NCBI RefSeq assembly: GCF_001477655.1
Contig: NZ_CP011266.1
Location: 1,596,001-1,660,000 of the forward strand
Origin: Methanobrevibacter millerae
GTDB taxonomy: Archaea > Methanobacteriota > Methanobacteria > Methanobacteriales > Methanobacteriaceae
DNA length: 64,000 bases
Direction: 5' to 3'
Part shown: positions 1 through 64,000 of the stretch, piece by piece
Position numbering within the stretch: position 1 is the first letter of the stretch
Layout: each line of letters starts with the position of its first letter
The notes under the pieces: model-generated
The model's input: the letters and a program-made list of their open reading frames with translations, nothing else
Told to the model about the DNA's origin: nothing
The model's database searches: none
Made by a program: the position numbers and the translations under genes

Positions 1-98
1 ACAATAAATTCATCACGAGGAACACTAACATCGATATCTTGCAAATTATGTTCTCTAGCTCCCTTTATGATAATTTGTTTTTTAGACTCATCTGTCAT
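1..98 (-). CDS. uvrA: Excinuclease ABC subunit A, N-terminal fragment (cut by window edge)
   Basis: Only the first 32 or so codons are inside the window. They read MTDESKKQIIIKGAREHNL and continue QDIDVSVPRDEFIV, the invariant UvrA opening that leads into the first Walker A motif, which lies beyond the edge. UvrA is the damage-sensing ABC ATPase that loads UvrB in nucleotide excision repair. A GGGAGATTA ribosome binding site sits just upstream of the ATG. The gene follows uvrB on the same strand after a 98-bp gap, so the two are probably co-expressed. The identity is secure because both the opening motif and the neighbour agree. Confidence 0.9.
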   Translation of the reverse strand, partial: MTDESKKQIIIKGAREHNLQDIDVSVPRDEFI

Positions 99-140
99 AA
101 TAATCTCCCAAAATTATATTGATTATAATATTATTGTTCT

Positions 141-179
141 ATAATATATAAACTATTTCAAAGAGCATTTGATAAGTAA
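141..179 (+). repeat. 39-bp dispersed repeat, copy A (uvrB-uvrA gap)
   Basis: This stretch matches 48976-49014 at 36 of 39 positions (core CAAAGAGCATTTGA; the three differences are all T/A swaps). It starts with a TATA-like ATATATAAAC. The two copies are 49 kb apart and neither lies in a gene. Its role is not known to me: a promoter element, a small RNA start or a mobile-element end would all fit. Confidence 0.6.
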
Positions 180-196
180 AAAAAAGTAATGAAAAA

Positions 197-2155
197 TTAT
201 TTATCAAAGCCTTTAAGTGCATAGAGCTTGTTTCTTAACTCAGCTGCCCTTTCAAAGTCAAGTCTTGCGGCAGCTTCTTTCATGTCACTTTCAACATCCC
301 TAATGAGTAGTCTGAGCTCATCTTTAGGCATTTTGCTAATGTCTGCACCTGAAGCAATTTTTTCTTCGGTTTCTGTTTTTTCTTTTAATGTTCTTGTAGT
401 TGATTTAGGTACAATTCCATGCTCTTCATTATATTTCATTTGCAGGAAACGACGTTTTTTGGTAATGTCTGTTGCTTTTCTAACAGAATCAGTCATTTCA
501 TCAACATACATGATTACCTGACCGTTGACATTTCTTGCGGCACGTCCGATAGTCTGTATTAATGAAGTTTCGTTTCTTAAAAATCCTTCCTTGTCCGCAT
601 CCAGAATGGCTACAAGTGATACTTCAGGCAAATCAAGCCCTTCCCTTAAAAGGTTTACTCCAACCAATACATCAAAGGTTCCTCTTCTCAAATCATCTAC
701 AATATCAATTCTTTCAAGTGTATCTATTTCGGAGTGCATGTATCTTACCTTAACACCAATTTTAGCATAATAATCAGTTAAGTCCTCAGCCATTCTTTTT
801 GTCAAGGTTGTAACAAGAACACGTTCGTTTTTCTTAGCCCGTTTTTTAACTTCACCAAGAAGGTCTTCAACCTGGCCTTCAACTGGTCTTATGATAACTT
901 CAGGGTCGACCAGTCCTGTAGGACGGATAATCTGTTCAACTACATTGCTTGATTTTGAAAGTTCATAAGGTCCGGGTGTCGCTGAAACATAAATTACCTG
1001 ATTTACACTTGATTCAAATTCATCAAATCTTAAAGGCCTGTTTTCCTTAGCAGATGGAAGTCTGAAACCGTATTCAACCAGGGTTTCCTTACGTGCACGG
1101 TCCCCATTATACATTCCTCTGATTTGAGGAACAGTTACATGTGATTCATCAATGATTGTTAAAAAGTCATCAGGAAAGTATTTCAATAGAGAATATGGTT
1201 TTTCTCCCCATTTACGTCCAGACAAATGCATTGAATAGTTTTCTACTCCAGGACAATATCCCATTTCCTGAAGCATTTCAATGTCAAAGCGAGTTCTTTG
1301 CTCTAGTCTTTGAGCTTCTAGAAGCTTATTCATAGCATTCAACTCATTTAATCGTTCATTCAATTCAGATTTTATATTGGTTAATGCTACATCCATCTTG
1401 TCCTGACCGACAACAAAGTGCTTTGCTGGGAAAATCATATATCTAGGCAAACTTTCAAGTTTTTTACCTGTGACTTTATCTATAATGCTTATTGCATCTA
1501 TTTCATCACCGAATAGCTCAATTCTTATTGGTGGTGTTCCATGAACAGGATTGATTTCAATGACATCACCTCTGACCCTAAACTGTCCACGGTCAAATTC
1601 AATGTCATTTCGCTCATACTGCATGAAAACTAGTTTTTTAATAATTTCTGAGCGGTCATAAATGTCACCAACAGCTATACCAAAAGCGAATTCACCATAA
1701 TCCTCAGGAGAACCTATACCATAGATACAGCTGACACTGCTTACAACAATCACATCATCCCTTGAAAGAAGAGATTGGGTTGCAGAGTGTCGCATCATAT
1801 CAATATCTTCATTGATGGACGCCTCTTTATCAATAAATGTATCTGTTCTTGGCACATATGCTTCCGGCTGATAGTAATCATAATAACTGACAAAATATTC
1901 GACTGCATTATCCGGAAAGAATTCCTTAAATTCCTCATACAATTGTGCAGCCAAAGTTTTATTATGTGAAATAACAAGAGTTGGTTTTTGGACTTTTTCA
2001 ATGACATTTGCCATTGTAAATGTCTTTCCAGAACCTGTTACTCCTAATAATGTTTGATTTCTCACATTATTATTTATACCATCAACTAGTGCATCAATAG
2101 CTTTAGGTTGATCACCAAGTGGTTTATATTGTGAATTAAGTTTAAATTCCTTCAT
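197..2155 (-). CDS. uvrB: Excinuclease ABC subunit B
   Basis: UvrB is the DNA-loading helicase of nucleotide excision repair; it verifies damage handed over by UvrA and recruits UvrC. The 652-residue protein is of the usual length. Visible motifs are Walker [16 protein letters not shown] near residue 40, the beta-hairpin [12 protein letters not shown] near residue 95, the DEAD-like [13 protein letters not shown] in the middle, the helicase motif QTIGRAARN, and a C-terminal UVR domain ([17 protein letters not shown]) that contacts UvrC. The ATG overlaps the stop of the upstream 99-codon gene as ATGA, so translation is coupled. Bacterial-type uvrABC occurs in many mesophilic methanogens, probably through ancient transfer. 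Confidence 0.97.
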
Positions 2156-2451
2156 GAGTTATCTACAACTATATTAAAACTAATATGAGTGTATCTGGCA
2201 GAACAGCAAGGAACTATTCTTTCATCCCTAACGGTCAATTTTCCGTATTTAGCTAATTTTGATTCAACTTCCCTCATAATAGCTGGGGCATTTCTCTCAT
2301 CAAATACTCTTAAGGAACCTAAAAAAGTTGTTTTTCCCTGCATATTCATTACAGAAATTCCATCAACTTCATAAGGTTCATTCCAATCTTTTAAAATAGA
2401 GTTTGAATCTTCAATTAAATCTTTTTTAATCTGTTCTTTATCAATTGGCAT
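2152..2451 (-). CDS. Conserved small protein of unknown function between prs and uvrB
   Basis: A 99-residue soluble protein with no signal peptide or membrane segment. It contains a [20 protein letters not shown] stretch and a CC pair in [15 protein letters not shown] do not recognise the family. It begins one base after the prs stop and overlaps the uvrB start by ATGA, so it sits inside a tightly coupled operon prs-orf99-uvrB-uvrA. The coupling argues for a real, translated gene. A role in repair or nucleotide metabolism would be guesswork; the position is the only clue. Confidence 0.75.
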
Positions 2452-2452
2452 A

Positions 2453-3367
2453 CTATTCCCTCAATGCATCTGCAATACTTTTTGCAAGAGATACACGTGA
2501 AGTATCAGAGGATAAACTGTTTGTACCAATGATTTTTTCAGCTCCGGCAGCATATATTCTAACAGCACCATTATTTGTTAAAATAGGATGTACACAGCAT
2601 ACATCTACAGATTTTGCGCCATATTGTTTTAGAATGTTTATTGCATTTACAATAGTTCCACCGGTTGCTATGATATCATCAATGATAATTGCATGTTTGC
2701 CTTTTACTGAGTCCACATTAACAGTGTTTTCACCTGCACCATCACATCTTACATCAACAATTCTTGTTTCTACTTTATCAGGCCCTAAACGAACTTTGGA
2801 TAAATATGTGCATTCACATCCGATGATTTCAGAGATTTCCTGAGCAAAACCGTATGCGCCTTTATCAGGAGCGATAATCAACGGTTTTTCATCAGTTTTT
2901 CTGAAGAATTTTTTATCCAAATATTCGGCTATTGCAGGCATTGCAGAAATATTTCTAGCCTTAATGTTAAAGAAGTTTAAAACACACTCTTCATGAATAT
3001 TGAATGTTATGAATTCATCAGCACCTGCAGATTCAATTAATTGACAGACAATCTTTGCAGAAACAGCTTCCCCGTCATTGAATCTTTTCTCTTGTCTAGC
3101 ATATCCTAAATATGGGACAACGACACGTACCTTTTTAGCACCTAACTCTTTAAGGGTAGAAATTAAAAATATCAATTCCATCAGATTTTCATCTTGAGGA
3201 AAACCTGTAGATTGAATAACAGTTACTTCATCTTCAATTGTTCCATTAATACGTAAATACTTTTCTCCATCCGGGAATTTCTTAATTTCCACGTAACATA
3301 ATTCTTCTCCAAGTTCTTTAGCAACATGTGCCGCCAAATCCTGAGAAGCTGAACCACCTATAATCAT
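2453..3367 (-). CDS. prs: Ribose-phosphate pyrophosphokinase (PRPP synthetase)
   Basis: Makes phosphoribosyl pyrophosphate from ribose 5-phosphate and ATP, feeding purine, pyrimidine, histidine and methanopterin synthesis. The protein shows the PRPP synthetase opening MIIGGSASQDLA, the ATP-site segment KKFPDGEKYLRI, YARQEKRFNDGEAVSAK, and the PRPP-binding loop IIDDIIATGGTIVNA near residue 220. A TTG start 12 bases further upstream is possible, but GGTGATACTT directly precedes the ATG at 3367, giving about 304 residues, which fits the family. It heads the leftward operon that continues into orf99, uvrB and uvrA. Confidence 0.95.
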   Translation of the reverse strand: MIIGGSASQDLAAHVAKELGEELCYVEIKKFPDGEKYLRINGTIEDEVTVIQSTGFPQDENLMELIFLISTLKELGAKKVRVVVPYLGYARQEKRFNDGEAVSAKIVCQLIESAGADEFITFNIHEECVLNFFNIKARNISAMPAIAEYLDKKFFRKTDEKPLIIAPDKGAYGFAQEISEIIGCECTYLSKVRLGPDKVETRIVDVRCDGAGENTVNVDSVKGKHAIIIDDIIATGGTIVNAINILKQYGAKSVDVCCVHPILTNNGAVRIYAAGAEKIIGTNSLSSDTSRVSLAKSIADALRE

Positions 3368-3450
3368 AAGTATCACCAAAATTTTTATACATTAATTAGT
3401 ATAGTTTTTCAATGTTAAAAAGTTAAGTATTGATTTTGAAAAAAGCATGA

Positions 3451-3816
3451 TTAGTGAATCAAAACGTATAATGATAATGCAACACCGACAAGTGAAATTG
3501 CCAATTGGATAAAACCATGGCGTTTGATTTCTCCAACAGGTGATTGGATTAAATAAAATGGTAAAAAAAAGCCGAAAAATGCAAATATTCCCATTGAAGA
3601 ATGTTTTGATAGGATAGAAACTATAAAACCACTCCATGAAAGAAAAATAGTTATGATATAAGATATAGCAATTGTTTTTTTATTTATCCTTGGCTGTGCC
3701 TTGTAAACAATGAAATTTTTAGGCTGAACCCCTTCAATCAGCGGATTGCCGCATTTTGCACAGAAATCATAATCATCCTGATTTTCATATTCACATTTAG
3801 AGCATATTCTAGTCAT
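3451..3816 (-). CDS. Zinc-ribbon membrane protein of unknown function
   Basis: The N-terminus carries a short zinc ribbon (CSKCEYENQDDYDFCAKCG, two CxxC pairs). It is followed by a basic linker and three predicted membrane helices (TIAISYIITIFLSWSGFIVSI, a Phe-rich second helix, and LAISLVGVALSLYVLI). This layout is common in small methanogen membrane proteins whose function is unknown. The ATG at 3816 is preferred over the longer frame because GTGAT lies just ahead of it. The gene is alone, with AT-rich spacers on both sides. Confidence 0.75.
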   Translation of the reverse strand: MTRICSKCEYENQDDYDFCAKCGNPLIEGVQPKNFIVYKAQPRINKKTIAISYIITIFLSWSGFIVSILSKHSSMGIFAFFGFFLPFYLIQSPVGEIKRHGFIQLAISLVGVALSLYVLIH

Positions 3817-3955
3817 CACTATAAACTTAATCATTAAAAGTATATAAATCTATTTTTTACGATTAATTATATGATATGCAAAAAAATTAGTTAATAATAA
3901 AAAATTTAAAAATTAATATAAATAAATTAAATAATTTAATAAAATTAAAAAAAGT

Positions 3956-4171
3956 TTAATAAGTATTGTATGCATCATATGCTGCATATAACCTTAATAA
4001 TATTAATATAATTGTACCAGCAATTCCTAAACCTGCAAAACGTGTTAAAACAGAAAGTGCTATGAAAATTACAAATAATATTATTCCTTTTTGCTTATAT
4101 CCATTTATTCCCTGACCTACACCAGGAATAAAAAATGAAAGAATTGCATTAACAACCGCATCCCATTCCAT
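3956..4171 (-). CDS. Small TM2-like membrane protein
   Basis: About 71 residues, almost entirely hydrophobic. The segment AILSFFIPGVGQGINGYKQKG matches the start of TM2-type domains (a helix, a Gly-rich turn, then a second helix), followed by LFVIFIALSVL and a third hydrophobic stretch ending in LYAAYDAYNTY. GGTGAT five bases before the ATG at 4171 fixes the start. A similar small protein lies at 49255-49470. Function is unknown; TM2 proteins are small membrane proteins of broad distribution. Confidence 0.7.
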   Translation of the reverse strand: MEWDAVVNAILSFFIPGVGQGINGYKQKGIILFVIFIALSVLTRFAGLGIAGTIILILLRLYAAYDAYNTY

Positions 4172-4388
4172 AAAAATCACCTATCAATTTTTTTGAGAAT
4201 AATATAATACTGTTTATTTTATAAATTCAAAAAACATACAATTATATTTTTCTCAATTAGTATTTATAACATTTTTATATTTAAAATTATTGAATGAAAG
4301 AAAATATCCTCCTAATCCCTAAAATTTTATTATCATCTTATCTACATAGTATAATATGACTGTTTAAAGAATTAACTGAGGTTATTAT

Positions 4389-5303
4389 ATGAAAGTTAAA
4401 GACGGAATAATTGGATTGGTTATTGGTGATGCATTGGGCGTTCCGGTTGAATTCCAATCAAGAGAATCATTAAAAATTGATCCTGTTACAAAAATGGAAG
4501 GATATGGCACTTACAACATGCCTCCGGGAACATGGTCTGATGACTCTTCAATGACAATAGCCACCATGGCAAGTATTGTAAATAAAAATGAAATCGATTA
4601 CGATGATATTATGAAAGAATTTCAATCATGGATAGAAACTGGAAAATATACTCAATACTCAAATACCTTTGATTATGGAATAACAACAGCCCGTGGAATT
4701 CAAAATTACAAAATGGGAATTGATGCAATAGAATGTGGTGGAACTGGTGAAAGAGACAATGGTAACGGTTCCTTGATGAGAATTTTACCCCTCGCATTTA
4801 TTCCGGATATTGATTACGAGACTATTGAAAACATATCCGGACTAACCCATGGTCATTTAAGATCTAAAATAGCATGCGTCTTTTATATTGAAATAGCTAA
4901 ATCAATGCTTGAAAACAATTTGACTATTGATGAACACATTAAATTAGCGGGAAATAAAATTAAAGAGCATTATAAAGACTCTGGTGAGTTACATCATTTC
5001 AAAAGAATTTTTAATGATGAATTAAATGATGAAGATAGCATTAGCAGTAAAGGCTATGTAATAACAACTTTTGAAAGTGTAATATATTCACTTAAAAATA
5101 CTGATAATTTCAGAGATGCTGTCCTTAAAGCTGTTAATTTAGGTAGAGACACAGATACTGTCGGGGCAATATGTGGAGGATTGGCCGGAATATTTTATGG
5201 ATTTGATTCAATACCTGTGGATTGGATAGAAGAAATTCCTAAAATCAGTGAAGTCTTTGAATTATGTGAAAAGTATGAGGTGTATTGTGATGGATGTTTA
5301 TGA
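4389..5303 (+). CDS. ADP-ribosylglycohydrolase family protein
   Basis: A DraG/ARH-type hydrolase that removes ADP-ribose from proteins or other acceptors using a dinuclear magnesium site. Family signatures are all present: IGDALGVPVEF near the start, the first metal motif GTWSDDSSMTIATM near residue 45, GNGSLMRILPLAF, THGH, and the terminal metal motif GRDTDTVGAICGGLAGIFYG near residue 260. At 304 residues it is full length and looks catalytically competent. It overlaps the next gene by 14 bases, so the two are translationally coupled. The natural substrate cannot be read from the sequence; DraG-like control of nitrogenase is unlikely because no nitrogenase genes are visible here. Confidence 0.88.
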   Translation: MKVKDGIIGLVIGDALGVPVEFQSRESLKIDPVTKMEGYGTYNMPPGTWSDDSSMTIATMASIVNKNEIDYDDIMKEFQSWIETGKYTQYSNTFDYGITTARGIQNYKMGIDAIECGGTGERDNGNGSLMRILPLAFIPDIDYETIENISGLTHGHLRSKIACVFYIEIAKSMLENNLTIDEHIKLAGNKIKEHYKDSGELHHFKRIFNDELNDEDSISSKGYVITTFESVIYSLKNTDNFRDAVLKAVNLGRDTDTVGAICGGLAGIFYGFDSIPVDWIEEIPKISEVFELCEKYEVYCDGCL

Positions 5304-5772
5304 AACTATTAAAAATATCCGATCTGTCTGCAATAATTATATGGATCCTGATTTGGTGGCCACAGTAATTGATGATAATTACTACATGGGAAGCAATAGC
5401 ATTGATGAAATGCAAGGTTATGATATTTCAGATGATGATTCATATGAAGAAAAATTCATGAAAATACTAAAAGATGAAAATATTTTCATCAATTGCGGAA
5501 TGCTTGCTTTTATACCAATAGTCAATGAATGTGATATTTTTTCCGCGGAAGATAAAACGATTAAAATAACACAAGATGAATATGAGAAAAATGCACATGA
5601 AAACGAATTATACTTCGGAATATTGATTGAAAAGAATTCATCAAACTACATCATAGGAACAATCGATTTATGTGGATGTAAAATTGAATCATGCTTCAGA
5701 CCAATTAAAAAAAGTGATGAAGGATTATATGAAAAATTAGATGAGATAATTAGTAAAATGATTATCTCTTAA
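5290..5772 (+). CDS. Acidic protein of unknown function coupled to ADP-ribosylglycohydrolase
   Basis: About 160 residues, strongly acidic, with no membrane segment. GAGGTG at 5277-5282 lies seven bases before the ATG at 5290, which is better supported than the longer frame beginning at 5248. The start lies inside the end of the hydrolase gene, so the proteins are likely made together. Contents include DDDSYEEKFMKILKDEN and a Cys pair in IGTIDLCGCKIESC. I do not recognise the family. Its 3' end overlaps the end of the convergent MurT-like gene by about 11 bases. Confidence 0.7.
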   Translation: MDVYETIKNIRSVCNNYMDPDLVATVIDDNYYMGSNSIDEMQGYDISDDDSYEEKFMKILKDENIFINCGMLAFIPIVNECDIFSAEDKTIKITQDEYEKNAHENELYFGILIEKNSSNYIIGTIDLCGCKIESCFRPIKKSDEGLYEKLDEIISKMIIS

Positions 5773-7183
5773 TTAATTTTTGCTTTATGCTTTCCCACAT
5801 TGCCTGCTCTTCACCGCAACCTGTCATAATAACATAGTCATATTTAGACTCTATAGCAAGTTCATATAACTTATTGATTCTTTTTGTCATTTCCTCATAG
5901 CTCAATGGATAGAATTCGGCATCAGGATATTCCTCTTTTATAATTTTATAATATTCTTCAGCCTTTTCGATTGATTCTCTTCCAGGAACTACAATAACAT
6001 GAGCAGGATTCATTGCTTTTATAACTTTAAAGTGGTCTTCAAATATTTCTTCTTCATCAACATCAGGTGTAGTGTAGATAAATTCCAAAGGTCCGTCAAT
6101 GAACTGATTCATGAACAATGCATTGATTTTAGCTGCATCACCATTATCTCCCTGACCAAGACCTATCAGTTTATTTCCATGATTTACCACTTCAAATCTT
6201 CCAGGCGGAATGAATGACATGTCCAAATTGTCAAATACCTTATGAATTGTAGTTTCTATATTTTCAATTTTAGGAGTGAATGTTGCATAGGTAGTGATTG
6301 AAGCCAAAGTGTTGTAAATATTATGGAATCCGAATGGCGGAACATTCAAATCAACCTTAAATGAAATATCATGATTATTTGGATAATTGAATAAGTTTCC
6401 TTCAATGGTCATCATCCATTTTTCATTTGTAAACTCAATATTCGTTAATTTGACATTAGGTTCGGGACGTTTAAATCCGCATTCACATGAATAAACTCCT
6501 CTGTGATTCAAGAACCTTTTTTCATAGTTCAATTCCTTTCCACAGGAAGGACATTCTATTACATCAGCATCAAAAAAGTCATGGATATCATCGACTTCAA
6601 GACCATAATAATGAACTTTAACATCATTTCGTTTTTTATAACCTAAAAATGCAGTTCTTGGATCATCAGTATTGGTAATTATGAATCCCTTATCCATATT
6701 TTGGGACAATAATTCTTTAGCTTTATAATAATCTTTGAATGGATTTTTTACACCGGCAACCTGAGCATGTTCCGGTGAAATTGTGGTGTAGACAACACCG
6801 ACAGGGTCAACAACCCTCTGTACAGTGTCTGGTATTCCATATTTTATATTACGGATACCATATTCAAAAACACCTATATCTCCTTTTTGTTGAATTAAAG
6901 CAGTAGCTATGGCATTAATCGTGTTACTTTCAAAACTACTTCTAATTTCCAAATCATTAGATAATAGTTTAATTAAAAGAGTGGTTGTTGTTGTTTTACC
7001 GTTAGTTCCAGTCAATATGATAGATCCAATTCCCAAATCTGAAGATAATTCTGAAATTGCATCAATACCTGCAACTTTTGAAAAGATAATGCCCGCAAAA
7101 CTTTTTCCACTTCCAGAACCTAATTTTGAAACAGGTCCTCCAATTTTTGCCAATGTTTTTGCAATAACCACTTTAATACTCAT
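5762..7183 (-). CDS. Mur ligase family protein, MurT-like with Cys4 zinc ribbon
   Basis: ATP-dependent amide ligase fold. Visible are the P-loop TGTNGKTTTTTLLIKLL near residue 60, a Mur central domain (YTTISPEHAQVAGVKNPF), and an inserted Cys4 ribbon CPSCGKEL...YSCECGFKRPEP, which is the mark of MurT-type ligases that work with a GatD amidotransferase. The C-terminal part resembles the DUF1727 domain. In pseudomurein-bearing methanogens such ligases are candidates for wall-peptide modification; a second possibility is the Mur-like ligase of coenzyme F430 synthesis (CfbE). I favour MurT-like because of the ribbon. The ATG at 7183 is preferred to a TTG 21 bases upstream; neither has a strong binding site. 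Confidence 0.8.
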   Translation of the reverse strand: MSIKVVIAKTLAKIGGPVSKLGSGSGKSFAGIIFSKVAGIDAISELSSDLGIGSIILTGTNGKTTTTTLLIKLLSNDLEIRSSFESNTINAIATALIQQKGDIGVFEYGIRNIKYGIPDTVQRVVDPVGVVYTTISPEHAQVAGVKNPFKDYYKAKELLSQNMDKGFIITNTDDPRTAFLGYKKRNDVKVHYYGLEVDDIHDFFDADVIECPSCGKELNYEKRFLNHRGVYSCECGFKRPEPNVKLTNIEFTNEKWMMTIEGNLFNYPNNHDISFKVDLNVPPFGFHNIYNTLASITTYATFTPKIENIETTIHKVFDNLDMSFIPPGRFEVVNHGNKLIGLGQGDNGDAAKINALFMNQFIDGPLEFIYTTPDVDEEEIFEDHFKVIKAMNPAHVIVVPGRESIEKAEEYYKIIKEEYPDAEFYPLSYEEMTKRINKLYELAIESKYDYVIMTGCGEEQAMWESIKQKLIKR

Positions 7184-7251
7184 ATTATATACATTAGATA
7201 TCAAAATATATAATTATTACTGAAAAATTAAAAAAATAGAAATAATTCCAA

Positions 7252-9231
7252 CTAATTGGTAGTTGGATTATTTATTGTAGATTGAGGAACCTTTTCAGCT
7301 ACTTTTGAACCAATTGATTTCATTTTTTCAATTAATTGATCCTTTTTGCTTCCGCTGATTAAAATATTTTCTAAAACATCACTTAAAGTTTCTGTTGGAA
7401 TGATTTCAATCATGTCTTCATATTTTTTCTCAATCATTACATCTTTTAAGTTTGATTTTGGAATTAAAACTTTTTTCATTCCAGATTCTGCAGCTGCTTC
7501 GATTTTAGCAGTAGCACCACCAATAGGCATTACATCTCCACGAACATTCAATGAACCTGTTAAAGCTACAGTCTGATCAATTGGAATTTCTTCAACAGCA
7601 GATATTACAGCAGTAGCTATACTTACACTAGCTGAATCACCTTCAACTCCATCATATGTCTGGATAAATTGAACGTGAATATCATAGTCAGACAAGTTTT
7701 TGTTAGTGTATTTTTTAATCAGTGCACTTACATTTTGAACTGATTCTGATGCAATTTCTCCAAGTTTACCTGTAGCAATAATTTGACCACCGTTTTTAGA
7801 TTGAGCAGGTGCTGCTTCAGCTGCGATTGGAGATACAATTCCACTTCTGTCTCCAATTACTGCAAGTCCATTTACTAAACCGACTCTTCCACCTTCAGCA
7901 TTAACCATACTGTATTCTTTTCTTTGGATAATTGACCTGTCAGCTATTTGCTGTTCTAAGGTTCTTGAGAATTTCTTAGCTTCAAGCACATGTTCTGCTT
8001 TAACTAAATCTGCACCTTTTTCAATAGCCACATCACCGGAAGATCTTACTAATCCACCGAGTTCTCTTAATCTTAATGTTAATGCATTTTGCTTACCTGA
8101 TCTACGTTTTGCTTCCATGATGATTTCATCCAATGCATCTGGAGCAAAATGAGGTATTCTTCCATCATTTTTAACTTCCTGGGCTACGAACTGGACTAAT
8201 TTTTCCCTATTTTCAGTTGTATCTTCCATATAATCCTTCATGAATACTTCGTAACCGTAACCTCTGATACGTGATCTCATTGCAATATGCATTCCTTCAA
8301 GAACTTGAATGTTACCTGATGCCACAAGCACAAAGTCACATGGTACAGCCTGGGATCTTACCATCGCACCACTTGAGTTTTCGCTTTGGCCTGTGATTGA
8401 ATATTTTTTTTCTTGCATTGCAGATAAAAGTTCTTGTTGGGTTTTCATTGACATTGTACCGATTTCATCAATGTATAATACTCCACGGTTTGCCTTGTGA
8501 ATCATACCTGCTTCTACACGTTCATGTGCCGGAGTTCCTAATCCTCCTGATTGGTATGGGTCGTGACGTACATCACCAAGCAATGCTCCTGCATGCGCAC
8601 CGGTTGCATCCATGAACGGTGCAAATCTGTTTTCTTCATTATTAACCAATAATTTAGGAGACATTGTAGTATTTTTTGGCTTGATTTGAATTGAAATAAG
8701 TAAAATTAAAGCTGCTGCGATAATGGATTCAAGAATTCTTCCATAGAAAAATCCGATTATCAATATTCCACCAATAGCTAATGTAGTAATGAGAGTTTTA
8801 CGTTCTTCATGACCACGAGCAGAACCTTTGGTTGCTTTTACAATTTTTTTACCTTCTCCCGCAGGTACGGTTCTTATTATTGGATGATTATTATCTTCAA
8901 CATTTGGATAAATTAATATGTCCTGTAAAGATTCGTGTGGTAATATTTGAGCCATTCCCTTAGCCAACATTGATTTCCCAACACCAGGATCACCAATTAA
9001 CAAAATATTTCTTCTTTGTTTTGCTGCTTTTTTAATTGTTTCAATGGACTCTTCATGCCCAATGACCTGGTCAATCAATAAAGGAGGAACCTCAATGTCC
9101 TGTGAACTTTTGATGTTTTCATAATCTAACATAGGTTTAGTTTCCTCATCAACAACATCATGTGTGACTTCAGGCTCTAAAACAACATCATCAGAAGATT
9201 CTTCAATAGGCTCTTTTTCTTCAAATTTCAT
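7252..9231 (-). CDS. lonB: Archaeal membrane-anchored ATP-dependent protease Lon
   Basis: Membrane-bound AAA+ serine protease that degrades misfolded and regulatory proteins on the cytoplasmic face. Walker [11 protein letters not shown] is at about residues 80-89. Two membrane helices ([20 protein letters not shown] and the next segment) are inserted between Walker A and Walker [12 protein letters not shown], exactly as in archaeal LonB. The C-terminal protease domain has the Ser-Lys dyad: [10 protein letters not shown] near residue 540 and [18 protein letters not shown] near 580. Length 659 is typical. GAGG precedes the ATG. It is divergent from the cobyric acid synthase gene. Confidence 0.96.
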
Positions 9232-9464
9232 TAAAAAACCTCACTATATATAATAAGTATATTCAACATTTTAAAAATCATTTTTCCTATTACTATATTA
9301 TATTAATTTTATTATATATAAAAAGTTTTCTAATTTAGTAAACTTTAGTAAGAAAAATAAAAAGCTAATAAAATCTCAATCAATTGAATTTTATATAATT
9401 TTAATAATGAGATTATACAAACATTAAATATAAATAAAATTTAAAAAAAGTAAAGTGATATTTT

Positions 9465-10994
9465 ATGGCTAAATGTATAATGGTTCAAGGAACATCATCA
9501 AATGCGGGAAAAAGTATGCTTGTAGCAGCTTTATGTAGAATTTACAAAAATAGAGGGTATAAAGTAGCTCCATTTAAATCTCAAAACATGTCTCTAAATT
9601 CATATACCACTTTTGAGAATGGTGAAATTGGAATAGCCCAAATGCTACAGGCAGAAGCTGCAATGATTGAACCAAGCATACACATGAATCCAGTTTTGCT
9701 CAAGCCAAAGGGAGACTTTACATCCAATGTAATCATACAGGGAAAATCAATCGGAGATATGAATTTCTATGATTACCAGCATAAATATCACGACACAGCT
9801 TTTGATGCCATAAAAGACAGCTTCAATAAACTATCATCAGAATATGATATTATCGTAATCGAAGGTGCGGGATCTCCTGCCGAAATCAACATGAGAGACC
9901 AGGACATTGCAAATATGGAAATTGCTCATTTGGCTGATGCAAATGTAATCTTAATAGCAGACATTGAGATGGGAGGAGTATTTGCGGCAATAGCTGGAAC
10001 ATATGTATTGCTTGACGATTATGACAGATCACGTCTAAAGGCAACAGTCATCAATAAGTTTAGAGGAAACCTTAACATATTAAAGCCGGGACTGGATAGG
10101 ATTGAAGAGATAACTGGTGAGCCAGTTTTAGGTGTTTTGCCATATGATGAAACATTAAGACTTCCGGAAGAGGATTCTGCATCCCTTACAACACATAATT
10201 TTGATGAAGACAAAGACATTATGATTGGAGTAATCAGACTTCCGAAAATAGCTAATTTTACAGATATTGATCCATTTGAAGCTGAGAGCGATGTGGGAAT
10301 AAGGATGATTGGAGTTAACGATGATATTGGAGATGTTGATGCTATCATAATTCCCGGAACCCGTAACTCAACGCAGGATGCCTATGAATTACAAAAAAGC
10401 GGACTTGCAGATAAAATCATTGCAAAAGCTCATGAAATACCAATAATCGGAATTTGCGGAGGATTTCAGATACTTGGTGAAGAAATCATTGATGAAGAGA
10501 AAAAAGAATCAAAACAAGGAACAATAAAAGGTTTAGGTTTGCTTCCAATAACTTCCGAGTTTAAACGTGAAGACAAAATTGTAACACAATCACAGGCAAC
10601 AATTCCAGATAATCTATGTGGAATTGCCGGGGAAATGTTTAAAGATATTGTTGGTGAGACAGTTACAGGATATGAAATCCATGAAGGGACAAGCAATCTT
10701 TTAAACTGCAATGCTCTTTTAAATATCGAAAAAGGTCAGGGAAATGATGAAAATGGTCTTGTAGACGGTGCTTGCCATGAAAATATTTTCGCAACATATT
10801 TCCATGGAATATTCAATAACTATAATTTCAGACGTGAATTCTTAAATTATATTAGGGCAAAAAAAGGACTTGAAATTCAAACTGGCGAAGACCCATACAA
10901 GGCCCAAAAAGATTATTCTCTAAATAAACTAGCTGAAATCGTAGAAAATAATCTGGATATGGATATTATTGATAAATTAATTTTTAAAGAATAA
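9465..10994 (+). CDS. cobQ: Adenosylcobyric acid synthase (glutamine-hydrolysing)
   Basis: Amidates four side chains (b, d, e, g) of adenosylcobyrinic acid a,c-diamide in cobamide synthesis, needed for corrinoid methyltransferases of methanogenesis. The N-terminal dethiobiotin-synthetase-like domain opens with MVQGTSSNAGKSMLVAALC and continues with PFKSQNMSLNSY and VIEGAGSPAEINMRDQDIAN. The C-terminal glutamine amidotransferase has the nucleophile in IIGICGGFQILGEEI near residue 330 and the His in ATYFHGIFNN. Length 509 is normal. The gene is monocistronic by spacing. Because it is full length with its own ATPase domain, it is CbiP/CobQ rather than a GatD partner for the nearby MurT-like ligase. 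Confidence 0.96.
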   Translation: MAKCIMVQGTSSNAGKSMLVAALCRIYKNRGYKVAPFKSQNMSLNSYTTFENGEIGIAQMLQAEAAMIEPSIHMNPVLLKPKGDFTSNVIIQGKSIGDMNFYDYQHKYHDTAFDAIKDSFNKLSSEYDIIVIEGAGSPAEINMRDQDIANMEIAHLADANVILIADIEMGGVFAAIAGTYVLLDDYDRSRLKATVINKFRGNLNILKPGLDRIEEITGEPVLGVLPYDETLRLPEEDSASLTTHNFDEDKDIMIGVIRLPKIANFTDIDPFEAESDVGIRMIGVNDDIGDVDAIIIPGTRNSTQDAYELQKSGLADKIIAKAHEIPIIGICGGFQILGEEIIDEEKKESKQGTIKGLGLLPITSEFKREDKIVTQSQATIPDNLCGIAGEMFKDIVGETVTGYEIHEGTSNLLNCNALLNIEKGQGNDENGLVDGACHENIFATYFHGIFNNYNFRREFLNYIRAKKGLEIQTGEDPYKAQKDYSLNKLAEIVENNLDMDIIDKLIFKE

Positions 10995-11048
10995 TATTAA
11001 TATATTTAAAAAAATATATAATAATAAAAATGAAAGGAGATTTTTTAA

Positions 11049-11291
11049 ATGATTGTAAACGTGAAAGCAACAAATAAAAACAATGGCGAAGTAATTTCTT
11101 ACAAGTTAGAAGGCGATTCCACCGCAGGATTTTTATGTGACGGAACTCACATGCAAGAAGTGGCTGACAATAAAGTCAGAGAAGTCAACAACAACCTGAT
11201 ATTACAAGGTTCACCATTATACACCATAAAATCTGGTGAAAGCGCTGAAATTGAAGCTATGACTTTTGATATTGAAATTAATGCTGAATAG
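11049..11291 (+). CDS. Conserved hypothetical small protein
   Basis: 80 residues, soluble, predicted mostly beta (MIVNVKATNKNNGEVISYKL and a matching C-terminal AMTFDIEINAE), so a small beta-barrel or sandwich is plausible. A strong GAAAGGAG site eight bases before the ATG and a terminator directly at its end show an independent, expressed gene. I do not recognise the family. It follows cobQ by 54 bases and may be read from the same transcript. Confidence 0.7.
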   Translation: MIVNVKATNKNNGEVISYKLEGDSTAGFLCDGTHMQEVADNKVREVNNNLILQGSPLYTIKSGESAEIEAMTFDIEINAE

Positions 11292-11312
11292 ATTTATTCA
11301 GTTCTTTTTTTA
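11284..11312 (+). terminator. Intrinsic-like terminator after the 80-codon gene
   Basis: CTGAATA (11284-11290) and TATTCAG (11295-11301) form a perfect 7-bp stem with a 4-base loop, followed by TTCTTTTTTT. The stem overlaps the stop codon of the 80-codon gene. Oligo-T tracts terminate archaeal RNA polymerase, so this is a credible transcript end. Confidence 0.7.
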
Positions 11313-11559
11313 CTATTTTTTATATAAATTTATACAGATTAAATAATTTTAAATTATTTTTATATAAAATTAAATCCAAACAATCAATTGTTTTACATTA
11401 TTCTTTATTATACAATGAATTGGAAAATAATTGGAATATGATTAGGTATCAGATTGGGAAGACCACAAAAAGTATATTCAGTTACTTCTTTGCAAGATAT
11501 AAAGTTAGATATGTCAAAATTTGAATCTAAAAAAATAATAAGTTAGTTAATAGAGGATA

Positions 11560-12360
11560 TTATCCTCCACCAGGGATGGTATATTTATCATTAACTCCAT
11601 AAAATATTCCATCACCTTTTCTTTTTTCACTTACATTCAGTAATGCATTATTAAATATAATGTTTAATAACTTATATCCATCTTTATCTATGAAATCTGT
11701 TAATGTAGAATTATTCTCCCTTACATCCAATGCATTCTTTTCAATGCCAAAGCATGCACCATATATAATCTGTTGAGAATTTTCCAATGCAGATTCAGGA
11801 GGAAACTTTTCAGTTAAATCCTTTGACTTTAAATAATCCTGGAAGTTCTTCCACTCTTTTTTAATTTCTTTTCCTTTGCCTGTCAATTTACCATTTTCCA
11901 AGATATCTTTATAATTTTTACCATCAAAGTCATTTTCATTTTCAATAACTTTGAGAAAATCACTGAAATCATTTTCGAATTTATTGGCAATTGCAGTAAT
12001 ATTACTTTGTTTGGCCATGCTTTTTAGGTTGAATTTTTTACTTTTGTTCATGTTCTTAAGCAAATTGATAGCTAATGATTCTGAAGTTTTCAACTCACCC
12101 TTATTTGCGATTCTAAGAGTTATGTGTTTCATGACTTCCATATCATGTGGAGTTAATTTTTTACCTATTTCATATGAATCATCCAAATCTATGTCACATC
12201 TGATTTGGTTTTTATTGATTAAATCAAGTATTGTAAGTGATAATGCATTTACACCCACACCATTATTTTTTGAATACAATATTGAAACCATAGGATATGA
12301 ATCATCACAAGGAATATTTTTGATATTTTCATCAAATTGATTATTGTTTAAGCCTAACAT
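11560..12360 (-). CDS. Cytosolic protein resembling the C-terminal region of DUF2207 proteins
   Basis: About 266 residues with no membrane segment. It begins with a winged-helix-like stretch (ALSLTILDLINKNQIRC) and ends with EWKNFQDYLKSKDLTEKFPP, then QQIIYGACFGIEKNAL. That last pair is the signature I associate with the cytoplasmic C-terminal half of DUF2207 membrane proteins, here without the membrane part. The frame can also start at 12372, but GGTG before the ATG at 12360 makes the shorter form likely. It ends in GGG. It follows a zinc-ribbon gene by about 20 bases, so the two are probably one unit. Function unknown. Confidence 0.65.
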   Translation of the reverse strand: MLGLNNNQFDENIKNIPCDDSYPMVSILYSKNNGVGVNALSLTILDLINKNQIRCDIDLDDSYEIGKKLTPHDMEVMKHITLRIANKGELKTSESLAINLLKNMNKSKKFNLKSMAKQSNITAIANKFENDFSDFLKVIENENDFDGKNYKDILENGKLTGKGKEIKKEWKNFQDYLKSKDLTEKFPPESALENSQQIIYGACFGIEKNALDVRENNSTLTDFIDKDGYKLLNIIFNNALLNVSEKRKGDGIFYGVNDKYTIPGGG

Positions 12361-12380
12361 ATACAACACCATATATTTTT

Positions 12381-12563
12381 TTATTCATCATCTTTCAAAG
12401 ATTCTACATAAGCTTCACGAATTTCTTGTGCCAATTCATCATTTCCTTCAATTATTGGTCCAGTGTAATCACAGTCTCTGCAAATGCATTGTGACCAATT
12501 TTGAGGAATAATCCAGTCAACATTTCTAGATCCACATCTTGGACAAATTTTATGCATCTTCAT
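12381..12563 (-). CDS. Small zinc-ribbon protein
   Basis: 60 residues with two CxxC pairs (CPRCGSRNVDWI and CICRDCDYTGPI), the fold of small archaeal zinc ribbons, then an acidic tail ENDELAQEIREAYVESL-like. A GGGGA site lies seven bases before the ATG. It precedes the DUF2207-like gene on the same strand. Zinc ribbons of this size often bind nucleic acid or serve as protein contacts; no specific role can be read. Confidence 0.75.
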   Translation of the reverse strand: MKMHKICPRCGSRNVDWIIPQNWSQCICRDCDYTGPIIEGNDELAQEIREAYVESLKDDE

Positions 12564-13479
12564 TATTAATTCCCCGATTATCTTTGATAAATATAATATA
12601 TTTAAATATTTAAAAAAGAAATATTTAAAGTTTATAATGCCTAATCATTTTCCGACTAAAATTCTCTAATTATAATTTTCTAAATTTAAATATGAGTACA
12701 TTTATTATTATAGTATATTTCTTAAAGTTTTTACCATTTGCATATTACTTTTCATTTGCTCTCTTTGGTTTTATTTAAATATGTTATTTTATATTATAAT
12801 AATTATTGTATTATTTTTTAGGGAATTTGTGTTTTCTTAAAAAAAATATAATATAAATAAAATATGAACTCGTAAGTCAACGAGGGATAGCTTGGTAAAC
12901 CTTATAATTCATAAAGAATATAACAGCCCAAGAATAATATTACAAAATGATAAAAACATTAAGTAATAGACTATATTATTAAATATCTGAATATTGTATT
13001 TTAAATGTTTCCTTTTAATTGTAATTTTTGTCATTTTGTTTATTGGAATTAAATGTTATTCATCGGACCCTTTTTTCTGTTGCATATTTAATTAAATACT
13101 CAAATTAGCCATATATCATTTTTATCAGCTTTGATTGGTGTTGCAGGAAATACACTCCAAAATTTTGCAGTCTTTGTTAATTTTACTTTAAATTTAACAA
13201 TTTCTTTAATGATCAATTCTTTTGATTTGTAATGTGAGATTTTTTCATCTTCCTAATTTCTTATAAAATCTTTTAATACAACCCACAGTGTCTTATAATT
13301 TTGTAAACATGCTAAAATCAATATTTTAAGGAAATAAAACCCAAAATGTAACAATATATAAAATATACAGCAACTTCCAATTCATTCTCAATTTAAGAAG
13401 TTAGGGTATTGTATATGATAAAATAAAAGAAGAAGCAGATGCTATTGCATCTATCTGGCTGCAATTCCAACTTGAGATA
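12564..13479. other. Long AT-rich stretch with only decayed coding traces
   Basis: About 0.9 kb without an intact gene. A G/C-richer block around 12868-12960 (with CTCG...CGAG at 12870-12885 and TAGCTTGGTAAACC at 12888-12901) follows a TATA-like run and could be a small RNA or a tRNA-like relic. 13053-13232 holds a short hydrophobic frame, listed separately. Nothing else recognisable was seen. Confidence 0.5.
13053..13232 (+). pseudogene. Possible remnant of a membrane protein gene
   Basis: One continuous frame of 59 codons with an in-frame TAA at 13089-13091. It reads MLFIGPFFLLHI before the stop and SALIGVAGNTLQNFAVF after it: hydrophobic, low in charge, and membrane-like. There is no good ribosome binding site and the family is not recognised. 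It may be the tail of an eroded transporter, or chance in AT-rich DNA. Confidence 0.3.
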
Positions 13480-13796
13480 TTACTGAACTCCAGCCTGAAT
13501 TTCTGCTAGAATAAAACCGGAAAAATCAATCATCAAATGAATAATATATGACACAGATACGTTTTTTGTTTTCATTAAGCATATAAATTAAATATAGAAC
13601 CGAGTCCCTGAATTAATAATATTTGCAAAACTCTTCCAGAATATGCAGAGTAATGAGCCATTCCAAAGATAAACAATGATTCGACAATACCAATACCTAT
13701 ACTCATATCACGATTTCTAGTTGAATTATAATTACATACATTATCAGTAATAACAAATCCAATTTTATTTGAAGCGAATGTTTTCGAAGGGAACAT
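13480..13796 (-). pseudogene. Frameshifted CPBP-family intramembrane protease (remnant)
   Basis: Two overlapping frames on the minus strand join into one CPBP (CAAX protease and bacteriocin-processing) C-terminal half. The first frame gives IFGMAHYSAYSGRVLQILLI and QGLGSIFNLYA. After a one-base shift near 13575 the next frame gives MKTKNVSVSYIIHLMIDF and then SGFILAEIQAGVQ, ending at 13480. FGxAH and the SxxxHxxxDF motif hold the metal-site His residues of the family. The usual EExxxR motif upstream is missing, so the gene is truncated as well as shifted. It is very likely non-functional. Confidence 0.7.
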
Positions 13797-13973
13797 TCCA
13801 AACAGTATGTGAAAATTTTTTATTTGAAATGGATTTGAAACAAAAATTATTATTTTCTAAAAATAATTTTTCAAAATATATACATAAAATGTTAAAAAGA
13901 ATAATCTAAATTACAAAATTTTAATAATTAACAAAATTATAAATAATTAACATACCCATCAAGGAGAGATATT

Positions 13974-14273
13974 ATGAATATTTCAAAAAATTATAATGAA
14001 AAAGAATTAACATTAGTTATTGAAGGCCGTGTTGATACAATTACTTCACAGAATTTGCATGAAGAAATTAATAATGAAATAGGAAATTTCGACTCCTTAA
14101 TAATGGATTTTACAGATTTAGAATATATTTCAAGTGCAGGACTTAGAGTTTAAATTGACACTCAAAAGAAATTAAAAGCAGAAAATATTCCATTTGCCAT
14201 TAAAAATGTTAATAATGCAGTTGGCGAAATATTTAGAATGTCTGGTTTTGATAAGATTTTAAAGATAGAATGA
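13974..14273 (+). pseudogene. STAS-domain anti-sigma factor antagonist (SpoIIAA-like) with in-frame TAA
   Basis: A SpoIIAA/RsbV-type protein of 99 codons interrupted by TAA at 14151-14153 (codon 60). Before the stop it reads NISKNYNEKELTLVIEGRVD and ends in the phosphorylation-loop context LEYISSAGLRV, with the expected serine. After the stop the same frame continues IDTQKKLKAENIPFAIKNVN and FRMSGFDKILKI, the normal second half. One base change (for example TTA or CAA to TAA) would explain it. A strong AAGGAGAG site precedes the ATG, and the true stop overlaps the next start as ATGA. Either the first 59 residues are made alone, or the gene is dead. Confidence 0.8.
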
Positions 14274-14647
14274 GTTCAATAATACTAAAACCCAAATTAA
14301 CTGAATTATATACTTTAAATGAGTTTATATTAAATGAACTTCAAGAAGAAAACCTCCATGTTAATTTGATTGTTGAGGAGGTTTTTGTCAATATTATAAA
14401 GTATTCAAAAGCTGATTTCATTAAAGTAAATGTTGAATATGAAAATGAAACATTAATAATGAAATTTATTGACAATGGAATTGAATTTAATCCTCTTTTA
14501 AAAGAAAAACATGATCTTCCCAAGGATATTGATGAAGCGCAAATTGGCGGATTAGGTATATTTCTTACTAAACAAATATCTGATGAACTTTACTATAATT
14601 ATATTGATGGTGAAAATCACTTAAAAATTATTAAAAAAGTGGAATAA
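14270..14647 (+). CDS. SpoIIAB/RsbW-like anti-sigma factor kinase (HATPase)
   Basis: 125-residue GHKL ATPase/serine kinase of the anti-sigma type. The N-box is NLIVEEVFVNIIKYSKAD (E...N), followed by the G1 motif MKFIDNGIEFNPLLK and the G2 region AQIGGLGIFLTKQISDEL. In bacteria these kinases bind a sigma factor and phosphorylate a STAS antagonist. Archaea have no sigma factors, so the partner must be different. It starts at the ATGA overlap with the STAS gene, which is broken. The gene itself is complete. Confidence 0.85.
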   Translation: MSSIILKPKLTELYTLNEFILNELQEENLHVNLIVEEVFVNIIKYSKADFIKVNVEYENETLIMKFIDNGIEFNPLLKEKHDLPKDIDEAQIGGLGIFLTKQISDELYYNYIDGENHLKIIKKVE

Positions 14648-14687
14648 TAAAAACAAAACTAATAAAAATAATATTATCATTTTTTTA

Positions 14688-14876
14688 ATGATAATAGTTG
14701 ATTATATTTTTTCTTTTAATTTATTTTGGAATTTTGGATTAAGTAACCCCTATCTTGGTTTAGTATATATTTTAGGACTATTATTTGGCCCATATGGTGC
14801 TTTAGGTTCAGTATTAGCAAATACACTACTTGATTTTTTTAACGGATATCCCATTTCAATTATAACCTTGTAGAAA
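14688..14876 (+). pseudogene. Truncated N-terminal membrane domain next to the STAS/kinase pair
   Basis: 61 codons, two to three hydrophobic segments (NPYLGLVYILGLLFGPYGAL and then GSVLANTLLDFFNGY). This looks like the membrane sensor part that precedes a SpoIIE-type phosphatase or other output domain in anti-sigma-like gene sets. No output domain follows: the frame stops at 14876 and the next 560 bases hold only decayed sequence. There is no clear ribosome binding site. I read it as the stub of a third gene of the module, but that is inference. Confidence 0.45.
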
Positions 14877-14984
14877 CCATCTCCTAAAATACTTGTATGA
14901 CCCTGTAAATGTTATATAATACATATTTGAGTTTTGTTTCTTTATTTTGTAATGGTGTACTTCTACTATAATTAACTCCACTAA

Positions 14985-15083
14985 ATCAACCTCACCTTCA
15001 TTAACATTTCCAATCAAAGTGAAGAATCTGGATTATGCAACATATATTCTTTTTAACCAGTTTCATGTTGACGTTGATGTAAC
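14985..15083 (-). repeat. DUF1848 3'-end fragment F1 (degenerate)
   Basis: Read against 40791-40920, the same order of words is seen: TCACC, TTAACAT, CCAATCA, GGATT-TGCAAC, TTTTTAACCAG, TTCATGTTGACGTTG, TAAC. It is the most eroded copy, with a 4-base insertion in the middle. No gene of this family surrounds it; it lies inside the graveyard after the membrane stub. Confidence 0.6.
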
Positions 15084-15137
15084 AATGAATACACTTTGTT
15101 TTTATTCTGTATTTGTCGTATATTTATTCTAAATTTA

Positions 15138-15318
15138 ATCTTTCCCCAGTTCGCTCTTGAACATGACTCTTTACCGGAAAGATCAATTATTTGATGAATT
15201 CTTATCAAAATATTAAAATTTAATTTTATTCATATACTCTTCAAGTGGAAATGTCAGTGATTATGAAATCATTGGTGCAGAAAACATTTATAAATTATTA
15301 AAAGCCTATCTGAATTAA
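15138..15318 (+). pseudogene. Unidentified gene tail with in-frame TAA
   Basis: One frame reads LLNMTLYRKDQLFDEFLSKY, then TAA, then NLILFIYSSSGNVSDYEIIG and AENIYKLLKAYLN before the final stop at 15318. The sequence is protein-like (balanced charge, amphipathic end) but has no start and I do not recognise it. Together with fragment F1 it fills the 14877-15439 gap, where nothing intact is found. Confidence 0.35.
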
Positions 15319-15439
15319 AAAAAAATGTTGATTATCTAAAAACATTTAGATATATAAATCAAAGAAAATAAAAAATAATATTATACATAAATAATATCAT
15401 AATTAATAATTTTGTAAATATATTGGAGGATTAATAAAA

Positions 15440-16960
15440 ATGAATGAAACAAATAAGGAACAGTCATGGATTCCACTAATAATAGTGGCTTTGGCTTCCT
15501 TTATTATAGCTTTGGACGCTACATTCATGAATGTAAGTATTGCCCAAGTTGTTGCTGATTTGCATACTGATGTAAGTACTATTCAGGCAACCATGTCGTT
15601 TTATACTTTAATCACAGCTGCATTCATGATGCTCAGCGCCAAGCTTCAGGACATAGTCGGTAAAAAGAAACTCTTTTTAATCGGTACTGCACTTTATGGT
15701 ATCGGTACATTCACTGCAGCAATAAGTTCAAGTTCTACCATGTTATTTATCGGATGGGCAGTAATAGAAGGTGTTGCTGGTGCATTAATGATGCCTGCCA
15801 CCGTTTCCATAATAAGCGGAACATACCATGGCGAAAAACGTACATTTGCTTTGGCAATCATAGGTGTCATGGGCGCAATTGCGGCTGCTATCGGTCCACT
15901 CTTCGGTGGAGTCATGACAACATTTTTAAGCTGGAAATATGGATTTGCATCTGAATTGATAATCGTTATCATTATTTTATTACTGCAAAGTAAAATACCT
16001 AGTTTCCCACCTACCGAATCCAAAAAAGATTTGGACATTACAGGCACCATAATTTCATTAATAGGTCTTGTTTTGTTGGTATATGGTATTTTATTATTGA
16101 CTAATGATTTCAACACCAGTATAGGAGTAATAATTGTAGGAATTATTGCATTAGTAGGATTTGTATGGTTTGAACTCAGAAGAAAAAGAAGTGGCAAAGT
16201 GCCATTGCTTGATATTGAATTATTAAAAGACAAAAATTTAAGTGTGGGAACTTTAATCTTATTATTAGCTTATCTTTCAATGGGAGGTGCACTATTTGCA
16301 ATTTCCTTGTTCTTGCAAAGCGTATTGCAGTTAAATGCATTCGATACAGGTTTAACCACACTACCATTGACAATTGGTTTGCTTATTTTTGCATTAATGG
16401 CTCCAAGTTTATCTGTAAAATTGGGTCACAGGAAACTCATGGCAATAGGATGTATAATAGCAATCGTGGGATGTATGCTGTTAAGCACACAGTTTAGATT
16501 GCATACATCAATGCTGAATTTACTGCCCGGAATGTTTATAATGGGAGCAGGACTTGGTTTTGCAATGGCTTTAAGTGTGGATATTGCAATAATCAATGTT
16601 CCTCCCGAAGGTCAAAACGGGGCATCAGGCATTACTTCAACCAGTCAGTCATTAGGTGAATCAATGGGTACTGCGATTATTGGAATAATTCTAATTCTTG
16701 GAGTTTTCGGAGGTATTTCCCATGCAGTCGACGTGTATGCTCCCGAATATTCGGGAAATGAAACATTCGAGCTAGAAGCATATGAAAGCTTTCAGACAGT
16801 AAGTAGTATAAACGATATCCAATCCGATCCTACTGTTGTAGGAATTGTGGATATTATTCTTCAGGACACAATGGCATTCGTAATGCAAATAACAGCAATT
16901 ATAATGGCAATTGTACTTATTCTGACGCTGCTGCTGGAAGATAAAAAGATTAAAAAATAA
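15440..16960 (+). CDS. MFS drug exporter, DHA2 (14-helix) family
   Basis: A 506-residue proton-driven exporter of the EmrB/QacA type. It has the first-helix ALDATFMNVSIAQVVADL (family motif D1), LQDIVGKKKLFLIG (motif A of MFS), GALMMPATVSIISGTY, and GAIAAAIGPLFGGVM (motif C of exporters). Fourteen hydrophobic segments can be counted. GGAGGATTAATAAAA precedes the ATG. No regulator is adjacent. It is the only intact gene between 14.7 and 17.9 kb. Substrate unknown. Confidence 0.9.
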   Translation: MNETNKEQSWIPLIIVALASFIIALDATFMNVSIAQVVADLHTDVSTIQATMSFYTLITAAFMMLSAKLQDIVGKKKLFLIGTALYGIGTFTAAISSSSTMLFIGWAVIEGVAGALMMPATVSIISGTYHGEKRTFALAIIGVMGAIAAAIGPLFGGVMTTFLSWKYGFASELIIVIIILLLQSKIPSFPPTESKKDLDITGTIISLIGLVLLVYGILLLTNDFNTSIGVIIVGIIALVGFVWFELRRKRSGKVPLLDIELLKDKNLSVGTLILLLAYLSMGGALFAISLFLQSVLQLNAFDTGLTTLPLTIGLLIFALMAPSLSVKLGHRKLMAIGCIIAIVGCMLLSTQFRLHTSMLNLLPGMFIMGAGLGFAMALSVDIAIINVPPEGQNGASGITSTSQSLGESMGTAIIGIILILGVFGGISHAVDVYAPEYSGNETFELEAYESFQTVSSINDIQSDPTVVGIVDIILQDTMAFVMQITAIIMAIVLILTLLLEDKKIKK

Positions 16961-17031
16961 TGGGACTTATTCCCCCATTTACTTTTTTTTAATTTCTTTT
17001 TTTAGTTTTTTGACTAATTCAACACATATTT
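16961..17031 (+). terminator. T-rich transcript end after the MFS gene
   Basis: A short GGG-CCC dyad (GGGACTTATTCCCC, from 16962) is followed by T-tracts (16982-16990 and 16998-17019). The stem is weak, but oligo-T alone can end archaeal transcription. Confidence 0.4.
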
Positions 17032-17217
17032 TCAAAACTTATTTTCCAAAAAAATTCCAATCCATTCCGCATAATTTTCAATTTCATTCTTTATTCCTTT
17101 TTTATGTTGGATGGTAGTTCAAGTTGAATTTTTTCTGTTTTTTCGTGGATTTATTCGGGGATTTCGTGCAGGAAATTATTAATTTTTTGTATAATTTCAT
17201 ATTCTTTCTAGTGTTGG
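17032..17217 (-). pseudogene. Frameshifted small gene, family not recognised
   Basis: The minus strand reads KEYEIIQKINNFLHEIPE, then TAA, then IHEKTEKIQLELPSNIKK, and after a frameshift GIKNEIENYAEWIGIFLENK F and a stop at 17032. The parts fit one small helical protein with an IQLELP beta strand, a shape seen in small DNA-binding antitoxins, although I cannot name the family. It has both a nonsense codon and a frameshift, so it is dead. The rest of the 16961-17372 gap shows nothing. Confidence 0.4.
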
Positions 17218-17372
17218 GTTTAGAATCATAATGGATAATTAAAATTACCATATATAGTTTTTTATATAAAAAAAGTAAGCAATAAAATTAATATTGTTTT
17301 CAATTAAAAAAAATGTTTTTAATTTTAAAAAAAATTAGTAGAGGGAGTTTAAAACTCCCAAAATTTTTAGTT

Positions 17373-17768
17373 TTATTTTTTGCGTATTCTTATAGGTATA
17401 GTACCCATGATAACCAATAACAACAAGATTATTGGGTTACCAGTTGCATGTTTATCTGCATATTGTGTTACAGGTTCATCATGTTTAGGAGTAGGTTCCG
17501 GAGTAGAACCTGGAGTAGGTTCTGTTTTATTAACTATCTCAGCATCACAACTATTTGTTACATTTCCAGTCATATTGGATCCTGCAATAACCACATTAGT
17601 AACATTTCCTGCAATAGCAGCATTAAATACTACAGTAAAACTAGTATATTCTTGTGGAGCCAAACTACCCGCATAGACAAATTCATCTCCGAATTTAGTC
17701 CAACCATCACCATTAAAGCTGACAATTTTTAATTTAATTGAATATTGAACAACACCATAAAGAATAGA
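17373..17768 (-). pseudogene. C-terminal remnant of an adhesin-like surface protein with TGNPI anchor
   Basis: An open frame of 132 codons with no plausible start; a stop lies directly upstream (17769-17771). It reads like the last beta domain of a secreted protein (SFNGDGWTKFGDEFVYAGSL, AAIAGNVTNVVIAGSNMTGN), then a Thr/Pro/Glu linker (EPTPGSTPEPTPK), then the anchor HATGNPIILLLLVIMG and a basic end RIRKK. The same TGNPI-helix-RK ending occurs on the 60244-63528 protein. A full-length gene would need a signal peptide, which is absent, so this is the surviving tail of a larger gene. Confidence 0.65.
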
Positions 17769-17933
17769 CTATAAATTCATTTAGAAATATAAAAAATAAA
17801 GAATTTATGCTAGTTTCTTAAGTGAAAAAATCTAGCACCCTAACTATTCAAAGACACTTATTTTTTAAAATAAAATAAACAATATTTAACTTACATTTGA
17901 ATTAATACCATATTTTTAATTATTTTTAGAAAG

Positions 17934-17943
17934 TTTTATAAAT
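17934..17943 (+). promoter_or_regulatory. TATA box of amt
   Basis: TTTTATAAAT lies about 30 bases upstream of the first operator and 85 bases before the amt start. Archaeal transcription would begin about 25 bases downstream, near 17965, directly at the edge of the NrpR-type operator. Confidence 0.5.
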
Positions 17944-17967
17944 GATAAAAATAAATTATAACTTGTC

Positions 17968-17995
17968 GGAATGATACTTCCGGTAATATATTTCC
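17968..17995 (+). promoter_or_regulatory. Two abutting NrpR-type operators in the amt promoter
   Basis: 17968-17981 is GGAA-N6-TTCC (GGAATGATACTTCC), the known binding pattern of the methanogen nitrogen repressor NrpR. The next 14 bases, 17982-17995, repeat it imperfectly (GGTA-N6-TTCC). Both are flanked by C and G, which extends each dyad by a pair. They lie at the expected transcription start, where bound repressor would block initiation when nitrogen is plentiful. Confidence 0.7.
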
Positions 17996-18027
17996 GAAAA
18001 ATAAAAAAATAATAGAGATAAGATACA

Positions 18028-19242
18028 ATGGTTTTATTTAGTGCAGGTGATACTGCTTGGGTTCTTATTTGTACATTACTTGTATTATTGATGAGTATTC
18101 CAGCAGTAGCATTTTTTTACGGAGGATTAAGTAAAAGAAAGAATGTTTTAAATACAATTTTTTTAACTTTCATCGCATTTTCCATCATTAGTGTGATATG
18201 GGTAATCTTCGGTTATCAATTTGCATTTGGAAGCGATATTTATGGTTTTATAGGCCAGCCGGCGAATTTCTTTTTGCAAGGCATTGGCTTAGATGATTTA
18301 AATGGTACAATTCCAACATTACTGTTTGTAATGTTCCAATGCGCATTTGCAGGACTTACATGCGCAATAATGTCTGGAGCATTGGTTGGAAGGATGAAGA
18401 CAAAAGCCTGGGTTATTTTTGTTCCGCTTTGGGCGTGTCTTGTATATGTTCCCATTGCCCACTGGGTATGGGGAGGAGGATGGCTGATGCAGATGGGTGC
18501 ACTTGATTTTGCAGGAGGTGCAGTCGTTCACATTAATTCAGGAATATCTGCTCTAGCAGTTGCTCTAGTACTTGGAAAAAGAAAAAATTCTTCATTAATT
18601 CCTCATAACTTAGGTTATGCAGTGCTTGGTGCTGCATTACTTTGGTTTGGATGGATGGGATTCAATGGAGGATCAGGACTTGCCGCTGACGGACTTGCAG
18701 CGAATGCGATAATCGTGTCCAATGTTGCAGCGGCAATGGGATTGATTGTCTGGACTATAATTGATACATTCAAAATTGGAAAACCAACAGTTTTAGGTGC
18801 AATTTCCGGTGCGGTGGCAGGTCTTGTTGGAATTACACCCGCAGCAGGTTTTGTTGATGTATTCGGCGCATTGTTCATTGGTGCAGTAGCTCCAATAATC
18901 TCATATTATTCAATTAATTATTTAAAACCTAAACTTGGTTATGATGATGCATTGGATGTATGGGGAATACATGGAATGTCCGGAGTATGGGGAGCAATAG
19001 CAACAGGTATTTTTGCAGTTCCATCAGTAGGAGGAGTTGCAGGTCTTATTGCAGGAAACCCAAACCAAGTATTGATTCAAATTATAAGTGTAATTGCAAC
19101 AATGATTTATGCATTTGCAGTGAGTTATATCATAGCTAAAATATTAGATAAATCCTTAAACAGTATAAGAGTTGAAGAAAGTGAAGAAATTGGAGGTCTG
19201 GATTCAAATCTTCACAAAGAATCTGCATATAACTTTAACTAG
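18028..19242 (+). CDS. amt: Ammonium transporter (Amt family)
   Basis: Eleven-helix channel that takes up ammonium when it is scarce. Recognisable segments are [20 protein letters not shown] at the start, [44 protein letters not shown] (with the conserved His), the [16 protein letters not shown] motif, and [19 protein letters not shown] with the second His. Length 404 is normal. It is followed after 11 bases by glnK, its P-II regulator, the standard pairing. Tandem NrpR-type operators lie ahead of the gene. Confidence 0.97.
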
Positions 19243-19253
19243 GAGGAATGAGA

Positions 19254-19592
19254 TTGAAACGAGTTATTGCAATCATAAGACAGGAAAAATTTGAAGATGT
19301 TAAAAAATCATTAGTTGAGGTTGGATGCGAAGGAATGACAGTCTCTGAAGTCAAAGGAAGAGGATCACAAAGAGGAATTAGGGAATCCTATAGGGGGTCA
19401 AATTATTGTATTGACTTGATTCCAAAAACACGAGTAGAAGTTGTTGTAAAAGATGAAGGGCTTGATTTGATTATTGATGCTATTAAAAAAGGCGCATTCA
19501 CAGGAAACATAGGTGATGGGAAAATATTCATCCAATCTGTGGATAATGTAATAAGAATCAGAACCGGCGAAGAGGGGGATGGTGCCGTGTAG
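19254..19592 (+). CDS. glnK: Nitrogen regulatory protein P-II
   Basis: P-II trimer subunit that senses 2-oxoglutarate and ATP/ADP and plugs the Amt channel. The family opening (M)KRVIAIIRQEKFEDVKKSL, the T-loop region GRGSQRGIRESYRG, and the C-loop IGDGKIFIQSVDNVIRIRTG are present. An ATG at 19248 sits only one base after GGAGG (19242-19246), too close; the TTG at 19254 has seven bases of spacing and gives the normal P-II N-terminus, so TTG is chosen. The T-loop lacks the usual uridylylated Tyr context of bacteria. It is co-transcribed with amt. Confidence 0.93.
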   Translation: MKRVIAIIRQEKFEDVKKSLVEVGCEGMTVSEVKGRGSQRGIRESYRGSNYCIDLIPKTRVEVVVKDEGLDLIIDAIKKGAFTGNIGDGKIFIQSVDNVIRIRTGEEGDGAV

Positions 19593-19620
19593 TCCCATTT
19601 CCCTGCTTAAAACCAATCAC

Positions 19621-19659
19621 AGGCGGAATATCATTTGATATCCGCCTAATAAATTTTTA
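19621..19659 (+). terminator. Terminator hairpin after amt-glnK
   Basis: AGGCGGA-ATATCA (from 19621) pairs with TGATAT-CCGCCT (to 19647), a long G/C-rich stem with one bulge, followed by AATAAATTTTTA. It separates amt-glnK from glnA. Confidence 0.75.
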
Positions 19660-19713
19660 TATTATTGATTATTTTTAAAACTACTCCAAAAATCATTAAA
19701 AAAAGGTGTTATA

Positions 19714-21051
19714 ATGTCCGAAAAAGATAGCAAATTAGACCAAATCATTAAAACAATTGAAGAAAACGATATAAAATTTTTGAAATTAGAATTAAGGGAT
19801 ATACATGGATTGCCGAAAAGCATGGCAGTGCCACTTAAAAAAGCTGATGATGTTGAAGATATTGTAAATGACGGATTATTGTTTGACGGATCATCAATAG
19901 CAGGATTAGCTTCAATTAATGACAGTGACTTACTTGCAAAACCTGATATCAACACATTTTCCACAATTCCATGGAGACCTGAATCAAAAGGAACCAGCAG
20001 ATTCATATGCGACATTTACACAACAGACGGAAAACCATATGATGGAGACCCTAGGGGAGTACTTAAAAAATCATTGAAATTAGCTGAGAAAAAAGGATAC
20101 GAGTTTAACATGGGCCCTGAACCGGAATTTTTCATTATAAAAAAAGATGAAAATGGCAATTACATGCCGGCAGACGAAGCTGATTATTTTGATGTTGAAC
20201 CATTAGACCAAGGTACCGACATCAGAAGGGAAATCGTGTTCGGTTTAGAAGAGTTAGGTTTCGATGTTGAAGTAAGTCACCACGAAGTAGCAGAAGGACA
20301 GCACGAAGTTGACTTTAAATATGCAGATGCTTTAAAAACTGCTGATGCAGTAATAACATTTAAAGAAGCTGTAAAAGCAGTAGTGCATAATTTAGGATTT
20401 AAGGCAACATTCATGCCAAAACCATTCATAGGAATTAACGGAAGCGGAATGCACTGTAATCAGAGCCTATTCAAAGATGGAAAAAACATCTTTTATGACC
20501 CTGATACTGAAAATCAAATATCACAGGAAGCGTTGTACTTCATCGGAGGATTATTAAAACATGCACCTGCATTGTCATCAATATTATCCCCAACAGTCAA
20601 CTCCTACAAACGTCTAGTGCCAGGTTATGAAGCACCATGCTACATAGCTTACGGATTTAAAAACAGGTCAACATTATTAAGAATTCCTGCATCACGTGGA
20701 TTAGGTACAAGAATCGAATGCAGATCCGCTGACCCATCATGTAATCCATACTTGGCGTTTGCAGTATTACTTGAAGCAGGTCTTGACGGTATGAACAACA
20801 AAATAGACCCTGGCGAACCGACTGAAGAAAACCTCTTTGCATATACTGAAGAGGAAATTGTAGAAAAAGGAATCAGCAGCTTGCCAACAAGTCTCTGGGA
20901 AGCATACCATGCATTAGAAGAAGATGATGTGGTTAAAAACGCTCTTGGAGAAAAAGTATTCAATCAGTTCTACAATATCAAAAGAGCTGAATGGGATGCT
21001 TACAGGATACAGGTATTCGATTTTGAAAGGGATGAATATCTGAATGTGTGA
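19714..21051 (+). CDS. glnA: Glutamine synthetase
   Basis: Makes glutamine from glutamate, ammonia and ATP; the entry enzyme for nitrogen. Length 445 fits the archaeal GSI-alpha type without an adenylylation insertion. Motifs: [17 protein letters not shown] (the family reads FDGSSI-GF), the metal site [15 protein letters not shown]-like [12 protein letters not shown], the ATP-site [16 protein letters not shown], and [17 protein letters not shown]. It has its own promoter region but no GGAA-N6-TTCC site upstream that I could see. It lies between amt-glnK and the glutamate synthase genes, so both halves of the GS-GOGAT cycle are here. Confidence 0.97.
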
Positions 21052-21061
21052 AACTGATTAT

Positions 21062-21099
21062 TGGTTGAAATAAGGAATTCATTTCCTTTGATCCAACCA
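21062..21099 (+). terminator. Hairpin after glnA, with an NrpR-like dyad in its tip
   Basis: TGGTTG (21062-21067) pairs with CAACCA (21094-21099), and AAGGAA (21072-21077) with TTCCTT (21083-21088). The inner part also reads GGAA-N5-TTCC, one base short of the NrpR spacing. Most likely it is the glnA terminator; a role as an operator for the downstream glutamate synthase genes is possible but weaker. Confidence 0.5.
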
Positions 21100-21262
21100 C
21101 CTTTAATTTTTGGAGGTTTTAAGCAAAAAAATTTGAATTGTTATTCAAAGGCATATGTAAAGTTAAAGTGAAATAAGGCATATCGTAACTTTAGAATTAT
21201 CTAATCATTAAGCATATGATGAATTGAAACGGAAATACATTTATTTTATTTGGAGGCATAAG

Positions 21263-22180
21263 ATGTGTGGAATAGCAGGCGTAATTTATAAGGATAAAAA
21301 AACACACCCCGTAGGAGATGCACTAACATCAATGTTGGAATCCCTGCAGCATAGGGGACCTGATTCAGCAGGATATGCAATCTACGGTAGTTTAAATTTT
21401 CCTGAAAATTATTATCAATTAAATATTGAAGTGAAAAGAAGAAAAGGCACATTAGATAATTTAAAATCATTATTAAACCAGATAAGCCCCATCTATAAGG
21501 AACAATTGGTAGGTTCCGTTGGGGATTCCGACGTATACAAATGTAAAATAGCATTGGATGAATATTCTCTCCTCCAGCCATGCATCAGAGAAATTGATGA
21601 GCTGGAAAACGTGAATGTCATCAACGGTTCACACTCATTTGAAATGATAAAGGACATCGGAAAAGTAAAAGACATTGCAGAGAGATTTGATGTTTCAAGC
21701 AGAATGGGAACACATGGGATAGGACATACCCGTTTTGCAACAGAAAGTGGCGTGGATCGCTATCATGCACACCCATACCAAAGCTACATCATACCTGACA
21801 TAACCGTCGTGCACAATGGGCAAATTACCAATTACTGGAAAATAAGAGATCCTTTAGAGAGAAAAGGACATACTTTCGAATCATTCAATGATACAGAATG
21901 CATTGTGCATTATATGGCGGATAAACTTGATCAGGGCTATAAATTAGAGGAAGCACTAGACCAAGCAGTGATTGACCTGGACGGTCCGTTTTCAATATTA
22001 GTTGGAACACCAAATGGAATAGGCATAGCAAAAGACAAACTTGGACTTAGGCCAGGAGTAATGGTGGAAAATGAAGATATTTTTGCAATAGCTTCAGAGG
22101 AAATGGCATTGCATGATGTTGTTGATTCAGATGAAATAGAGCAGATTGCTCCTGGCGAAACAAGAGCCTACACTATCTAA
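21263..22180 (+). CDS. Glutamate synthase, class II glutamine amidotransferase subunit
   Basis: Splits ammonia from glutamine for glutamate synthesis. MCGIAGVIYKDKKTHPVG gives the N-terminal nucleophile Cys2 after Met removal. Also visible are LQHRGPDSAGYAIYG, GHTRFATESGVDRYHAHPY, HNGQITNYWKIRDPLER and FNDTECIVHYMADKL, all class II amidotransferase motifs. The frame extends upstream to 21224, but TTTGGAGG lies eight bases before the ATG at 21263, and a class II enzyme must expose Cys2, so that start is chosen. It is the first of the split archaeal GOGAT genes; in bacteria this is the first domain of GltB. Confidence 0.92.
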   Translation: MCGIAGVIYKDKKTHPVGDALTSMLESLQHRGPDSAGYAIYGSLNFPENYYQLNIEVKRRKGTLDNLKSLLNQISPIYKEQLVGSVGDSDVYKCKIALDEYSLLQPCIREIDELENVNVINGSHSFEMIKDIGKVKDIAERFDVSSRMGTHGIGHTRFATESGVDRYHAHPYQSYIIPDITVVHNGQITNYWKIRDPLERKGHTFESFNDTECIVHYMADKLDQGYKLEEALDQAVIDLDGPFSILVGTPNGIGIAKDKLGLRPGVMVENEDIFAIASEEMALHDVVDSDEIEQIAPGETRAYTI

Positions 22181-22195
22181 TAAGGAGTTTTTATC

Positions 22196-22849
22196 ATGAA
22201 AGAATATGTTATTGATGCAAATTATATGGATGAAAAACAGTTGAACCGTACCATAAAAGAAATGGCAGCATCTCATGACAAGCTCGTTATTAACAATCCC
22301 GATTCAAGACATAATATCTGTGCAGGATTAACTGAAGATGCAGATATAGAAATCAACGGCTCTGCAGGTTACTTCGTTGGAACAATGGTCAACGGACCAA
22401 AAATACACATCAACGGAAATTCAGGGTGGTTCGCCGGAGACAATATGACCCAAGGAGAACTGATTATTGAAGGCACTGCAGGTGACGGTGCCGGACAAGG
22501 AATTTATGGCGGAACAGTAATTGTGAAAGGAAACACCGGTTCAAGAACTGGAGAAATCATGAAAGGAGGAACTGTAATAATCGGCGGAAACAGCGGATAT
22601 ATGACAGGATTGCTTATGATGGGAGGAAGACTCATAATACTTGGTGATGTGACCGATGATGTCGGCGAATCTATTATGAGAGGAAGCATATATGTTCTTG
22701 GAGATGTTAAAAGCCTTGGAAAAAATGCAGTTATTGAGGAAATCACACTTGAAGACCAAAACGATTTAAAAGAGATTTTAGAAGAATATGATTTTGATTT
22801 AAGTGATGACGATTATGCGAATTTTAAAAAAATCGTTAATATGCAATAG
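22196..22849 (+). CDS. Glutamate synthase, GXGXG-domain subunit
   Basis: A right-handed beta-helix of repeated G-x-G turns: AGYFVGTMVNGPKIHINGN, GNSGWFAGDNMTQGELIIEG, TAGDGAGQGIYGGTVIVKGN, and GNSGYMTGLLMMGGRLIILG. It corresponds to the last domain of bacterial GltB, which is also found in formylmethanofuran dehydrogenase subunit C. Length 217. It starts 15 bases after the amidotransferase gene with its own GGAG site. The domain is structural in GOGAT and lines the ammonia path. Confidence 0.9.
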   Translation: MKEYVIDANYMDEKQLNRTIKEMAASHDKLVINNPDSRHNICAGLTEDADIEINGSAGYFVGTMVNGPKIHINGNSGWFAGDNMTQGELIIEGTAGDGAGQGIYGGTVIVKGNTGSRTGEIMKGGTVIIGGNSGYMTGLLMMGGRLIILGDVTDDVGESIMRGSIYVLGDVKSLGKNAVIEEITLEDQNDLKEILEEYDFDLSDDDYANFKKIVNMQ

Positions 22850-22860
22850 GAGCTAAAAAA

Positions 22861-23934
22861 ATGAGCGAACATAAAATAGCCATGGTTGGAACACCGTGTG
22901 AAATTATGGCTGCATCAAAACTGCAGCACTATATCAATAGCCCTATTGATGTTAAGCTGGGCTTATTCTGTATGGAGAATTTTTCATATAAATACTTTGA
23001 AAACCTCTTGAAAGAGTATGATTTGAAAATGGAAGACATTGAAAAATTCCAAATCGAGAAAGGATTCATATTCCTATTATTAAAAACAAAAGAAACAGTT
23101 AAAATACCATTGTCCATAGCAAAAAGGATAATAAGGAAAAATTGTAATATCTGTGTTGAGCTAACCTCAGAAACATCAGATATCTCAATAGGTTCCATCG
23201 GATCACAGGACGGATGGTCAACTGTAATAATCAGAACCGAAAAAGGCGAGGAAATAATTAATGGTGCAATAGAAGAGAAATTCATAGAATCAAAAGAGCT
23301 TGAAGAGCCACAATTCAAATTATTGAACAAAATTGCAGAAAGCAAAATAAAAAAGAATCTGGAAAACATTGAAAGAAGGGAATTCCTGGCACGTCCTGTG
23401 CTGTACCAAAGAAACAAATCAGACGATTCTATCGCCAAAGAACTCGCAGAGGCACAGTTCATAGATTTGAAATCCAATGTTATTGACATTGGGGCATGTG
23501 TGCTTTGCGGAGCATGTGAATATGCATGTCAAGACAATCTGATAAAAATTGATGATACAAAACCTATAACGAAAGGAGAATGTCCACAAAACTGTAATAC
23601 ATGCTTTACAGTCTGCCCCAGGACTTTCATACCGGAAGATCTGCGAAACGACAATTCAAAAGCAATTGGCGATTACATAAAAGTAATGACAGTGAAATCC
23701 TTAAAACACACACAGGGTCAGGACGGATCCATCGTTACAACAATCCTGGATTATCTGCTGACAAATAATATTGTGACAGAAGCACTTATTGTGGATAAGG
23801 AGGACTATCTGGCATGGAAACCTTATGCTAAACTAACTGGAAAAATTGATGAAATCATCAAATCCGGAGGGACAAAATATTCAGTTTGTCCAGTATTTAA
23901 ACCACTGAAAGACCTTAAAGAGGAGGTGAATTAA
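22861..23934 (+). CDS. FrhB/FdhB-like F420-binding iron-sulfur subunit of glutamate synthase, domains permuted
   Basis: Likely passes electrons from reduced coenzyme F420 to the synthase. The protein opens with the FrhB C-terminal domain (AMVGTPCEIMAASKL, LGLFCMENFSYKYFENLL, SDISIGSIGSQDGWSTVIIR), then has a two-cluster ferredoxin region (CVLCGACEYACQDNLIKI, CPQNCNTCFTVCPRTF near residue 215-260), and ends with the FrhB N-terminal domain (GQDGSIVTTILDYLLTNN, IKSGGTKYSVCPVF). In canonical FrhB the order is N-domain then C-domain, so this chain is circularly permuted. Length 357. It starts 11 bases after the GXGXG gene and is followed immediately by the synthase gene. Confidence 0.85.
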   Translation: MSEHKIAMVGTPCEIMAASKLQHYINSPIDVKLGLFCMENFSYKYFENLLKEYDLKMEDIEKFQIEKGFIFLLLKTKETVKIPLSIAKRIIRKNCNICVELTSETSDISIGSIGSQDGWSTVIIRTEKGEEIINGAIEEKFIESKELEEPQFKLLNKIAESKIKKNLENIERREFLARPVLYQRNKSDDSIAKELAEAQFIDLKSNVIDIGACVLCGACEYACQDNLIKIDDTKPITKGECPQNCNTCFTVCPRTFIPEDLRNDNSKAIGDYIKVMTVKSLKHTQGQDGSIVTTILDYLLTNNIVTEALIVDKEDYLAWKPYAKLTGKIDEIIKSGGTKYSVCPVFKPLKDLKEEVN

Positions 23935-25422
23935 GTGTCATTTACTGTTGAGAGAAAAATAGAAATTTGTAAACAGAGTAATGACAGGCCAGGCTGCTGC
24001 TGGTATTTATGTGACAATCCAAACAAAACCGCATGTAAAAACTGTTACAGCTGCTATTCAAACTGCCCTCACAATGTTTATGAAGTAATTAATGACGAAC
24101 CACTTCCAATTCATCAGGAAAACTGTGTAGGGTGCAAAATCTGTGAGGAAATGTGTCCGACACATGCAATATATGTCAGGCCTCTCGTTGACGAGGGAAG
24201 AGGAGTCTGGTCAAATTCAACAATGGTTGAAATCAAACGGAAAAGCCAGTCAGGATCATATAAGGTTAGAGGTTGCGGACTGACAAGAAAAATCCCTACA
24301 TTTGACGATTTGAGCATATTGCCTGCACAAGTGTCAAGGCCACCAATAGACTCATACCGGGAAACCTGCAAGACCTCAGTAGTACTTGGAGACAGATTTG
24401 CAGAAAATCCAATTGAAATTGATACTCCAATCATGATTGGGGCAATGTCATTTGGTGCATTAAGTAAGGAAGCTAAAATTGCATTGGCCATAGGAAGCAG
24501 CAAAGTGGGCTCAATAGCCAATACTGGTGAAGGAGGAATGCTTCCGGAAGAAAGGCAACATGCAGACAAACTGATTGCACAATATGCATCAGGCCGTTTT
24601 GGCGTATCCGCCGAATACTTAAACAGCGCAGAAGCTGTTGAAATAAAAATAGGTCAAGGTGCAAAATCAGGTATGGGAGGACATCTGCTTTCCCACAAGG
24701 TAACTGCAGAAGTTGCAAGAGTCAGAAATATTCCTGAAGGAACATCTGCCTTAAGTCCTGCAAGACATATGGACATTGTCGGACCGGAGGATTTAGGCAT
24801 GAAAATCAATCAGTTAAGGGAAATTACAGACTGGAAAATACCAATCATTGTGAAATTCGCATCAGGAAGAGTGGAACAGGATGTGAAAATCGCCGCAAAG
24901 GCTGGTGCTGACATAATTGTGGTTGACGGCATGCAGGGAGGAACCGGGGCCGGACCTGAAGTGGTCACGGAACATGCGGGAATTCCTACAATCGAAGCCA
25001 TAGTTAAAGCTGATGATGCACTTAAAGAGATAAACTTAAGAAGTGAAGTCAGCCTTGTGGCGGCTGGTGGAATAAGGTCTGGAGCAGATGTTGCAAAAGC
25101 AATAGCTTTAGGTGCAGATGCAGTGTATATTGCTACCTCCGCATTAATCTCAATAGGGTGTAAAGTCTGTCAAAGCTGTTCTGAAGGCATCTGTCCGAAA
25201 GGAATTGCAACACAGGACAGGGTGCTCAGAAGAAGACTGGATCCTATAAGGAAAGGCCAGCAGGTTGCAAACTATATTGAAGCAATGACGCAGGAAGTAA
25301 CCGCTCTGACACAGCAAGCTGGAAACACAGATATAGAAAATCTTGAACGTCAGGATCTTGTTGCATTGACTATGGAAGCTTCACAACTGACAGGAGTACC
25401 AATGGTGAGTAAAAAATATTAA
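23935..25422 (+). CDS. Glutamate synthase, FMN/ferredoxin-containing synthase subunit
   Basis: Catalytic subunit that reduces 2-iminoglutarate to glutamate on FMN. The N-terminus has two 4Fe-4S motifs (CKNCYSCYSNCPHNVYEV and CVGCKICEEMCPTHAIYV). The glutamate synthase domain follows, with IGAMSFGALSKEAKIALA, GEGGMLPEERQ, VDGMQGGTGAGPEV, AAGGIRSGADVAKAIALGA, and the 3Fe-4S cysteines in CKVCQSCSEGICPKGIAT. Length 495 is the archaeal size. It starts with GTG directly after the stop of the FrhB-like gene, with AGGAGGTGAATTAA as the binding site. Confidence 0.94.
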   Translation: MSFTVERKIEICKQSNDRPGCCWYLCDNPNKTACKNCYSCYSNCPHNVYEVINDEPLPIHQENCVGCKICEEMCPTHAIYVRPLVDEGRGVWSNSTMVEIKRKSQSGSYKVRGCGLTRKIPTFDDLSILPAQVSRPPIDSYRETCKTSVVLGDRFAENPIEIDTPIMIGAMSFGALSKEAKIALAIGSSKVGSIANTGEGGMLPEERQHADKLIAQYASGRFGVSAEYLNSAEAVEIKIGQGAKSGMGGHLLSHKVTAEVARVRNIPEGTSALSPARHMDIVGPEDLGMKINQLREITDWKIPIIVKFASGRVEQDVKIAAKAGADIIVVDGMQGGTGAGPEVVTEHAGIPTIEAIVKADDALKEINLRSEVSLVAAGGIRSGADVAKAIALGADAVYIATSALISIGCKVCQSCSEGICPKGIATQDRVLRRRLDPIRKGQQVANYIEAMTQEVTALTQQAGNTDIENLERQDLVALTMEASQLTGVPMVSKKY

Positions 25423-25473
25423 AATTTGCTTAAAATAGTTTTAAAAATTAAATAACAATTAGGAGATATCAAT

Positions 25474-28116
25474 ATGGCAGCATTTGATAGAGTGAAATCA
25501 GGAATTCCGGGACTTGATAAAGCTTTAGACAATATTCGTTTAGGGGACAATGTAGTGTGGAACGTTACAAATCTAAACGAATTTTCCTACTTTGTCAATC
25601 CCTATGTGAAACAGGCCAAAAAAGATAACAGGAACTTAATATATATCAGGTTTGCAACTCACCCCCCATTAATAGAAATGACAGAAGAAGATTTAATATT
25701 GCTTAAAAAAGAAGAGAATAATCCGAACACTGAGTTTTGCATGATTGAACGTGACGGGATTAAAATTTATATGGTAAATCCATATAACCAGTTTGAAACA
25801 TTCACTCTGGAAGTTCACAGAATCATAGAAAAGGAAGGATACGATGCATTCTATGTTTTCGACTGTCTAAGCGACCTTCAGGCAGTCTGGTCAACAGATT
25901 TGATGATGGGTAATTTCTTCAAGGTAACATGCCCATTCTTATTTGATCTTGATACCGTGGCATTTTTCCCAATCATTCGTGGAAGACATTCATATGATGC
26001 AATAGCTAAAATCCGTGAAACCACACAACTATTTCTGAATGTATACTCAAATTCCCCCGAAGAGGTTTACGTAACCCCTCTAAAAGTGTGGAACAGGTAT
26101 TCTCAGACCATGTTTCTTGGACATAAGTTCAATCCGCAGACCGGTTTCGTTAAAGTTCTTCAGGATGGTCAAGAAGTAAGCAAATACTATAAAACGATTA
26201 ATTCCAACAAGTATCAGGATGGACGAACCCTTGACAGCTGGGAAAGGTATATGATTGAAGTTCGAAGGAAACATGATGAAGGCGAAAACATCGATGATGA
26301 ATGCGACAAAATCTGTGAGCTGATGATGACAAAAGATGAAAAGATGCTTTCCAAAATCAAGGAATATTTCACCTTTGAAGATTATATCACTATTTACGAC
26401 CGACGTGTAGGTAGTGGACTTGTTGGAGGTAAAACCTGCGGAATGCTGCTTGCAAGAAAAATAATTGAAAAGAACTGTCCAGATATCTACAATGACATTT
26501 TTGAACCGGACGACTCCTTTTACATCGGCACTGATTTATTCTACACATACATTGTTTCAAATGACTTATGGGACCTTAGGGTAAAACAGAGAACCAAGGA
26601 GGGTTACTATAAATACGGTAAAGAGCTAGAAGAAGCTCTTAAAAACGGTGTTTTTTCAGATGAAATCAAAAAGGAATTCATCCATATTCTTGATTATTTC
26701 GGACAGAACCCTATAATTGTAAGGTCAAGCAGTTTTCTTGAAGATGGATATGGAAATGCATTTGCAGGAAAATACGAATCTGTGTTCTGTGTTAATAGAG
26801 GTAGCCTTGAAGAACGTCTTGCCGCATTTGAAGAGGCCGTGAAGATTGTATACTCAAGTACAATGAACATTTCCGCTTTGGAGTACAGGAAGCTAAATGA
26901 TTTGGACGACACTGATGAGCAGATGGGTCTTCTGGTTCAAAGGGTTTCCGGTTCATACCACGGCGACTATCTCTTCCCGACTGCAGCAGGAGTGGGATTC
27001 TCATATAGCCCCTATTCACCTCTTCCGAACATGGACAACAGCAAAGGAATGCTGAGACTTGTAATGGGTCTTGGTACAAAGGCAGTAGATCGGACAAAAA
27101 AGGATTATCCTAGAATCGTCAATCTTGACAAGCCTGAAGTAACCATGACTAAAGACATTAAGGAAAAACACAGGTATTCCCAACATTATCTTGATGTAAT
27201 TGACCTTAAAAACATCAGTCTCCATGACATTCCTATTGATGAGGGACTTGACGTGATTCCAAGATATTCCAAAAACGTTATGGTTGAGCATGACCGTGAG
27301 GCAGAGAGAATGTTTCGTGACCGTGGCCAGCCTAGGGAAATAGTCTTCGTCAACTGTGAGGGAATCGTTAAAAATCATGAGTTCATCGATGTGATGAAAA
27401 GGATCCTGAATACATTAGAGATCGCTTACGACTATCCGGTTGACATTGAATATACAGTAAATGTAGGAGAGAACAAATCATTCAATATAAATCTCTTACA
27501 GTGCCGTCCACTTCAGGTTTCAGTCAATAATGAAGCCATTGAGATGCCTGAGAATCAAAATGTCTTCTTCCATATCAAGGAATCCTCAATGGGTATGTCA
27601 AGAAAAAGTGAAATCGACATCATATGCTATGTTGATCCTCATAAGTACTATGAATATCCTTATGCACAAAAAAGCTCACTGTCACGCATAATAAGCGACG
27701 TAAATGCCTACTGTAAGAACAATGACAAAACTGCCCTCTTAATAGTTCCAGGAAGAATAGGAACTTCTTCCCCAGAATTAGGCATTCCAGTGGTATTTGC
27801 AGATATCAGCCATTTCACAGCAATTCTTGAGGAAGCCTACAGTGATGTCGGATATATGCCTGAGCTTTCTTTTGGAAGCCATATGTTCCAGGATTTAGTA
27901 GAAGCAGAAATATACTATGGAGCACTCTTTGAAAATGAAAAAAGAATCGAATTCAACAGGGACATGATTTTTGACTATCCAAATATCCTAAATGACATCA
28001 ATCCCAATTTGAATGATGAAATATATGATATGATACAGGTCATTGACTTTGACAAAGATAAAGCGGAGTTATATCATGACATGAACAAAGATGAAACAAT
28101 GTGTATCTTCAAATAA
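25474..28116 (+). CDS. KaiC-like domain joined to a PPDK-type ATP-grasp domain
   Basis: 880 residues. The N-terminal 250 residues look like a KaiC/RadA-type domain (FDRVKSGIPGLDKALDNIRL, VVWNVTNLNEFSYFVNP) whose P-loop is lost. The second half matches the nucleotide-binding domain of PEP synthase/pyruvate phosphate dikinase: SGLVGGKTCGMLLARKII, NPIIVRSSSFLEDGYGNAFA, GKYESVFCVNRGSLEERL, and MGLLVQRVSGSYHGDYLFPT. The phosphohistidine and PEP-binding domains of true PPDK are not seen. So it may phosphorylate something, but is not a complete PEP synthase. It lies 51 bases downstream of glutamate synthase on the same strand and may be expressed with it. Confidence 0.75.
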   Translation: MAAFDRVKSGIPGLDKALDNIRLGDNVVWNVTNLNEFSYFVNPYVKQAKKDNRNLIYIRFATHPPLIEMTEEDLILLKKEENNPNTEFCMIERDGIKIYMVNPYNQFETFTLEVHRIIEKEGYDAFYVFDCLSDLQAVWSTDLMMGNFFKVTCPFLFDLDTVAFFPIIRGRHSYDAIAKIRETTQLFLNVYSNSPEEVYVTPLKVWNRYSQTMFLGHKFNPQTGFVKVLQDGQEVSKYYKTINSNKYQDGRTLDSWERYMIEVRRKHDEGENIDDECDKICELMMTKDEKMLSKIKEYFTFEDYITIYDRRVGSGLVGGKTCGMLLARKIIEKNCPDIYNDIFEPDDSFYIGTDLFYTYIVSNDLWDLRVKQRTKEGYYKYGKELEEALKNGVFSDEIKKEFIHILDYFGQNPIIVRSSSFLEDGYGNAFAGKYESVFCVNRGSLEERLAAFEEAVKIVYSSTMNISALEYRKLNDLDDTDEQMGLLVQRVSGSYHGDYLFPTAAGVGFSYSPYSPLPNMDNSKGMLRLVMGLGTKAVDRTKKDYPRIVNLDKPEVTMTKDIKEKHRYSQHYLDVIDLKNISLHDIPIDEGLDVIPRYSKNVMVEHDREAERMFRDRGQPREIVFVNCEGIVKNHEFIDVMKRILNTLEIAYDYPVDIEYTVNVGENKSFNINLLQCRPLQVSVNNEAIEMPENQNVFFHIKESSMGMSRKSEIDIICYVDPHKYYEYPYAQKSSLSRIISDVNAYCKNNDKTALLIVPGRIGTSSPELGIPVVFADISHFTAILEEAYSDVGYMPELSFGSHMFQDLVEAEIYYGALFENEKRIEFNRDMIFDYPNILNDINPNLNDEIYDMIQVIDFDKDKAELYHDMNKDETMCIFK

Positions 28117-28519
28117 CTTTAAAACAGTTATATGAGGATATTTAGGGCAGGTGGGTGGGACATATGCCTTTTTATTTGCACAGTCAAATAAAATAAAATG
28201 TATGACAAAATTCGATGTGATTAATGACCCTATTAATCAATAGGGTTGTTTTTCACATGAAATTTAATTTTAAACTCTTTTTAGTACTTCACTGAATCAT
28301 TTCAATAATGCAAAAAAAATAGAAAATATCATATTCAATGTTTTAGCAAATTTTGTTTCATAAGTAAAAGCGACCATATTCCATCAATTGACAACCAATT
28401 TTATCAATTCATTCATGAAGTTGAAATTTATTCTTCATTTAAAATAATGCTTCATTCATGTGAAGTAATATTATCAACTACATCAAAGTGAAGAACATGA
28501 ATGGAAAAAATTAAAAAAA
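28117..28519. other. Gene-free spacer between convergent genes
   Basis: 403 bases. Apart from the terminator at 28227-28253, only AT-rich sequence with short repeats of TTCATTCATG-type words (around 28410-28460) is seen. No open frame or RNA gene was recognised. Confidence 0.5.
28227..28253 (+). terminator. Terminator downstream of the glutamate synthase block
   Basis: ACCCTATT (28227-28234) and AATAGGGT (28239-28246) form a perfect 8-bp stem with a 4-base loop, followed by TGTTTTT. It is 110 bases after the KaiC/PPDK-like gene and likely ends the nitrogen block. Confidence 0.75.
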
Positions 28520-29365
28520 TTAGATTAATGGTTTTGGACTTTGAGTGAAATCCTGAGGATACTTTTTTTCACATAATTCATATCCAATATATTCCAATCT
28601 TTCATTGAGCAATTTTTTTCCATTTTCAGATACTGCATACAATGGAACTTTTTTTCCAGAATAATATGGCTTTCTCTCTTCAGCTGTTTGCCTCATGTTT
28701 ATAGATGAGCATCCTGAAATCACATCAGCATAATCGAATAACATTTCTGCTTCCTTTTTGGAAACATTGGTTGTATGTGCTACAAAAATATAAATGTTGA
28801 CATCATCCGGTTTTGGATATTGCCTTAAATCCTTAACCATTTCTGTTGGAATAATTGTTATTGCAATGTTTTTATATCCTCTTTCAATTGCCATTTCAAG
28901 ACCTTTTAATGGATTTAACTCTGCAGTTTCAGGATTTAAAACATTTTCTCTCCCAACTTTCTCCATCACTTCTTTGATTGGAGTAGTGCTTATCAATGCT
29001 GAAACTCTTCCCCCCACTCCCTGAACAATTTCTGCATCATTAATAAGCAATGTTCCGACTCCTTCGCATGCTCCAACTACACAATCAATATTGCCCTTAA
29101 TCATATTGGTTTTTAATGTTTCGCTGGTCCCAAAACTCATTGTGTCTTCAACATCAATTGATCTTTGAGGAGTGCACATTCCAAATTCATCAATTCTTTT
29201 TTCAATATTGGATTTAATAAATTCTTTTGTCAAATCACCTTTATGCTGACCATTGTCAAATATGGAACAGTAATCAACTACCGGTTCTCCAATGTAAGTT
29301 ATTTTTCCATTTTCTATTACGACTTCGGCTTTTCCTAATGCTTCAATTACATGTCTATCATTCAT
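28520..29365 (-). CDS. Methanogenesis marker protein 8 (DUF2099)
   Basis: A protein found in essentially all methanogens and linked by co-occurrence to methyl-coenzyme M reductase function, but without a settled biochemical role. Typical stretches are MNDRHVIEALGKAEVVIENG, the Cys-containing YCSIFDNGQHKGDLTKEFI, CTPQRSIDVEDTMSFGTSE, VVGACEGVGTLLINDAEIV, and a late motif DVISGCSSINMRQTAEERK. Length about 281. GGTGAT three bases before the ATG at 29365 decides the start over a longer frame. It is divergent from the HxlR-type regulator gene. Confidence 0.88.
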   Translation of the reverse strand: MNDRHVIEALGKAEVVIENGKITYIGEPVVDYCSIFDNGQHKGDLTKEFIKSNIEKRIDEFGMCTPQRSIDVEDTMSFGTSETLKTNMIKGNIDCVVGACEGVGTLLINDAEIVQGVGGRVSALISTTPIKEVMEKVGRENVLNPETAELNPLKGLEMAIERGYKNIAITIIPTEMVKDLRQYPKPDDVNIYIFVAHTTNVSKKEAEMLFDYADVISGCSSINMRQTAEERKPYYSGKKVPLYAVSENGKKLLNERLEYIGYELCEKKYPQDFTQSPKPLI

Positions 29366-29447
29366 ACAATCACCAGATAACAAATGTTATATACAATGCT
29401 TTTTAAATAGATTTTGTAAGGAAAAACTCACCAGCAGGTAAAAAAAG

Positions 29448-29834
29448 ATGAAAAAAATCAAAGATTATGATGACAATTGCCCTATTGATGATACCTTAAA
29501 ATTAATATCCAAAAAATGGGTGATATTTATCATTAGAGACATATTTTTAGGAAAAAAACAATTCAGCGAATTTTTAGAAGAAAAAACATTAAGTAACAGA
29601 GTATTGACAGACACACTCAAATTCATGGAAGACAATGATTTAATTACGAAACAAGTTTTTGAAAATGACATCAAAACGGAATATTCACTAACACAAAAAG
29701 GATTCAATTTAAATAAAATTCTATATAATATGCTGGAATATGGCATTAATGAGGTAAACAGTGGAAATTTATCTGAAAAACAAAAAGAAGAATTATTAAA
29801 TGAATATGAAACACTTTTTAAAATCAATGATTAA
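29448..29834 (+). CDS. HxlR-family winged-helix regulator
   Basis: 128 residues with the family opening CPIDDTLKLISKKWVIFIIR, whose single Cys often acts as a redox or electrophile sensor. The recognition part is LSNRVLTDTLKFMEDNDLIT, and the wing is TEYSLTQKGFNLN. An AGCAGGTAAAAAAAG site precedes the ATG. It is transcribed away from the marker-8 gene with an 82-base shared promoter region. Targets are unknown; neighbouring exporter genes (32150-33538) are not adjacent. Confidence 0.88.
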   Translation: MKKIKDYDDNCPIDDTLKLISKKWVIFIIRDIFLGKKQFSEFLEEKTLSNRVLTDTLKFMEDNDLITKQVFENDIKTEYSLTQKGFNLNKILYNMLEYGINEVNSGNLSEKQKEELLNEYETLFKIND

Positions 29835-29929
29835 ATTATTATTTAATCGGTTACTGATTTTTACTTGCGAATTTGCCGCCGAATAAAAAGAACATGTATA
29901 AAAAAATACTTTTAGAACAACCTAACTTG

Positions 29930-30091
29930 TGGATCAATATAACTAGGTTCATCAACTTCCTTTACAACATCACCCTCTTTAACTTCCCCAATCAGCAACG
30001 GTGAATCAGGATTGTGCAACTTCTGGTTCTTTTTGACCAGTTTCATGTTGGCGTTGGCATAACACACTTTAAATTATCTACTACTTTTAGT
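29930..30091 (-). repeat. DUF1848 3'-end fragment F2 with conserved flank
   Basis: 29930-30064 carries, in frame, the last 45 codons of the DUF1848 protein: YANANMKLVKKNQKLHNPDS and then LLIGEVKEGDVVKEVDEPSY, still uninterrupted. The match to the intact gene begins exactly at TGTTATGCC. Beyond it comes AATTATCTACTACTTTTAGTG (30071-30091), shared with F3 and F6 but not with the intact gene. The stop codon of ATPase A is 15 bases further on. Confidence 0.8.
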
Positions 30092-30105
30092 GAAATTCAA
30101 CTATG

Positions 30106-31308
30106 CTAAATCATTTCATTATCCATTAAAAAATCAATTAAATTCAAATGAATGATTCCCTCATGAGACATATCCACATCATCCATAGTTATTACATATT
30201 TCGGATAATTATCTGAAATCTTCTTTAATGGTTTAAATTCTCTTTCAATAGTTTCTTCACTTGCCAATAAATAAGAAACTTGAATATAAATGAGTTTATT
30301 TTGTTTTTTGCATACAAAATCCACTTCCAAGTTATCAACTTTACCCATGGTGATTTCATATCCTCTTCTTAAAAGTTCCAAATAAACAATATTTTCGATT
30401 ACACGAGTGATATCCCTTTGATTGTTTCCTATTATTGCTTGTCTAAAACCCAAATCACATAGATAATATTTTTCATCATATTTCAATATTCTTTTACCCT
30501 GTAAATCTTCACGCTTTAGTTGATAAATCAGACATGCGTTTTCAAAGTATTTCAGATAATTGTAAATTGTATTTACAGATAAGCTTACCATATCCTGCTT
30601 TAGTCTTTTATGAATTTTATTTGCAGAAAAGGGCTGGCTAATATTATACATTACAAATCTTATAATCCTATCCAACAGGTCAACATTTTTAACATTATTT
30701 CTTTGAATTATATCTTTAAGGACAATGGAATTGTATAAATCAATTAGAATTAATCTTTTATCCTCACCATTATAGTCAAATGTTGAAGGCATACCTCCAT
30801 CTTCCAAATATCTGTAAAAATGAGATTTAAAATCAGATGTAATTTCATAGTAATCAAGATATTCCCTAAAAGAAAATGGATATATGTTTAATTCCACATA
30901 GCGGCCGGATAAATATGTGGCAAATTCCCCGGACAGTAATTTTGAGTTTGATCCAGTAATATATATGTCATAATTTTCTTTTGCAAAGTAAGAATTGATT
31001 AATTTTTCCCATTGGGGAACAACCTGTATCTCATCAAAAAATAGATAAATCTTACCGTCAATATTTTCAGTTTTATGAGATATAAACTCTTCAAGCTTTT
31101 TAATATTATCAATTTCAAAATAATCACTTAATTCAAAGTTCATCCAAACAATATTCTCCTTTGGGATTCCTTGTTTTATTAATGAATCAATAATTTGTTT
31201 TAATATGGTTGACTTGCCGGAACGTCTTGTTCCAATTAAAACTTTAATAATATGTTTATTTACAAAAGGATTGATTTTATCAATATAATCTTTTCTTTGG
31301 ATAATCAT
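30106..31308 (-). CDS. AAA ATPase with DUF4143-type C-terminus (ATPase A)
   Basis: About 400 residues. Walker A IGTRRSGKSTILKQIID near residue 30, Walker B KIYLFFDEIQVVPQWEKLIN near 95, sensor ITGSNSKLLSGEFATYLSGR, and the PFSFREYLDYY motif place it in the AAA_14/DUF4143 group. The C-terminal part has a restriction-endonuclease-like NLEVDFVCKKQNKLIYIQVS (D...E/Q-x-K pattern). Such ATPases are abundant in archaea and bacteroidetes and their role is unclear. It is a clear paralogue of ATPase B at 39245-40465. It is bracketed by DUF1848 3'-end repeats F3 and F2. ATG at 31308 is preceded by GTGG. Confidence 0.85.
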   Translation of the reverse strand: MIIQRKDYIDKINPFVNKHIIKVLIGTRRSGKSTILKQIIDSLIKQGIPKENIVWMNFELSDYFEIDNIKKLEEFISHKTENIDGKIYLFFDEIQVVPQWEKLINSYFAKENYDIYITGSNSKLLSGEFATYLSGRYVELNIYPFSFREYLDYYEITSDFKSHFYRYLEDGGMPSTFDYNGEDKRLILIDLYNSIVLKDIIQRNNVKNVDLLDRIIRFVMYNISQPFSANKIHKRLKQDMVSLSVNTIYNYLKYFENACLIYQLKREDLQGKRILKYDEKYYLCDLGFRQAIIGNNQRDITRVIENIVYLELLRRGYEITMGKVDNLEVDFVCKKQNKLIYIQVSYLLASEETIEREFKPLKKISDNYPKYVITMDDVDMSHEGIIHLNLIDFLMDNEMI

Positions 31309-31317
31309 TAAAACCAC

Positions 31318-31498
31318 ACATCTTTTTATAATTATTATTTTATCACAAATATAATATAAAGTTTTCAGTATATTAAAAAGTAAATAATAAAATCAATATT
31401 ATTTTCAGTTAAATGAAAATTAATATGAAAATTAGAATATATATTTCAAGTAAATGAAATTAAAATATAGATATGGAAATACACTAATCAAATGAATC
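31318..31498. other. AT-rich leader of ATPase A
   Basis: Upstream region of ATPase A holding repeated words ATGAAAATTA, AATATGAAAATTAG and AAGTAAATGAAAT, which may be regulatory. No gene is visible between here and fragment F3. Confidence 0.35.
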
Positions 31499-31745
31499 TT
31501 GTTGTGTATCAATAAAACTAGATTCCCTAACCTATTTTACAACTTCACCAACATTAACATCACCAATCAATAAAGGAAAATCTTGATCATGTAATTTTTG
31601 ATTCATTTTGGTCAGATTCATCTTGTTGCTGGCATAACAGCATAGAAATTATCTACTAAAAATTGAAATTTTGTTTCTATATTGCGAAGAAAACATGATT
31701 AAAAAGTATGAAAATCATCACCTGCATTTTAGTCAGATTTTGCCT
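31499..31745 (-). repeat. DUF1848 3'-end fragment F3 with long conserved flank
   Basis: 31499-31638 matches the last codons and 3' end of the DUF1848 gene (TGTGTATCAATA, TTCACCAACATTAACATC, CACCAATCAA, TTGGTCAGATTCAT) with moderate divergence. The flank 31647-31745 (AAATTATCTACTA, GCGAAGAAAACATGATTAAA, TTTTAGTCAG) matches the flank of F6 at 39113-39215. The repeat unit is therefore about 240 bases, not only the coding end. It lies 190 bases upstream of ATPase A. Confidence 0.7.
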
Positions 31746-31888
31746 CATAGTTAACGAACAAATATTGCTCTTAAAATATAATGCCACAATATTAAAATAG
31801 TCTCTTTCAAAAACTTTTATAAAAATACAAATATAAATAATAATATAATATATCATTAGGCTGAAGTCTAGGATATTAAATTTTATAT

Positions 31889-31970
31889 AGATGTGTGTCC
31901 GAGTGGTCAAAGGAGGATGATTCAGGGTCATTTGCTTAGTGCTGCGTGGGTTCGAATCCCATCACATCTA
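31889..31970 (+). tRNA. tRNA-Leu (anticodon CAG)
   Basis: Acceptor AGATGTG pairs with CACATCT (31963-31969). The D-arm has TCCGAGTGGTCAAAGGA, typical of tRNA-Leu. The anticodon loop TTCAGGG carries CAG, between GATGA and TCATT. A long variable arm (TTGCTTAGTGCTGC) marks a class II tRNA, and the T-arm has GGGTTCGAATCCC. CCA is not encoded. A DUF1848 fragment (F4) begins 38 bases after its end. Confidence 0.93.
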
Positions 31971-32007
31971 CTTTTTTTTAACTCCCTAAAAAGAATGATT
32001 AAATCAA

Positions 32008-32060
32008 TTTTGCTGCCCATCAATATAGCTTGGTTCTTGAACTTCATTTATAACATCACT
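32008..32060 (-). repeat. DUF1848 3'-end fragment F4 (short)
   Basis: Matches only the last 53 bases or so of the DUF1848 reading frame (CAATATAGCTTGGTTCTTGA, ACTTCATTTATAACATCAC against 40788-40832). It is cut off at the ATCAC word by a different sequence, a RhuM-like fragment on the other strand. Confidence 0.65.
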
Positions 32061-32063
32061 ATA

Positions 32064-32153
32064 GAAACTGAGTTTATAACTGGAAATGAAACATTATGGT
32101 CAAGTCAAAAAGTCATAGCAGAAATATTTGGAACAATATCCAGTCACTGTTAA
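32064..32153 (+). pseudogene. RhuM-like N-terminal fragment
   Basis: 30 codons reading NITIETEFITGNETLWSSQK and then VIAEIFGTISSHC before a stop. The NETLW-SSQKVIAEIFG pattern is the start of RhuM/Fic-associated DNA-binding proteins (ETVWLTQEQMAELF in many bacteria). There is no start codon and the rest of the gene is missing. It abuts fragment F4, which suggests a recombination joint. Confidence 0.45.
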
Positions 32154-33538
32154 TCATCCACAATGTCATTTTTATTTTTTATAAACAGAATTGTTATTAT
32201 TAACAAGACCACAGTTATTATTATCATCATTAATGAAGTCATACTAAATGAATTAACGGAAAACTGATTATGAGTAATTTTTCCATTTGCCAATATCTGC
32301 ATTATCACAACTGTAACTGATGATCCAATAGCTCCTACAACCTGCCTTGTGGTATTGTTGACTGCAGTTGCATCCTCAACATCACCTGCAACAACACTCA
32401 TTGCCCAAGTAATTGCAGGTGATAAACCAAGCCCACAGCCGATTCCCCGGATTAACTGAGTAGCCAACAGATATTCGAAAGTGGAATTCATGTTATAAGT
32501 CATCATACAAGCAAATCCAATAATATTCATAATTGATGAGGCTATTAAAACTGGCTTTATTCCAATCTTATCAGCCATTATAGGGCTTATGAAATTGAAC
32601 ACAATCATGATTATTGCTGCAGGGAACAATATGAGTCCGGATTCTGTTGGAGAGTAATATGCAACATTTTGTACAAACAACGGCACCATTACATTGATTC
32701 CACACATCATAAAGTATAGCAATGCTGCAAAAACAGTCCCATATACAAAATATTTATTTTTCAGTACTATTAAGTTAACAAGCGGATTTTCAATTTTGTT
32801 TTGACGTTTAACAAATATTATTAATGTCAATATTCCAATGATTATTGGTAAAATCACATGAATAAAGCTGAATCCAAACTCTGCAATATTTGAAAATCCT
32901 ATCATCAACCCTACACAGAATATTATTGACAATATCAATGATGGGAAATCCAAAGGATAATTTTGGGTTTCAAGTTCAAAGTTTGCAAGGAGTATTGATA
33001 AAACTAGAATTACTACAGTTATTATCGCTAAAAATTCAAAAATAACTCTCCAATTAAATAAGTCAATTATAATTCCGCCGATTGTAGGTCCCATTGCAGG
33101 CACAATTCCAACAAGAAATCCCATTAATCCCATGAAAAATCCCCATTTTTCTTCAGGCATTATTCTAAAGATTAATATTTGACCGATTGGCATTAAAATA
33201 CCAGTTCCCATAGCTTCCAAGATTCTTCCAACAATTAACATTTCAAAGTTTGTTGATAAAAAACAAAGCAGGGATCCAATGATAAAAAGAATGAGTGATG
33301 TTATCAATATTGTTTTAATTTTAAATCTTTTTGTAATATATGCAGTTGGCGGAATCATTACTCCAATCACCAACAGAAATACTGAGTATGTCCATTGCGC
33401 AGTTGCTGAAGATACAGCAAAATCATCCATATAATAAGGCAAACTTGTTGTTACAATACTTTGTGAGATTAATGTAACTGCAGAAGCCATAATAAGTATA
33501 ATCAAAGTTATTAATCCACTTTTATTTTCAAATTCCAT
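32150..33538 (-). CDS. MFS exporter, DHA2 (14-helix) family
   Basis: About 462 residues with multiple membrane helices. The family features are TTSLPYYMDDFAVSSATAQW, the motif-A-like PTAYITKRFKIKTILI, EAMGTGILMPIGQILIF, and the exporter motif C LVGIVPAMGPTIGGIIIDL. The frame allows a start at 33565, but ATG at 33538 gives a normal cytoplasmic N-terminus (MEFENKSGLITLIILIM). It lies directly downstream of a truncated MATE gene on the same strand. It is only distantly similar to the exporter at 15440-16960. Substrate unknown. Confidence 0.88.
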   Translation of the reverse strand: MEFENKSGLITLIILIMASAVTLISQSIVTTSLPYYMDDFAVSSATAQWTYSVFLLVIGVMIPPTAYITKRFKIKTILITSLILFIIGSLLCFLSTNFEMLIVGRILEAMGTGILMPIGQILIFRIMPEEKWGFFMGLMGFLVGIVPAMGPTIGGIIIDLFNWRVIFEFLAIITVVILVLSILLANFELETQNYPLDFPSLILSIIFCVGLMIGFSNIAEFGFSFIHVILPIIIGILTLIIFVKRQNKIENPLVNLIVLKNKYFVYGTVFAALLYFMMCGINVMVPLFVQNVAYYSPTESGLILFPAAIIMIVFNFISPIMADKIGIKPVLIASSIMNIIGFACMMTYNMNSTFEYLLATQLIRGIGCGLGLSPAITWAMSVVAGDVEDATAVNNTTRQVVGAIGSSVTVVIMQILANGKITHNQFSVNSFSMTSLMMIIITVVLLIITILFIKNKNDIVDD

Positions 33539-33565
33539 TATAATTGTTCCATAATTTGTTGTCAA

Positions 33566-33742
33566 TTAATAATTTATAAAATTTACATTAAATATTTTAA
33601 GAGCTACAACCCAAAATGAATCGATGATGTTATATAATGAAATCACCATCATTGACAGCGTCAATGGCAATGCCAATTTTTTAACGGCTATTTTCGGATT
33701 TGCCCTAAGTAAATTTACTCCCTGTATTTCATTACGTTCCAT
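33566..33742 (-). pseudogene. Truncated MATE-family exporter (N-terminal 58 codons)
   Basis: Starts with a good GGAGGATATATGCT site and ATG at 33742. It reads MERNEIQGVNLLRANPKIAV and then KKLALPLTLSMMVISLYNII DSFW, the standard MATE N-terminus with its first helix. After VVA the frame runs into LKIFNVNFINY and stops at 33566, so eleven of the usual twelve helices are missing. The MFS gene begins at once after it. It looks like a deletion that joined the head of a MATE gene to the MFS leader. Confidence 0.75.
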
Positions 33743-34048
33743 AGCATATATCCTCCAATTAAATTAAATTATCAAATAAAATAATGTTTAAATTTTGAAA
33801 CTACTCTGAATTGATTAACTGTAGATAGTATAAGCTAATATAAACTAAAATCAGATAGTTTATTCCATAAAAAAAGTTATTTATAATCTAATTGGGGATG
33901 CTACTACACATACACACAACAGTTAAATACTAAAATTGTAATAATATTTTTGACATTCTCATTATAAAAACATGGAGATAAAATTAAATCTAAAGTGTTA
34001 TGTGGAATACTACTTTTCCACATTAACTCTTTGTTGCTACTTTTATAG
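33743..34048. other. Gene-free AT-rich spacer
   Basis: 306 bases between the truncated MATE gene and the Cys-rich gene. I see no frame or structure of note; a GGGATGCTAC-ACACATACACACAA patch at 33894-33921 stands out only by composition. Confidence 0.4.
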
Positions 34049-34303
34049 CTAATTTGACCATTTACGGCTTAAGTCAGTGTCATTAAATACAGTTTTTTCT
34101 TGACATTCTTTTAACTCACTTATGCCATCTCTAAAGAATTTTAAGCAGAAATCTTTTTTTGGATTGTAATTATCACAGTTTAAATGAATATTTTCCTGAC
34201 AGTTATCACAACCAATGTCGCTACCTTTTTTGTTTTTACAGCATAATTCATCATTATCATCAAGATAACGGTATTCACAGTCTTTAAATATTATATCATT
34301 CAT
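34049..34303 (-). CDS. Small cysteine-rich protein of unknown function
   Basis: About 84 residues with seven cysteines: CEYRYLDDNDELCCKNKKGS, IGCDNCQENIHLNCDNYNP, and KDFCLKFFRDG, plus one more near the end (ELKECQEK). The spacing suggests two metal sites. It is acidic and soluble. GGAGATTGGATTTT before the ATG at 34303 decides the start over a longer frame. I do not recognise the family. It stands alone. Confidence 0.65.
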   Translation of the reverse strand: MNDIIFKDCEYRYLDDNDELCCKNKKGSDIGCDNCQENIHLNCDNYNPKKDFCLKFFRDGISELKECQEKTVFNDTDLSRKWSN

Positions 34304-34371
34304 AAAATCCAATCTCCCATTTAATATATTTATCAAATATTAATCTGTTAATAAGAGAATAAATAAATTAT

Positions 34372-34509
34372 TATCCAAACAGTAACATAAATCTGGTTAA
34401 AAAGAACATTACACTTCACAATTCTTCATCAACACTGTTAATTGGCAATGTCAAAAAGGGCGATATTATTAAAGAATCCGTAAAACTTCCCATATTGATA
34501 ACAACATAA
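34372..34509 (+). repeat. DUF1848 3'-end fragment F5 (opposite orientation)
   Basis: The + strand reads YPNSNINLVKKNITLHNSSS and then TLLIGNVKKGDIIKESVKLP, which lines up over its whole length with YANANMKLVKRNQKLHNPDS / PLLIGEVKDGDVVKEVNEPS of the DUF1848 protein. It begins at the same codon as the other fragments. It is the only copy on this strand and the most diverged at protein level while still open. It falls in the leader of the C69 peptidase gene; no other feature was seen in 34304-34698 apart from that promoter region. Confidence 0.7.
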
Positions 34510-34698
34510 ATTAATTTATCTATTCTAAAGTAAATAAAATGACCAAGCCATAAAAACTTTTATATTAAATGTTCAATAGATTATTAAATATAAATAAAAC
34601 TTTTAAAAATTCAATCAATTTTATTAAACAAATATTATATAAAAATGTGCATATTTATCAAATAAATAATCATTTACCTGATTTTGGGAGGAATTTTT

Positions 34699-37017
34699 AT
34701 GATAAAATTTAAATATTTTTCTAAAAAATCGATAATTTTAATTTTATGTCTGGTAATATTATGCAGTATACAGGCATGTACAGCATGTACAGCCGTATAT
34801 GTAGGTCCAGATGCTAGTGATGACGGTTCAGTAATTGTTGCAAGATCAAATGACTATCCTGCCGTTTGGGCAAATCATATTGAGGTGACTCCTGCTGTAG
34901 AAAATCAGCCTGGTCGAGTCATGCCTGTAAGTGAGTATGGATCAGTAAAAACGGAAATCCCGGCAAATACTTACCAATACACTTCAACACCATATATGGA
35001 TAGTACGGTAGCGGCTACGGGTTATTCTCATGATGCGGCCGCTGCTACTAATGAAAAAGGAGTAGCCATGACCATGTCTGTTACAGCATATCCAAACAGT
35101 GCCGCTTTGAGAGCAGATCCGTTAATATCTGGTGGAATTTGTGAAGATGCTGCAGTAGACCTTGTGATTTGTCAGAGTGGAACTGCCAGAGAAGGTGTTA
35201 ATGTTCTTTGTGGAATCATTGACAGATATGGAAGCAGTGAATCCAATATTGCTTTTATTGTCGACCAGAATGAAGCATGGTATATAGAGATGTATACAGG
35301 ACATCAGTATGCTGCGGTGAAATTGCCAAGGGACAAGGTGGCAGTTTTCGGTAATGAATTTTCTTTAGAGTACTTATCTGACTATGAAGACCATATTATA
35401 TCTAAAGGACTATTTAGTCTTGCAGAACAAAGGGGTTTTGCTGTACATGGTAAGAATAATGAAATTAATCTCTTTCATACATATTCTGGAAATCAGAAGA
35501 CTACAGATTATTCCCACAGGAGAACCTGGATTGGACACCACATTTTAGCCCCTTCAAAATTCAGTGCCGAATATAATCATAATACTATGTATCCTCTATG
35601 TTTCACACCAGATAAGAAGGTTTCACTGCAGGACGTCTCTCAGCTTATGCGCAATAGATTTGAAGGAACAAAATATTCTCCTGATGAGACGGGTAACACT
35701 GATATTAGGGTGATTGGAACTGATACTGCACTAAGCGCTCATATTATACAGGTGTTTTCAAATCTTCCTGCAGAAATGTCATGTGTCAGCTGGGTCAGCA
35801 GCGGTCCACAGGTCTATGGAGTCTTTGTACCTGTATCCAATGATTGTATATATGTTGGTGGGGCTTATGGAGCTAATCAGCCTGCAAGTCAAAAAAATGT
35901 CTTTGATATAAATTATCCATATTATCTCTTTAAGGATATCTGCTCTCGCTGTTTAGGACCAAGCAACTACAAAACTTATGGCGAGCCTGTCAAGGATTTC
36001 TGGTATAAATCCGAAAGCAATATGTTCATTTCAATGAGTAGAGTACTCTCAGCAGCAGCAAAAATGACTGATAAGAATAGCAGGGCAAATTATATCACTT
36101 CATACTGTAATGATATGATGGGTAAAGCATTTGAAACAGGAAAAGAAATACGTCAAATTATTCAAAATGGAGTGCCTCCAAGGAATTTGAATCTTGATGC
36201 ATCAAAATTCAGTGTTGTTCCTGCAGTACCCGGAGACCACTCTACCGAAATTATCATTAAGACAACAGATCTTGTTAAAGTGTATAGAAATGGAACACAA
36301 TTCTATGCAACTATCATGGACGGTGAAGGAAAATATGTGCCTAGAGGGGCTGTAGTTACTTTCAGTGTTTGTGGTGTATTGTATAATCGTGTAGTCGGTG
36401 AAAACGGTTTGGTTAAAATAAATATTAATCTTAATCCACGCAATTATAATATAATGACTTATTATGGTGGAGCAAGTGCTATGAATGCAATTGATGTATT
36501 GCCTACATTGATATCCAGAAACCTGGTGAAACATTATATGAACGACTCTCAGTTCTTTATCAAATTGGTTGACGGACAGGAAAATCCCTCTGCAGGCAAA
36601 GTTATTAGCATGAACATCAACGGAGTATTTTATGACCGTACAACTAATCAGGATGGTATAGCTAAGTTGAATATCAGATTAATTCCTGGTAAATATATAC
36701 TGACTGCAACCGATCCGAATACAGGATTAATGATGTCATATATTATTACAGTATTGCCTATTTTAACGGCAAGTGATATGAAAATGACCTATTTAGATGG
36801 AAGTCAATTTAAAGTAAAAGTGGTTGATGGTCATGGAAACCCAAAGGATAATGTAAGTGTAATATTCAACATCAATGGAGTATTCTATAACAGAACTACA
36901 GATGCATCGGGAGTTGCCCGTTTGAACATTAATTTGATGCCTGGTGAGTACATTATTACTTCAGAGTATGAAACCGCTAGAGTTTCAAACATAATAACTA
37001 TAATGGCAAAGGATTGA
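34699..37017 (+). CDS. Secreted C69-family peptidase with three Ig-like repeats
   Basis: 772 residues. A basic start and hydrophobic core (SIILILCLVILCSIQACTAC) form a signal peptide that ends at the catalytic Cys30 of the Ntn-hydrolase domain (CTAVYVGPDASDDGSVIVAR; family pattern C-T-x-x-x-V-G). Further family marks are EKGVAMTMSVTA, IVDQNEAWYIEMYTG and FSLAEQRGF. The peptidase domain covers about residues 30-500. Three Ig-like repeats follow, each with NGVFYDRTT-NQDG-A-LNI-LIPGKYI. C69 enzymes are dipeptidases. There is no C-terminal anchor, so it is released or held by the repeats. GGGAGGAATTTTT fixes the start at 34699. Confidence 0.88.
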   Translation: MIKFKYFSKKSIILILCLVILCSIQACTACTAVYVGPDASDDGSVIVARSNDYPAVWANHIEVTPAVENQPGRVMPVSEYGSVKTEIPANTYQYTSTPYMDSTVAATGYSHDAAAATNEKGVAMTMSVTAYPNSAALRADPLISGGICEDAAVDLVICQSGTAREGVNVLCGIIDRYGSSESNIAFIVDQNEAWYIEMYTGHQYAAVKLPRDKVAVFGNEFSLEYLSDYEDHIISKGLFSLAEQRGFAVHGKNNEINLFHTYSGNQKTTDYSHRRTWIGHHILAPSKFSAEYNHNTMYPLCFTPDKKVSLQDVSQLMRNRFEGTKYSPDETGNTDIRVIGTDTALSAHIIQVFSNLPAEMSCVSWVSSGPQVYGVFVPVSNDCIYVGGAYGANQPASQKNVFDINYPYYLFKDICSRCLGPSNYKTYGEPVKDFWYKSESNMFISMSRVLSAAAKMTDKNSRANYITSYCNDMMGKAFETGKEIRQIIQNGVPPRNLNLDASKFSVVPAVPGDHSTEIIIKTTDLVKVYRNGTQFYATIMDGEGKYVPRGAVVTFSVCGVLYNRVVGENGLVKININLNPRNYNIMTYYGGASAMNAIDVLPTLISRNLVKHYMNDSQFFIKLVDGQENPSAGKVISMNINGVFYDRTTNQDGIAKLNIRLIPGKYILTATDPNTGLMMSYIITVLPILTASDMKMTYLDGSQFKVKVVDGHGNPKDNVSVIFNINGVFYNRTTDASGVARLNINLMPGEYIITSEYETARVSNIITIMAKD

Positions 37018-37602
37018 TTTAAAATGTGAAAAAGATGATATTATTGCTGATTACATATAAAATGGATTTATAGAGTATTTATTTAAAGTATGTTTTGGAA
37101 AAGGTGATTTGTTAATCATTGAAGAACCTGAAGTTCATTTACATCCCAAAAATCAAAGAATACTTGTCAAATACATTGTCCGTGCAACAATAGTGGATTA
37201 AAAGTCATGCTGACAACTCATAGCGATTATGTCATTGAACAGTTCAATAATTTTGTCAGATTAGCTAGCATTGATTCGGAAAGTCTAGAAGAATTCGGAT
37301 ACTCTCCAAATAATGTTTTAAATCATGAGGAGAATTCAATATATAAGGTAAATGAACTTCATTTATAAAACCGGAGACAATCCAATTTTTGAAGCATTTA
37401 CAGTTTCTGGAAAAGCAACGCTAGCAGATTTAAGTGGTGAACCTGCAAAGACTTATGAATTATAATTTAGTATTCAATTAATTGAATACTTCTTTTTTTA
37501 GATTTGATTAAATCTCATAATTATCATTACACCACACTTCACTTAATTACAAACTAGAATCAAAACCTGTAAAAATCCCAAATAACAATAATTAAGAAAT
37601 TT
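37018..37602. other. Spacer holding a broken AAA gene
   Basis: 585 bases without an intact gene. Contains the AAA15-like remnant listed next and a further short open tail (37372-37465, YKTGDNPIFEAFTVSGKATL) that I could not assign. Confidence 0.45.
37088..37368 (+). pseudogene. AAA15/OLD-like ATPase remnant with frameshift
   Basis: The first frame has Walker B GDLLIIEEPEVHLHPKNQRI and LVKYIVRATIVD, then TAA at 37199. A second frame picks up as SGLKVMLTTHSDYVIEQFNN and FVRLASIDSESLEEFGYSPN, ending at 37366-37368. EEPE-x-HLHP followed by TTHSDY is the signature of AAA15-type ATPases. Walker A and the N-terminus are missing. It is clearly decayed. Confidence 0.7.
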
Positions 37603-38784
37603 TTAATATGGATAATCCCCTTTTTCTTCATATTCCTTTTTTAACCATGCTTTGAATATAGAATCATATATTTGATATTTTTCATTATTCAATTCTATTA
37701 ATATTTTATTCTGTAAAGTTTTTAATGATGCTCCAATAGCTCCACTTTTCACACCTAATTTATTTGCTATATCAATTCTTCTTAATGGTTTTTCAACAAG
37801 AGCCACGATAATTCTTTGTTCCTGTTTAGTTAATTTATACCATTCATTAGTAAGATGAATCAATAAGTAAGGTAAGGATTTTTTAAATTCTGAAATTATT
37901 TTTTCTTCATTCAACTCTTCATTAGGCGGCAAGAGTCTAGCAAAGCTATTAATGTAATATGGAATTCCATTTGTGCATTTATAAAATCTTTTAAATCCGT
38001 CATCTGTGAATTCAAGATAATCTGCTTTTTCAGCCAGGTAATCTTTTGTTGTTTCATATGAGAATGTTTTGATTTCATAATTGAGGATTCTACCACCAAA
38101 AGCTCCTTTTTGACCAGCAATATCTGATATCAGTTCATCTTTAACACTCATGCTTCCTGAGAAAATATAACCAATATTTTTTTGTGATTGGATAACACTT
38201 CTAATATACCATAAAAATCCATTTACATCTTCATCAAGCTGTTTTAGGATTTGAAATTCATCCATAAATATTAAAATACCTCCAATATGCTCTTCGCAAT
38301 CATCATAGATTTGTTGAGGCAAATCCATCACAAAACTTGTAAATTTAGTATAATCTTCTTCTGTTTTAAGAATAGGAATTGGGATTTTGTCTACTGACTC
38401 TATTTTGTCCATTATGAAATTACGAGTTTTAAAATACTTCAGAATTTTTGTATCAATTGTAATAATATTTGATTCATCACATGCATTTATAATGGATTCG
38501 TAAAATAATCTCATAAAGCAAAAACGATCAAGTTTATCTTTTTTAAATTTATCCATTGCTGATAAATCCATATAGACAACCAAATATTCATTTTGAAAGT
38601 CTTTTTTTAATTTTTTCATTAATGCAGTTTTTCCAACACCCCTAATACCTGTAAGCAGTATTGTTGGTGTTGAACCTTTTTTAGCTAGTTCTAGATTATC
38701 AGAGATAAATGAAATTTCATCTACCCTATTGTAAAACTGTGAATCATCTAAATCATTATCATTTCCTAATGGTAAACTTGCCAT
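37603..38784 (-). CDS. Archaeal AAA ATPase with winged-helix C-terminus (ATPase C)
   Basis: 393 residues. Walker A LTGIRGVGKTALMKKLKKDF near residue 50, Walker B IGGILIFMDEFQILKQLDED, and a sensor SGSMSVKDELISDIAGQKGA. The C-terminal 90 residues are a winged helix (EQRIIVALVEKPLRRIDIAN, KLGVKSGAIGASLKTLQNK). This is the ATPase_2 type, distinct from ATPases A and B, which carry DUF4143-like tails. AGGTGAATATT before the ATG at 38784 sets the start. A repeated element lies ahead of the gene. Role unknown. Confidence 0.85.
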   Translation of the reverse strand: MASLPLGNDNDLDDSQFYNRVDEISFISDNLELAKKGSTPTILLTGIRGVGKTALMKKLKKDFQNEYLVVYMDLSAMDKFKKDKLDRFCFMRLFYESIINACDESNIITIDTKILKYFKTRNFIMDKIESVDKIPIPILKTEEDYTKFTSFVMDLPQQIYDDCEEHIGGILIFMDEFQILKQLDEDVNGFLWYIRSVIQSQKNIGYIFSGSMSVKDELISDIAGQKGAFGGRILNYEIKTFSYETTKDYLAEKADYLEFTDDGFKRFYKCTNGIPYYINSFARLLPPNEELNEEKIISEFKKSLPYLLIHLTNEWYKLTKQEQRIIVALVEKPLRRIDIANKLGVKSGAIGASLKTLQNKILIELNNEKYQIYDSIFKAWLKKEYEEKGDYPY

Positions 38785-38830
38785 AATATTCACCTAAATT
38801 AGTTAATATTCTGTTAATCAAGTTATATAA

Positions 38831-38912
38831 ATGTAATGTAAATTTCATTATAATGAAAAAAACACACTTTCCATTATGTAATGGAAATTACATCATGATG
38901 AAAAAAACACAC
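38831..38912 (+). repeat. Two 37-bp direct repeats upstream of ATPase C, with flanking dyad
   Basis: 38831-38867 and 38876-38912 begin with ATGTAATG and end with ATGAAAAAAACACAC; the middles differ at a few positions. AATGTAATGT at 38829-38838 has its reverse complement ACATTACATT at 38916-38925, so the pair is also framed by an inverted repeat. It starts about 45 bases before the ATPase C start codon and is a likely operator. The remaining gap up to fragment F6 shows nothing. Confidence 0.55.
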
Positions 38913-38965
38913 ATAACATTACATTAAAAAAATTAAATCATCAATACAATTATATTAGAATAATG

Positions 38966-39225
38966 TAGTTTATGGATTAATATAGCTTGGCTCATTAACT
39001 TCCATTACGGTTTCGCCATCTTTAACCTCACCAATCAGCAATGGCGAATAAGGATTGTGCAACTTCTGGTTCCTTTTAACCAAGTTCATGTTACTGTTGG
39101 CATAACACACTTCAAATTATCTACTACTTTTAGTGAAATTTGTTCAATACAATACGAAGAAAAAATGATTAAAAAGTAGAAGAATTATCTACTACTTTTT
39201 AGACAGCTTAGTTTCATAATAGAAA
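38966..39225 (-). repeat. DUF1848 3'-end fragment F6 with long conserved flank
   Basis: 38966-39105 matches the DUF1848 3' end (TTAATATAGCTTGGCTCATT, CTTTAACCTCACCAATCAGC, AAGGATTGTGCAACTTCTGG, CATGTTACTGTTGGCATAAC). The flank 39113-39225 (AAATTATCTACTACTTTTAG, ACGAAGAAAAAATGATTAAA, a second AATTATCTACTACTTTTTAG, TTTCATAATAG) corresponds to that of F3. It ends 20 bases before the stop of ATPase B. Confidence 0.75.
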
Positions 39226-39244
39226 GTCCCAAATAACCATTTTC

Positions 39245-40465
39245 TTAAATTTCATCACCTAATAAAAAGTCAATTATGTTCATATGTTTTATTCCATCTC
39301 TAGACATGTTAAATTCATCCATACTAAATACATATGCATCATATTTATCAGGAATGTTTAATAATGGTGTAAATTCCCGTTCTATTGTTTCATCAGAAGC
39401 TAAAAGATAAGCAACCTGAATATAAATTTTATTATTCTTATTTTTAGCTATGAAATCTACTTCCTTATTTTTAACCCAACCCACTTTAACTGAATATCCA
39501 CGTCTTAAAAGTTCAATATACACAATGTTTTCAATTATTCTAGGTAACCATTTATTATTTTCATCAACCAACGCCTGATGAAATCCATGATCCGTTAAAT
39601 AGTATTTTTCATCTGTAGATAAGAGTTTTTTTCCAAGTATGTCTTCACGTAGCACTCTATGGCAAAATAGTGATTCAACAATGAAGTTTGTATAATTATT
39701 GATAGTTTCTCTTGAAGTTCTTTTACTTTCAGATTTTAAAAAATTTGCAATACTTTTTTTAGAGAATGTTTGCCCTATGGAATTCATAATATAATAAACG
39801 AATCTTTTAAATGTGTCAATTCTTCTGATTTCATGTCTTGAAAGTATATCACTAATAATGATAGAATCATAGATGTCAAGAAGTGCATTGATTTTACCAT
39901 CTTCATCTTTTAAAGAAAGCAATGACGGCATTCCACCATATTCTATGTATTGCATGAAATATTCATATATCTTAGTTTTATCCATTTTAATATTGTTAAT
40001 TTCATTATGATACTTTAAAATTTCTTTAAATGAAAAAGGATAAATGTTTATATGAACATATCTTCCTGCGACCAATGTTGAAAGTTCAGATGAGAACAAT
40101 TTTGAATTAGATCCAGTAACATAAATATCACAATCAAAAGAAACCCTATATGAATTAATTGACTCTTCCCATTCATCAACCAATTGAATTTCATCAAACA
40201 ATAAATAGATCTTACCCTCAATATCTTTAACCTTATCTAAAACAACTTCATCCAATTCTTTTGATGTCTTAATATGTCTATATTTCACATTTTCTAATGA
40301 TATGTAAATTATATTCTCATCAGCAATACCTAAACCCTTAAGTTCCTCGATAATACTTTTTAAAAATGTTGTTTTTCCACATCTACGCAACCCAATAATA
40401 ATTTTAAGAAAATCCGTGTCCAAATAGTTATAAAAAACATTAAGATAATCTTCTCTTTTAATCAT
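39245..40465 (-). CDS. AAA ATPase with DUF4143-type C-terminus (ATPase B)
   Basis: 406 residues, co-linear with ATPase A. Walker A IIGLRRCGKTTFLKSIIEEL near residue 25, Walker B KIYLLFDEIQLVDEWEESIN, sensor YVTGSNSKLFSSELSTLVAG, then PFSFKEILKYHNEI. The tail has NKEVDFIAKNKNNKIYIQVA, the nuclease-like pattern, then LLASDETIEREFTPLLNIPD, shared almost word for word with ATPase A (LLASEETIEREFKPLKKISD). It is bracketed by the intact DUF1848 3' end on its upstream side and F6 on its downstream side. A perfect tandem repeat lies in its leader. Confidence 0.85.
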   Translation of the reverse strand: MIKREDYLNVFYNYLDTDFLKIIIGLRRCGKTTFLKSIIEELKGLGIADENIIYISLENVKYRHIKTSKELDEVVLDKVKDIEGKIYLLFDEIQLVDEWEESINSYRVSFDCDIYVTGSNSKLFSSELSTLVAGRYVHINIYPFSFKEILKYHNEINNIKMDKTKIYEYFMQYIEYGGMPSLLSLKDEDGKINALLDIYDSIIISDILSRHEIRRIDTFKRFVYYIMNSIGQTFSKKSIANFLKSESKRTSRETINNYTNFIVESLFCHRVLREDILGKKLLSTDEKYYLTDHGFHQALVDENNKWLPRIIENIVYIELLRRGYSVKVGWVKNKEVDFIAKNKNNKIYIQVAYLLASDETIEREFTPLLNIPDKYDAYVFSMDEFNMSRDGIKHMNIIDFLLGDEI

Positions 40466-40520
40466 GCAATCACATCTTAATAATATATTAGATTATAATC
40501 ATATATAAATTTGTCAGTTA

Positions 40521-40610
40521 TAACTTACAAAATTACAAAAATAAAAATAAAACAAAAGTATAACTTACAAAATTACAAAAATAAAAATAAAACAAAAGTA
40601 TAACTTACAA
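40521..40610 (+). repeat. Perfect 40-bp tandem repeat, 2.25 copies, in the leader of ATPase B
   Basis: 40521-40560 and 40561-40600 are identical (each starts TAACTTACAAAATTAC and ends AAACAAAAGTA), and 40601-40610 begins a third copy. The unit is A/T-only apart from a few C and G. It lies 55 bases upstream of the ATPase B start, so it can hold promoter or operator sites, or be recent slippage. Nothing else is seen in 40466-40767. Confidence 0.8.
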
Positions 40611-40767
40611 CATTATAATATAAAACAAGAAATACGTGATTTCACAGAACTTCAAAAAATCTCTTTTTAGCAACAAATAAATTCAAATTGAATTCAATAT
40701 ATTTTAGAGGTTTATAAAAGTATTCCTGAAAAAAAATGATTTAATTAAAAATGATACATGAAATTAA

Positions 40768-41691
40768 TTAAAATAGTTTCTGTTTTGTGTCAATATAGCT
40801 GGGTTCATTAACCTCTTTTACAACATCACCATCTTTAACCTCACCAATCAGCAAGGGCGAATCCGGATTGTGCAACTTTTGGTTCCTTTTGACCAGCTTC
40901 ATGTTGGCGTTGGCATAACAATATTTACATCCATGCATACATGTGTTATATAATCCAATATCCCTTCCCATTAAACAGTTGCATTCACGATTTTTGTATT
41001 TTCCTTTAGGTACTTTTAAATTATTTCCAATAGCTTTTTCAAGCACCTGCTGTGTCATGCAACCTGATGAATCAAAACCGAACTGGTCAAGCAATGTGCC
41101 TTCAACACAGGTCTTCATTTGTATACCATATTCATCAGCAATCTCTGCAAAATTTTTTCCAATGACTAATCTCTCTTCTGTCGTTACTTCACGGCCTTGC
41201 GGAAAATTCCTTAAGACCTTCTGGTATAAATCAATGAAACTTATTGTGCAGTCTGAAGTATATTCATGCAATTGTGATGCCATATCCCCAAACCGGTCAA
41301 TGTGAAAATCCAAATCATACTTTTCAGTGATGAAAATCGGATCATATCTCCATGCCACTGCATTGGCTCCCAAATTCTCTGAAAGTATTTTAAATGTTTT
41401 AATAACTTTTTTATAATTTGGAACGTTTACTTCAATGTCCTTTCCATAGGACGTTATTGTAACAAACCAAAACTGCCTGTATTCAGATAGATTGTCCAAT
41501 TTTTTAACCAAATGCTTTGGATTTTTAGAACAAAAGCAAATGCAATCCACAGTCTTGGGATTGAAATTGTATTTATAAATTTGATTGTTATATGGGTTTT
41601 TGCTTAAAACAAATCCTTCATCAATTCTTTTGAGAAACCATTTATGAAAAAAAGCTGGAATGTCCGTTCTGGTTCCTGTATTAAGTATCAT
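40768..41691 (-). CDS. DUF1848 family protein (intact source of the repeated 3' ends)
   Basis: 307 residues. The family start MILNTGTRTDIPAFFHKWF (canonically SRRTDIPAFY) is followed by GFVLSKNPYNNQIYKYNFNP, VDCICFCSKNPKHLVKKLDN, and the C-terminal CMHGCKYCYANANMKLVKRN, a Cys motif suggestive of an iron-sulfur site. A TIM-barrel fold is generally expected. Function unknown. The frame could begin at 41763, but residue 25 is the normal start. That ATG sits in the T-tract of the thiolase terminator with no ribosome binding site, so expression is doubtful. From CY-ANANM onward the gene end is duplicated at six other places. Confidence 0.85.
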   Translation of the reverse strand: MILNTGTRTDIPAFFHKWFLKRIDEGFVLSKNPYNNQIYKYNFNPKTVDCICFCSKNPKHLVKKLDNLSEYRQFWFVTITSYGKDIEVNVPNYKKVIKTFKILSENLGANAVAWRYDPIFITEKYDLDFHIDRFGDMASQLHEYTSDCTISFIDLYQKVLRNFPQGREVTTEERLVIGKNFAEIADEYGIQMKTCVEGTLLDQFGFDSSGCMTQQVLEKAIGNNLKVPKGKYKNRECNCLMGRDIGLYNTCMHGCKYCYANANMKLVKRNQKLHNPDSPLLIGEVKDGDVVKEVNEPSYIDTKQKLF

Positions 41692-42874
<1,183 letters not shown>

Positions 42875-42883
42875 TTAACCTCC

Positions 42884-43921
42884 CTACATTTTAATTTTAC
42901 CTTTGAATTTAGCATAAACAGCATAGTCAACATAAGTTTTGTTGGATATGATATCTTCTGTTTTAGGAGCTAAATCTCTTTTTTCTGTTATTTCATCAGT
43001 TACTTCCAATGTGAATCCGTCACTACCTGCACCTGAACCATAGGAGACGACAAATATTTTGTCTCCAGGTTCTGCAACATCCAAGATATTTGATAATGCA
43101 AGAGGTACAGCACCGGAATAAGTGTTTCCAATATTAGGGGTTAATAATCCTTGAGAGTATTGTTCAGGAGTGAAACCTAATTTTTTAGCTGCTCTTAAGT
43201 AAAATTTACCGTTAGGCTGGTGGAAACATGCATAATCATAATCAGAAGCTTGAGTGTCAGTTATTTCAAATAAGTTTTTAGCTGCACTTAATACATGTTT
43301 GAAGTATGCAGGCTCACCGGTGAAACGTCCACCGTGAGATGGGTAGTCTTCACCTTCTCTTCTGTAAAAGTCAGGAGTATCAGTTGTGAAACTGTAAGTT
43401 TCTTCAATTTCTGCTAAGGTATTTTTCTTACCGATAATGTAAGCAGCACCACCTGCAGATGCGGTGTATTCCAAAGCATCTCCAGGAGCTCCTTGAGAAG
43501 TATCAGCACCAATAGCTAATCCATATTCAATCATGTCACTTTCGACAAGACCCATTGACATTTGAATACCTGCAGTTCCTGCTTTACATGCAAATTCCAA
43601 ATCTGCTGCAGTCAAGTCAGGTGTTGCACATACAGCTTCAGCAACAATTGTTGCAGTTGGTTTTACTGCATATGGGTGTGATTCAGAACCGACATAGACA
43701 GCACCAATCTTTTGTGGATCAATTTGAGCTCTTGCTAGAGCATATCTAGCAGCGGTAACTGCAATAGTTGCAGTATCTTCATCAGCAGAAGGAACAGATT
43801 TTTCATTAACTACTAAACCGTTAGATAAAGCTACAGGGTCATCTCCCCAAACTTTAGCTATTTCTTCTACTTTTATTCTATATGAAGGCACATATGCCCC
43901 ATATCCTACAATTCCTACCAT
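42884..43921 (-). CDS. Hydroxymethylglutaryl-CoA synthase
   Basis: Joins acetoacetyl-CoA and acetyl-CoA to HMG-CoA. The archaeal enzyme opens [20 protein letters not shown], has the nucleophile Cys112 in [35 protein letters not shown], the His motif [19 protein letters not shown], and [19 protein letters not shown]. Length 345 is typical. GGTGATTAA precedes the ATG. It is first in the leftward pair with thiolase, read from the spacer after the tRNA-Gly genes. Confidence 0.96.
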
Positions 43922-44071
43922 TTAATCACCGAAATATATAATTTATAAAATAACATTAAAAAGTATTCTAATTAATTAATATATGATTTAAAGTATTATA
44001 TAAAAGTAACTACAAAAAATAAGAATTTTTAATAAGGATATAAAATTTTTTTAAAAATAGTGATTCTGATA

Positions 44072-44145
44072 TGCAGCTGCCGGGATTCGAACCCGGGTTG
44101 TAGGCTTGGAAGGCCCAAGTAATAACCAGACTATACCACAGCTGC
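44072..44145 (-). tRNA. tRNA-Gly (anticodon TCC)
   Basis: Minus strand: acceptor GCAGCTG (44145-44139) pairs with CAGCTGC (44079-44073), discriminator A. D-arm GTATAGTCTGGTTATTAC, anticodon arm TGGGC-CTTCCAA-GCCTA with TCC, T-arm CCGGGTTCGAATCCCGG. CCA is not encoded. It is 11 bases from the next tRNA-Gly gene. Confidence 0.95.
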
Positions 44146-44156
44146 AAAAGTAAAAG

Positions 44157-44230
44157 TGCGGCGTCCGGGATTTGAACCCGGGTCTCTAACGTGGCAGGCT
44201 AGAGTCTTAACCAGGCTGGACTAACACCGC
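44157..44230 (-). tRNA. tRNA-Gly (anticodon GCC)
   Basis: Minus strand: acceptor GCGGTGT (44230-44224) with GCGCCGC-type partner at 44158-44164, D-arm TAGTCCAGCCTGGTTAAGAC, anticodon arm CTAGC-CTGCCAC-GTTAG with GCC, T-arm CCCGGGTTCAAATCCCGG. It precedes tRNA-Gly(TCC) on the same strand, so both are probably one transcript. Confidence 0.95.
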
Positions 44231-44350
44231 ATGAAAATAAACAACAATATTATATTATACCATTATGATATATAAACCTTTTGATTTTTGGATAATATAC
44301 ATGAAAATGTAATTTAAAAAAATAAATAATATACTCACAAGGAGCATATT

Positions 44351-45016
44351 CTATTCTTTTCTTGCAGTAATGCAAATCCAATCGTTTTCATTATTGACAT
44401 AAGCTTTGAAATCCTTAAAACCAGTTTTTTCAAGAGATTCCTTTAAGACATCTTCAGAATATATTTTCATATCAAGAAGTTCAACAAGATCATCATACTT
44501 TTCCATTTCGCCTTCCCTGTAGACCGCCTCATTACAGAAAAATACCAAACCATCTTTTTTCAATACCCTATTGACCTCTTTTAGGTCATTGATGAAATCC
44601 GGCCAGAAGTATATTGTTTCAAAGCCCGTGACAATATCAAAAGTACCATCATCAAATGGCATTTCAGAAACAGAGCCCTGAATTACTTCAACCTTGCCTT
44701 CGTCAATAGCTTCCCGATTGAGTTTAATTGACTTTTCAACACTCACATCAGAATAATCGATTCCAACAACCTTTCCTGATTTAATTTCTGCTGCAAATCT
44801 TTCAATGTTTCTTCCGCCTCCGCAGCCAATATCCAATATCAAATCGTCTTCAGCAACATCAAAATGGCTTACACCCCATACAGCCATTGTTTCATGAGAT
44901 CGGTTCATTCTCTCAAGAATCTGATGACCCAATTCGCCTACAGGTTTTCTTGCATTTTTAATCAGTTCCTTATCTTCAATATGATGGCCAGTATTTACCT
45001 TATCGTTATCACTCAT
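44351..45016 (-). CDS. Class I SAM-dependent methyltransferase
   Basis: 221 residues. SAM-binding motif I LILDIGCGGGRNIERFAAE near residue 60, acidic loop VVGIDYSDVSVEKS, motif III VEVIQGSVSEMPFDDGTFDI, and VLKKDGLVFFCNEAVYREGE. The Methyltransf_11/25 fold is clear, but the substrate is not. GTAGGTGTTTAG before the ATG is the binding site. It starts 8 bases after the tgtA stop and is probably co-transcribed with it, which hints at, but does not show, an RNA-related role. Confidence 0.85.
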   Translation of the reverse strand: MSDNDKVNTGHHIEDKELIKNARKPVGELGHQILERMNRSHETMAVWGVSHFDVAEDDLILDIGCGGGRNIERFAAEIKSGKVVGIDYSDVSVEKSIKLNREAIDEGKVEVIQGSVSEMPFDDGTFDIVTGFETIYFWPDFINDLKEVNRVLKKDGLVFFCNEAVYREGEMEKYDDLVELLDMKIYSEDVLKESLEKTGFKDFKAYVNNENDWICITARKE

Positions 45017-45024
45017 CTAAACAC

Positions 45025-47001
45025 CTACTTCTTAAATCCTTTTCTTGTCTTTATGGCTTGGCCAGTTTGGAAATCTTCAATTTCAACAGCAGACAACAAT
45101 GACTTGCCGAATGCCAATAGCTTATCATCCTCATTAACAATGAGCACTTCATCATTTGCCCTTATGTTTTCATCGCATTCAACAACAAATTTTGAAAATA
45201 CACTTTTACCGTCAAGAGCAAAAGGTTCTGAATCCTTGTTTACTACAACACGATTTTTCGGATATTCACATGCCCCGTGAAGTCTTTTTGCACCTTCCTT
45301 GGATAAAACCAGATATGAATCTGATGCTCTCATGTTTACAATCAGGGTTTTTCCATCATAGATATGTCTGATTTTACCTGTTTTTTTACTTTTTTCAACA
45401 TTAATGTTTCCTTTAAGCAATGATTCTCCTGCACCCCAGCCAAACTGATAGTCTGCTATTGCCTTGAGCTTTCTGACATCATCCTTTTTGTATCTTATCT
45501 CCTCGTCTTCAAATTTATCGCTCAGTTCAATATCCAAAGTGTCCTTAAGCCTAGAATGAACCAGTACCTGATTATAGTCTTCAATGAATTCACTGAAGAA
45601 CTGGTTGATGAATTCCAAGCTATCCTTATCGCGTATCTTTGGAGTTGCACTTTGGCTTAAAGGATAAAGCTCATCGACTTCAAGAGGTATCAGTCCGAAC
45701 GGTACATCCAATACCATAAAATCAGTATTTTCCCCATCGAATTCACCTTTGTTTCCATATACATAGAATTCACCAAGTTTGCCTGATATAAACTTAGAGT
45801 ATGGCTTTCGTGATGGAGGAAGCACCACCAAATCTCGTTTTTTAGGCATTTCCATCATTTTTTGCTGATGTCTTAACACTTCTGAACGGCTAAGTGATTC
45901 AGCTCCGGTATAGAAGAATGCGGACTTTTTGCTTCTCGGATCATATTTTTCAAAATCATCACTGTAGTTTGAAAGCTGGCGAACCGCATCCAAAAGTGCA
46001 GGGTGTGCACGGCAGCGTTCCTCTACAAGCTCCATTAAGCTTCCTTCATAAATGGCCTGTCTAATCAGCCTTAATTCTGCAAAAGATACGTGCAAGTTGT
46101 GCTGTGCAATCAAATCTCTCCTTTGCTTTTTAGGCATTGCCCTCAAATCATCAGGAGTGTATTTGGAGCATACTTCACATGAGCAAGGCATTTCCTGAAG
46201 GTTTTCAAGTTTGAAAGTTCCTCGAGTGGATAAAAGCCTGTCATCCTCTGCATACAATATATAGGCCGCTGAGTCAAACAGGTCACATCCCATTGCAACT
46301 GCAAGAGCGAAAATCATAGGATGTCCAGCTCCCATAAGATGGCGTGCAGTATTTTCCGGCAGATACATCATGGAATTCATTACAACATCAACTAGCTCCT
46401 TATAGTGGTAGGATTCCATTAACGGGACAACTGCACCTATAGGATACAAATCCGCATCAAGCTTTGAGAGTTCGGATGCACATTTCTGTCTAAGGTCCAT
46501 GAATGTAGAGCCCTGAACTACAGAGTTGAGAAGCATCTCAATATTGTTTTCCTTCTTAAACTCAACAGCTTCCTTTGCACGTTCAAGAGTAATTTTTAAA
46601 TCCTCTTCAGCTTTTTCACGCTCTACAAATGGTGCTGTCGGAATGTCAAGGCTTGTTCCAATATCTGTTCCTATCAGTTCCTGATACTCTATGACTTCCT
46701 TGTTGGTGATATCGACATCTCCATAGACTGAAAGCTGAAATGACCCTGAATCCGTCATTACCGGACCGTCAAAATTAATCAGCTTGTGAAGACCTTCTTC
46801 AATTGCTTTCTGCTTTAAGTCCTCATCCTTGTATATCAGATAAGCGTTAGTTATTACAATGTCTGCACCGTACTTCTTTACATCTATAGCCTGTTTGCGG
46901 GGATGTATAACAGGCATCAATGCAGGTGTCTTAACGTTACCGTGTTTAGTCTTTAAAACACCAACTCTTCCTCTCATATCTTTTGCTTTTATTTCAAACA
47001 T
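45025..47001 (-). CDS. tgtA: tRNA-guanine(15) transglycosylase (archaeosine synthesis)
   Basis: Exchanges guanine-15 of archaeal tRNA for preQ0, the first step to archaeosine. The catalytic barrel has TPALMPVIHPRKQAIDVKKY, the nucleophile region VMTDSGSFQLSVYGDVDI, and HLMGAGHPMIFALAVAMG. The zinc site is in PCSCEVCSKYTPDDLRAM. C-terminal domains end in a PUA domain (VVVNKDSEPFALDGKSVFSK, DEVLIVNEDDKLLAFGKSLL). Length 658 is the usual archaeal size. The methyltransferase follows. Confidence 0.96.
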   Translation of the reverse strand: MFEIKAKDMRGRVGVLKTKHGNVKTPALMPVIHPRKQAIDVKKYGADIVITNAYLIYKDEDLKQKAIEEGLHKLINFDGPVMTDSGSFQLSVYGDVDITNKEVIEYQELIGTDIGTSLDIPTAPFVEREKAEEDLKITLERAKEAVEFKKENNIEMLLNSVVQGSTFMDLRQKCASELSKLDADLYPIGAVVPLMESYHYKELVDVVMNSMMYLPENTARHLMGAGHPMIFALAVAMGCDLFDSAAYILYAEDDRLLSTRGTFKLENLQEMPCSCEVCSKYTPDDLRAMPKKQRRDLIAQHNLHVSFAELRLIRQAIYEGSLMELVEERCRAHPALLDAVRQLSNYSDDFEKYDPRSKKSAFFYTGAESLSRSEVLRHQQKMMEMPKKRDLVVLPPSRKPYSKFISGKLGEFYVYGNKGEFDGENTDFMVLDVPFGLIPLEVDELYPLSQSATPKIRDKDSLEFINQFFSEFIEDYNQVLVHSRLKDTLDIELSDKFEDEEIRYKKDDVRKLKAIADYQFGWGAGESLLKGNINVEKSKKTGKIRHIYDGKTLIVNMRASDSYLVLSKEGAKRLHGACEYPKNRVVVNKDSEPFALDGKSVFSKFVVECDENIRANDEVLIVNEDDKLLAFGKSLLSAVEIEDFQTGQAIKTRKGFKK

Positions 47002-47119
47002 TTAATTTACCTTAAAATAATTATTTAAAATAAATTATTTATTAAAAATTATTTAAATTTAACTAATAATATGAGATATGAAAAAATAAAAAAAGAAAAG
47101 CCGAAAAGTAATTTCAGCT

Positions 47120-47567
47120 TTAATAAGGGATTAATTTACCTCCGCCATTTAAAGCAATGGTAGCGCCGTTAAGCCATGAGTTTGCTGATGACTTATAATA
47201 TATATTATATCCGTTACTTTGAATGTTGGAAAGTGTTGTATCATCATCTGAAAACGTTGTAAGATAGGAGTTTCCAGTAAGTGACCATGTTGAATCGCCG
47301 GAAAGTGACAGGGATATTGAACCTGCAGTGTTGGACGGATTGATAGCTGAGGAAATCCTTGTTGATGACAATTTCAATACTGCCGTACTGATTGAATCAA
47401 CATATATGTTTCCGGATAATACCTGATTGACTGAAGTGAATGACAGGTCTCCACCGTTTGAACCGCTTCTACCCCATTCACCAGTGTTTCCGGATACATT
47501 GATTAGAATTCCGCTGCCATAGTTTATTTCAGTGTTTTCCAAATATATTTCAGCATCTGTGTTTGTA
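47120..47567 (-). pseudogene. C-terminal remnant of an adhesin-like protein beside the IS605-type element
   Basis: The frame reads from the element boundary NTNTDAEIYLENTEINYGSG, GNTGEWGRSGSNGGDLSFTS, DSTWSLTGNSYLTTFSDDDT, and ends ALNGGGKLIPY. Such Ser/Thr/Gly/Asn-rich beta-solenoid ends are typical of methanogen surface proteins. Upstream of 47567 the sequence is the transposon's right end, so the head of the gene is gone. No continuation of the gene is seen on the far side of tnpB, so later deletion must have followed the insertion. Confidence 0.65.
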
Positions 47568-47700
47568 TTGAACTTCCCCGCCGTTGGAGACGACGGGGAT
47601 TCGCAAACCAAAAAAATGTATATTTTTTGGATGTTTTTACTGCATCGTAGTCCCTACGATTTCTAATCCGTTATTAAGGATATTAATTGCTGCATTAACA
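47568..47700 (-). ncRNA. Predicted omega-RNA (right-end RNA) of TnpB
   Basis: TnpB nucleases use an RNA made from the 3' end of their own gene and the element's right end. Here the minus strand has the stem CCCCGTCG (47598-47591) with CGGCGGGG (47583-47576), seven standard pairs plus one G-U, a 7-base loop, then AAGTTCAA. The guide would be the next bases outside the element, 47567 downward, which are adhesin sequence. The upstream limit of the RNA inside tnpB is a guess. Confidence 0.55.
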
Positions 47701-48884
47701 TCTCTGTTATGATGTGTGCCGCATTTTGGGCAAATCCAGTCTCTTATTCCCAAGTTTCCTATTCCACCAACATTTGAGTTTATTTTTCGGCATTTGCTGC
47801 ATGTTTGTGTGGACGGGAAATTTTTAGAAACTTTAACAAATCCGATATTGTTCCATTGTGATTTGTATTCTATTTTGTCCATGAAGTTGCGTGGTGCGTT
47901 TAATTGTAGTTTTCTAGATAAGAATTTGTTGTGTTTCCATGCTATGATGTTTTCATTTTGAACAGCAATGAAACAAGCATTCTCAACAATACATGTAGTT
48001 ATTTTATCGTAATAATCGTTTCTTTTGTTGACTAGTTTGCGCATCCATTTGTGGTAGAGTTTTTTTGCTTTTTTGTATCTGTTGGAGTCTTTTTTGTGGT
48101 GTGACATCATTTTTTGATATTGTATGATTTTTTCTGTTTCTTTTTCTAGGTTTAGATTGGGTATCTCCTTGCTGTTAGAAAAAACAGCTAGTTTGCTGCA
48201 TCCAATATCAATTCCAAGTTGTTGTTTTGGTCCGATAATTTTAACAGGAACGTGAATGCATTCGATGTTGAAAACAGCATAATACTTGTCATTTACACGT
48301 TTAACAACCACATGCTTTATTTTTACACTTTCATCGTTGGGATTGCTTCCTTTTAGTAGTAGTTTTTTGTATTCTTTGCTGGTTTTGAATTTGACCAGTC
48401 CTAGTTTGGCTAATTTAATTTTGTAGTATCCGTTTTTATCTTTCTGTATTCGGATGTTGTTGTTATTGTTCATTATTCTGAATGTGAATTTTTGAGTGTT
48501 TTTACGTTTTTTTAAAACAGGATAATGGGATTTTAAATCATGTTTAAAATATCGTTTAAAAGCAGTTACCAAGTCTTTTTGAGATTGTTGTCTGCTGCTT
48601 GACTCTGCTTTTTCTAAAAATGCATATTCCTGTCTTAACATCTTTAAAATAACATCACATGAACTTTGAGTGATCCATAATTTATCCTCATAACCATTCT
48701 GTTTTAACAATTGTCTAAAATAATTTATAAACGCCAATTCCATGTTATAGATGAAACGGTAAATGCCTATATTGGATTCTATTTCATTAATACTGGTGAT
48801 TTTTTCACCATTATCATTCTTATCCATTTGAGACGGATAAATACGAACTTCAAGATACTTATTAACAATTTTCAAAATTAACAA
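47637..48884 (-). CDS. tnpB: TnpB-type RNA-guided nuclease (IS605 OrfB family)
   Basis: 415 residues. The RuvC-like nuclease shows QLGIDIGCSKLAVFSN (first Asp), and the C-terminal HHNRDVNAAINIL-type motif (third Asp) after a zinc finger CSKCRKINSNVGG-CPKCG. The second site reads ACFIAVQNENIIAW: the strand-end position that normally holds Glu (VVEDL) is Gln, with Glu two residues on. The N-terminus has the wedge/helical part (SNIGIYRFIYNMELAFINYF). Translation appears to start at TTG (48884), with GGGTTT ahead of it; the next ATG would cut the first strand. In the family this protein cuts DNA under omega-RNA guidance and favours retention of the element. Confidence 0.9.
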   Translation of the reverse strand: MLILKIVNKYLEVRIYPSQMDKNDNGEKITSINEIESNIGIYRFIYNMELAFINYFRQLLKQNGYEDKLWITQSSCDVILKMLRQEYAFLEKAESSSRQQSQKDLVTAFKRYFKHDLKSHYPVLKKRKNTQKFTFRIMNNNNNIRIQKDKNGYYKIKLAKLGLVKFKTSKEYKKLLLKGSNPNDESVKIKHVVVKRVNDKYYAVFNIECIHVPVKIIGPKQQLGIDIGCSKLAVFSNSKEIPNLNLEKETEKIIQYQKMMSHHKKDSNRYKKAKKLYHKWMRKLVNKRNDYYDKITTCIVENACFIAVQNENIIAWKHNKFLSRKLQLNAPRNFMDKIEYKSQWNNIGFVKVSKNFPSTQTCSKCRKINSNVGGIGNLGIRDWICPKCGTHHNRDVNAAINILNNGLEIVGTTMQ

Positions 48885-48975
48885 AACCCTTTTACAAATT
48901 ATTTTTTTAATATAATCTATTCACTCAAAAAAAATATTTAATTTTTTTAAATGACATTATACTATTTCATATGCA

Positions 48976-49014
48976 ATAATATATAAACAATTACAAAGAG
49001 CATTTGAAAAGTAA
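48976..49014 (+). repeat. 39-bp dispersed repeat, copy B (upstream of tnpB)
   Basis: Matches 141-179 at 36 of 39 positions. It lies 92 bases upstream of the tnpB start and reads in the opposite direction to tnpB. Confidence 0.6.
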
Positions 49015-49146
49015 CATTACAATTTTTATAAAAAGTACACTAAATATAAAATTAAAAACAAATAATGACAATAAATCAATATTTTTTAAAAATAAAAACA
49101 CAAAAAGGTATTTTACACTAGTACACCCAACAGTGCAATTCATCCC

Positions 49147-49163
49147 CAATCTCGGAGAGGTTG
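49147..49163. other. Small hairpin, candidate left end of the IS605-type element
   Basis: CAATCT-CGGAG-AGGTTG forms a 6-bp stem (one wobble) with a 5-base loop, in a short G/C-rich patch (49143-49167) within AT-rich DNA. IS200/IS605 left ends carry such hairpins, but it is not obviously similar to the right end. Confidence 0.35.
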
Positions 49164-49254
49164 AGGTATTCTTGCATTTTTAAGATAAATTAAAAGTTTA
49201 AAAAAATGACTTAAAATGTAAATTATTATTGACAAACAATATTGAAATTTACAT

Positions 49255-49470
49255 CTAAACATTATTGGCTTCAACATATGTCGCATACATCCCATATGCC
49301 CAAATGACAAATACCAGAATGCTAAAGAAAAATGAGTATATTGAAATTAAATTGCATATTATGGAAGAAACAAAAAGGCCGATTCCCTTTTGCGTATCGC
49401 CAAGATAGACAAGTCCGATTCCAGGTAGGAAAAATGACAGTGCCAATGCAATAGCTGATTTTTGATTCAT
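49255..49470 (-). CDS. Small TM2-like membrane protein
   Basis: 71 residues with the pattern KSAIALALSFFLPGIGLVYL, GDTQKGIGLFVSSIICNLI and a third helix ending in AYGMYATYVEANNV. The L-x-PG-x-G turn and QKG between helices match TM2-type domains and resemble the protein at 3956-4171. A strong GGAG site precedes the ATG. It is transcribed away from the MnmC-like gene. Function unknown. Confidence 0.75.
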   Translation of the reverse strand: MNQKSAIALALSFFLPGIGLVYLGDTQKGIGLFVSSIICNLISIYSFFFSILVFVIWAYGMYATYVEANNV

Positions 49471-49536
49471 TATTATTCTCCTTTAATTTAGTAATATACT
49501 ATTTGATTTTGAGAACATATAAAATTTTATTGAAAA

Positions 49537-50805
49537 ATGCAATTAAATTATTTTATACCAAAAAGTCCAAAATTAGTAATAGATACAATGAACTATGAAA
49601 ATACCGCCCGAGTAATTAACGATGATATCTTTGATTTTATAAATCAATGTTTTGAAGAGGAAAGAAGTGGTCGAAATAATGAAAGTAGACTCAATTTTTT
49701 TGATACTTATAACGATTATTTTGTTTTAACGGATGATGGATCCTATTCTATTAACTCTAAAGAAATAAATCATAAAATTGAAACACTTCATACATCTACA
49801 GGTGCAATTAGTGAGGCGTTTGAGAAATTTATCAAGCCCATGAAGTTTGACTATGAAGATGACATTGCAATCCTGGACATTTGCGCAGGACTTGGATACA
49901 ATTCTTCAGCTGCGATAGATGACTTTCTGAAAAATTCCAAAGATTCGCATTTGACCATTGATATGGTTGAAATATCTGCTGCAACCCTTGCATGCGGCCT
50001 TTTAGTGCCTTCCCCAATAAGAGCCCATGACATTACAAGAAAGGCAATAGAAAAAGAGCTTATCAAAACGGATTATGCTGCACTGGAATTGGAAAAGACA
50101 GAAATTCCAGAAAACATTGACATCAACGTATTCATTGAAGATGCTAGACAGACCGTTCAGAAATTGGATGATGACAGCTACGATGCAATATTTCTAGATC
50201 CTTTCAGCCAAAATATGGCACCGGAACTCTTTTCACTTGACTTCTTTAAAGAGTTTAGAAGAATAATCAAGGATACCGGAATTGTTGCAACATACACCTC
50301 ATCAGCACCGGTAAGAGCAGCATTCATCGAAGCAGATTTCTATATAGGTCTTGGACCAATATTCGGACGCAAGCAGGGAGGAACTCTTGCAAGCCCGTCA
50401 CAGGAAATGCTTGATACATCACTTCCGAAAAACGATGAAATCAGAATTGCCTTATCTGATGTGGGCATTCCGTTTAGAGATCCTGGCCTTAACAATTCAA
50501 GCGAATACATTTTAGAGAAAAGAACAGAAGAACGCCACGAAAAAAGGCACACAGAAAAAATATCCTCAGCAGTCAAAACGCCAATATTTTTAGCTCAGGA
50601 AATGGATGATGAAAAGCTAAAAAGACGTGTCGAGCGCAATCTGGCTAAAATGAACATACCCTCAACAACATCACCTGAAGCAAAATACATTGTTGAGATT
50701 GAAAACGATTATCAGGAAAAACAGTCTGTTGAAAACAATTCAAGAGATAGAATTTTAAATATGGCTGAAAAATTAAAAAAAGTAAAAAATGGTGATTATG
50801 CGTAA
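49537..50805 (+). CDS. MnmC-like SAM-dependent methyltransferase
   Basis: 422 residues. The N-terminal LHTSTGAISEAFEKFIKP and the SAM loop ILDICAGLGYNSSAAID near residue 110 lead to DAIFLDPFSQNMAPELFSLD and IVATYTSSAPVRAAFIEADF, then GRKQGGTLASP. This set is the MnmC(m)/DUF752 signature (tRNA wobble-uridine methylation in bacteria). A charged, coiled-coil-like tail of about 100 residues (EERHEKRHTEKI... ending EKLKKVKNGDYA) is extra. The archaeal substrate is not known to me. Its end overlaps the convergent surface-protein gene by 10 bases. Confidence 0.8.
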   Translation: MQLNYFIPKSPKLVIDTMNYENTARVINDDIFDFINQCFEEERSGRNNESRLNFFDTYNDYFVLTDDGSYSINSKEINHKIETLHTSTGAISEAFEKFIKPMKFDYEDDIAILDICAGLGYNSSAAIDDFLKNSKDSHLTIDMVEISAATLACGLLVPSPIRAHDITRKAIEKELIKTDYAALELEKTEIPENIDINVFIEDARQTVQKLDDDSYDAIFLDPFSQNMAPELFSLDFFKEFRRIIKDTGIVATYTSSAPVRAAFIEADFYIGLGPIFGRKQGGTLASPSQEMLDTSLPKNDEIRIALSDVGIPFRDPGLNNSSEYILEKRTEERHEKRHTEKISSAVKTPIFLAQEMDDEKLKRRVERNLAKMNIPSTTSPEAKYIVEIENDYQEKQSVENNSRDRILNMAEKLKKVKNGDYA

Positions 50806-52514
50806 ATCATTTCACCATTTTTCAACATGTAAGCGGCATCCTTTGTAGTTAACACTGACTGACTAACTACTGTTAATTTGGTTCCGCCGCCGTAGACATG
50901 TTCGTTACCGAAAACACTCCAATCGGCATCACAGTTTGCACAGAAGATATGTCCTTCTGCACTTCCACCTTCCTTATTGCCGGTTGCAGGGAAAACACCA
51001 TAATTTGATGTTTCATCACCAGTCCAGAAGATACCCCAGTATAATTCACTGCTTCCACAGTATGGACATACCCTTTCAAATACGGTCATGTAAAATTTAT
51101 ATCCGTATGTGGACACTTCACCTGAAGCTGAAGGTCTTCCTATTGCCATAATTGTCTTGTTATCCGGTGAAACTCCATAAATGGAATAATATAATGTTTC
51201 ATTAGTTAATGTTTCATTAGTAACTGAAGATGCTTCATCATAATAACTTATTTCATCTGACAGGTAATCAATGATTTGTCCTGAATCTGACTCATCAACT
51301 TCAGCATCAATCGCATTTACATTAATTTTATTATATACTTTCAATCCAGTTTCAACATCTTCTGATGCAACTTCATGAATGCCGTTGGTTAAGTTTAATT
51401 CAAGGCTTGCAATACCGTAATGATCGGTTTCAACAGAATATGTAACGCCATCAATAGTAATATTAACATATCTATTTTCACCAACTGAAGAATCTCCGTT
51501 GATTAATATTACATCAAATTTTGTTAATCTGCTTTCACTCTCCACATCAGATGTGATGAGAGTAGGCAATACGGTTACAATATTTGAAGCCATTTCACCA
51601 TTTACAGGATTTATTGCTGTTAAGATATAGGAATCCGGAAGCAAATTAATATTCAACATAGCTATTCCATTTTCATCAGTGGTTCTTTCATAGTAGACAC
51701 CATTGATGTTGAAATTAACGCTGGTGTTGACTAATGGTCCGCCGTCAGCAGCATAAAATTTAGCACGATACTGAGTTCCGTTCTTATAGAACTTGGTAAC
51801 ATCTGATCCATTGATTGAAGGTAAAACTACAATCTTATTTGAAAACATTAACCCGTTGTTATGAATAGCAGTCAAAATGTACTCGCCTGAATTCAAGTTA
51901 ATGTTCAAACGGGCAATTCCGTTTTCGTTGGTTTTACGATTATAGAATACCCCGTTGATATTGAAAGTAATTTCACTGTTGGCTAATGGGTTTCCATTGT
52001 TGTCCAAAACGGTAGCATAATATTGAGTATCATTTTTAAATGTCTTTACTACATCGTTTCCTGATAATGTTGACAATACTTCAACATCACTGTTTAAAAC
52101 AATAGAATTATTATCATAATCAAATGATGTAGAAATAGAGTAATTTCCAGGAATCAGATTTATAGCAAGAGATGCAATACCGTCATCATTGGTGTGTCTT
52201 GTATAATTCATTCCACTAACACTGATAACAACAGAAGCATTGTTGACAGGAACATCCCCATGAGTCAAAGTTACTTCATATCTTGTTCCGTTCTTATAAT
52301 ACATTGATAAATCTTTTGTCTGCAATGAGTAATCATCATTGCTAACAGATTTAATATCTGAAGGAATCACAGCAATCCCCGATGGGGGTTCCTCATCCGC
52401 TTCACTTACTTCGATGTCGTCAGTAGTTGCGTTTGTATCAAATGCTGCAACTGAAGAAATTGACAACATGAAAACAAGAGTTATAAATAATAAAGAAATT
52501 TTTTTGTTAAACAT
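50796..52514 (-). CDS. Secreted Ig-repeat protein with an extracellular zinc-ribbon-like C-terminal domain
   Basis: 572 residues. The signal peptide is KKISLLFITLVFMLSISSVA. About five Ig-like repeats follow, three of them with the pattern NGTQYRAKF-GGPLVN-FNINGVYYERTTDENG and LNINLLPDSYILTA, the same module found on the C69 peptidase. The C-terminal 110 residues are different: VCPYCGSSELYWGIFWTGDE, GGSAEGHIFCANCDADWSVF, two CxxC pairs that look like a metal-binding ribbon in an exported protein, then GTKLTVV. There is no membrane anchor. I do not know the role; a cell-wall binding or surface assembly job is possible. Confidence 0.82.
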   Translation of the reverse strand: MFNKKISLLFITLVFMLSISSVAAFDTNATTDDIEVSEADEEPPSGIAVIPSDIKSVSNDDYSLQTKDLSMYYKNGTRYEVTLTHGDVPVNNASVVISVSGMNYTRHTNDDGIASLAINLIPGNYSISTSFDYDNNSIVLNSDVEVLSTLSGNDVVKTFKNDTQYYATVLDNNGNPLANSEITFNINGVFYNRKTNENGIARLNINLNSGEYILTAIHNNGLMFSNKIVVLPSINGSDVTKFYKNGTQYRAKFYAADGGPLVNTSVNFNINGVYYERTTDENGIAMLNINLLPDSYILTAINPVNGEMASNIVTVLPTLITSDVESESRLTKFDVILINGDSSVGENRYVNITIDGVTYSVETDHYGIASLELNLTNGIHEVASEDVETGLKVYNKINVNAIDAEVDESDSGQIIDYLSDEISYYDEASSVTNETLTNETLYYSIYGVSPDNKTIMAIGRPSASGEVSTYGYKFYMTVFERVCPYCGSSELYWGIFWTGDETSNYGVFPATGNKEGGSAEGHIFCANCDADWSVFGNEHVYGGGTKLTVVSQSVLTTKDAAYMLKNGEMIYA

Positions 52515-52884
52515 ATATTAACCTCGTTAACATAGAATGCAAAATCCAGTTTTGCATCGCGATATAAAGTTATAAAACTTTTCTTATAAAAAGCTTTGTA
52601 TTTTTAAAAAAGACACAAATAAAGCTAAACAGCAAAAATAAAGCAAAATTAAAAGGAATTGCTTTTTTCGTATTTTAAAGTTATCCATAAAAACTATCAA
52701 AGAATGAGTATTTATTAATTTATAAGCGAATGCATGCTTATTTATAATTTTCAATATTACTAAAAAATATTAAAATATATATAAATTGATAAAATATTTT
52801 AAAATAAATTAAAGTTAGAAAATATTAAAGGTCTTAAAAACAAAAATAAAAAGCAAATAACAATGGAATAGTAAAATAAAGAAC
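52515..52884. other. Leader of the Ig-repeat gene, with a TGCAAAA inverted repeat
   Basis: 370 bases. TGCAAAA (52538-52544) and TTTTGCA (52550-52556) form a perfect 7-bp dyad with a 5-base spacer, 24 bases upstream of the ATG of the Ig-repeat gene; it may be an operator or an RNA hairpin in the leader. The rest is AT-rich, with no gene seen. Confidence 0.5.
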
Positions 52885-54669
52885 TTATTCCACAGTTACA
52901 CATTTTGCTAAATTTCTTGGTTTGTCCGGATCAAAACCTTTTTCAATTGTAATATAATATGACAATAGCTGAAGAGGGACAATATATACCAATGGAGCAA
53001 TAATTTCTGATACCTCAGGATTGATTTTAAATACTTCAGGTGCCTTTTCTGCCAATTCCTCATCATCAGCCGCACCAAATGCCAGTACACGTGCTCCACG
53101 AGATTTCACTTCCTCAAGGTTGCTCATTGTCTTTTTATGGGAATCACCCGGAGGTATTACGACAACCACAGGTATTCCTTCATCAATCAAAGCTAAAGGA
53201 CCGTGCTTGAGTTCTCCTGCAGCATATCCTTCACCATGGATGTATGAGATTTCCTTAAGCTTGAGCGCCCCTTCCAGTGCGGTCGGATAGGAATATCCCC
53301 TTCCAAGATAGAAGAAGTCCTTTGCATAGTTGTACCTTTGAGACATTGCCTTGATTGATTCGACATCTTCAAGAACCTCGTTGATGAAGTCAGGAACCTT
53401 ATCCAAATCATTCAGCAACCTGTCATCCTTTGCCATCAATGCAGCAAATAGATACACTGCAGTCAGTTGGGACACATAGGTTTTTGTTGCTGCAACTCCG
53501 ATTTCGGGCCCTGCCTGTGTTTGTATTACATATTGTGCCCTTCTGGTTATTGATGAGCCTGCAACGTTTACAATGCCCAATGTTTTTGACGTTTCGTTTG
53601 CAACATCCAATGCCTTAAGTGAGTCAGCGGTTTCACCTGACTGTGAAATGAATATCACAAGAGTATTTTCATCCAATGTTTTGGCCGAATACTTGAATTC
53701 GGAAGCCAATATCACATCAGTAGGAATTCCGGCCAAGGATTCAAGCAAATACTTTCCGGTAAGTGATGCATGATAGGATGTTCCGCATGCAACAAAGCAT
53801 ATTCTTGAAATGTCATCCAAATCGTCAATGATTTTTTGAATGTTGTCTTTTTGAGTTAATGTGTTTTTGACGGATGTTGCCTGTTCGTTGATTTCCTTTA
53901 TCATGAAATGATCATAGCCTTCCTTTTCAGCCATTTCCGGAGTCCAGTTGATGGTATCCACTTCCTTGTTTATAGGATTGTCGAATTCATCATGAACGAC
54001 AACACCTGTCCTGTCCAGAATTACGATTTCACCCTTTTCAGGATAAATAATGTCTTTTGCATATTTTAAGATAGCTGGAGAATCGGAAGCCAAATAATAG
54101 CCGTCACCGCCTAATCCTACAATCAGAGGAGAGTCTTTTCTTGTTGCAACAATCTTGTCAGGCTCTCTTGAAGAGATTGCAGCAATTGCATAAGCACCTT
54201 CAAGAATCTCGATTGTCTTTCTGACGGCATGCTCCAAATCCCTGCCTTCATCCATAAATTTTTGAATCAGATGAGGAATTACCTCAGTATCAGTGTCTGA
54301 TTTGAAGGTATGGCCTTCAGCAATCAAGTCTGCCTTAAGTTTTGTGTTGTTTTCAATTATGCCGTTGTGAACGACCGCAATTGTATTTTCCTCATCCATT
54401 TGGGGATGAGCATTCAATTTGGACGGATCGCCGTGAGTAGCCCATCGGACGTGAGCTATGCCAAAACTGCCCGGCATGTCAGGCAAATCCAATTTCCGGT
54501 TTACTTCATCAATTTTACCTTTATCCTTTTTAATGTGAATGTTTCCGTCGTAAGTGGCAAGTCCTATAGAATCATAGCCCCTATATTCAAGCTTTGAGAT
54601 ACAGTCAAAAAGAATAGGTGCGACATTTCTATTATTTTCCTTTAATATACAACCTACAATACCACACAT
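52885..54669 (-). CDS. glmS: Glucosamine-6-phosphate synthase (isomerizing)
   Basis: Makes glucosamine 6-phosphate from fructose 6-phosphate and glutamine for cell-wall amino sugars. N-terminal class II amidotransferase: [20 protein letters not shown] with Cys2, [55 protein letters not shown]. Two SIS isomerase domains follow: [60 protein letters not shown], and the final [13 protein letters not shown]. Length 594. It is last in a leftward run after cobA, with a 12-base gap. Confidence 0.97.
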
Positions 54670-54681
54670 GATTACACCTAT

Positions 54682-55392
54682 TTAATAATTATAAATATCC
54701 TTATAGAGCTTTACAACTTCACCGATTATTAGGATGGCCGGAGTTTGGATGTCCTTTTCGGAAATGTTTTCAAGAGTTCCGAATATTACGTTTTCATCAG
54801 GCAATGTTCCGCTTTCTATAACACATACTGGAGTTTGTTTATCCCTGTATTTCATTATTTCTGCAGTGTTTTGCCTAATGTTTCCGATACCCATCAAAAT
54901 AATTAATGTATCTGCAGTATAGTCCCAGTGAACTTGACTTTCAGCCTTAGTCGGGTCTTCATGACCTGTCACTATTGTAACAGATGTTGCAACAGCCCTA
55001 TGGGTTACAGGTAGTCCAAGTGATGTAGGTGCTCCAATAGCTGAAGTAACACCTGGAATAACTTCAAATTTGATATCATTTTCCATTAAAGCCAATATCT
55101 CTTCACCGCCACGACCAAATACGAAAGGGTCTCCCCCTTTTAATCTCACAACATTTTCATGAGCCTTTGCCTGCTGGACAATCAGCTCATTGATTTGGTC
55201 TTGTGTCTTATAATGCTGACCCGCTTTTTTGCCAACGTATATTTTTTCTGCATCTTCAGGTGCATGAGCTAAAATTTCTTCATTAGCCAAATAATCATAT
55301 AAAACAACATCAGCTTTATTTAAGGCTTTAACAGCTTTAAGAGTTATTAAGTCTGCATCTCCAGGTCCTGCACCAATTAAATAAACTACCAT
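54682..55392 (-). CDS. cobA: Uroporphyrinogen-III C-methyltransferase
   Basis: Adds two methyl groups to uroporphyrinogen III to give precorrin-2, the entry to cobamides and coenzyme F430. Motifs: [20 protein letters not shown] at the start, [57 protein letters not shown], and [19 protein letters not shown]. Length 236, the short SUMT-only form without the CysG or HemD domains. It lies between purQ and glmS on the same strand with short gaps, so it may be co-expressed with purine genes. Confidence 0.96.
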
Positions 55393-55407
55393 TATATCAC
55401 TTTTTAT

Positions 55408-56055
55408 CTATAAAAATCCTTTAAAGAAATTCAAACCGTCTGTTGAACCCAATATTTCTTCACAAGCCCTTTCAGGGTGAGGCATCATTGCGCATACCAG
55501 TCCGGATTCATCACAAACGCTTGTAATTGCTTCCACGGATCCGTTAGGGTTTGTGTCTTTAAACTGCAATACGATTTGATCTTGGTCTTTTAACAAATCA
55601 ATATCTTCTGTATAAAATCTGCCTTCTGCATGAGCAATAGGTATTTTAACAGTTTGTCCTTTTTTAAAATCTTTTGTAAAAGGAGTTCTTGTATTTGATA
55701 CTTTCAAGTCAACCCATTCACAATTGAATTTGGGGTTTTCATTAGTTATAAACACGCCAGGAACAAGACCGATTTCTCCCAGTATCTGAGCACCGTTACA
55801 AATTCCTAAAACAGGTTTTTCTTCCCTGACCAATGCCTTAATTCCGTCAATTACTGGAGTGATTGATGCCATTGCACCTGCTCTTAAGTAGTCACCGTAG
55901 GAAAAGCCTCCTGGAATGACAACACCATCGAAATCAGTTAAATCTTCATTGCTCCACCAAACATATTCAGCTTCGAGGCCAACAAGTTCAATAGCACGAG
56001 CTACATCCCTATCACAGTTGGTTCCGGGAAATCTAATTACTCCGATTTTTTTCAC
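55408..56055 (-). CDS. purQ: Phosphoribosylformylglycinamidine synthase, glutaminase subunit
   Basis: Provides ammonia from glutamine to PurL in step four of purine synthesis. Triad class I amidotransferase: [40 protein letters not shown], nucleophile in [19 protein letters not shown] near residue 88, and [20 protein letters not shown] with the His. Length 215. It starts 10 bases after purS. purL is not in the window. Confidence 0.97.
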
Positions 56056-56065
56056 TTAAACCACC

Positions 56066-56332
56066 TTATTTACCGCAAGCTGTGTTTTGAGGAATTACAT
56101 TAATTTTATAGTTGTGAATTACAGGATTACATAGTAATCTTTCACACATGTCTACAACATTTTCTCTTATTACTTCCCTGTCTTCCCCTTCCATTTGGAA
56201 TTTAATAATGTCAACAGTTTTTGCATTTTTCACTTCATAGCCAAGCAAAGCAAGAGACCTTTCAATAGTTGTAGCTTCAGGGTTTAACATACCGCTTTTT
56301 AAAGAGATTTTAACTTCAATATCAAATAACAT
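56066..56332 (-). CDS. purS: Phosphoribosylformylglycinamidine synthase, small subunit
   Basis: 88-residue ferredoxin-like protein that bridges PurQ and PurL. Family pattern: [60 protein letters not shown]. It begins one base after the purC stop and ends 10 bases before purQ, so the three are tightly linked. The C-terminal tail [10 protein letters not shown] is slightly longer than usual. Confidence 0.95.
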
Positions 56333-57061
56333 CTAAATCACCTTCTCATCGTCAGGAATAATTCTATTATAAACTTCTATATAAGCATCCATCACTTCAG
56401 AATCCTTACCTTTTCTGAACAGTTCCTTATCCAGCATTTCCAAGGTTTCAGCATCCCATAATCTGCATCCGTCAGGTGAGATTTCATCACCCAAAAGGAT
56501 TTTTCCATCTTTATCCTTACCGAATTCAACTTTATAATCAACCAATATGATTCCTGCATCCTTAAAGAACTTGGTTAAAATATCATTGATTTTTAAAGCT
56601 TTTTCAGTTAGAATATCAATTTCTTCCTGTGTAGCAATGCCCAATGCGGTTATTATTGAATCATTAAGCATAGGATCATGGTATTCATCATCCTTAAAGT
56701 CCATCTGTACAATTGGAGGGTCCAATTTTGTACCGTCTTCAATCGGATATTTGCGAACGAGACTGCCTGTTGCGATATTTCTTACTATCACTTCAATAGG
56801 AATCATGTCTAACTTTTTAGCCAACATGATGTTTTCTTCAGGCAAGTCTATGAACTGTGTTTCAACACCGTTTTGCTCCAAAACCTTAAAAATTTTAGCT
56901 GAAATGACTGCATTGTATGCACCTTTTTTGTCCATAACCTCTTTACGTGCACCGTCGCCGGCAGTCATGTCATCACGAAATTCGATGATTACTTCATCAT
57001 CGTTTTCAGTAGTGAATACACTTTTTACTTTACCAGAATTAATTAACTCTTTTTTCTCCAT
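56333..57061 (-). CDS. purC: Phosphoribosylaminoimidazole-succinocarboxamide synthase
   Basis: Joins CAIR and aspartate in purine synthesis. Motifs: INSGKVKSVFTTENDDEVII, FRDDMTAGDGARKEVMDKKG, IEVIVRNIATGSLVRKYPIE, VDYKVEFGKDKDGKILLGDE and ISPDGCRLWDAETLEMLDKE. Length 242 matches the short prokaryotic form. It heads the leftward run purC-purS-purQ-cobA-glmS. Confidence 0.97.
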   Translation of the reverse strand: MEKKELINSGKVKSVFTTENDDEVIIEFRDDMTAGDGARKEVMDKKGAYNAVISAKIFKVLEQNGVETQFIDLPEENIMLAKKLDMIPIEVIVRNIATGSLVRKYPIEDGTKLDPPIVQMDFKDDEYHDPMLNDSIITALGIATQEEIDILTEKALKINDILTKFFKDAGIILVDYKVEFGKDKDGKILLGDEISPDGCRLWDAETLEMLDKELFRKGKDSEVMDAYIEVYNRIIPDDEKVI

Positions 57062-57203
57062 GATATCATCAAATAAAATTTTAAATTATTATACTTTAAT
57101 TTTTGTTTAAAATGCTATATAATGTTATTTAAAATAGATATTATTGTTGATTAATGCAACATTCAAATATTTCAACCACAATAATATTATAATAGTGATT
57201 ATC

Positions 57204-57767
57204 ATGAAAAGCATTTTTGAAAGAGAACTCGCCGGAGAGCTAATCTCAACTGACGATCCGGAATATCAGCAAATTTTAGACATAATTACATAAACGATGA
57301 ACACATGCCGAGAATTAAATAGCGGCGTACACACTTCCGAAGAAAATCTTGAATACTTAAGCCGGATAATCGGAAAGGAAGTTGACGAATCAGTGTTTTT
57401 TATGCCTCCGTTTTATGTTGACTACGGCAAAAACATAAGCATAGGAAAAGGTGTCGTAATCCAGCAGCTATGTACCTTCATGGACAGGGGAGGAATAACC
57501 ATTGAAGATGGCGTTTTCATAGCACCCAAGGTCAATCTGACCACGCTCAACCATGATTTCAATCCTGAAAACAGAAGCGGAACCTATGCTAAGCCTATAC
57601 ACATCAAGAAGAATGCATGGATTGGAATAGCTGCAACCATACTTCCTGGCATAACCATCGGTGAAAATTCAATTGTCGGTGCGGGAAGCGTAGTGACAAA
57701 AGATGTTCCGGACAATACGATTGTTGCGGGAAATCCTGCTCAGTTGATAAAAAAGATTGATGAATAA
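57204..57767 (+). pseudogene. Hexapeptide-repeat sugar O-acetyltransferase interrupted by in-frame TAA
   Basis: The frame begins at ATG 57204 with the maltose-acetyltransferase N-terminus MKSIFERELAGELISTDDPE, YQQILDIIT, then TAA at 57291-57293 (codon 30). The same frame continues [40 protein letters not shown] and the left-handed beta-helix, with the catalytic His in [16 protein letters not shown] and [24 protein letters not shown]-to-TAA change would explain the break. Translation from the ATG at 57297 would give a 156-residue protein with an intact catalytic domain but without the N-terminal helices, so some activity is possible. Confidence 0.75.
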
Positions 57768-57813
57768 CCCATCGATTGCTAATTTTTTTTTAAAAAAAGG
57801 AAAAAGAAGGAAA

Positions 57814-59064
57814 TCAGTTTATTTTCTTCTTTTGATTTCTTATTCTGTTGTAGAAAAATGCTCCAACAGTAATTAACACAAATCCAGCTATTAAAATTAC
57901 TGCATTTTCAATGACACTAACCAAAACATTACCAAGCGCTTTCAAGAAGTCCAAAATAGCTTGAAGTAATAACAGGATTTGATTGATTATTTCCAAAATG
58001 AAATTAATTAATGCGAACAGTAATCCTAAAATTTGCTGTATAAGTGCTATAATTGCGGAAATAAGTCCTACAATGAAATTCAATATGGCTCCAATCAAGT
58101 TTATTATCTGTTGAATGAAAGACAACAGAACACCTAATAATTTTAAAAGCCCATCAATTTCTTTCCACAGCGATGCCAGCATATTTAAAAATTTTTCAAC
58201 AGCATCCATCATAGACTGAAGTTCCGCCATAAAGTTTTCAAACAGATGTACCATTTCCTCAAGAGCATGATAAAAGATTAAAAAGTCATTTAGCAATGTT
58301 TCAATAATAGGTTCCCATGCACCATAAAGCATATCCGCCCAAAAAAGCAAATAATCCAATAATTCCTCTAATAATGTTGCATTTGTTTCATTATCAAATA
58401 GAAGAGTCATATTGGTGATATTGGTTGCATTGGTAACATTTGTTGCATTAGTGGTATTGGTTAAATTAGTTTGATTAGTATTGCTGCTGATACTTCTAAA
58501 TGATACCGTATATGCAAAATAATTCGATACATTGCCGGATACAGATTCCAAAACTTCAAAACTAAAAACGGCTGCAGTGTTATTGTTTATTTTAACGGCT
58601 CCATTGATTTTTTCAGAATTTTGTGCAGCATTAACCAAGTCACCTGAAGCGCCTGATTGTATAGCGCCAGACATTATACTTCCGATCTGACCGGATAAAC
58701 CTTTTACGTAACAGCCGATAATGGTCTGCATCAGCATATTTGAATTAGGAGCACTTGATGCGGAAGCATGTTTGAATTCATCTCCAGAAGTTGCGGCAGG
58801 TTTAGAATAGTCAAGCCTAAATCCTCTAAACCCATCACTGAATTTAATATCATTTCCACTCCCTTGAGCCAAAATATATTTAGATTTATCATCCGTTTTG
58901 TTTTTATCGGGCGTTTTGTTCTTGTCAGAGGTATCTTTATCAATTGGTTTGTCATGATCATCTGTACTGTTATCCTGATGTGTGGCATTGTCAGCCATGG
59001 CAATACCTATAAAACAAAAGGAAATCAATATAACGATAATCAATGCAAATATTTTTTTGTTCAT
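57814..59064 (-). CDS. Secreted protein with a long Leu/Ile-rich amphipathic C-terminal region
   Basis: About 416 residues. A signal peptide (MNKKIFALIIVILISFCFIG) is followed by an Asp/Lys/Thr-rich linker (DKDTSDKNKTPDKNKTDD), a small domain (residues about 75-190), and an Asn/Thr run (TNLTNTTNATNVTNATNIT). Then come some 190 residues of almost unbroken hydrophobic, heptad-like sequence: LLKLLGVLLSFIQQIINLIG, AILNFIVGLISAIIALIQQI, LGLLFALINFILEIINQILL. A last helix and the basic end NRIRNQKKKIN could be a membrane anchor. The ATG at 59064 is preferred to a TTG upstream because GAGG lies just before it. The family is not recognised. Confidence 0.75.
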   Translation of the reverse strand: MNKKIFALIIVILISFCFIGIAMADNATHQDNSTDDHDKPIDKDTSDKNKTPDKNKTDDKSKYILAQGSGNDIKFSDGFRGFRLDYSKPAATSGDEFKHASASSAPNSNMLMQTIIGCYVKGLSGQIGSIMSGAIQSGASGDLVNAAQNSEKINGAVKINNNTAAVFSFEVLESVSGNVSNYFAYTVSFRSISSNTNQTNLTNTTNATNVTNATNITNMTLLFDNETNATLLEELLDYLLFWADMLYGAWEPIIETLLNDFLIFYHALEEMVHLFENFMAELQSMMDAVEKFLNMLASLWKEIDGLLKLLGVLLSFIQQIINLIGAILNFIVGLISAIIALIQQILGLLFALINFILEIINQILLLLQAILDFLKALGNVLVSVIENAVILIAGFVLITVGAFFYNRIRNQKKKIN

Positions 59065-59208
59065 AATATGCCTCAATACTATTATTTATTAATTATTCCC
59101 ATATATTAAGATTATGACATTCTAATGATGGTCAGGTTATTTAATATTTAAATTTTAAATACTATTATCTAAAAATATAATAAATAATTAATTAAGTAAT
59201 GTGATAAC

Positions 59209-60015
59209 ATGAATTTACGTGAAATTATAACGGATGCTATTAAATATCCTATTAGCGATACCCGAAAATTTTTAATATTCTGTGCTTTAATTATTTTAAT
59301 GAGCCTATCAACAGTTCTTCCATCATATGGCCTTAAGGACAGTACCATAGCCCTTATTTTAAGCCTTGTAACTTTCATTGTTTTATTTGTAGTTTTAGGA
59401 TACTCAGTGGAAGTCCTTAAAGGTGGAATAGAAGGTGATGAGACACTTCCAGATTTTGATTATGTAAAACAATTTATCATAGGCATTAAAGCAATGATTT
59501 TAGATATAATATATTTCATCATACCTGCAGTCATTGTCATAATTATCGCTTCCGCAACAGGACTGTTTTCCTCATTCACGGAAATCGTAAATGTGGGAAT
59601 TAATTCTCTAGCTAATGAAACAACCAATGTGACCACAATAATAGCTGCAGTTCCCAAATCAACAATGAACACATTTACCAATGCGTTAAGCGTTACCATA
59701 GTTGCTGCAATCATATTATTTATCATATTTTCATTGCTGTCATTTACAGCACTAGTCAGATTTGCAAAATTCGAAAGCGGTACTGAAGGTCTCAGATTCA
59801 TGGAAATACTAAAGGACATGAAAAACATCGGCTTTATAAAGATTATAATTACATTGATTGTAATCTATATAATTGCATTAGCCATGGTATTTGTCATTGG
59901 ATTGATTGGACTGATTCCATATGTCGGTGTTTTCATAGGCATTTTTGTCGGAGTGCCGTTTGTAGTGTTGTTTTTATATAGATCTATCGGTTTATTATAT
60001 GCTGATGCATATTAA
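59209..60015 (+). CDS. DUF4013 membrane protein
   Basis: 268 residues with about six membrane helices. The start MNLREIITDAIKYPISDTRK, then LPDFDYVKQFIIGIKAMILD and the end VGVPFVVLFLYRSIGLLYAD, fit the DUF4013 family, which is common in methanogens and has no known function. It is divergent from the amphipathic secreted protein with a 144-base shared leader, so a functional link is possible. Confidence 0.8.
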   Translation: MNLREIITDAIKYPISDTRKFLIFCALIILMSLSTVLPSYGLKDSTIALILSLVTFIVLFVVLGYSVEVLKGGIEGDETLPDFDYVKQFIIGIKAMILDIIYFIIPAVIVIIIASATGLFSSFTEIVNVGINSLANETTNVTTIIAAVPKSTMNTFTNALSVTIVAAIILFIIFSLLSFTALVRFAKFESGTEGLRFMEILKDMKNIGFIKIIITLIVIYIIALAMVFVIGLIGLIPYVGVFIGIFVGVPFVVLFLYRSIGLLYADAY

Positions 60016-60243
60016 ACCATTTTCTCTTTTTATAATTTTTTTGCATAAATCGCTCCAACGACTAAAAAAACAGTTCTTTTTTTATTTATAATACATGAAA
60101 ATTATATAATTGTTAGAAAATGAATCTTTTAAAGCTCAAATGACACTGATAGAAGTATTATTTCATTGCTTTTCACTATTACTATAAAAACATTTAATAA
60201 AAGATTAAAACATTGCATTTAAAAAAAAGAAGGGACGTAAAAA
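60016..60243. other. Spacer between convergent genes
   Basis: 228 AT-rich bases with T-tracts near 60020-60050 and 60077-60084 that could end the DUF4013 transcript. Nothing else seen. Confidence 0.4.
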
Positions 60244-63200
60244 TTATCTTTTACGTCTTAAAATATTGTTTGAAACTAAACACATCAATACCAATAATGC
60301 AATCACTATTGGATTTCCAGTCTGTTTTGAGTCAATAGAATTATTTACAGATTTTTTAATTCCATTATCTTGTGAAATTGTGTTATTTTGTTCAGACTCA
60401 GTTGCATTAATGTTTATATCTAATGTGCTTTCACTTGGAGCATAGTATTCATTTCCATTATATTTTACAATAGCTGTTGTGCTACTTTTTGGTAAAATTA
60501 CATCGATGAATCTAGCTATACCATTGTGAACTTCAGCAGTGTATTCAACACCATCAATAATTAATGTTGTAGTACCATTTAAAACAGGGTTTCCATCCTC
60601 ATCTATGACATTTACTGTAACATTTATTTTATCTGATGGATTGCCATTGACCGGGTCTGCAGAGATAGTTGTATTTACTCTATTAACAACCACCATATTG
60701 ACAGTAGTGTTTGACGGATTGTATGCATCATCACCCAAATACATCAGGTCTACAGGATAAACTCCAGAATCAGGTAACATTAATCCTTCAAATACTGCTT
60801 TTCCGTTTTCCACATTTGCAACATATTCACCAGCTGCTGCAAATCCTTCAGGAGCTTCTCCTATTTTATCGCCGATGATTAGAATTGCAGTACCGTTGGA
60901 TACAGGATTTCCGTTTTCATCAGTTACATTTGCTATGATATTGACTTTTTCGCCAGAATATCCATAAACATCTTCAGATGCTATTGTAGTGTCCAGTTTA
61001 GGAACTGCATATGCTTTTAGGATAGCTATAAAATGTACTTTAGACAAATCTTCCCATTCCTTGCCGTCATCACTTATAAAAGATTTACCTGGTTGTGAAG
61101 GAATTCTAAGGTTATTAGTGACATACGGAGTATTTTTAAATGTAATTTTAAAGGTATCTCCCTTTTTAATTGGGACAGGTTTGTTTAGATTAACTGTTTC
61201 ATATCCGCTGATTTTACTTATGCCCTTTTGGGTATGGACATCAGCATCATTTACAGATACTGTAAACTCATATTCCGCGCCGCTTTTATTAAAGAATGTT
61301 CCAACAGCACCAATAATCTCATCATCTTCAGCGGTGAAAACACTGGCATAATAGTTGCCTTCAGGTATCAATTTACTGTCTCCACCAACGTCATTCTGGT
61401 AAATCCTGGTGTATGTGTCATTGTTGATTATGTAACAAACGCTTTCCTTGTCTGCAAATGATGTGTCATAATAGGATAAATAGAAATATCCTTTATCACC
61501 CCAGCCGGTTCCCCAACTGTTTTTACAAATCCATGCTCCGTCACCTTCAGGAGTTTTTAGGAAATTATTTCTGGAATAATTGTCATCCCATCCAACGATA
61601 CAAATTCTATGGGTTGAGTCATTGGAATCGTAACAATATTGTGCATAATTTGATTCATTGAAATATTTGGTTTTATTGAAATCTGCACGATGACTGGCCG
61701 CTACAGCACCATAATTGATTAAAGCATTTTTGATTAAATCCCTTCCTGCAGCATCTTTTACTGGAGGAATTACAACCACATTTTGAATGTGAATGTCCTC
61801 AGGAGTCATGTACAATGAGGAAATCTTACCCATTTCATCGTAACTGTCATATTCAGCCGGGAAAATTCCAAGCCAGTCAATCAGATAAGCAACAGCGGTA
61901 AATGCATTTCCTCCTTCCGAAAGAACATCATCACCATATTTTGAATATTTAAGCATTGTATTTTGCATATTGTTCTCAGATAAGGAATATGTCTGATTTG
62001 TATATCTGAGCAAGGCAGATTCCAGTGCTGCAACGTTTCCAAATGCCCAGCATGCACCCATGAATCCCTGATCTTTAACCGGAGTAATCCAGCCATATTT
62101 TCTCAAATCGAAAAACTCAGGCATCTTATCATAGGTAATATTGCTGTTGAGTATGATTAACGGTTTTGCATTAGATTCCCAATTATAGAAATCATTTTTA
62201 TTGTTGAAGGATTTGACATCAGAAGTGTAATTGTTATCCAAATCACGATTTACTTTTCCATATACTGTGTATACGCTTATTCCATCAGACGGATTGTTGA
62301 AGTAATTTCCGATTAATGTTAATTCATTATCATATGCATAAACTGCAGATCCTTCAAAAGCACTATTATTTACAAAAGCATTTCCTTTAAGGAGTGCCTC
62401 ATCACTATCAAAATAACATGCTCCTCCATAGGACTTGTCATCCCCAATGCTGTTTGAAATGAATTTGGAATTCTGAATATCGACATTAGCATGGCTAGTA
62501 TAAATTGCACCGCCTTCATAATTTGCAGTATTGGAAGTGAAATTAGTATTGTTAATAATTAGATTTCCATCCAATTGAAGGATAGCTCCTCCAAAACCTG
62601 AATAACAGTTATTGAACAGTGTATTACTAATAGTAGTCCAACTTCCAAAAACACTGTCCCCAGCAAAAACATCGACAAAAATGGCACCACCATCGTTTTC
62701 ACTGGCCACATTGTCAAATTCACAGCCCGTGATTGTTAGATTTGAAATAATTCTTGCTCCAATTGCACCTGCTGTTTTATTAGCAAAGAGGTTTTTGAAT
62801 TTGGAGTTGCTGATTATTAATTTTCCATCATTTCTAGAAAAGATTGCCGCAGCATATTTTGAGGTGGTATTTAAAAAATTGGAATTGTCAACAGTCAAAT
62901 TTGACATATCCAGAAATATTTGGCCTTTAATAATGTTATCGCTGCTGCTAGTGAATGTGGAATTGACAACATTGACCTCTGATCTAAAAGAGGTGATTGA
63001 AGCACCATTATCTCCACTATTGTCAATGAATTTACAGTTATTAACGTTCAACACAGCATCAAGAGAATAAACGGCCCCACCATCATATGTTTCATTATCA
63101 CCCATACAATTTATGAATGTAACATTGTTTAATGTTAACTTTGAATCAGTTCCAATTGCTGAGCCATAGCCACAAAAAGCATTTTGAATGATTAAATTAT

Positions 63201-63528
63201 TTATTTCAACGTTTTTTCCAGTTATATAAAACGCCCTGGCCTGATTGGTACAGTCTATTATATGATTGTTTCCATTGATTACAAAATTATTCTTGGTTAT
63301 ATTGATTCCGCCAGAATAATCTTTGTCAATTTCCTGATTGAATTTATAATCACTGTTAAAATTAAAATTTGAATTTTCAACAGCAATTGCCTTATTAAGG
63401 TCATCGTATGACTTATCACCATCATTTAAAACATCTCCAGCATCGTTTAAATCGGCTGCAGATATTGTGGTGATTGAAATCATGAAGACCATCAACATAA
63501 AAAAGTATAATAATTTATTATATTTCAT
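60244..63528 (-). CDS. Giant surface protein: beta-helix, papain-like protease, Ig-like repeats, TGNPI anchor
   Basis: About 1,094 residues. A signal peptide (KLLYFFMLMVFMISITTISA) leads to an adhesin-like right-handed beta-helix (residues about 60-450) with repeats such as GDGGAIFVD-like NDGGAIFVDVFAGDSVFGSW. A C1 papain-like protease follows (about 480-700): VKDQGFMGACWAFGNVAALE with the oxyanion Gln and nucleophile Cys, STHRICIVGWDDNY with His, and ICKNSWGTGWGDKGYFYLSY with Asn. A lectin-like beta domain, two Ig-like repeats (NGTTTLIIDGVEYTAEV-type) and the C-terminal anchor KQTGNPIVIALLVLMCLVSN-RRKR finish it. GGGGGTAAAT before the ATG at 63528 fixes the start. Confidence 0.88.
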   Translation of the reverse strand: MKYNKLLYFFMLMVFMISITTISAADLNDAGDVLNDGDKSYDDLNKAIAVENSNFNFNSDYKFNQEIDKDYSGGINITKNNFVINGNNHIIDCTNQARAFYITGKNVEINNLIIQNAFCGYGSAIGTDSKLTLNNVTFINCMGDNETYDGGAVYSLDAVLNVNNCKFIDNSGDNGASITSFRSEVNVVNSTFTSSSDNIIKGQIFLDMSNLTVDNSNFLNTTSKYAAAIFSRNDGKLIISNSKFKNLFANKTAGAIGARIISNLTITGCEFDNVASENDGGAIFVDVFAGDSVFGSWTTISNTLFNNCYSGFGGAILQLDGNLIINNTNFTSNTANYEGGAIYTSHANVDIQNSKFISNSIGDDKSYGGACYFDSDEALLKGNAFVNNSAFEGSAVYAYDNELTLIGNYFNNPSDGISVYTVYGKVNRDLDNNYTSDVKSFNNKNDFYNWESNAKPLIILNSNITYDKMPEFFDLRKYGWITPVKDQGFMGACWAFGNVAALESALLRYTNQTYSLSENNMQNTMLKYSKYGDDVLSEGGNAFTAVAYLIDWLGIFPAEYDSYDEMGKISSLYMTPEDIHIQNVVVIPPVKDAAGRDLIKNALINYGAVAASHRADFNKTKYFNESNYAQYCYDSNDSTHRICIVGWDDNYSRNNFLKTPEGDGAWICKNSWGTGWGDKGYFYLSYYDTSFADKESVCYIINNDTYTRIYQNDVGGDSKLIPEGNYYASVFTAEDDEIIGAVGTFFNKSGAEYEFTVSVNDADVHTQKGISKISGYETVNLNKPVPIKKGDTFKITFKNTPYVTNNLRIPSQPGKSFISDDGKEWEDLSKVHFIAILKAYAVPKLDTTIASEDVYGYSGEKVNIIANVTDENGNPVSNGTAILIIGDKIGEAPEGFAAAGEYVANVENGKAVFEGLMLPDSGVYPVDLMYLGDDAYNPSNTTVNMVVVNRVNTTISADPVNGNPSDKINVTVNVIDEDGNPVLNGTTTLIIDGVEYTAEVHNGIARFIDVILPKSSTTAIVKYNGNEYYAPSESTLDININATESEQNNTISQDNGIKKSVNNSIDSKQTGNPIVIALLVLMCLVSNNILRRKR

Positions 63529-63711
63529 ATTTACCCCCGAAATATTATGCAAGGATATGTATATATAACAAAATATTTAAATTTATTTAGATAAGAATTA
63601 ACACCCAATTGGACATCGTATTCATCAAACATAGCCTTATTGTTTTTTAATCGGATATCAATAGCTTAAATGTACCATTTGAAAAAAATAGGGGATGCAA
63701 ATATATTATGA

Positions 63712-63987
63712 TTATATGAATAATAAATCGTCTTCACTTTGGCCGAATTTAGTGCCATTTGTTTTTCCATTTGGAAGAATTGATAAAATGACAACAGGAT
63801 ATGAATCACCAGGATTGATAATCATTGTATGTGTAACATCTTTCCGGGTTTTGATAGTTATATCATAACTATTGCTGTTTTTAGATAAATTACCTTTTAA
63901 AAAGACTTCATTGAATGGATTCTCGTATAAATACTCTGGCAATTCCACATCAATTTCAAAATAGTCCAATAATTCCCTTAAAATCAT
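63712..63987 (-). CDS. Hypothetical protein at the window edge (5' end uncertain)
   Basis: 92 codons from the ATG at 63987, reading MILRELLDYFEIDVELPEYL, then NPFNEVFLKGNLSKNSNSYD, RKDVTHTMIINPGDSYPVVI and an acidic end QSEDDLLFI. No family is recognised. The frame is open to the end of the window and could start earlier, outside it. It is 183 bases upstream of the giant surface protein gene, on the same strand. Confidence 0.5.
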   Translation of the reverse strand: MILRELLDYFEIDVELPEYLYENPFNEVFLKGNLSKNSNSYDITIKTRKDVTHTMIINPGDSYPVVILSILPNGKTNGTKFGQSEDDLLFI

Positions 63988-64000
63988 ACGAATCAAAAAA

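Follow-up and report, generated by a model that had tools for sequence, protein, structure and literature searches.

Genes and repeats at the locus

The window analysed here is a stretch of 64,000 nucleotides from the genome of Methanobrevibacter millerae SM9 (NZ_CP011266.1, positions 1,596,001 to 1,660,000). It harbours a single complete DUF1848 gene, followed by ATPase, transporter and regulator genes that are interspersed with short copies of the end of that gene. The features are given here from the DUF1848 gene downstream, with one distant fragment last.

40768–41763, minus strand: intact DUF1848 gene (PF08902, E=4e-94), head of the array, its 3' part being the predicted attB; sole full copy in the genome, with the same head 5' of arrays in 20 loci
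40909–40919, minus strand: core GTTATGCCAAC in the head, codons CYAN; in 13 other genomes DUF1848 is interrupted at this point by the predicted provirus attL
39245–40465, minus strand: cassette 1, ATPase B (AAA_14 and DUF4143, domain match), which recurs in G017, G075 and G009
38955–39209, minus strand: F1, consisting of arm, core (39096–39106) and DUF1848 3' end with a stop several codons early (repeat alignment)
37603–38793, minus strand: archaeal ATPase (PF01637) after F1, a probable cassette gene from domain match and array position, its right-hand site not preserved
34365–34505, plus strand: degenerate, inverted copy of the DUF1848 end (sequence similarity), the sole exception in orientation
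34049–34336, minus strand: intact 95-aa ORF with GAATACCGTTATCTTGATGAT; in G089 an array of three cassettes interrupts the homologue at GTTA
32150–33565, minus strand: MFS transporter (domain match); a relative in G015 is a cassette behind a site
32009–32061, minus strand: short DUF1848 tail fragment, a remnant site (sequence similarity)
~31490–31770, minus strand: F3, consisting of a long arm region, core (31628–31638) and a DUF1848 3' end that stops prematurely; it borders the ATPase A cassette on the left
30106–31317, minus strand: ATPase A cassette (AAA_14 and DUF4143, PF13173/PF13635, domain match), with copies in other species
~29912–30098, minus strand: F2, consisting of arm, core (30053–30063) and an intact 49-codon DUF1848 3' end; it borders the ATPase A cassette on the right
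29448–29834, plus strand: HxlR-type regulator belonging to the next cassette; in G018, HxlR-DUF2099 has a site on each side
28520–29383, minus strand: DUF2099 gene of the same cassette; similarity to the G018 cassette spans window positions 30097 to 28304
28260–28310, minus strand: degenerate arm region (read by eye in the window), the probable distal end of the array; the G018 similarity stops at 28304, where G018 has a site
14987–15090, minus strand: further degenerate fragment of the DUF1848 end, outside the array (sequence similarity)

A tRNA-Leu(CAG) gene (31889–31971) is also located within the array, between F3 and the MFS gene. A TnpB-type protein (IS605 OrfB, 47637–48884) is encoded elsewhere in the window with no visible link to the repeats, and the ends of an IS605-type element were rejected as a source of the arm since this TnpB has no link to the site. 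Outside the window, the SM9 genome contains a second, decayed array at 1.221–1.237 Mb (L010/L011), which carries a truncated cognate integrase and shares fragments with the window, namely the end of a cobyric acid synthase gene and an MFS gene that is 72% alike.

F1, F2 and F3 can be aligned to the terminal ~150 bp of the DUF1848 gene, and in all three the homology begins at one constant point, GTTATGCCAA, corresponding to the codons CYAN and preceded by AAAAGTAGTAGATAATTT and 7–8 bases. Read in this way, they are copies of one site with three parts: an arm (AAAAGTAGTAGATAATTT and 7–8 nt), the core GTTATGCCAA and the last ~49 codons of DUF1848. All intact copies in the window are on the minus strand, 3' of the full DUF1848 gene and co-oriented. 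The 27-bp arm-and-core pattern occurs three times in the window, with 0.01 occurrences expected from shuffled sequence, and this is not due to chance. In its exact form it was found in 25 stretches among 84,980 bacterial and archaeal species genomes, all of them Methanobrevibacter. The DUF1848 end was also considered as a free-standing small gene, the 49-codon frame being open in many internal copies; this was rejected on account of stop codons in the upstream arm and of the heads, which reveal the parent gene.

The sequence-only reading of this DNA had placed ATPase A between two direct repeats of the DUF1848 end in the same orientation, with only 15 bases separating the ATPase stop from F2. 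Both points hold, as F2 and F3 share homology with one another as well as with F1 and the DUF1848 3' end, and the gap is indeed tiny, some 8–15 bases. Seven other genomes have ~150 bp of additional arm sequence between ATPase A and the site, and the short gap is therefore a secondary deletion in SM9. The description of the repeats was accurate for their DUF1848-derived part but incomplete, since ~30–40 bp of integrase arm upstream is also common to them. Likewise, ATPase A is bracketed, but it is only one of several units 3' of the intact DUF1848 gene.

Distribution of the site in Methanobrevibacter

The site is present in 50 of 67 Methanobrevibacter genomes and in none of 24 genomes from outside the genus, and it has no match in the IMG/VR virus collection. 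A site profile search, for which about 60 loci were fetched from related genomes (most of the genomes compared being metagenome assemblies), identified 157 sites in 62 loci. In multi-site loci 145 of 146 sites are co-oriented, the exception being the degenerate inverted copy in the window. The median spacing is 1.8 kb, with 1–4 genes between sites. Intact DUF1848 is the first member in 20 loci, and site copies follow wherever the contig is long enough. Encoded between the sites are AAA_14/DUF4143 ATPases, PF01637 ATPases, MFS transporters, an ABC transporter, RhuM, flavin reductases, PdxS-PdxT and DUF2099, as well as TauE with a ParA-like ATPase and an HxlR regulator, and a MarR regulator with an HXXEE protein. 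Recurrent cassettes fall into 17 families, each found in 2–10 genomes with changing neighbours; the ATPase B cassette, for example, follows the DUF1848 head in G017 and G075 and has other surroundings in G009. On their left side, cassettes have a second frequent neighbour, which again meets them at the core: a recurrent non-DUF1848 sequence (ACTACTTGAGTATTATTGGAAAAGTTG...), found at about nine loci (e.g. L080, L096, L097, L187 and L192).

The 3' end of the head gene is intact as far as the sequences extend: all 20 heads are open, 19 reaching the stop at exactly 49 codons and one being cut by the end of its contig. Among internal copies, 72 of 101 have DUF1848 ends of at least 46 codons. Open heads and mostly long internal ends are what frequent passage of cassettes through the head would be expected to leave. 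The heads of G070 and G090, which share their first cassette, differ by 3.5% in the DUF1848 end and by 25% in the body. A tree-like comparison with the upstream thiolase gave a rho of −0.01 for the head 3' end, and that for the DUF1848 body was no higher than 0.17; with such poor discrimination the comparison does not count as evidence.

ATPase A as a probable mobile unit

ATPase A occurs at 93–95% protein identity in at least eight species, and each copy is followed by the site, or by arm and core. Its neighbours vary and include the DUF1848 head (G010), pdxS-pdxT (G070 and G090), the MarR/HXXEE cassette (G066), and the tRNA-Leu and MFS genes in SM9. Relatives at 85–86% identity are found outside arrays in G013 and G022. 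The view of ATPase A as an integrated cassette with flanking repeats, one of two put forward from the sequence alone, gains support from this recurrence across species, with the same site behind it and different genes around it. It had also been anticipated that strains without ATPase A would contain one continuous repeat. This was met in kind by G018, in which a single continuous site, with no ATPase A, precedes an HxlR-DUF2099 cassette 86% alike to that of SM9; the unit before that site is MarR/HXXEE, and no empty site with exactly the same flanks was found.

The other view, a tandem duplication of a DUF1848–ATPase segment with subsequent loss of the DUF1848 body, could draw on the homology of ATPases A and B (47%) and on the copy of the DUF1848 end that follows each of them. 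However, the two ATPases are too divergent for a recent duplication, while ATPase A is about 94% alike between species and yet located in different places. Furthermore, DUF1848 does not include the arm, and the same layout is seen with other cargo. The comparison across genomes contradicts duplication, which would not place one and the same cassette, with identical borders at the core, among different neighbours, and we give this explanation next to no credence.

The integrase and its proviruses

A tyrosine recombinase of 368 aa matching Phage_integrase (PF00589) adjoins the site in some genomes, and its family is represented in 56 of the 67 genomes of the genus. Within a close subfamily (93–100% identity) the gene is divergent from the adjoining arm and core in all four copies that retain this end (G036, G089, G004 and G018), and so is the integrase fragment in SM9. 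In G036 (contig C33) and G018 (contig C86) the order is integrase, site, cassettes. Members of the family elsewhere have other arms and other neighbours. An alignment of 12 members revealed an invariant H265-x-x-R268 and an invariant Tyr300, the latter being read by eye as the presumptive catalytic residue. In SM9 only residues 1–121 of the cognate integrase remain, and the SM9 row is probably static for this reason. The integrase shares 58% identity with that encoded next to the published PCR primer site of MSTV1. MSTV1, a tailed M. smithii virus, undergoes excision at its att sites (PMC12134362).

Where DUF1848 stops near codon 286, the break consists of the core followed by the inverted arm AAATTATCTACTACTTTT in 13 of 13 fetched genomes, a few of them with 1–2 bases changed, and we assign this junction, on its sequence, as the left end (attL) of a provirus. 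Just inside this left end a complete DUF1848 gene of the provirus is located, only 39% identical to that of the host (L203–L215; L130:3282–4250), and possibly it replaces the function destroyed by insertion. An element of ~21 kb in G004 has the core GTTATGCCAA at both ends, near 3054 and 24508 (L130:3054 and L131:4508, the latter equal to G004:C13:24508). It encodes a clear terminase large subunit (phrog_979) and two candidate structural proteins without a match. From the split protein and its mcr-type neighbours, we read the gene that it interrupts as mrtB, encoding the beta subunit of methyl-coenzyme M reductase II, while the target of the proviral element in G089 was read by eye as an McrB-like (restriction) gene.

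These proviruses allow for a further explanation of the array, in which each F would be the relic of one old provirus in a series of integrations and decays, the genes in between being viral leftovers and nothing moving as a cassette. F is built like the right end (attR) of a provirus, and proviruses are found at exactly the place of F in 13 genomes. Yet the cassettes start with the core and the DUF1848 end instead of with a provirus left end, units of 1–3 kb recur near-identically beside different neighbours, and cargo such as PdxS-PdxT and MFS transporters is not viral. Serial decay is consequently considered very improbable as an account of the row.

Probable exchange of cassettes at the core

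The borders of what is exchanged can be located by comparing near-identical cassettes in different surroundings. Two species share the HxlR-ParA-TauE cassette at 99.5% identity; it is situated behind F in G017 and behind the head in G006. On its left, where the F arm of G017 meets the DUF1848 body of G006, identity starts exactly at TATGCCAAC; on its right, the two are identical through the arm and GTTACGCCAA and divergent directly after. Base-by-base mapping of mismatches in near-identical pairs, which are not independent of each other, placed several left switches of identity at −2 to 0 of the core and many right switches at +3 to +12, the tightest cases leaving only (G)TTA. Some switches were found at +25 to +118, inside the DUF1848-derived part, which indicates a further contribution from homologous recombination between the ~150-bp repeats or from a second integrase.

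A more telling pair is provided by G036 and G089, which contain the same three cassettes, the first one 100% identical. In G036 they follow integrase and F, whereas in G089 they lie in the 95-aa ORF, split at GTTA, whose uninterrupted form is found at window positions 34049–34336. As this ORF has no homology to DUF1848, entry at GTTA in G089 cannot stem from such homology, and the pair forms, as judged from the sequences, the strongest case against simple homologous recombination.

Could proviruses merely have left copies of the DUF1848 end, whose contents were then shuffled by ordinary recombination between the ~150-bp repeats? In length and similarity these would suffice for it, and the switches at +25 to +118 are of the kind that this would leave. 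However, several switches lie 0–3 bases from the core, the G089 array starts at the core in an ORF without DUF1848 homology, and at about nine loci cassettes also start at the core after the second recurrent sequence, which is not DUF1848-derived either. Homologous recombination acting alone is thus regarded as unlikely, and site-specific exchange at the core remains the preferred reading.

Some of the internal switches may have another origin. Some 121 bp beyond the first core, within the final codons of DUF1848, ATATTGAT forms the border in four loci, and the arm to the left of it is then of another kind, GATAAG..G.ACAA.T.TTTCATGAGTC. In G015 an arm of the GATAAG type ends the contig of another integrase (L124), 54% identical to the first. 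A second integrase subtype appears to use ATATTGAT as its own site (L124, L178, L180, L184 and L195); such a site is consistent with part of the internal switches, and one gene end may thus serve two integrases.

Comparison with known systems

Integrons, and arrays lacking an integrase (CALINs), resemble the rows described here in their co-oriented cassettes of single or few genes, each with a terminal recombination site, in the many arrays without integrase and in variable adaptive cargo. The tyrosine recombinase gene that adjoins the site and diverges from it is shared with integrons in G036 and G018, but not in SM9. They differ in that the Methanobrevibacter sites carry 49 codons of a host gene and that the anchor is this host gene and not an attI. 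Integron integrase models gave no match to the recombinase; NCBIfam returned only XerA-, XerC- and XerD-type models, all below cut-off, and a PDB search only XerA, weakly, and one unrelated protein. F2 folds no better than shuffled sequence (z 0.56) while F1 and the integrase-adjacent site form hairpins (z about −3.3), so an attC-type fold is not common to the sites and attC-like folding was rejected as a shared feature. The cores read GTTATGC or GTTACGC with a pyrimidine at the fifth base, so that GTTRRRY is not met. The array, then, works like an integron but is not one, lacking a match to IntI, an attC-type site and a GTTRRRY core. Archaeal integrons are known (Ghaly et al. 2022, PMC9668308), and a text search of the main text of that paper found no mention of Methanobrevibacter.

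MSTV1 and related tailed proviruses of Methanobrevibacter share the integrase family (58%), a terminase and site-specific integration in a protein-coding gene (PMC12134362). The M. smithii provirus is assigned another target gene (PMC12134362; Msmi-Pro1 cited in PMC8371274), and no cassette arrays are described for MSTV1 or Msmi-Pro1 in the sections available of either paper. A 2.9-kb circle of metabolic genes without an integrase has been described from vesicles of M. smithii, and its authors observed no direct repeats flanking it (PMC12134362). It is alike in genus, small size and metabolic content, and may be unrelated because of the missing repeats.

The array may also be set beside two further kinds of element. 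Staphylococcal cassette chromosome (SCC) elements at rlmH form tandem rows at the 3' end of a conserved gene, with direct repeats between them, the gene end kept whole and some members lacking a recombinase; they use serine recombinases. Tycheposons and virus satellites are cargo elements without a full set of virus genes that rely on tyrosine recombinases acting at attachment sites held in common; in the case of tycheposons these are tRNA genes, and the elements are larger. The Methanobrevibacter units differ from tycheposons in comprising 1–4 genes and in being repeatedly chained at a protein gene. With SCC they have the anchoring at a gene end in common, but SCC elements are larger, and here the units have 1–4 genes, a 49-codon end and an adjacent recombinase of the tyrosine family (PF00589), so that the serine recombinase (ccr) that marks SCC is not met; SCC-type contexts lacking ccr have been reported (PMC3637587).

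We found no paper on DUF1848 in Methanobrevibacter. To judge from titles and abstracts, the literature on Methanobrevibacter together with integrons or gene cassettes contains no description of such an array. A text search of the SM9 genome paper returned mention of a single 49-kb prophage and none of an array.

A model for cassette capture

We consider it probable that the repeats are recombination sites derived from a proviral tyrosine recombinase, at which packets of single genes collect as a row of cassettes. The likely enzyme is the recombinase with 58% identity to that of MSTV1, although no excision, circle or integrase activity has been observed. According to this model, a virus integrates into DUF1848 at the core GTTATGCCAA, where the conserved codons CYAN serve as attB, and its circular attP is inferred as arm, core and inverted arm (AAAAGTAGTAGATAATTT ... 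GTTATGCCAA ... AAATTATCTACTACTTTT). F is of the attR type, composed of arm, core and the displaced 49-codon 3' end of DUF1848, and the integrase would be expected to contact AGTAGATAATTT and the core on it. Such F sites would then serve as cassette sites, a cassette being made up of core, DUF1848 3' end, one or more genes, arm and core. Two co-oriented F sites may recombine to release a circle with one F, and the circle could enter any other core, most usefully that of the intact DUF1848 gene, where the entering cassette would donate its own DUF1848 end for the displaced one and leave the host gene whole. Repeated insertion would build up a row behind DUF1848, of which ATPase A, as F3-A-F2, would be one member.

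The anatomy of the site, the attL and attR junctions at the same core, the identity of cassettes across species, the switches at the core and the intact 3' ends of the heads can be read in the sequences themselves. By comparison, the movement of cassettes by the integrase, the circular intermediate and the head as the usual point of entry are inferences. How a gene first becomes a cassette is not explained by the model.

Implications

Integrons are usually viewed as a single invention by one integrase family. The wider proposal, on which we find the case evenly balanced, is that integron-like gene capture arose independently from the integrase of an archaeal virus, the att site in a host gene having become a cassette site and each cassette bringing a working copy of that gene's end, by which the gene outlasts every insertion. 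It includes two related integrases acting at two nested cores, and the spread of accessory genes, including those for vitamin B6 synthesis, among rumen Methanobrevibacter. If true, this second, virus-derived route would mean that a phage-type integration site can turn into a platform for gene capture, and the provirus ends, the nested sites and the arrays with and without integrase represent intermediates by which the route may be tested. A defined 10-bp core in a conserved gene is also a possible tool for gene insertion in rumen methanogens. For the rumen methanogens themselves the mechanism would, if true, explain much of their variation in accessory genes, which is of relevance to methane control.
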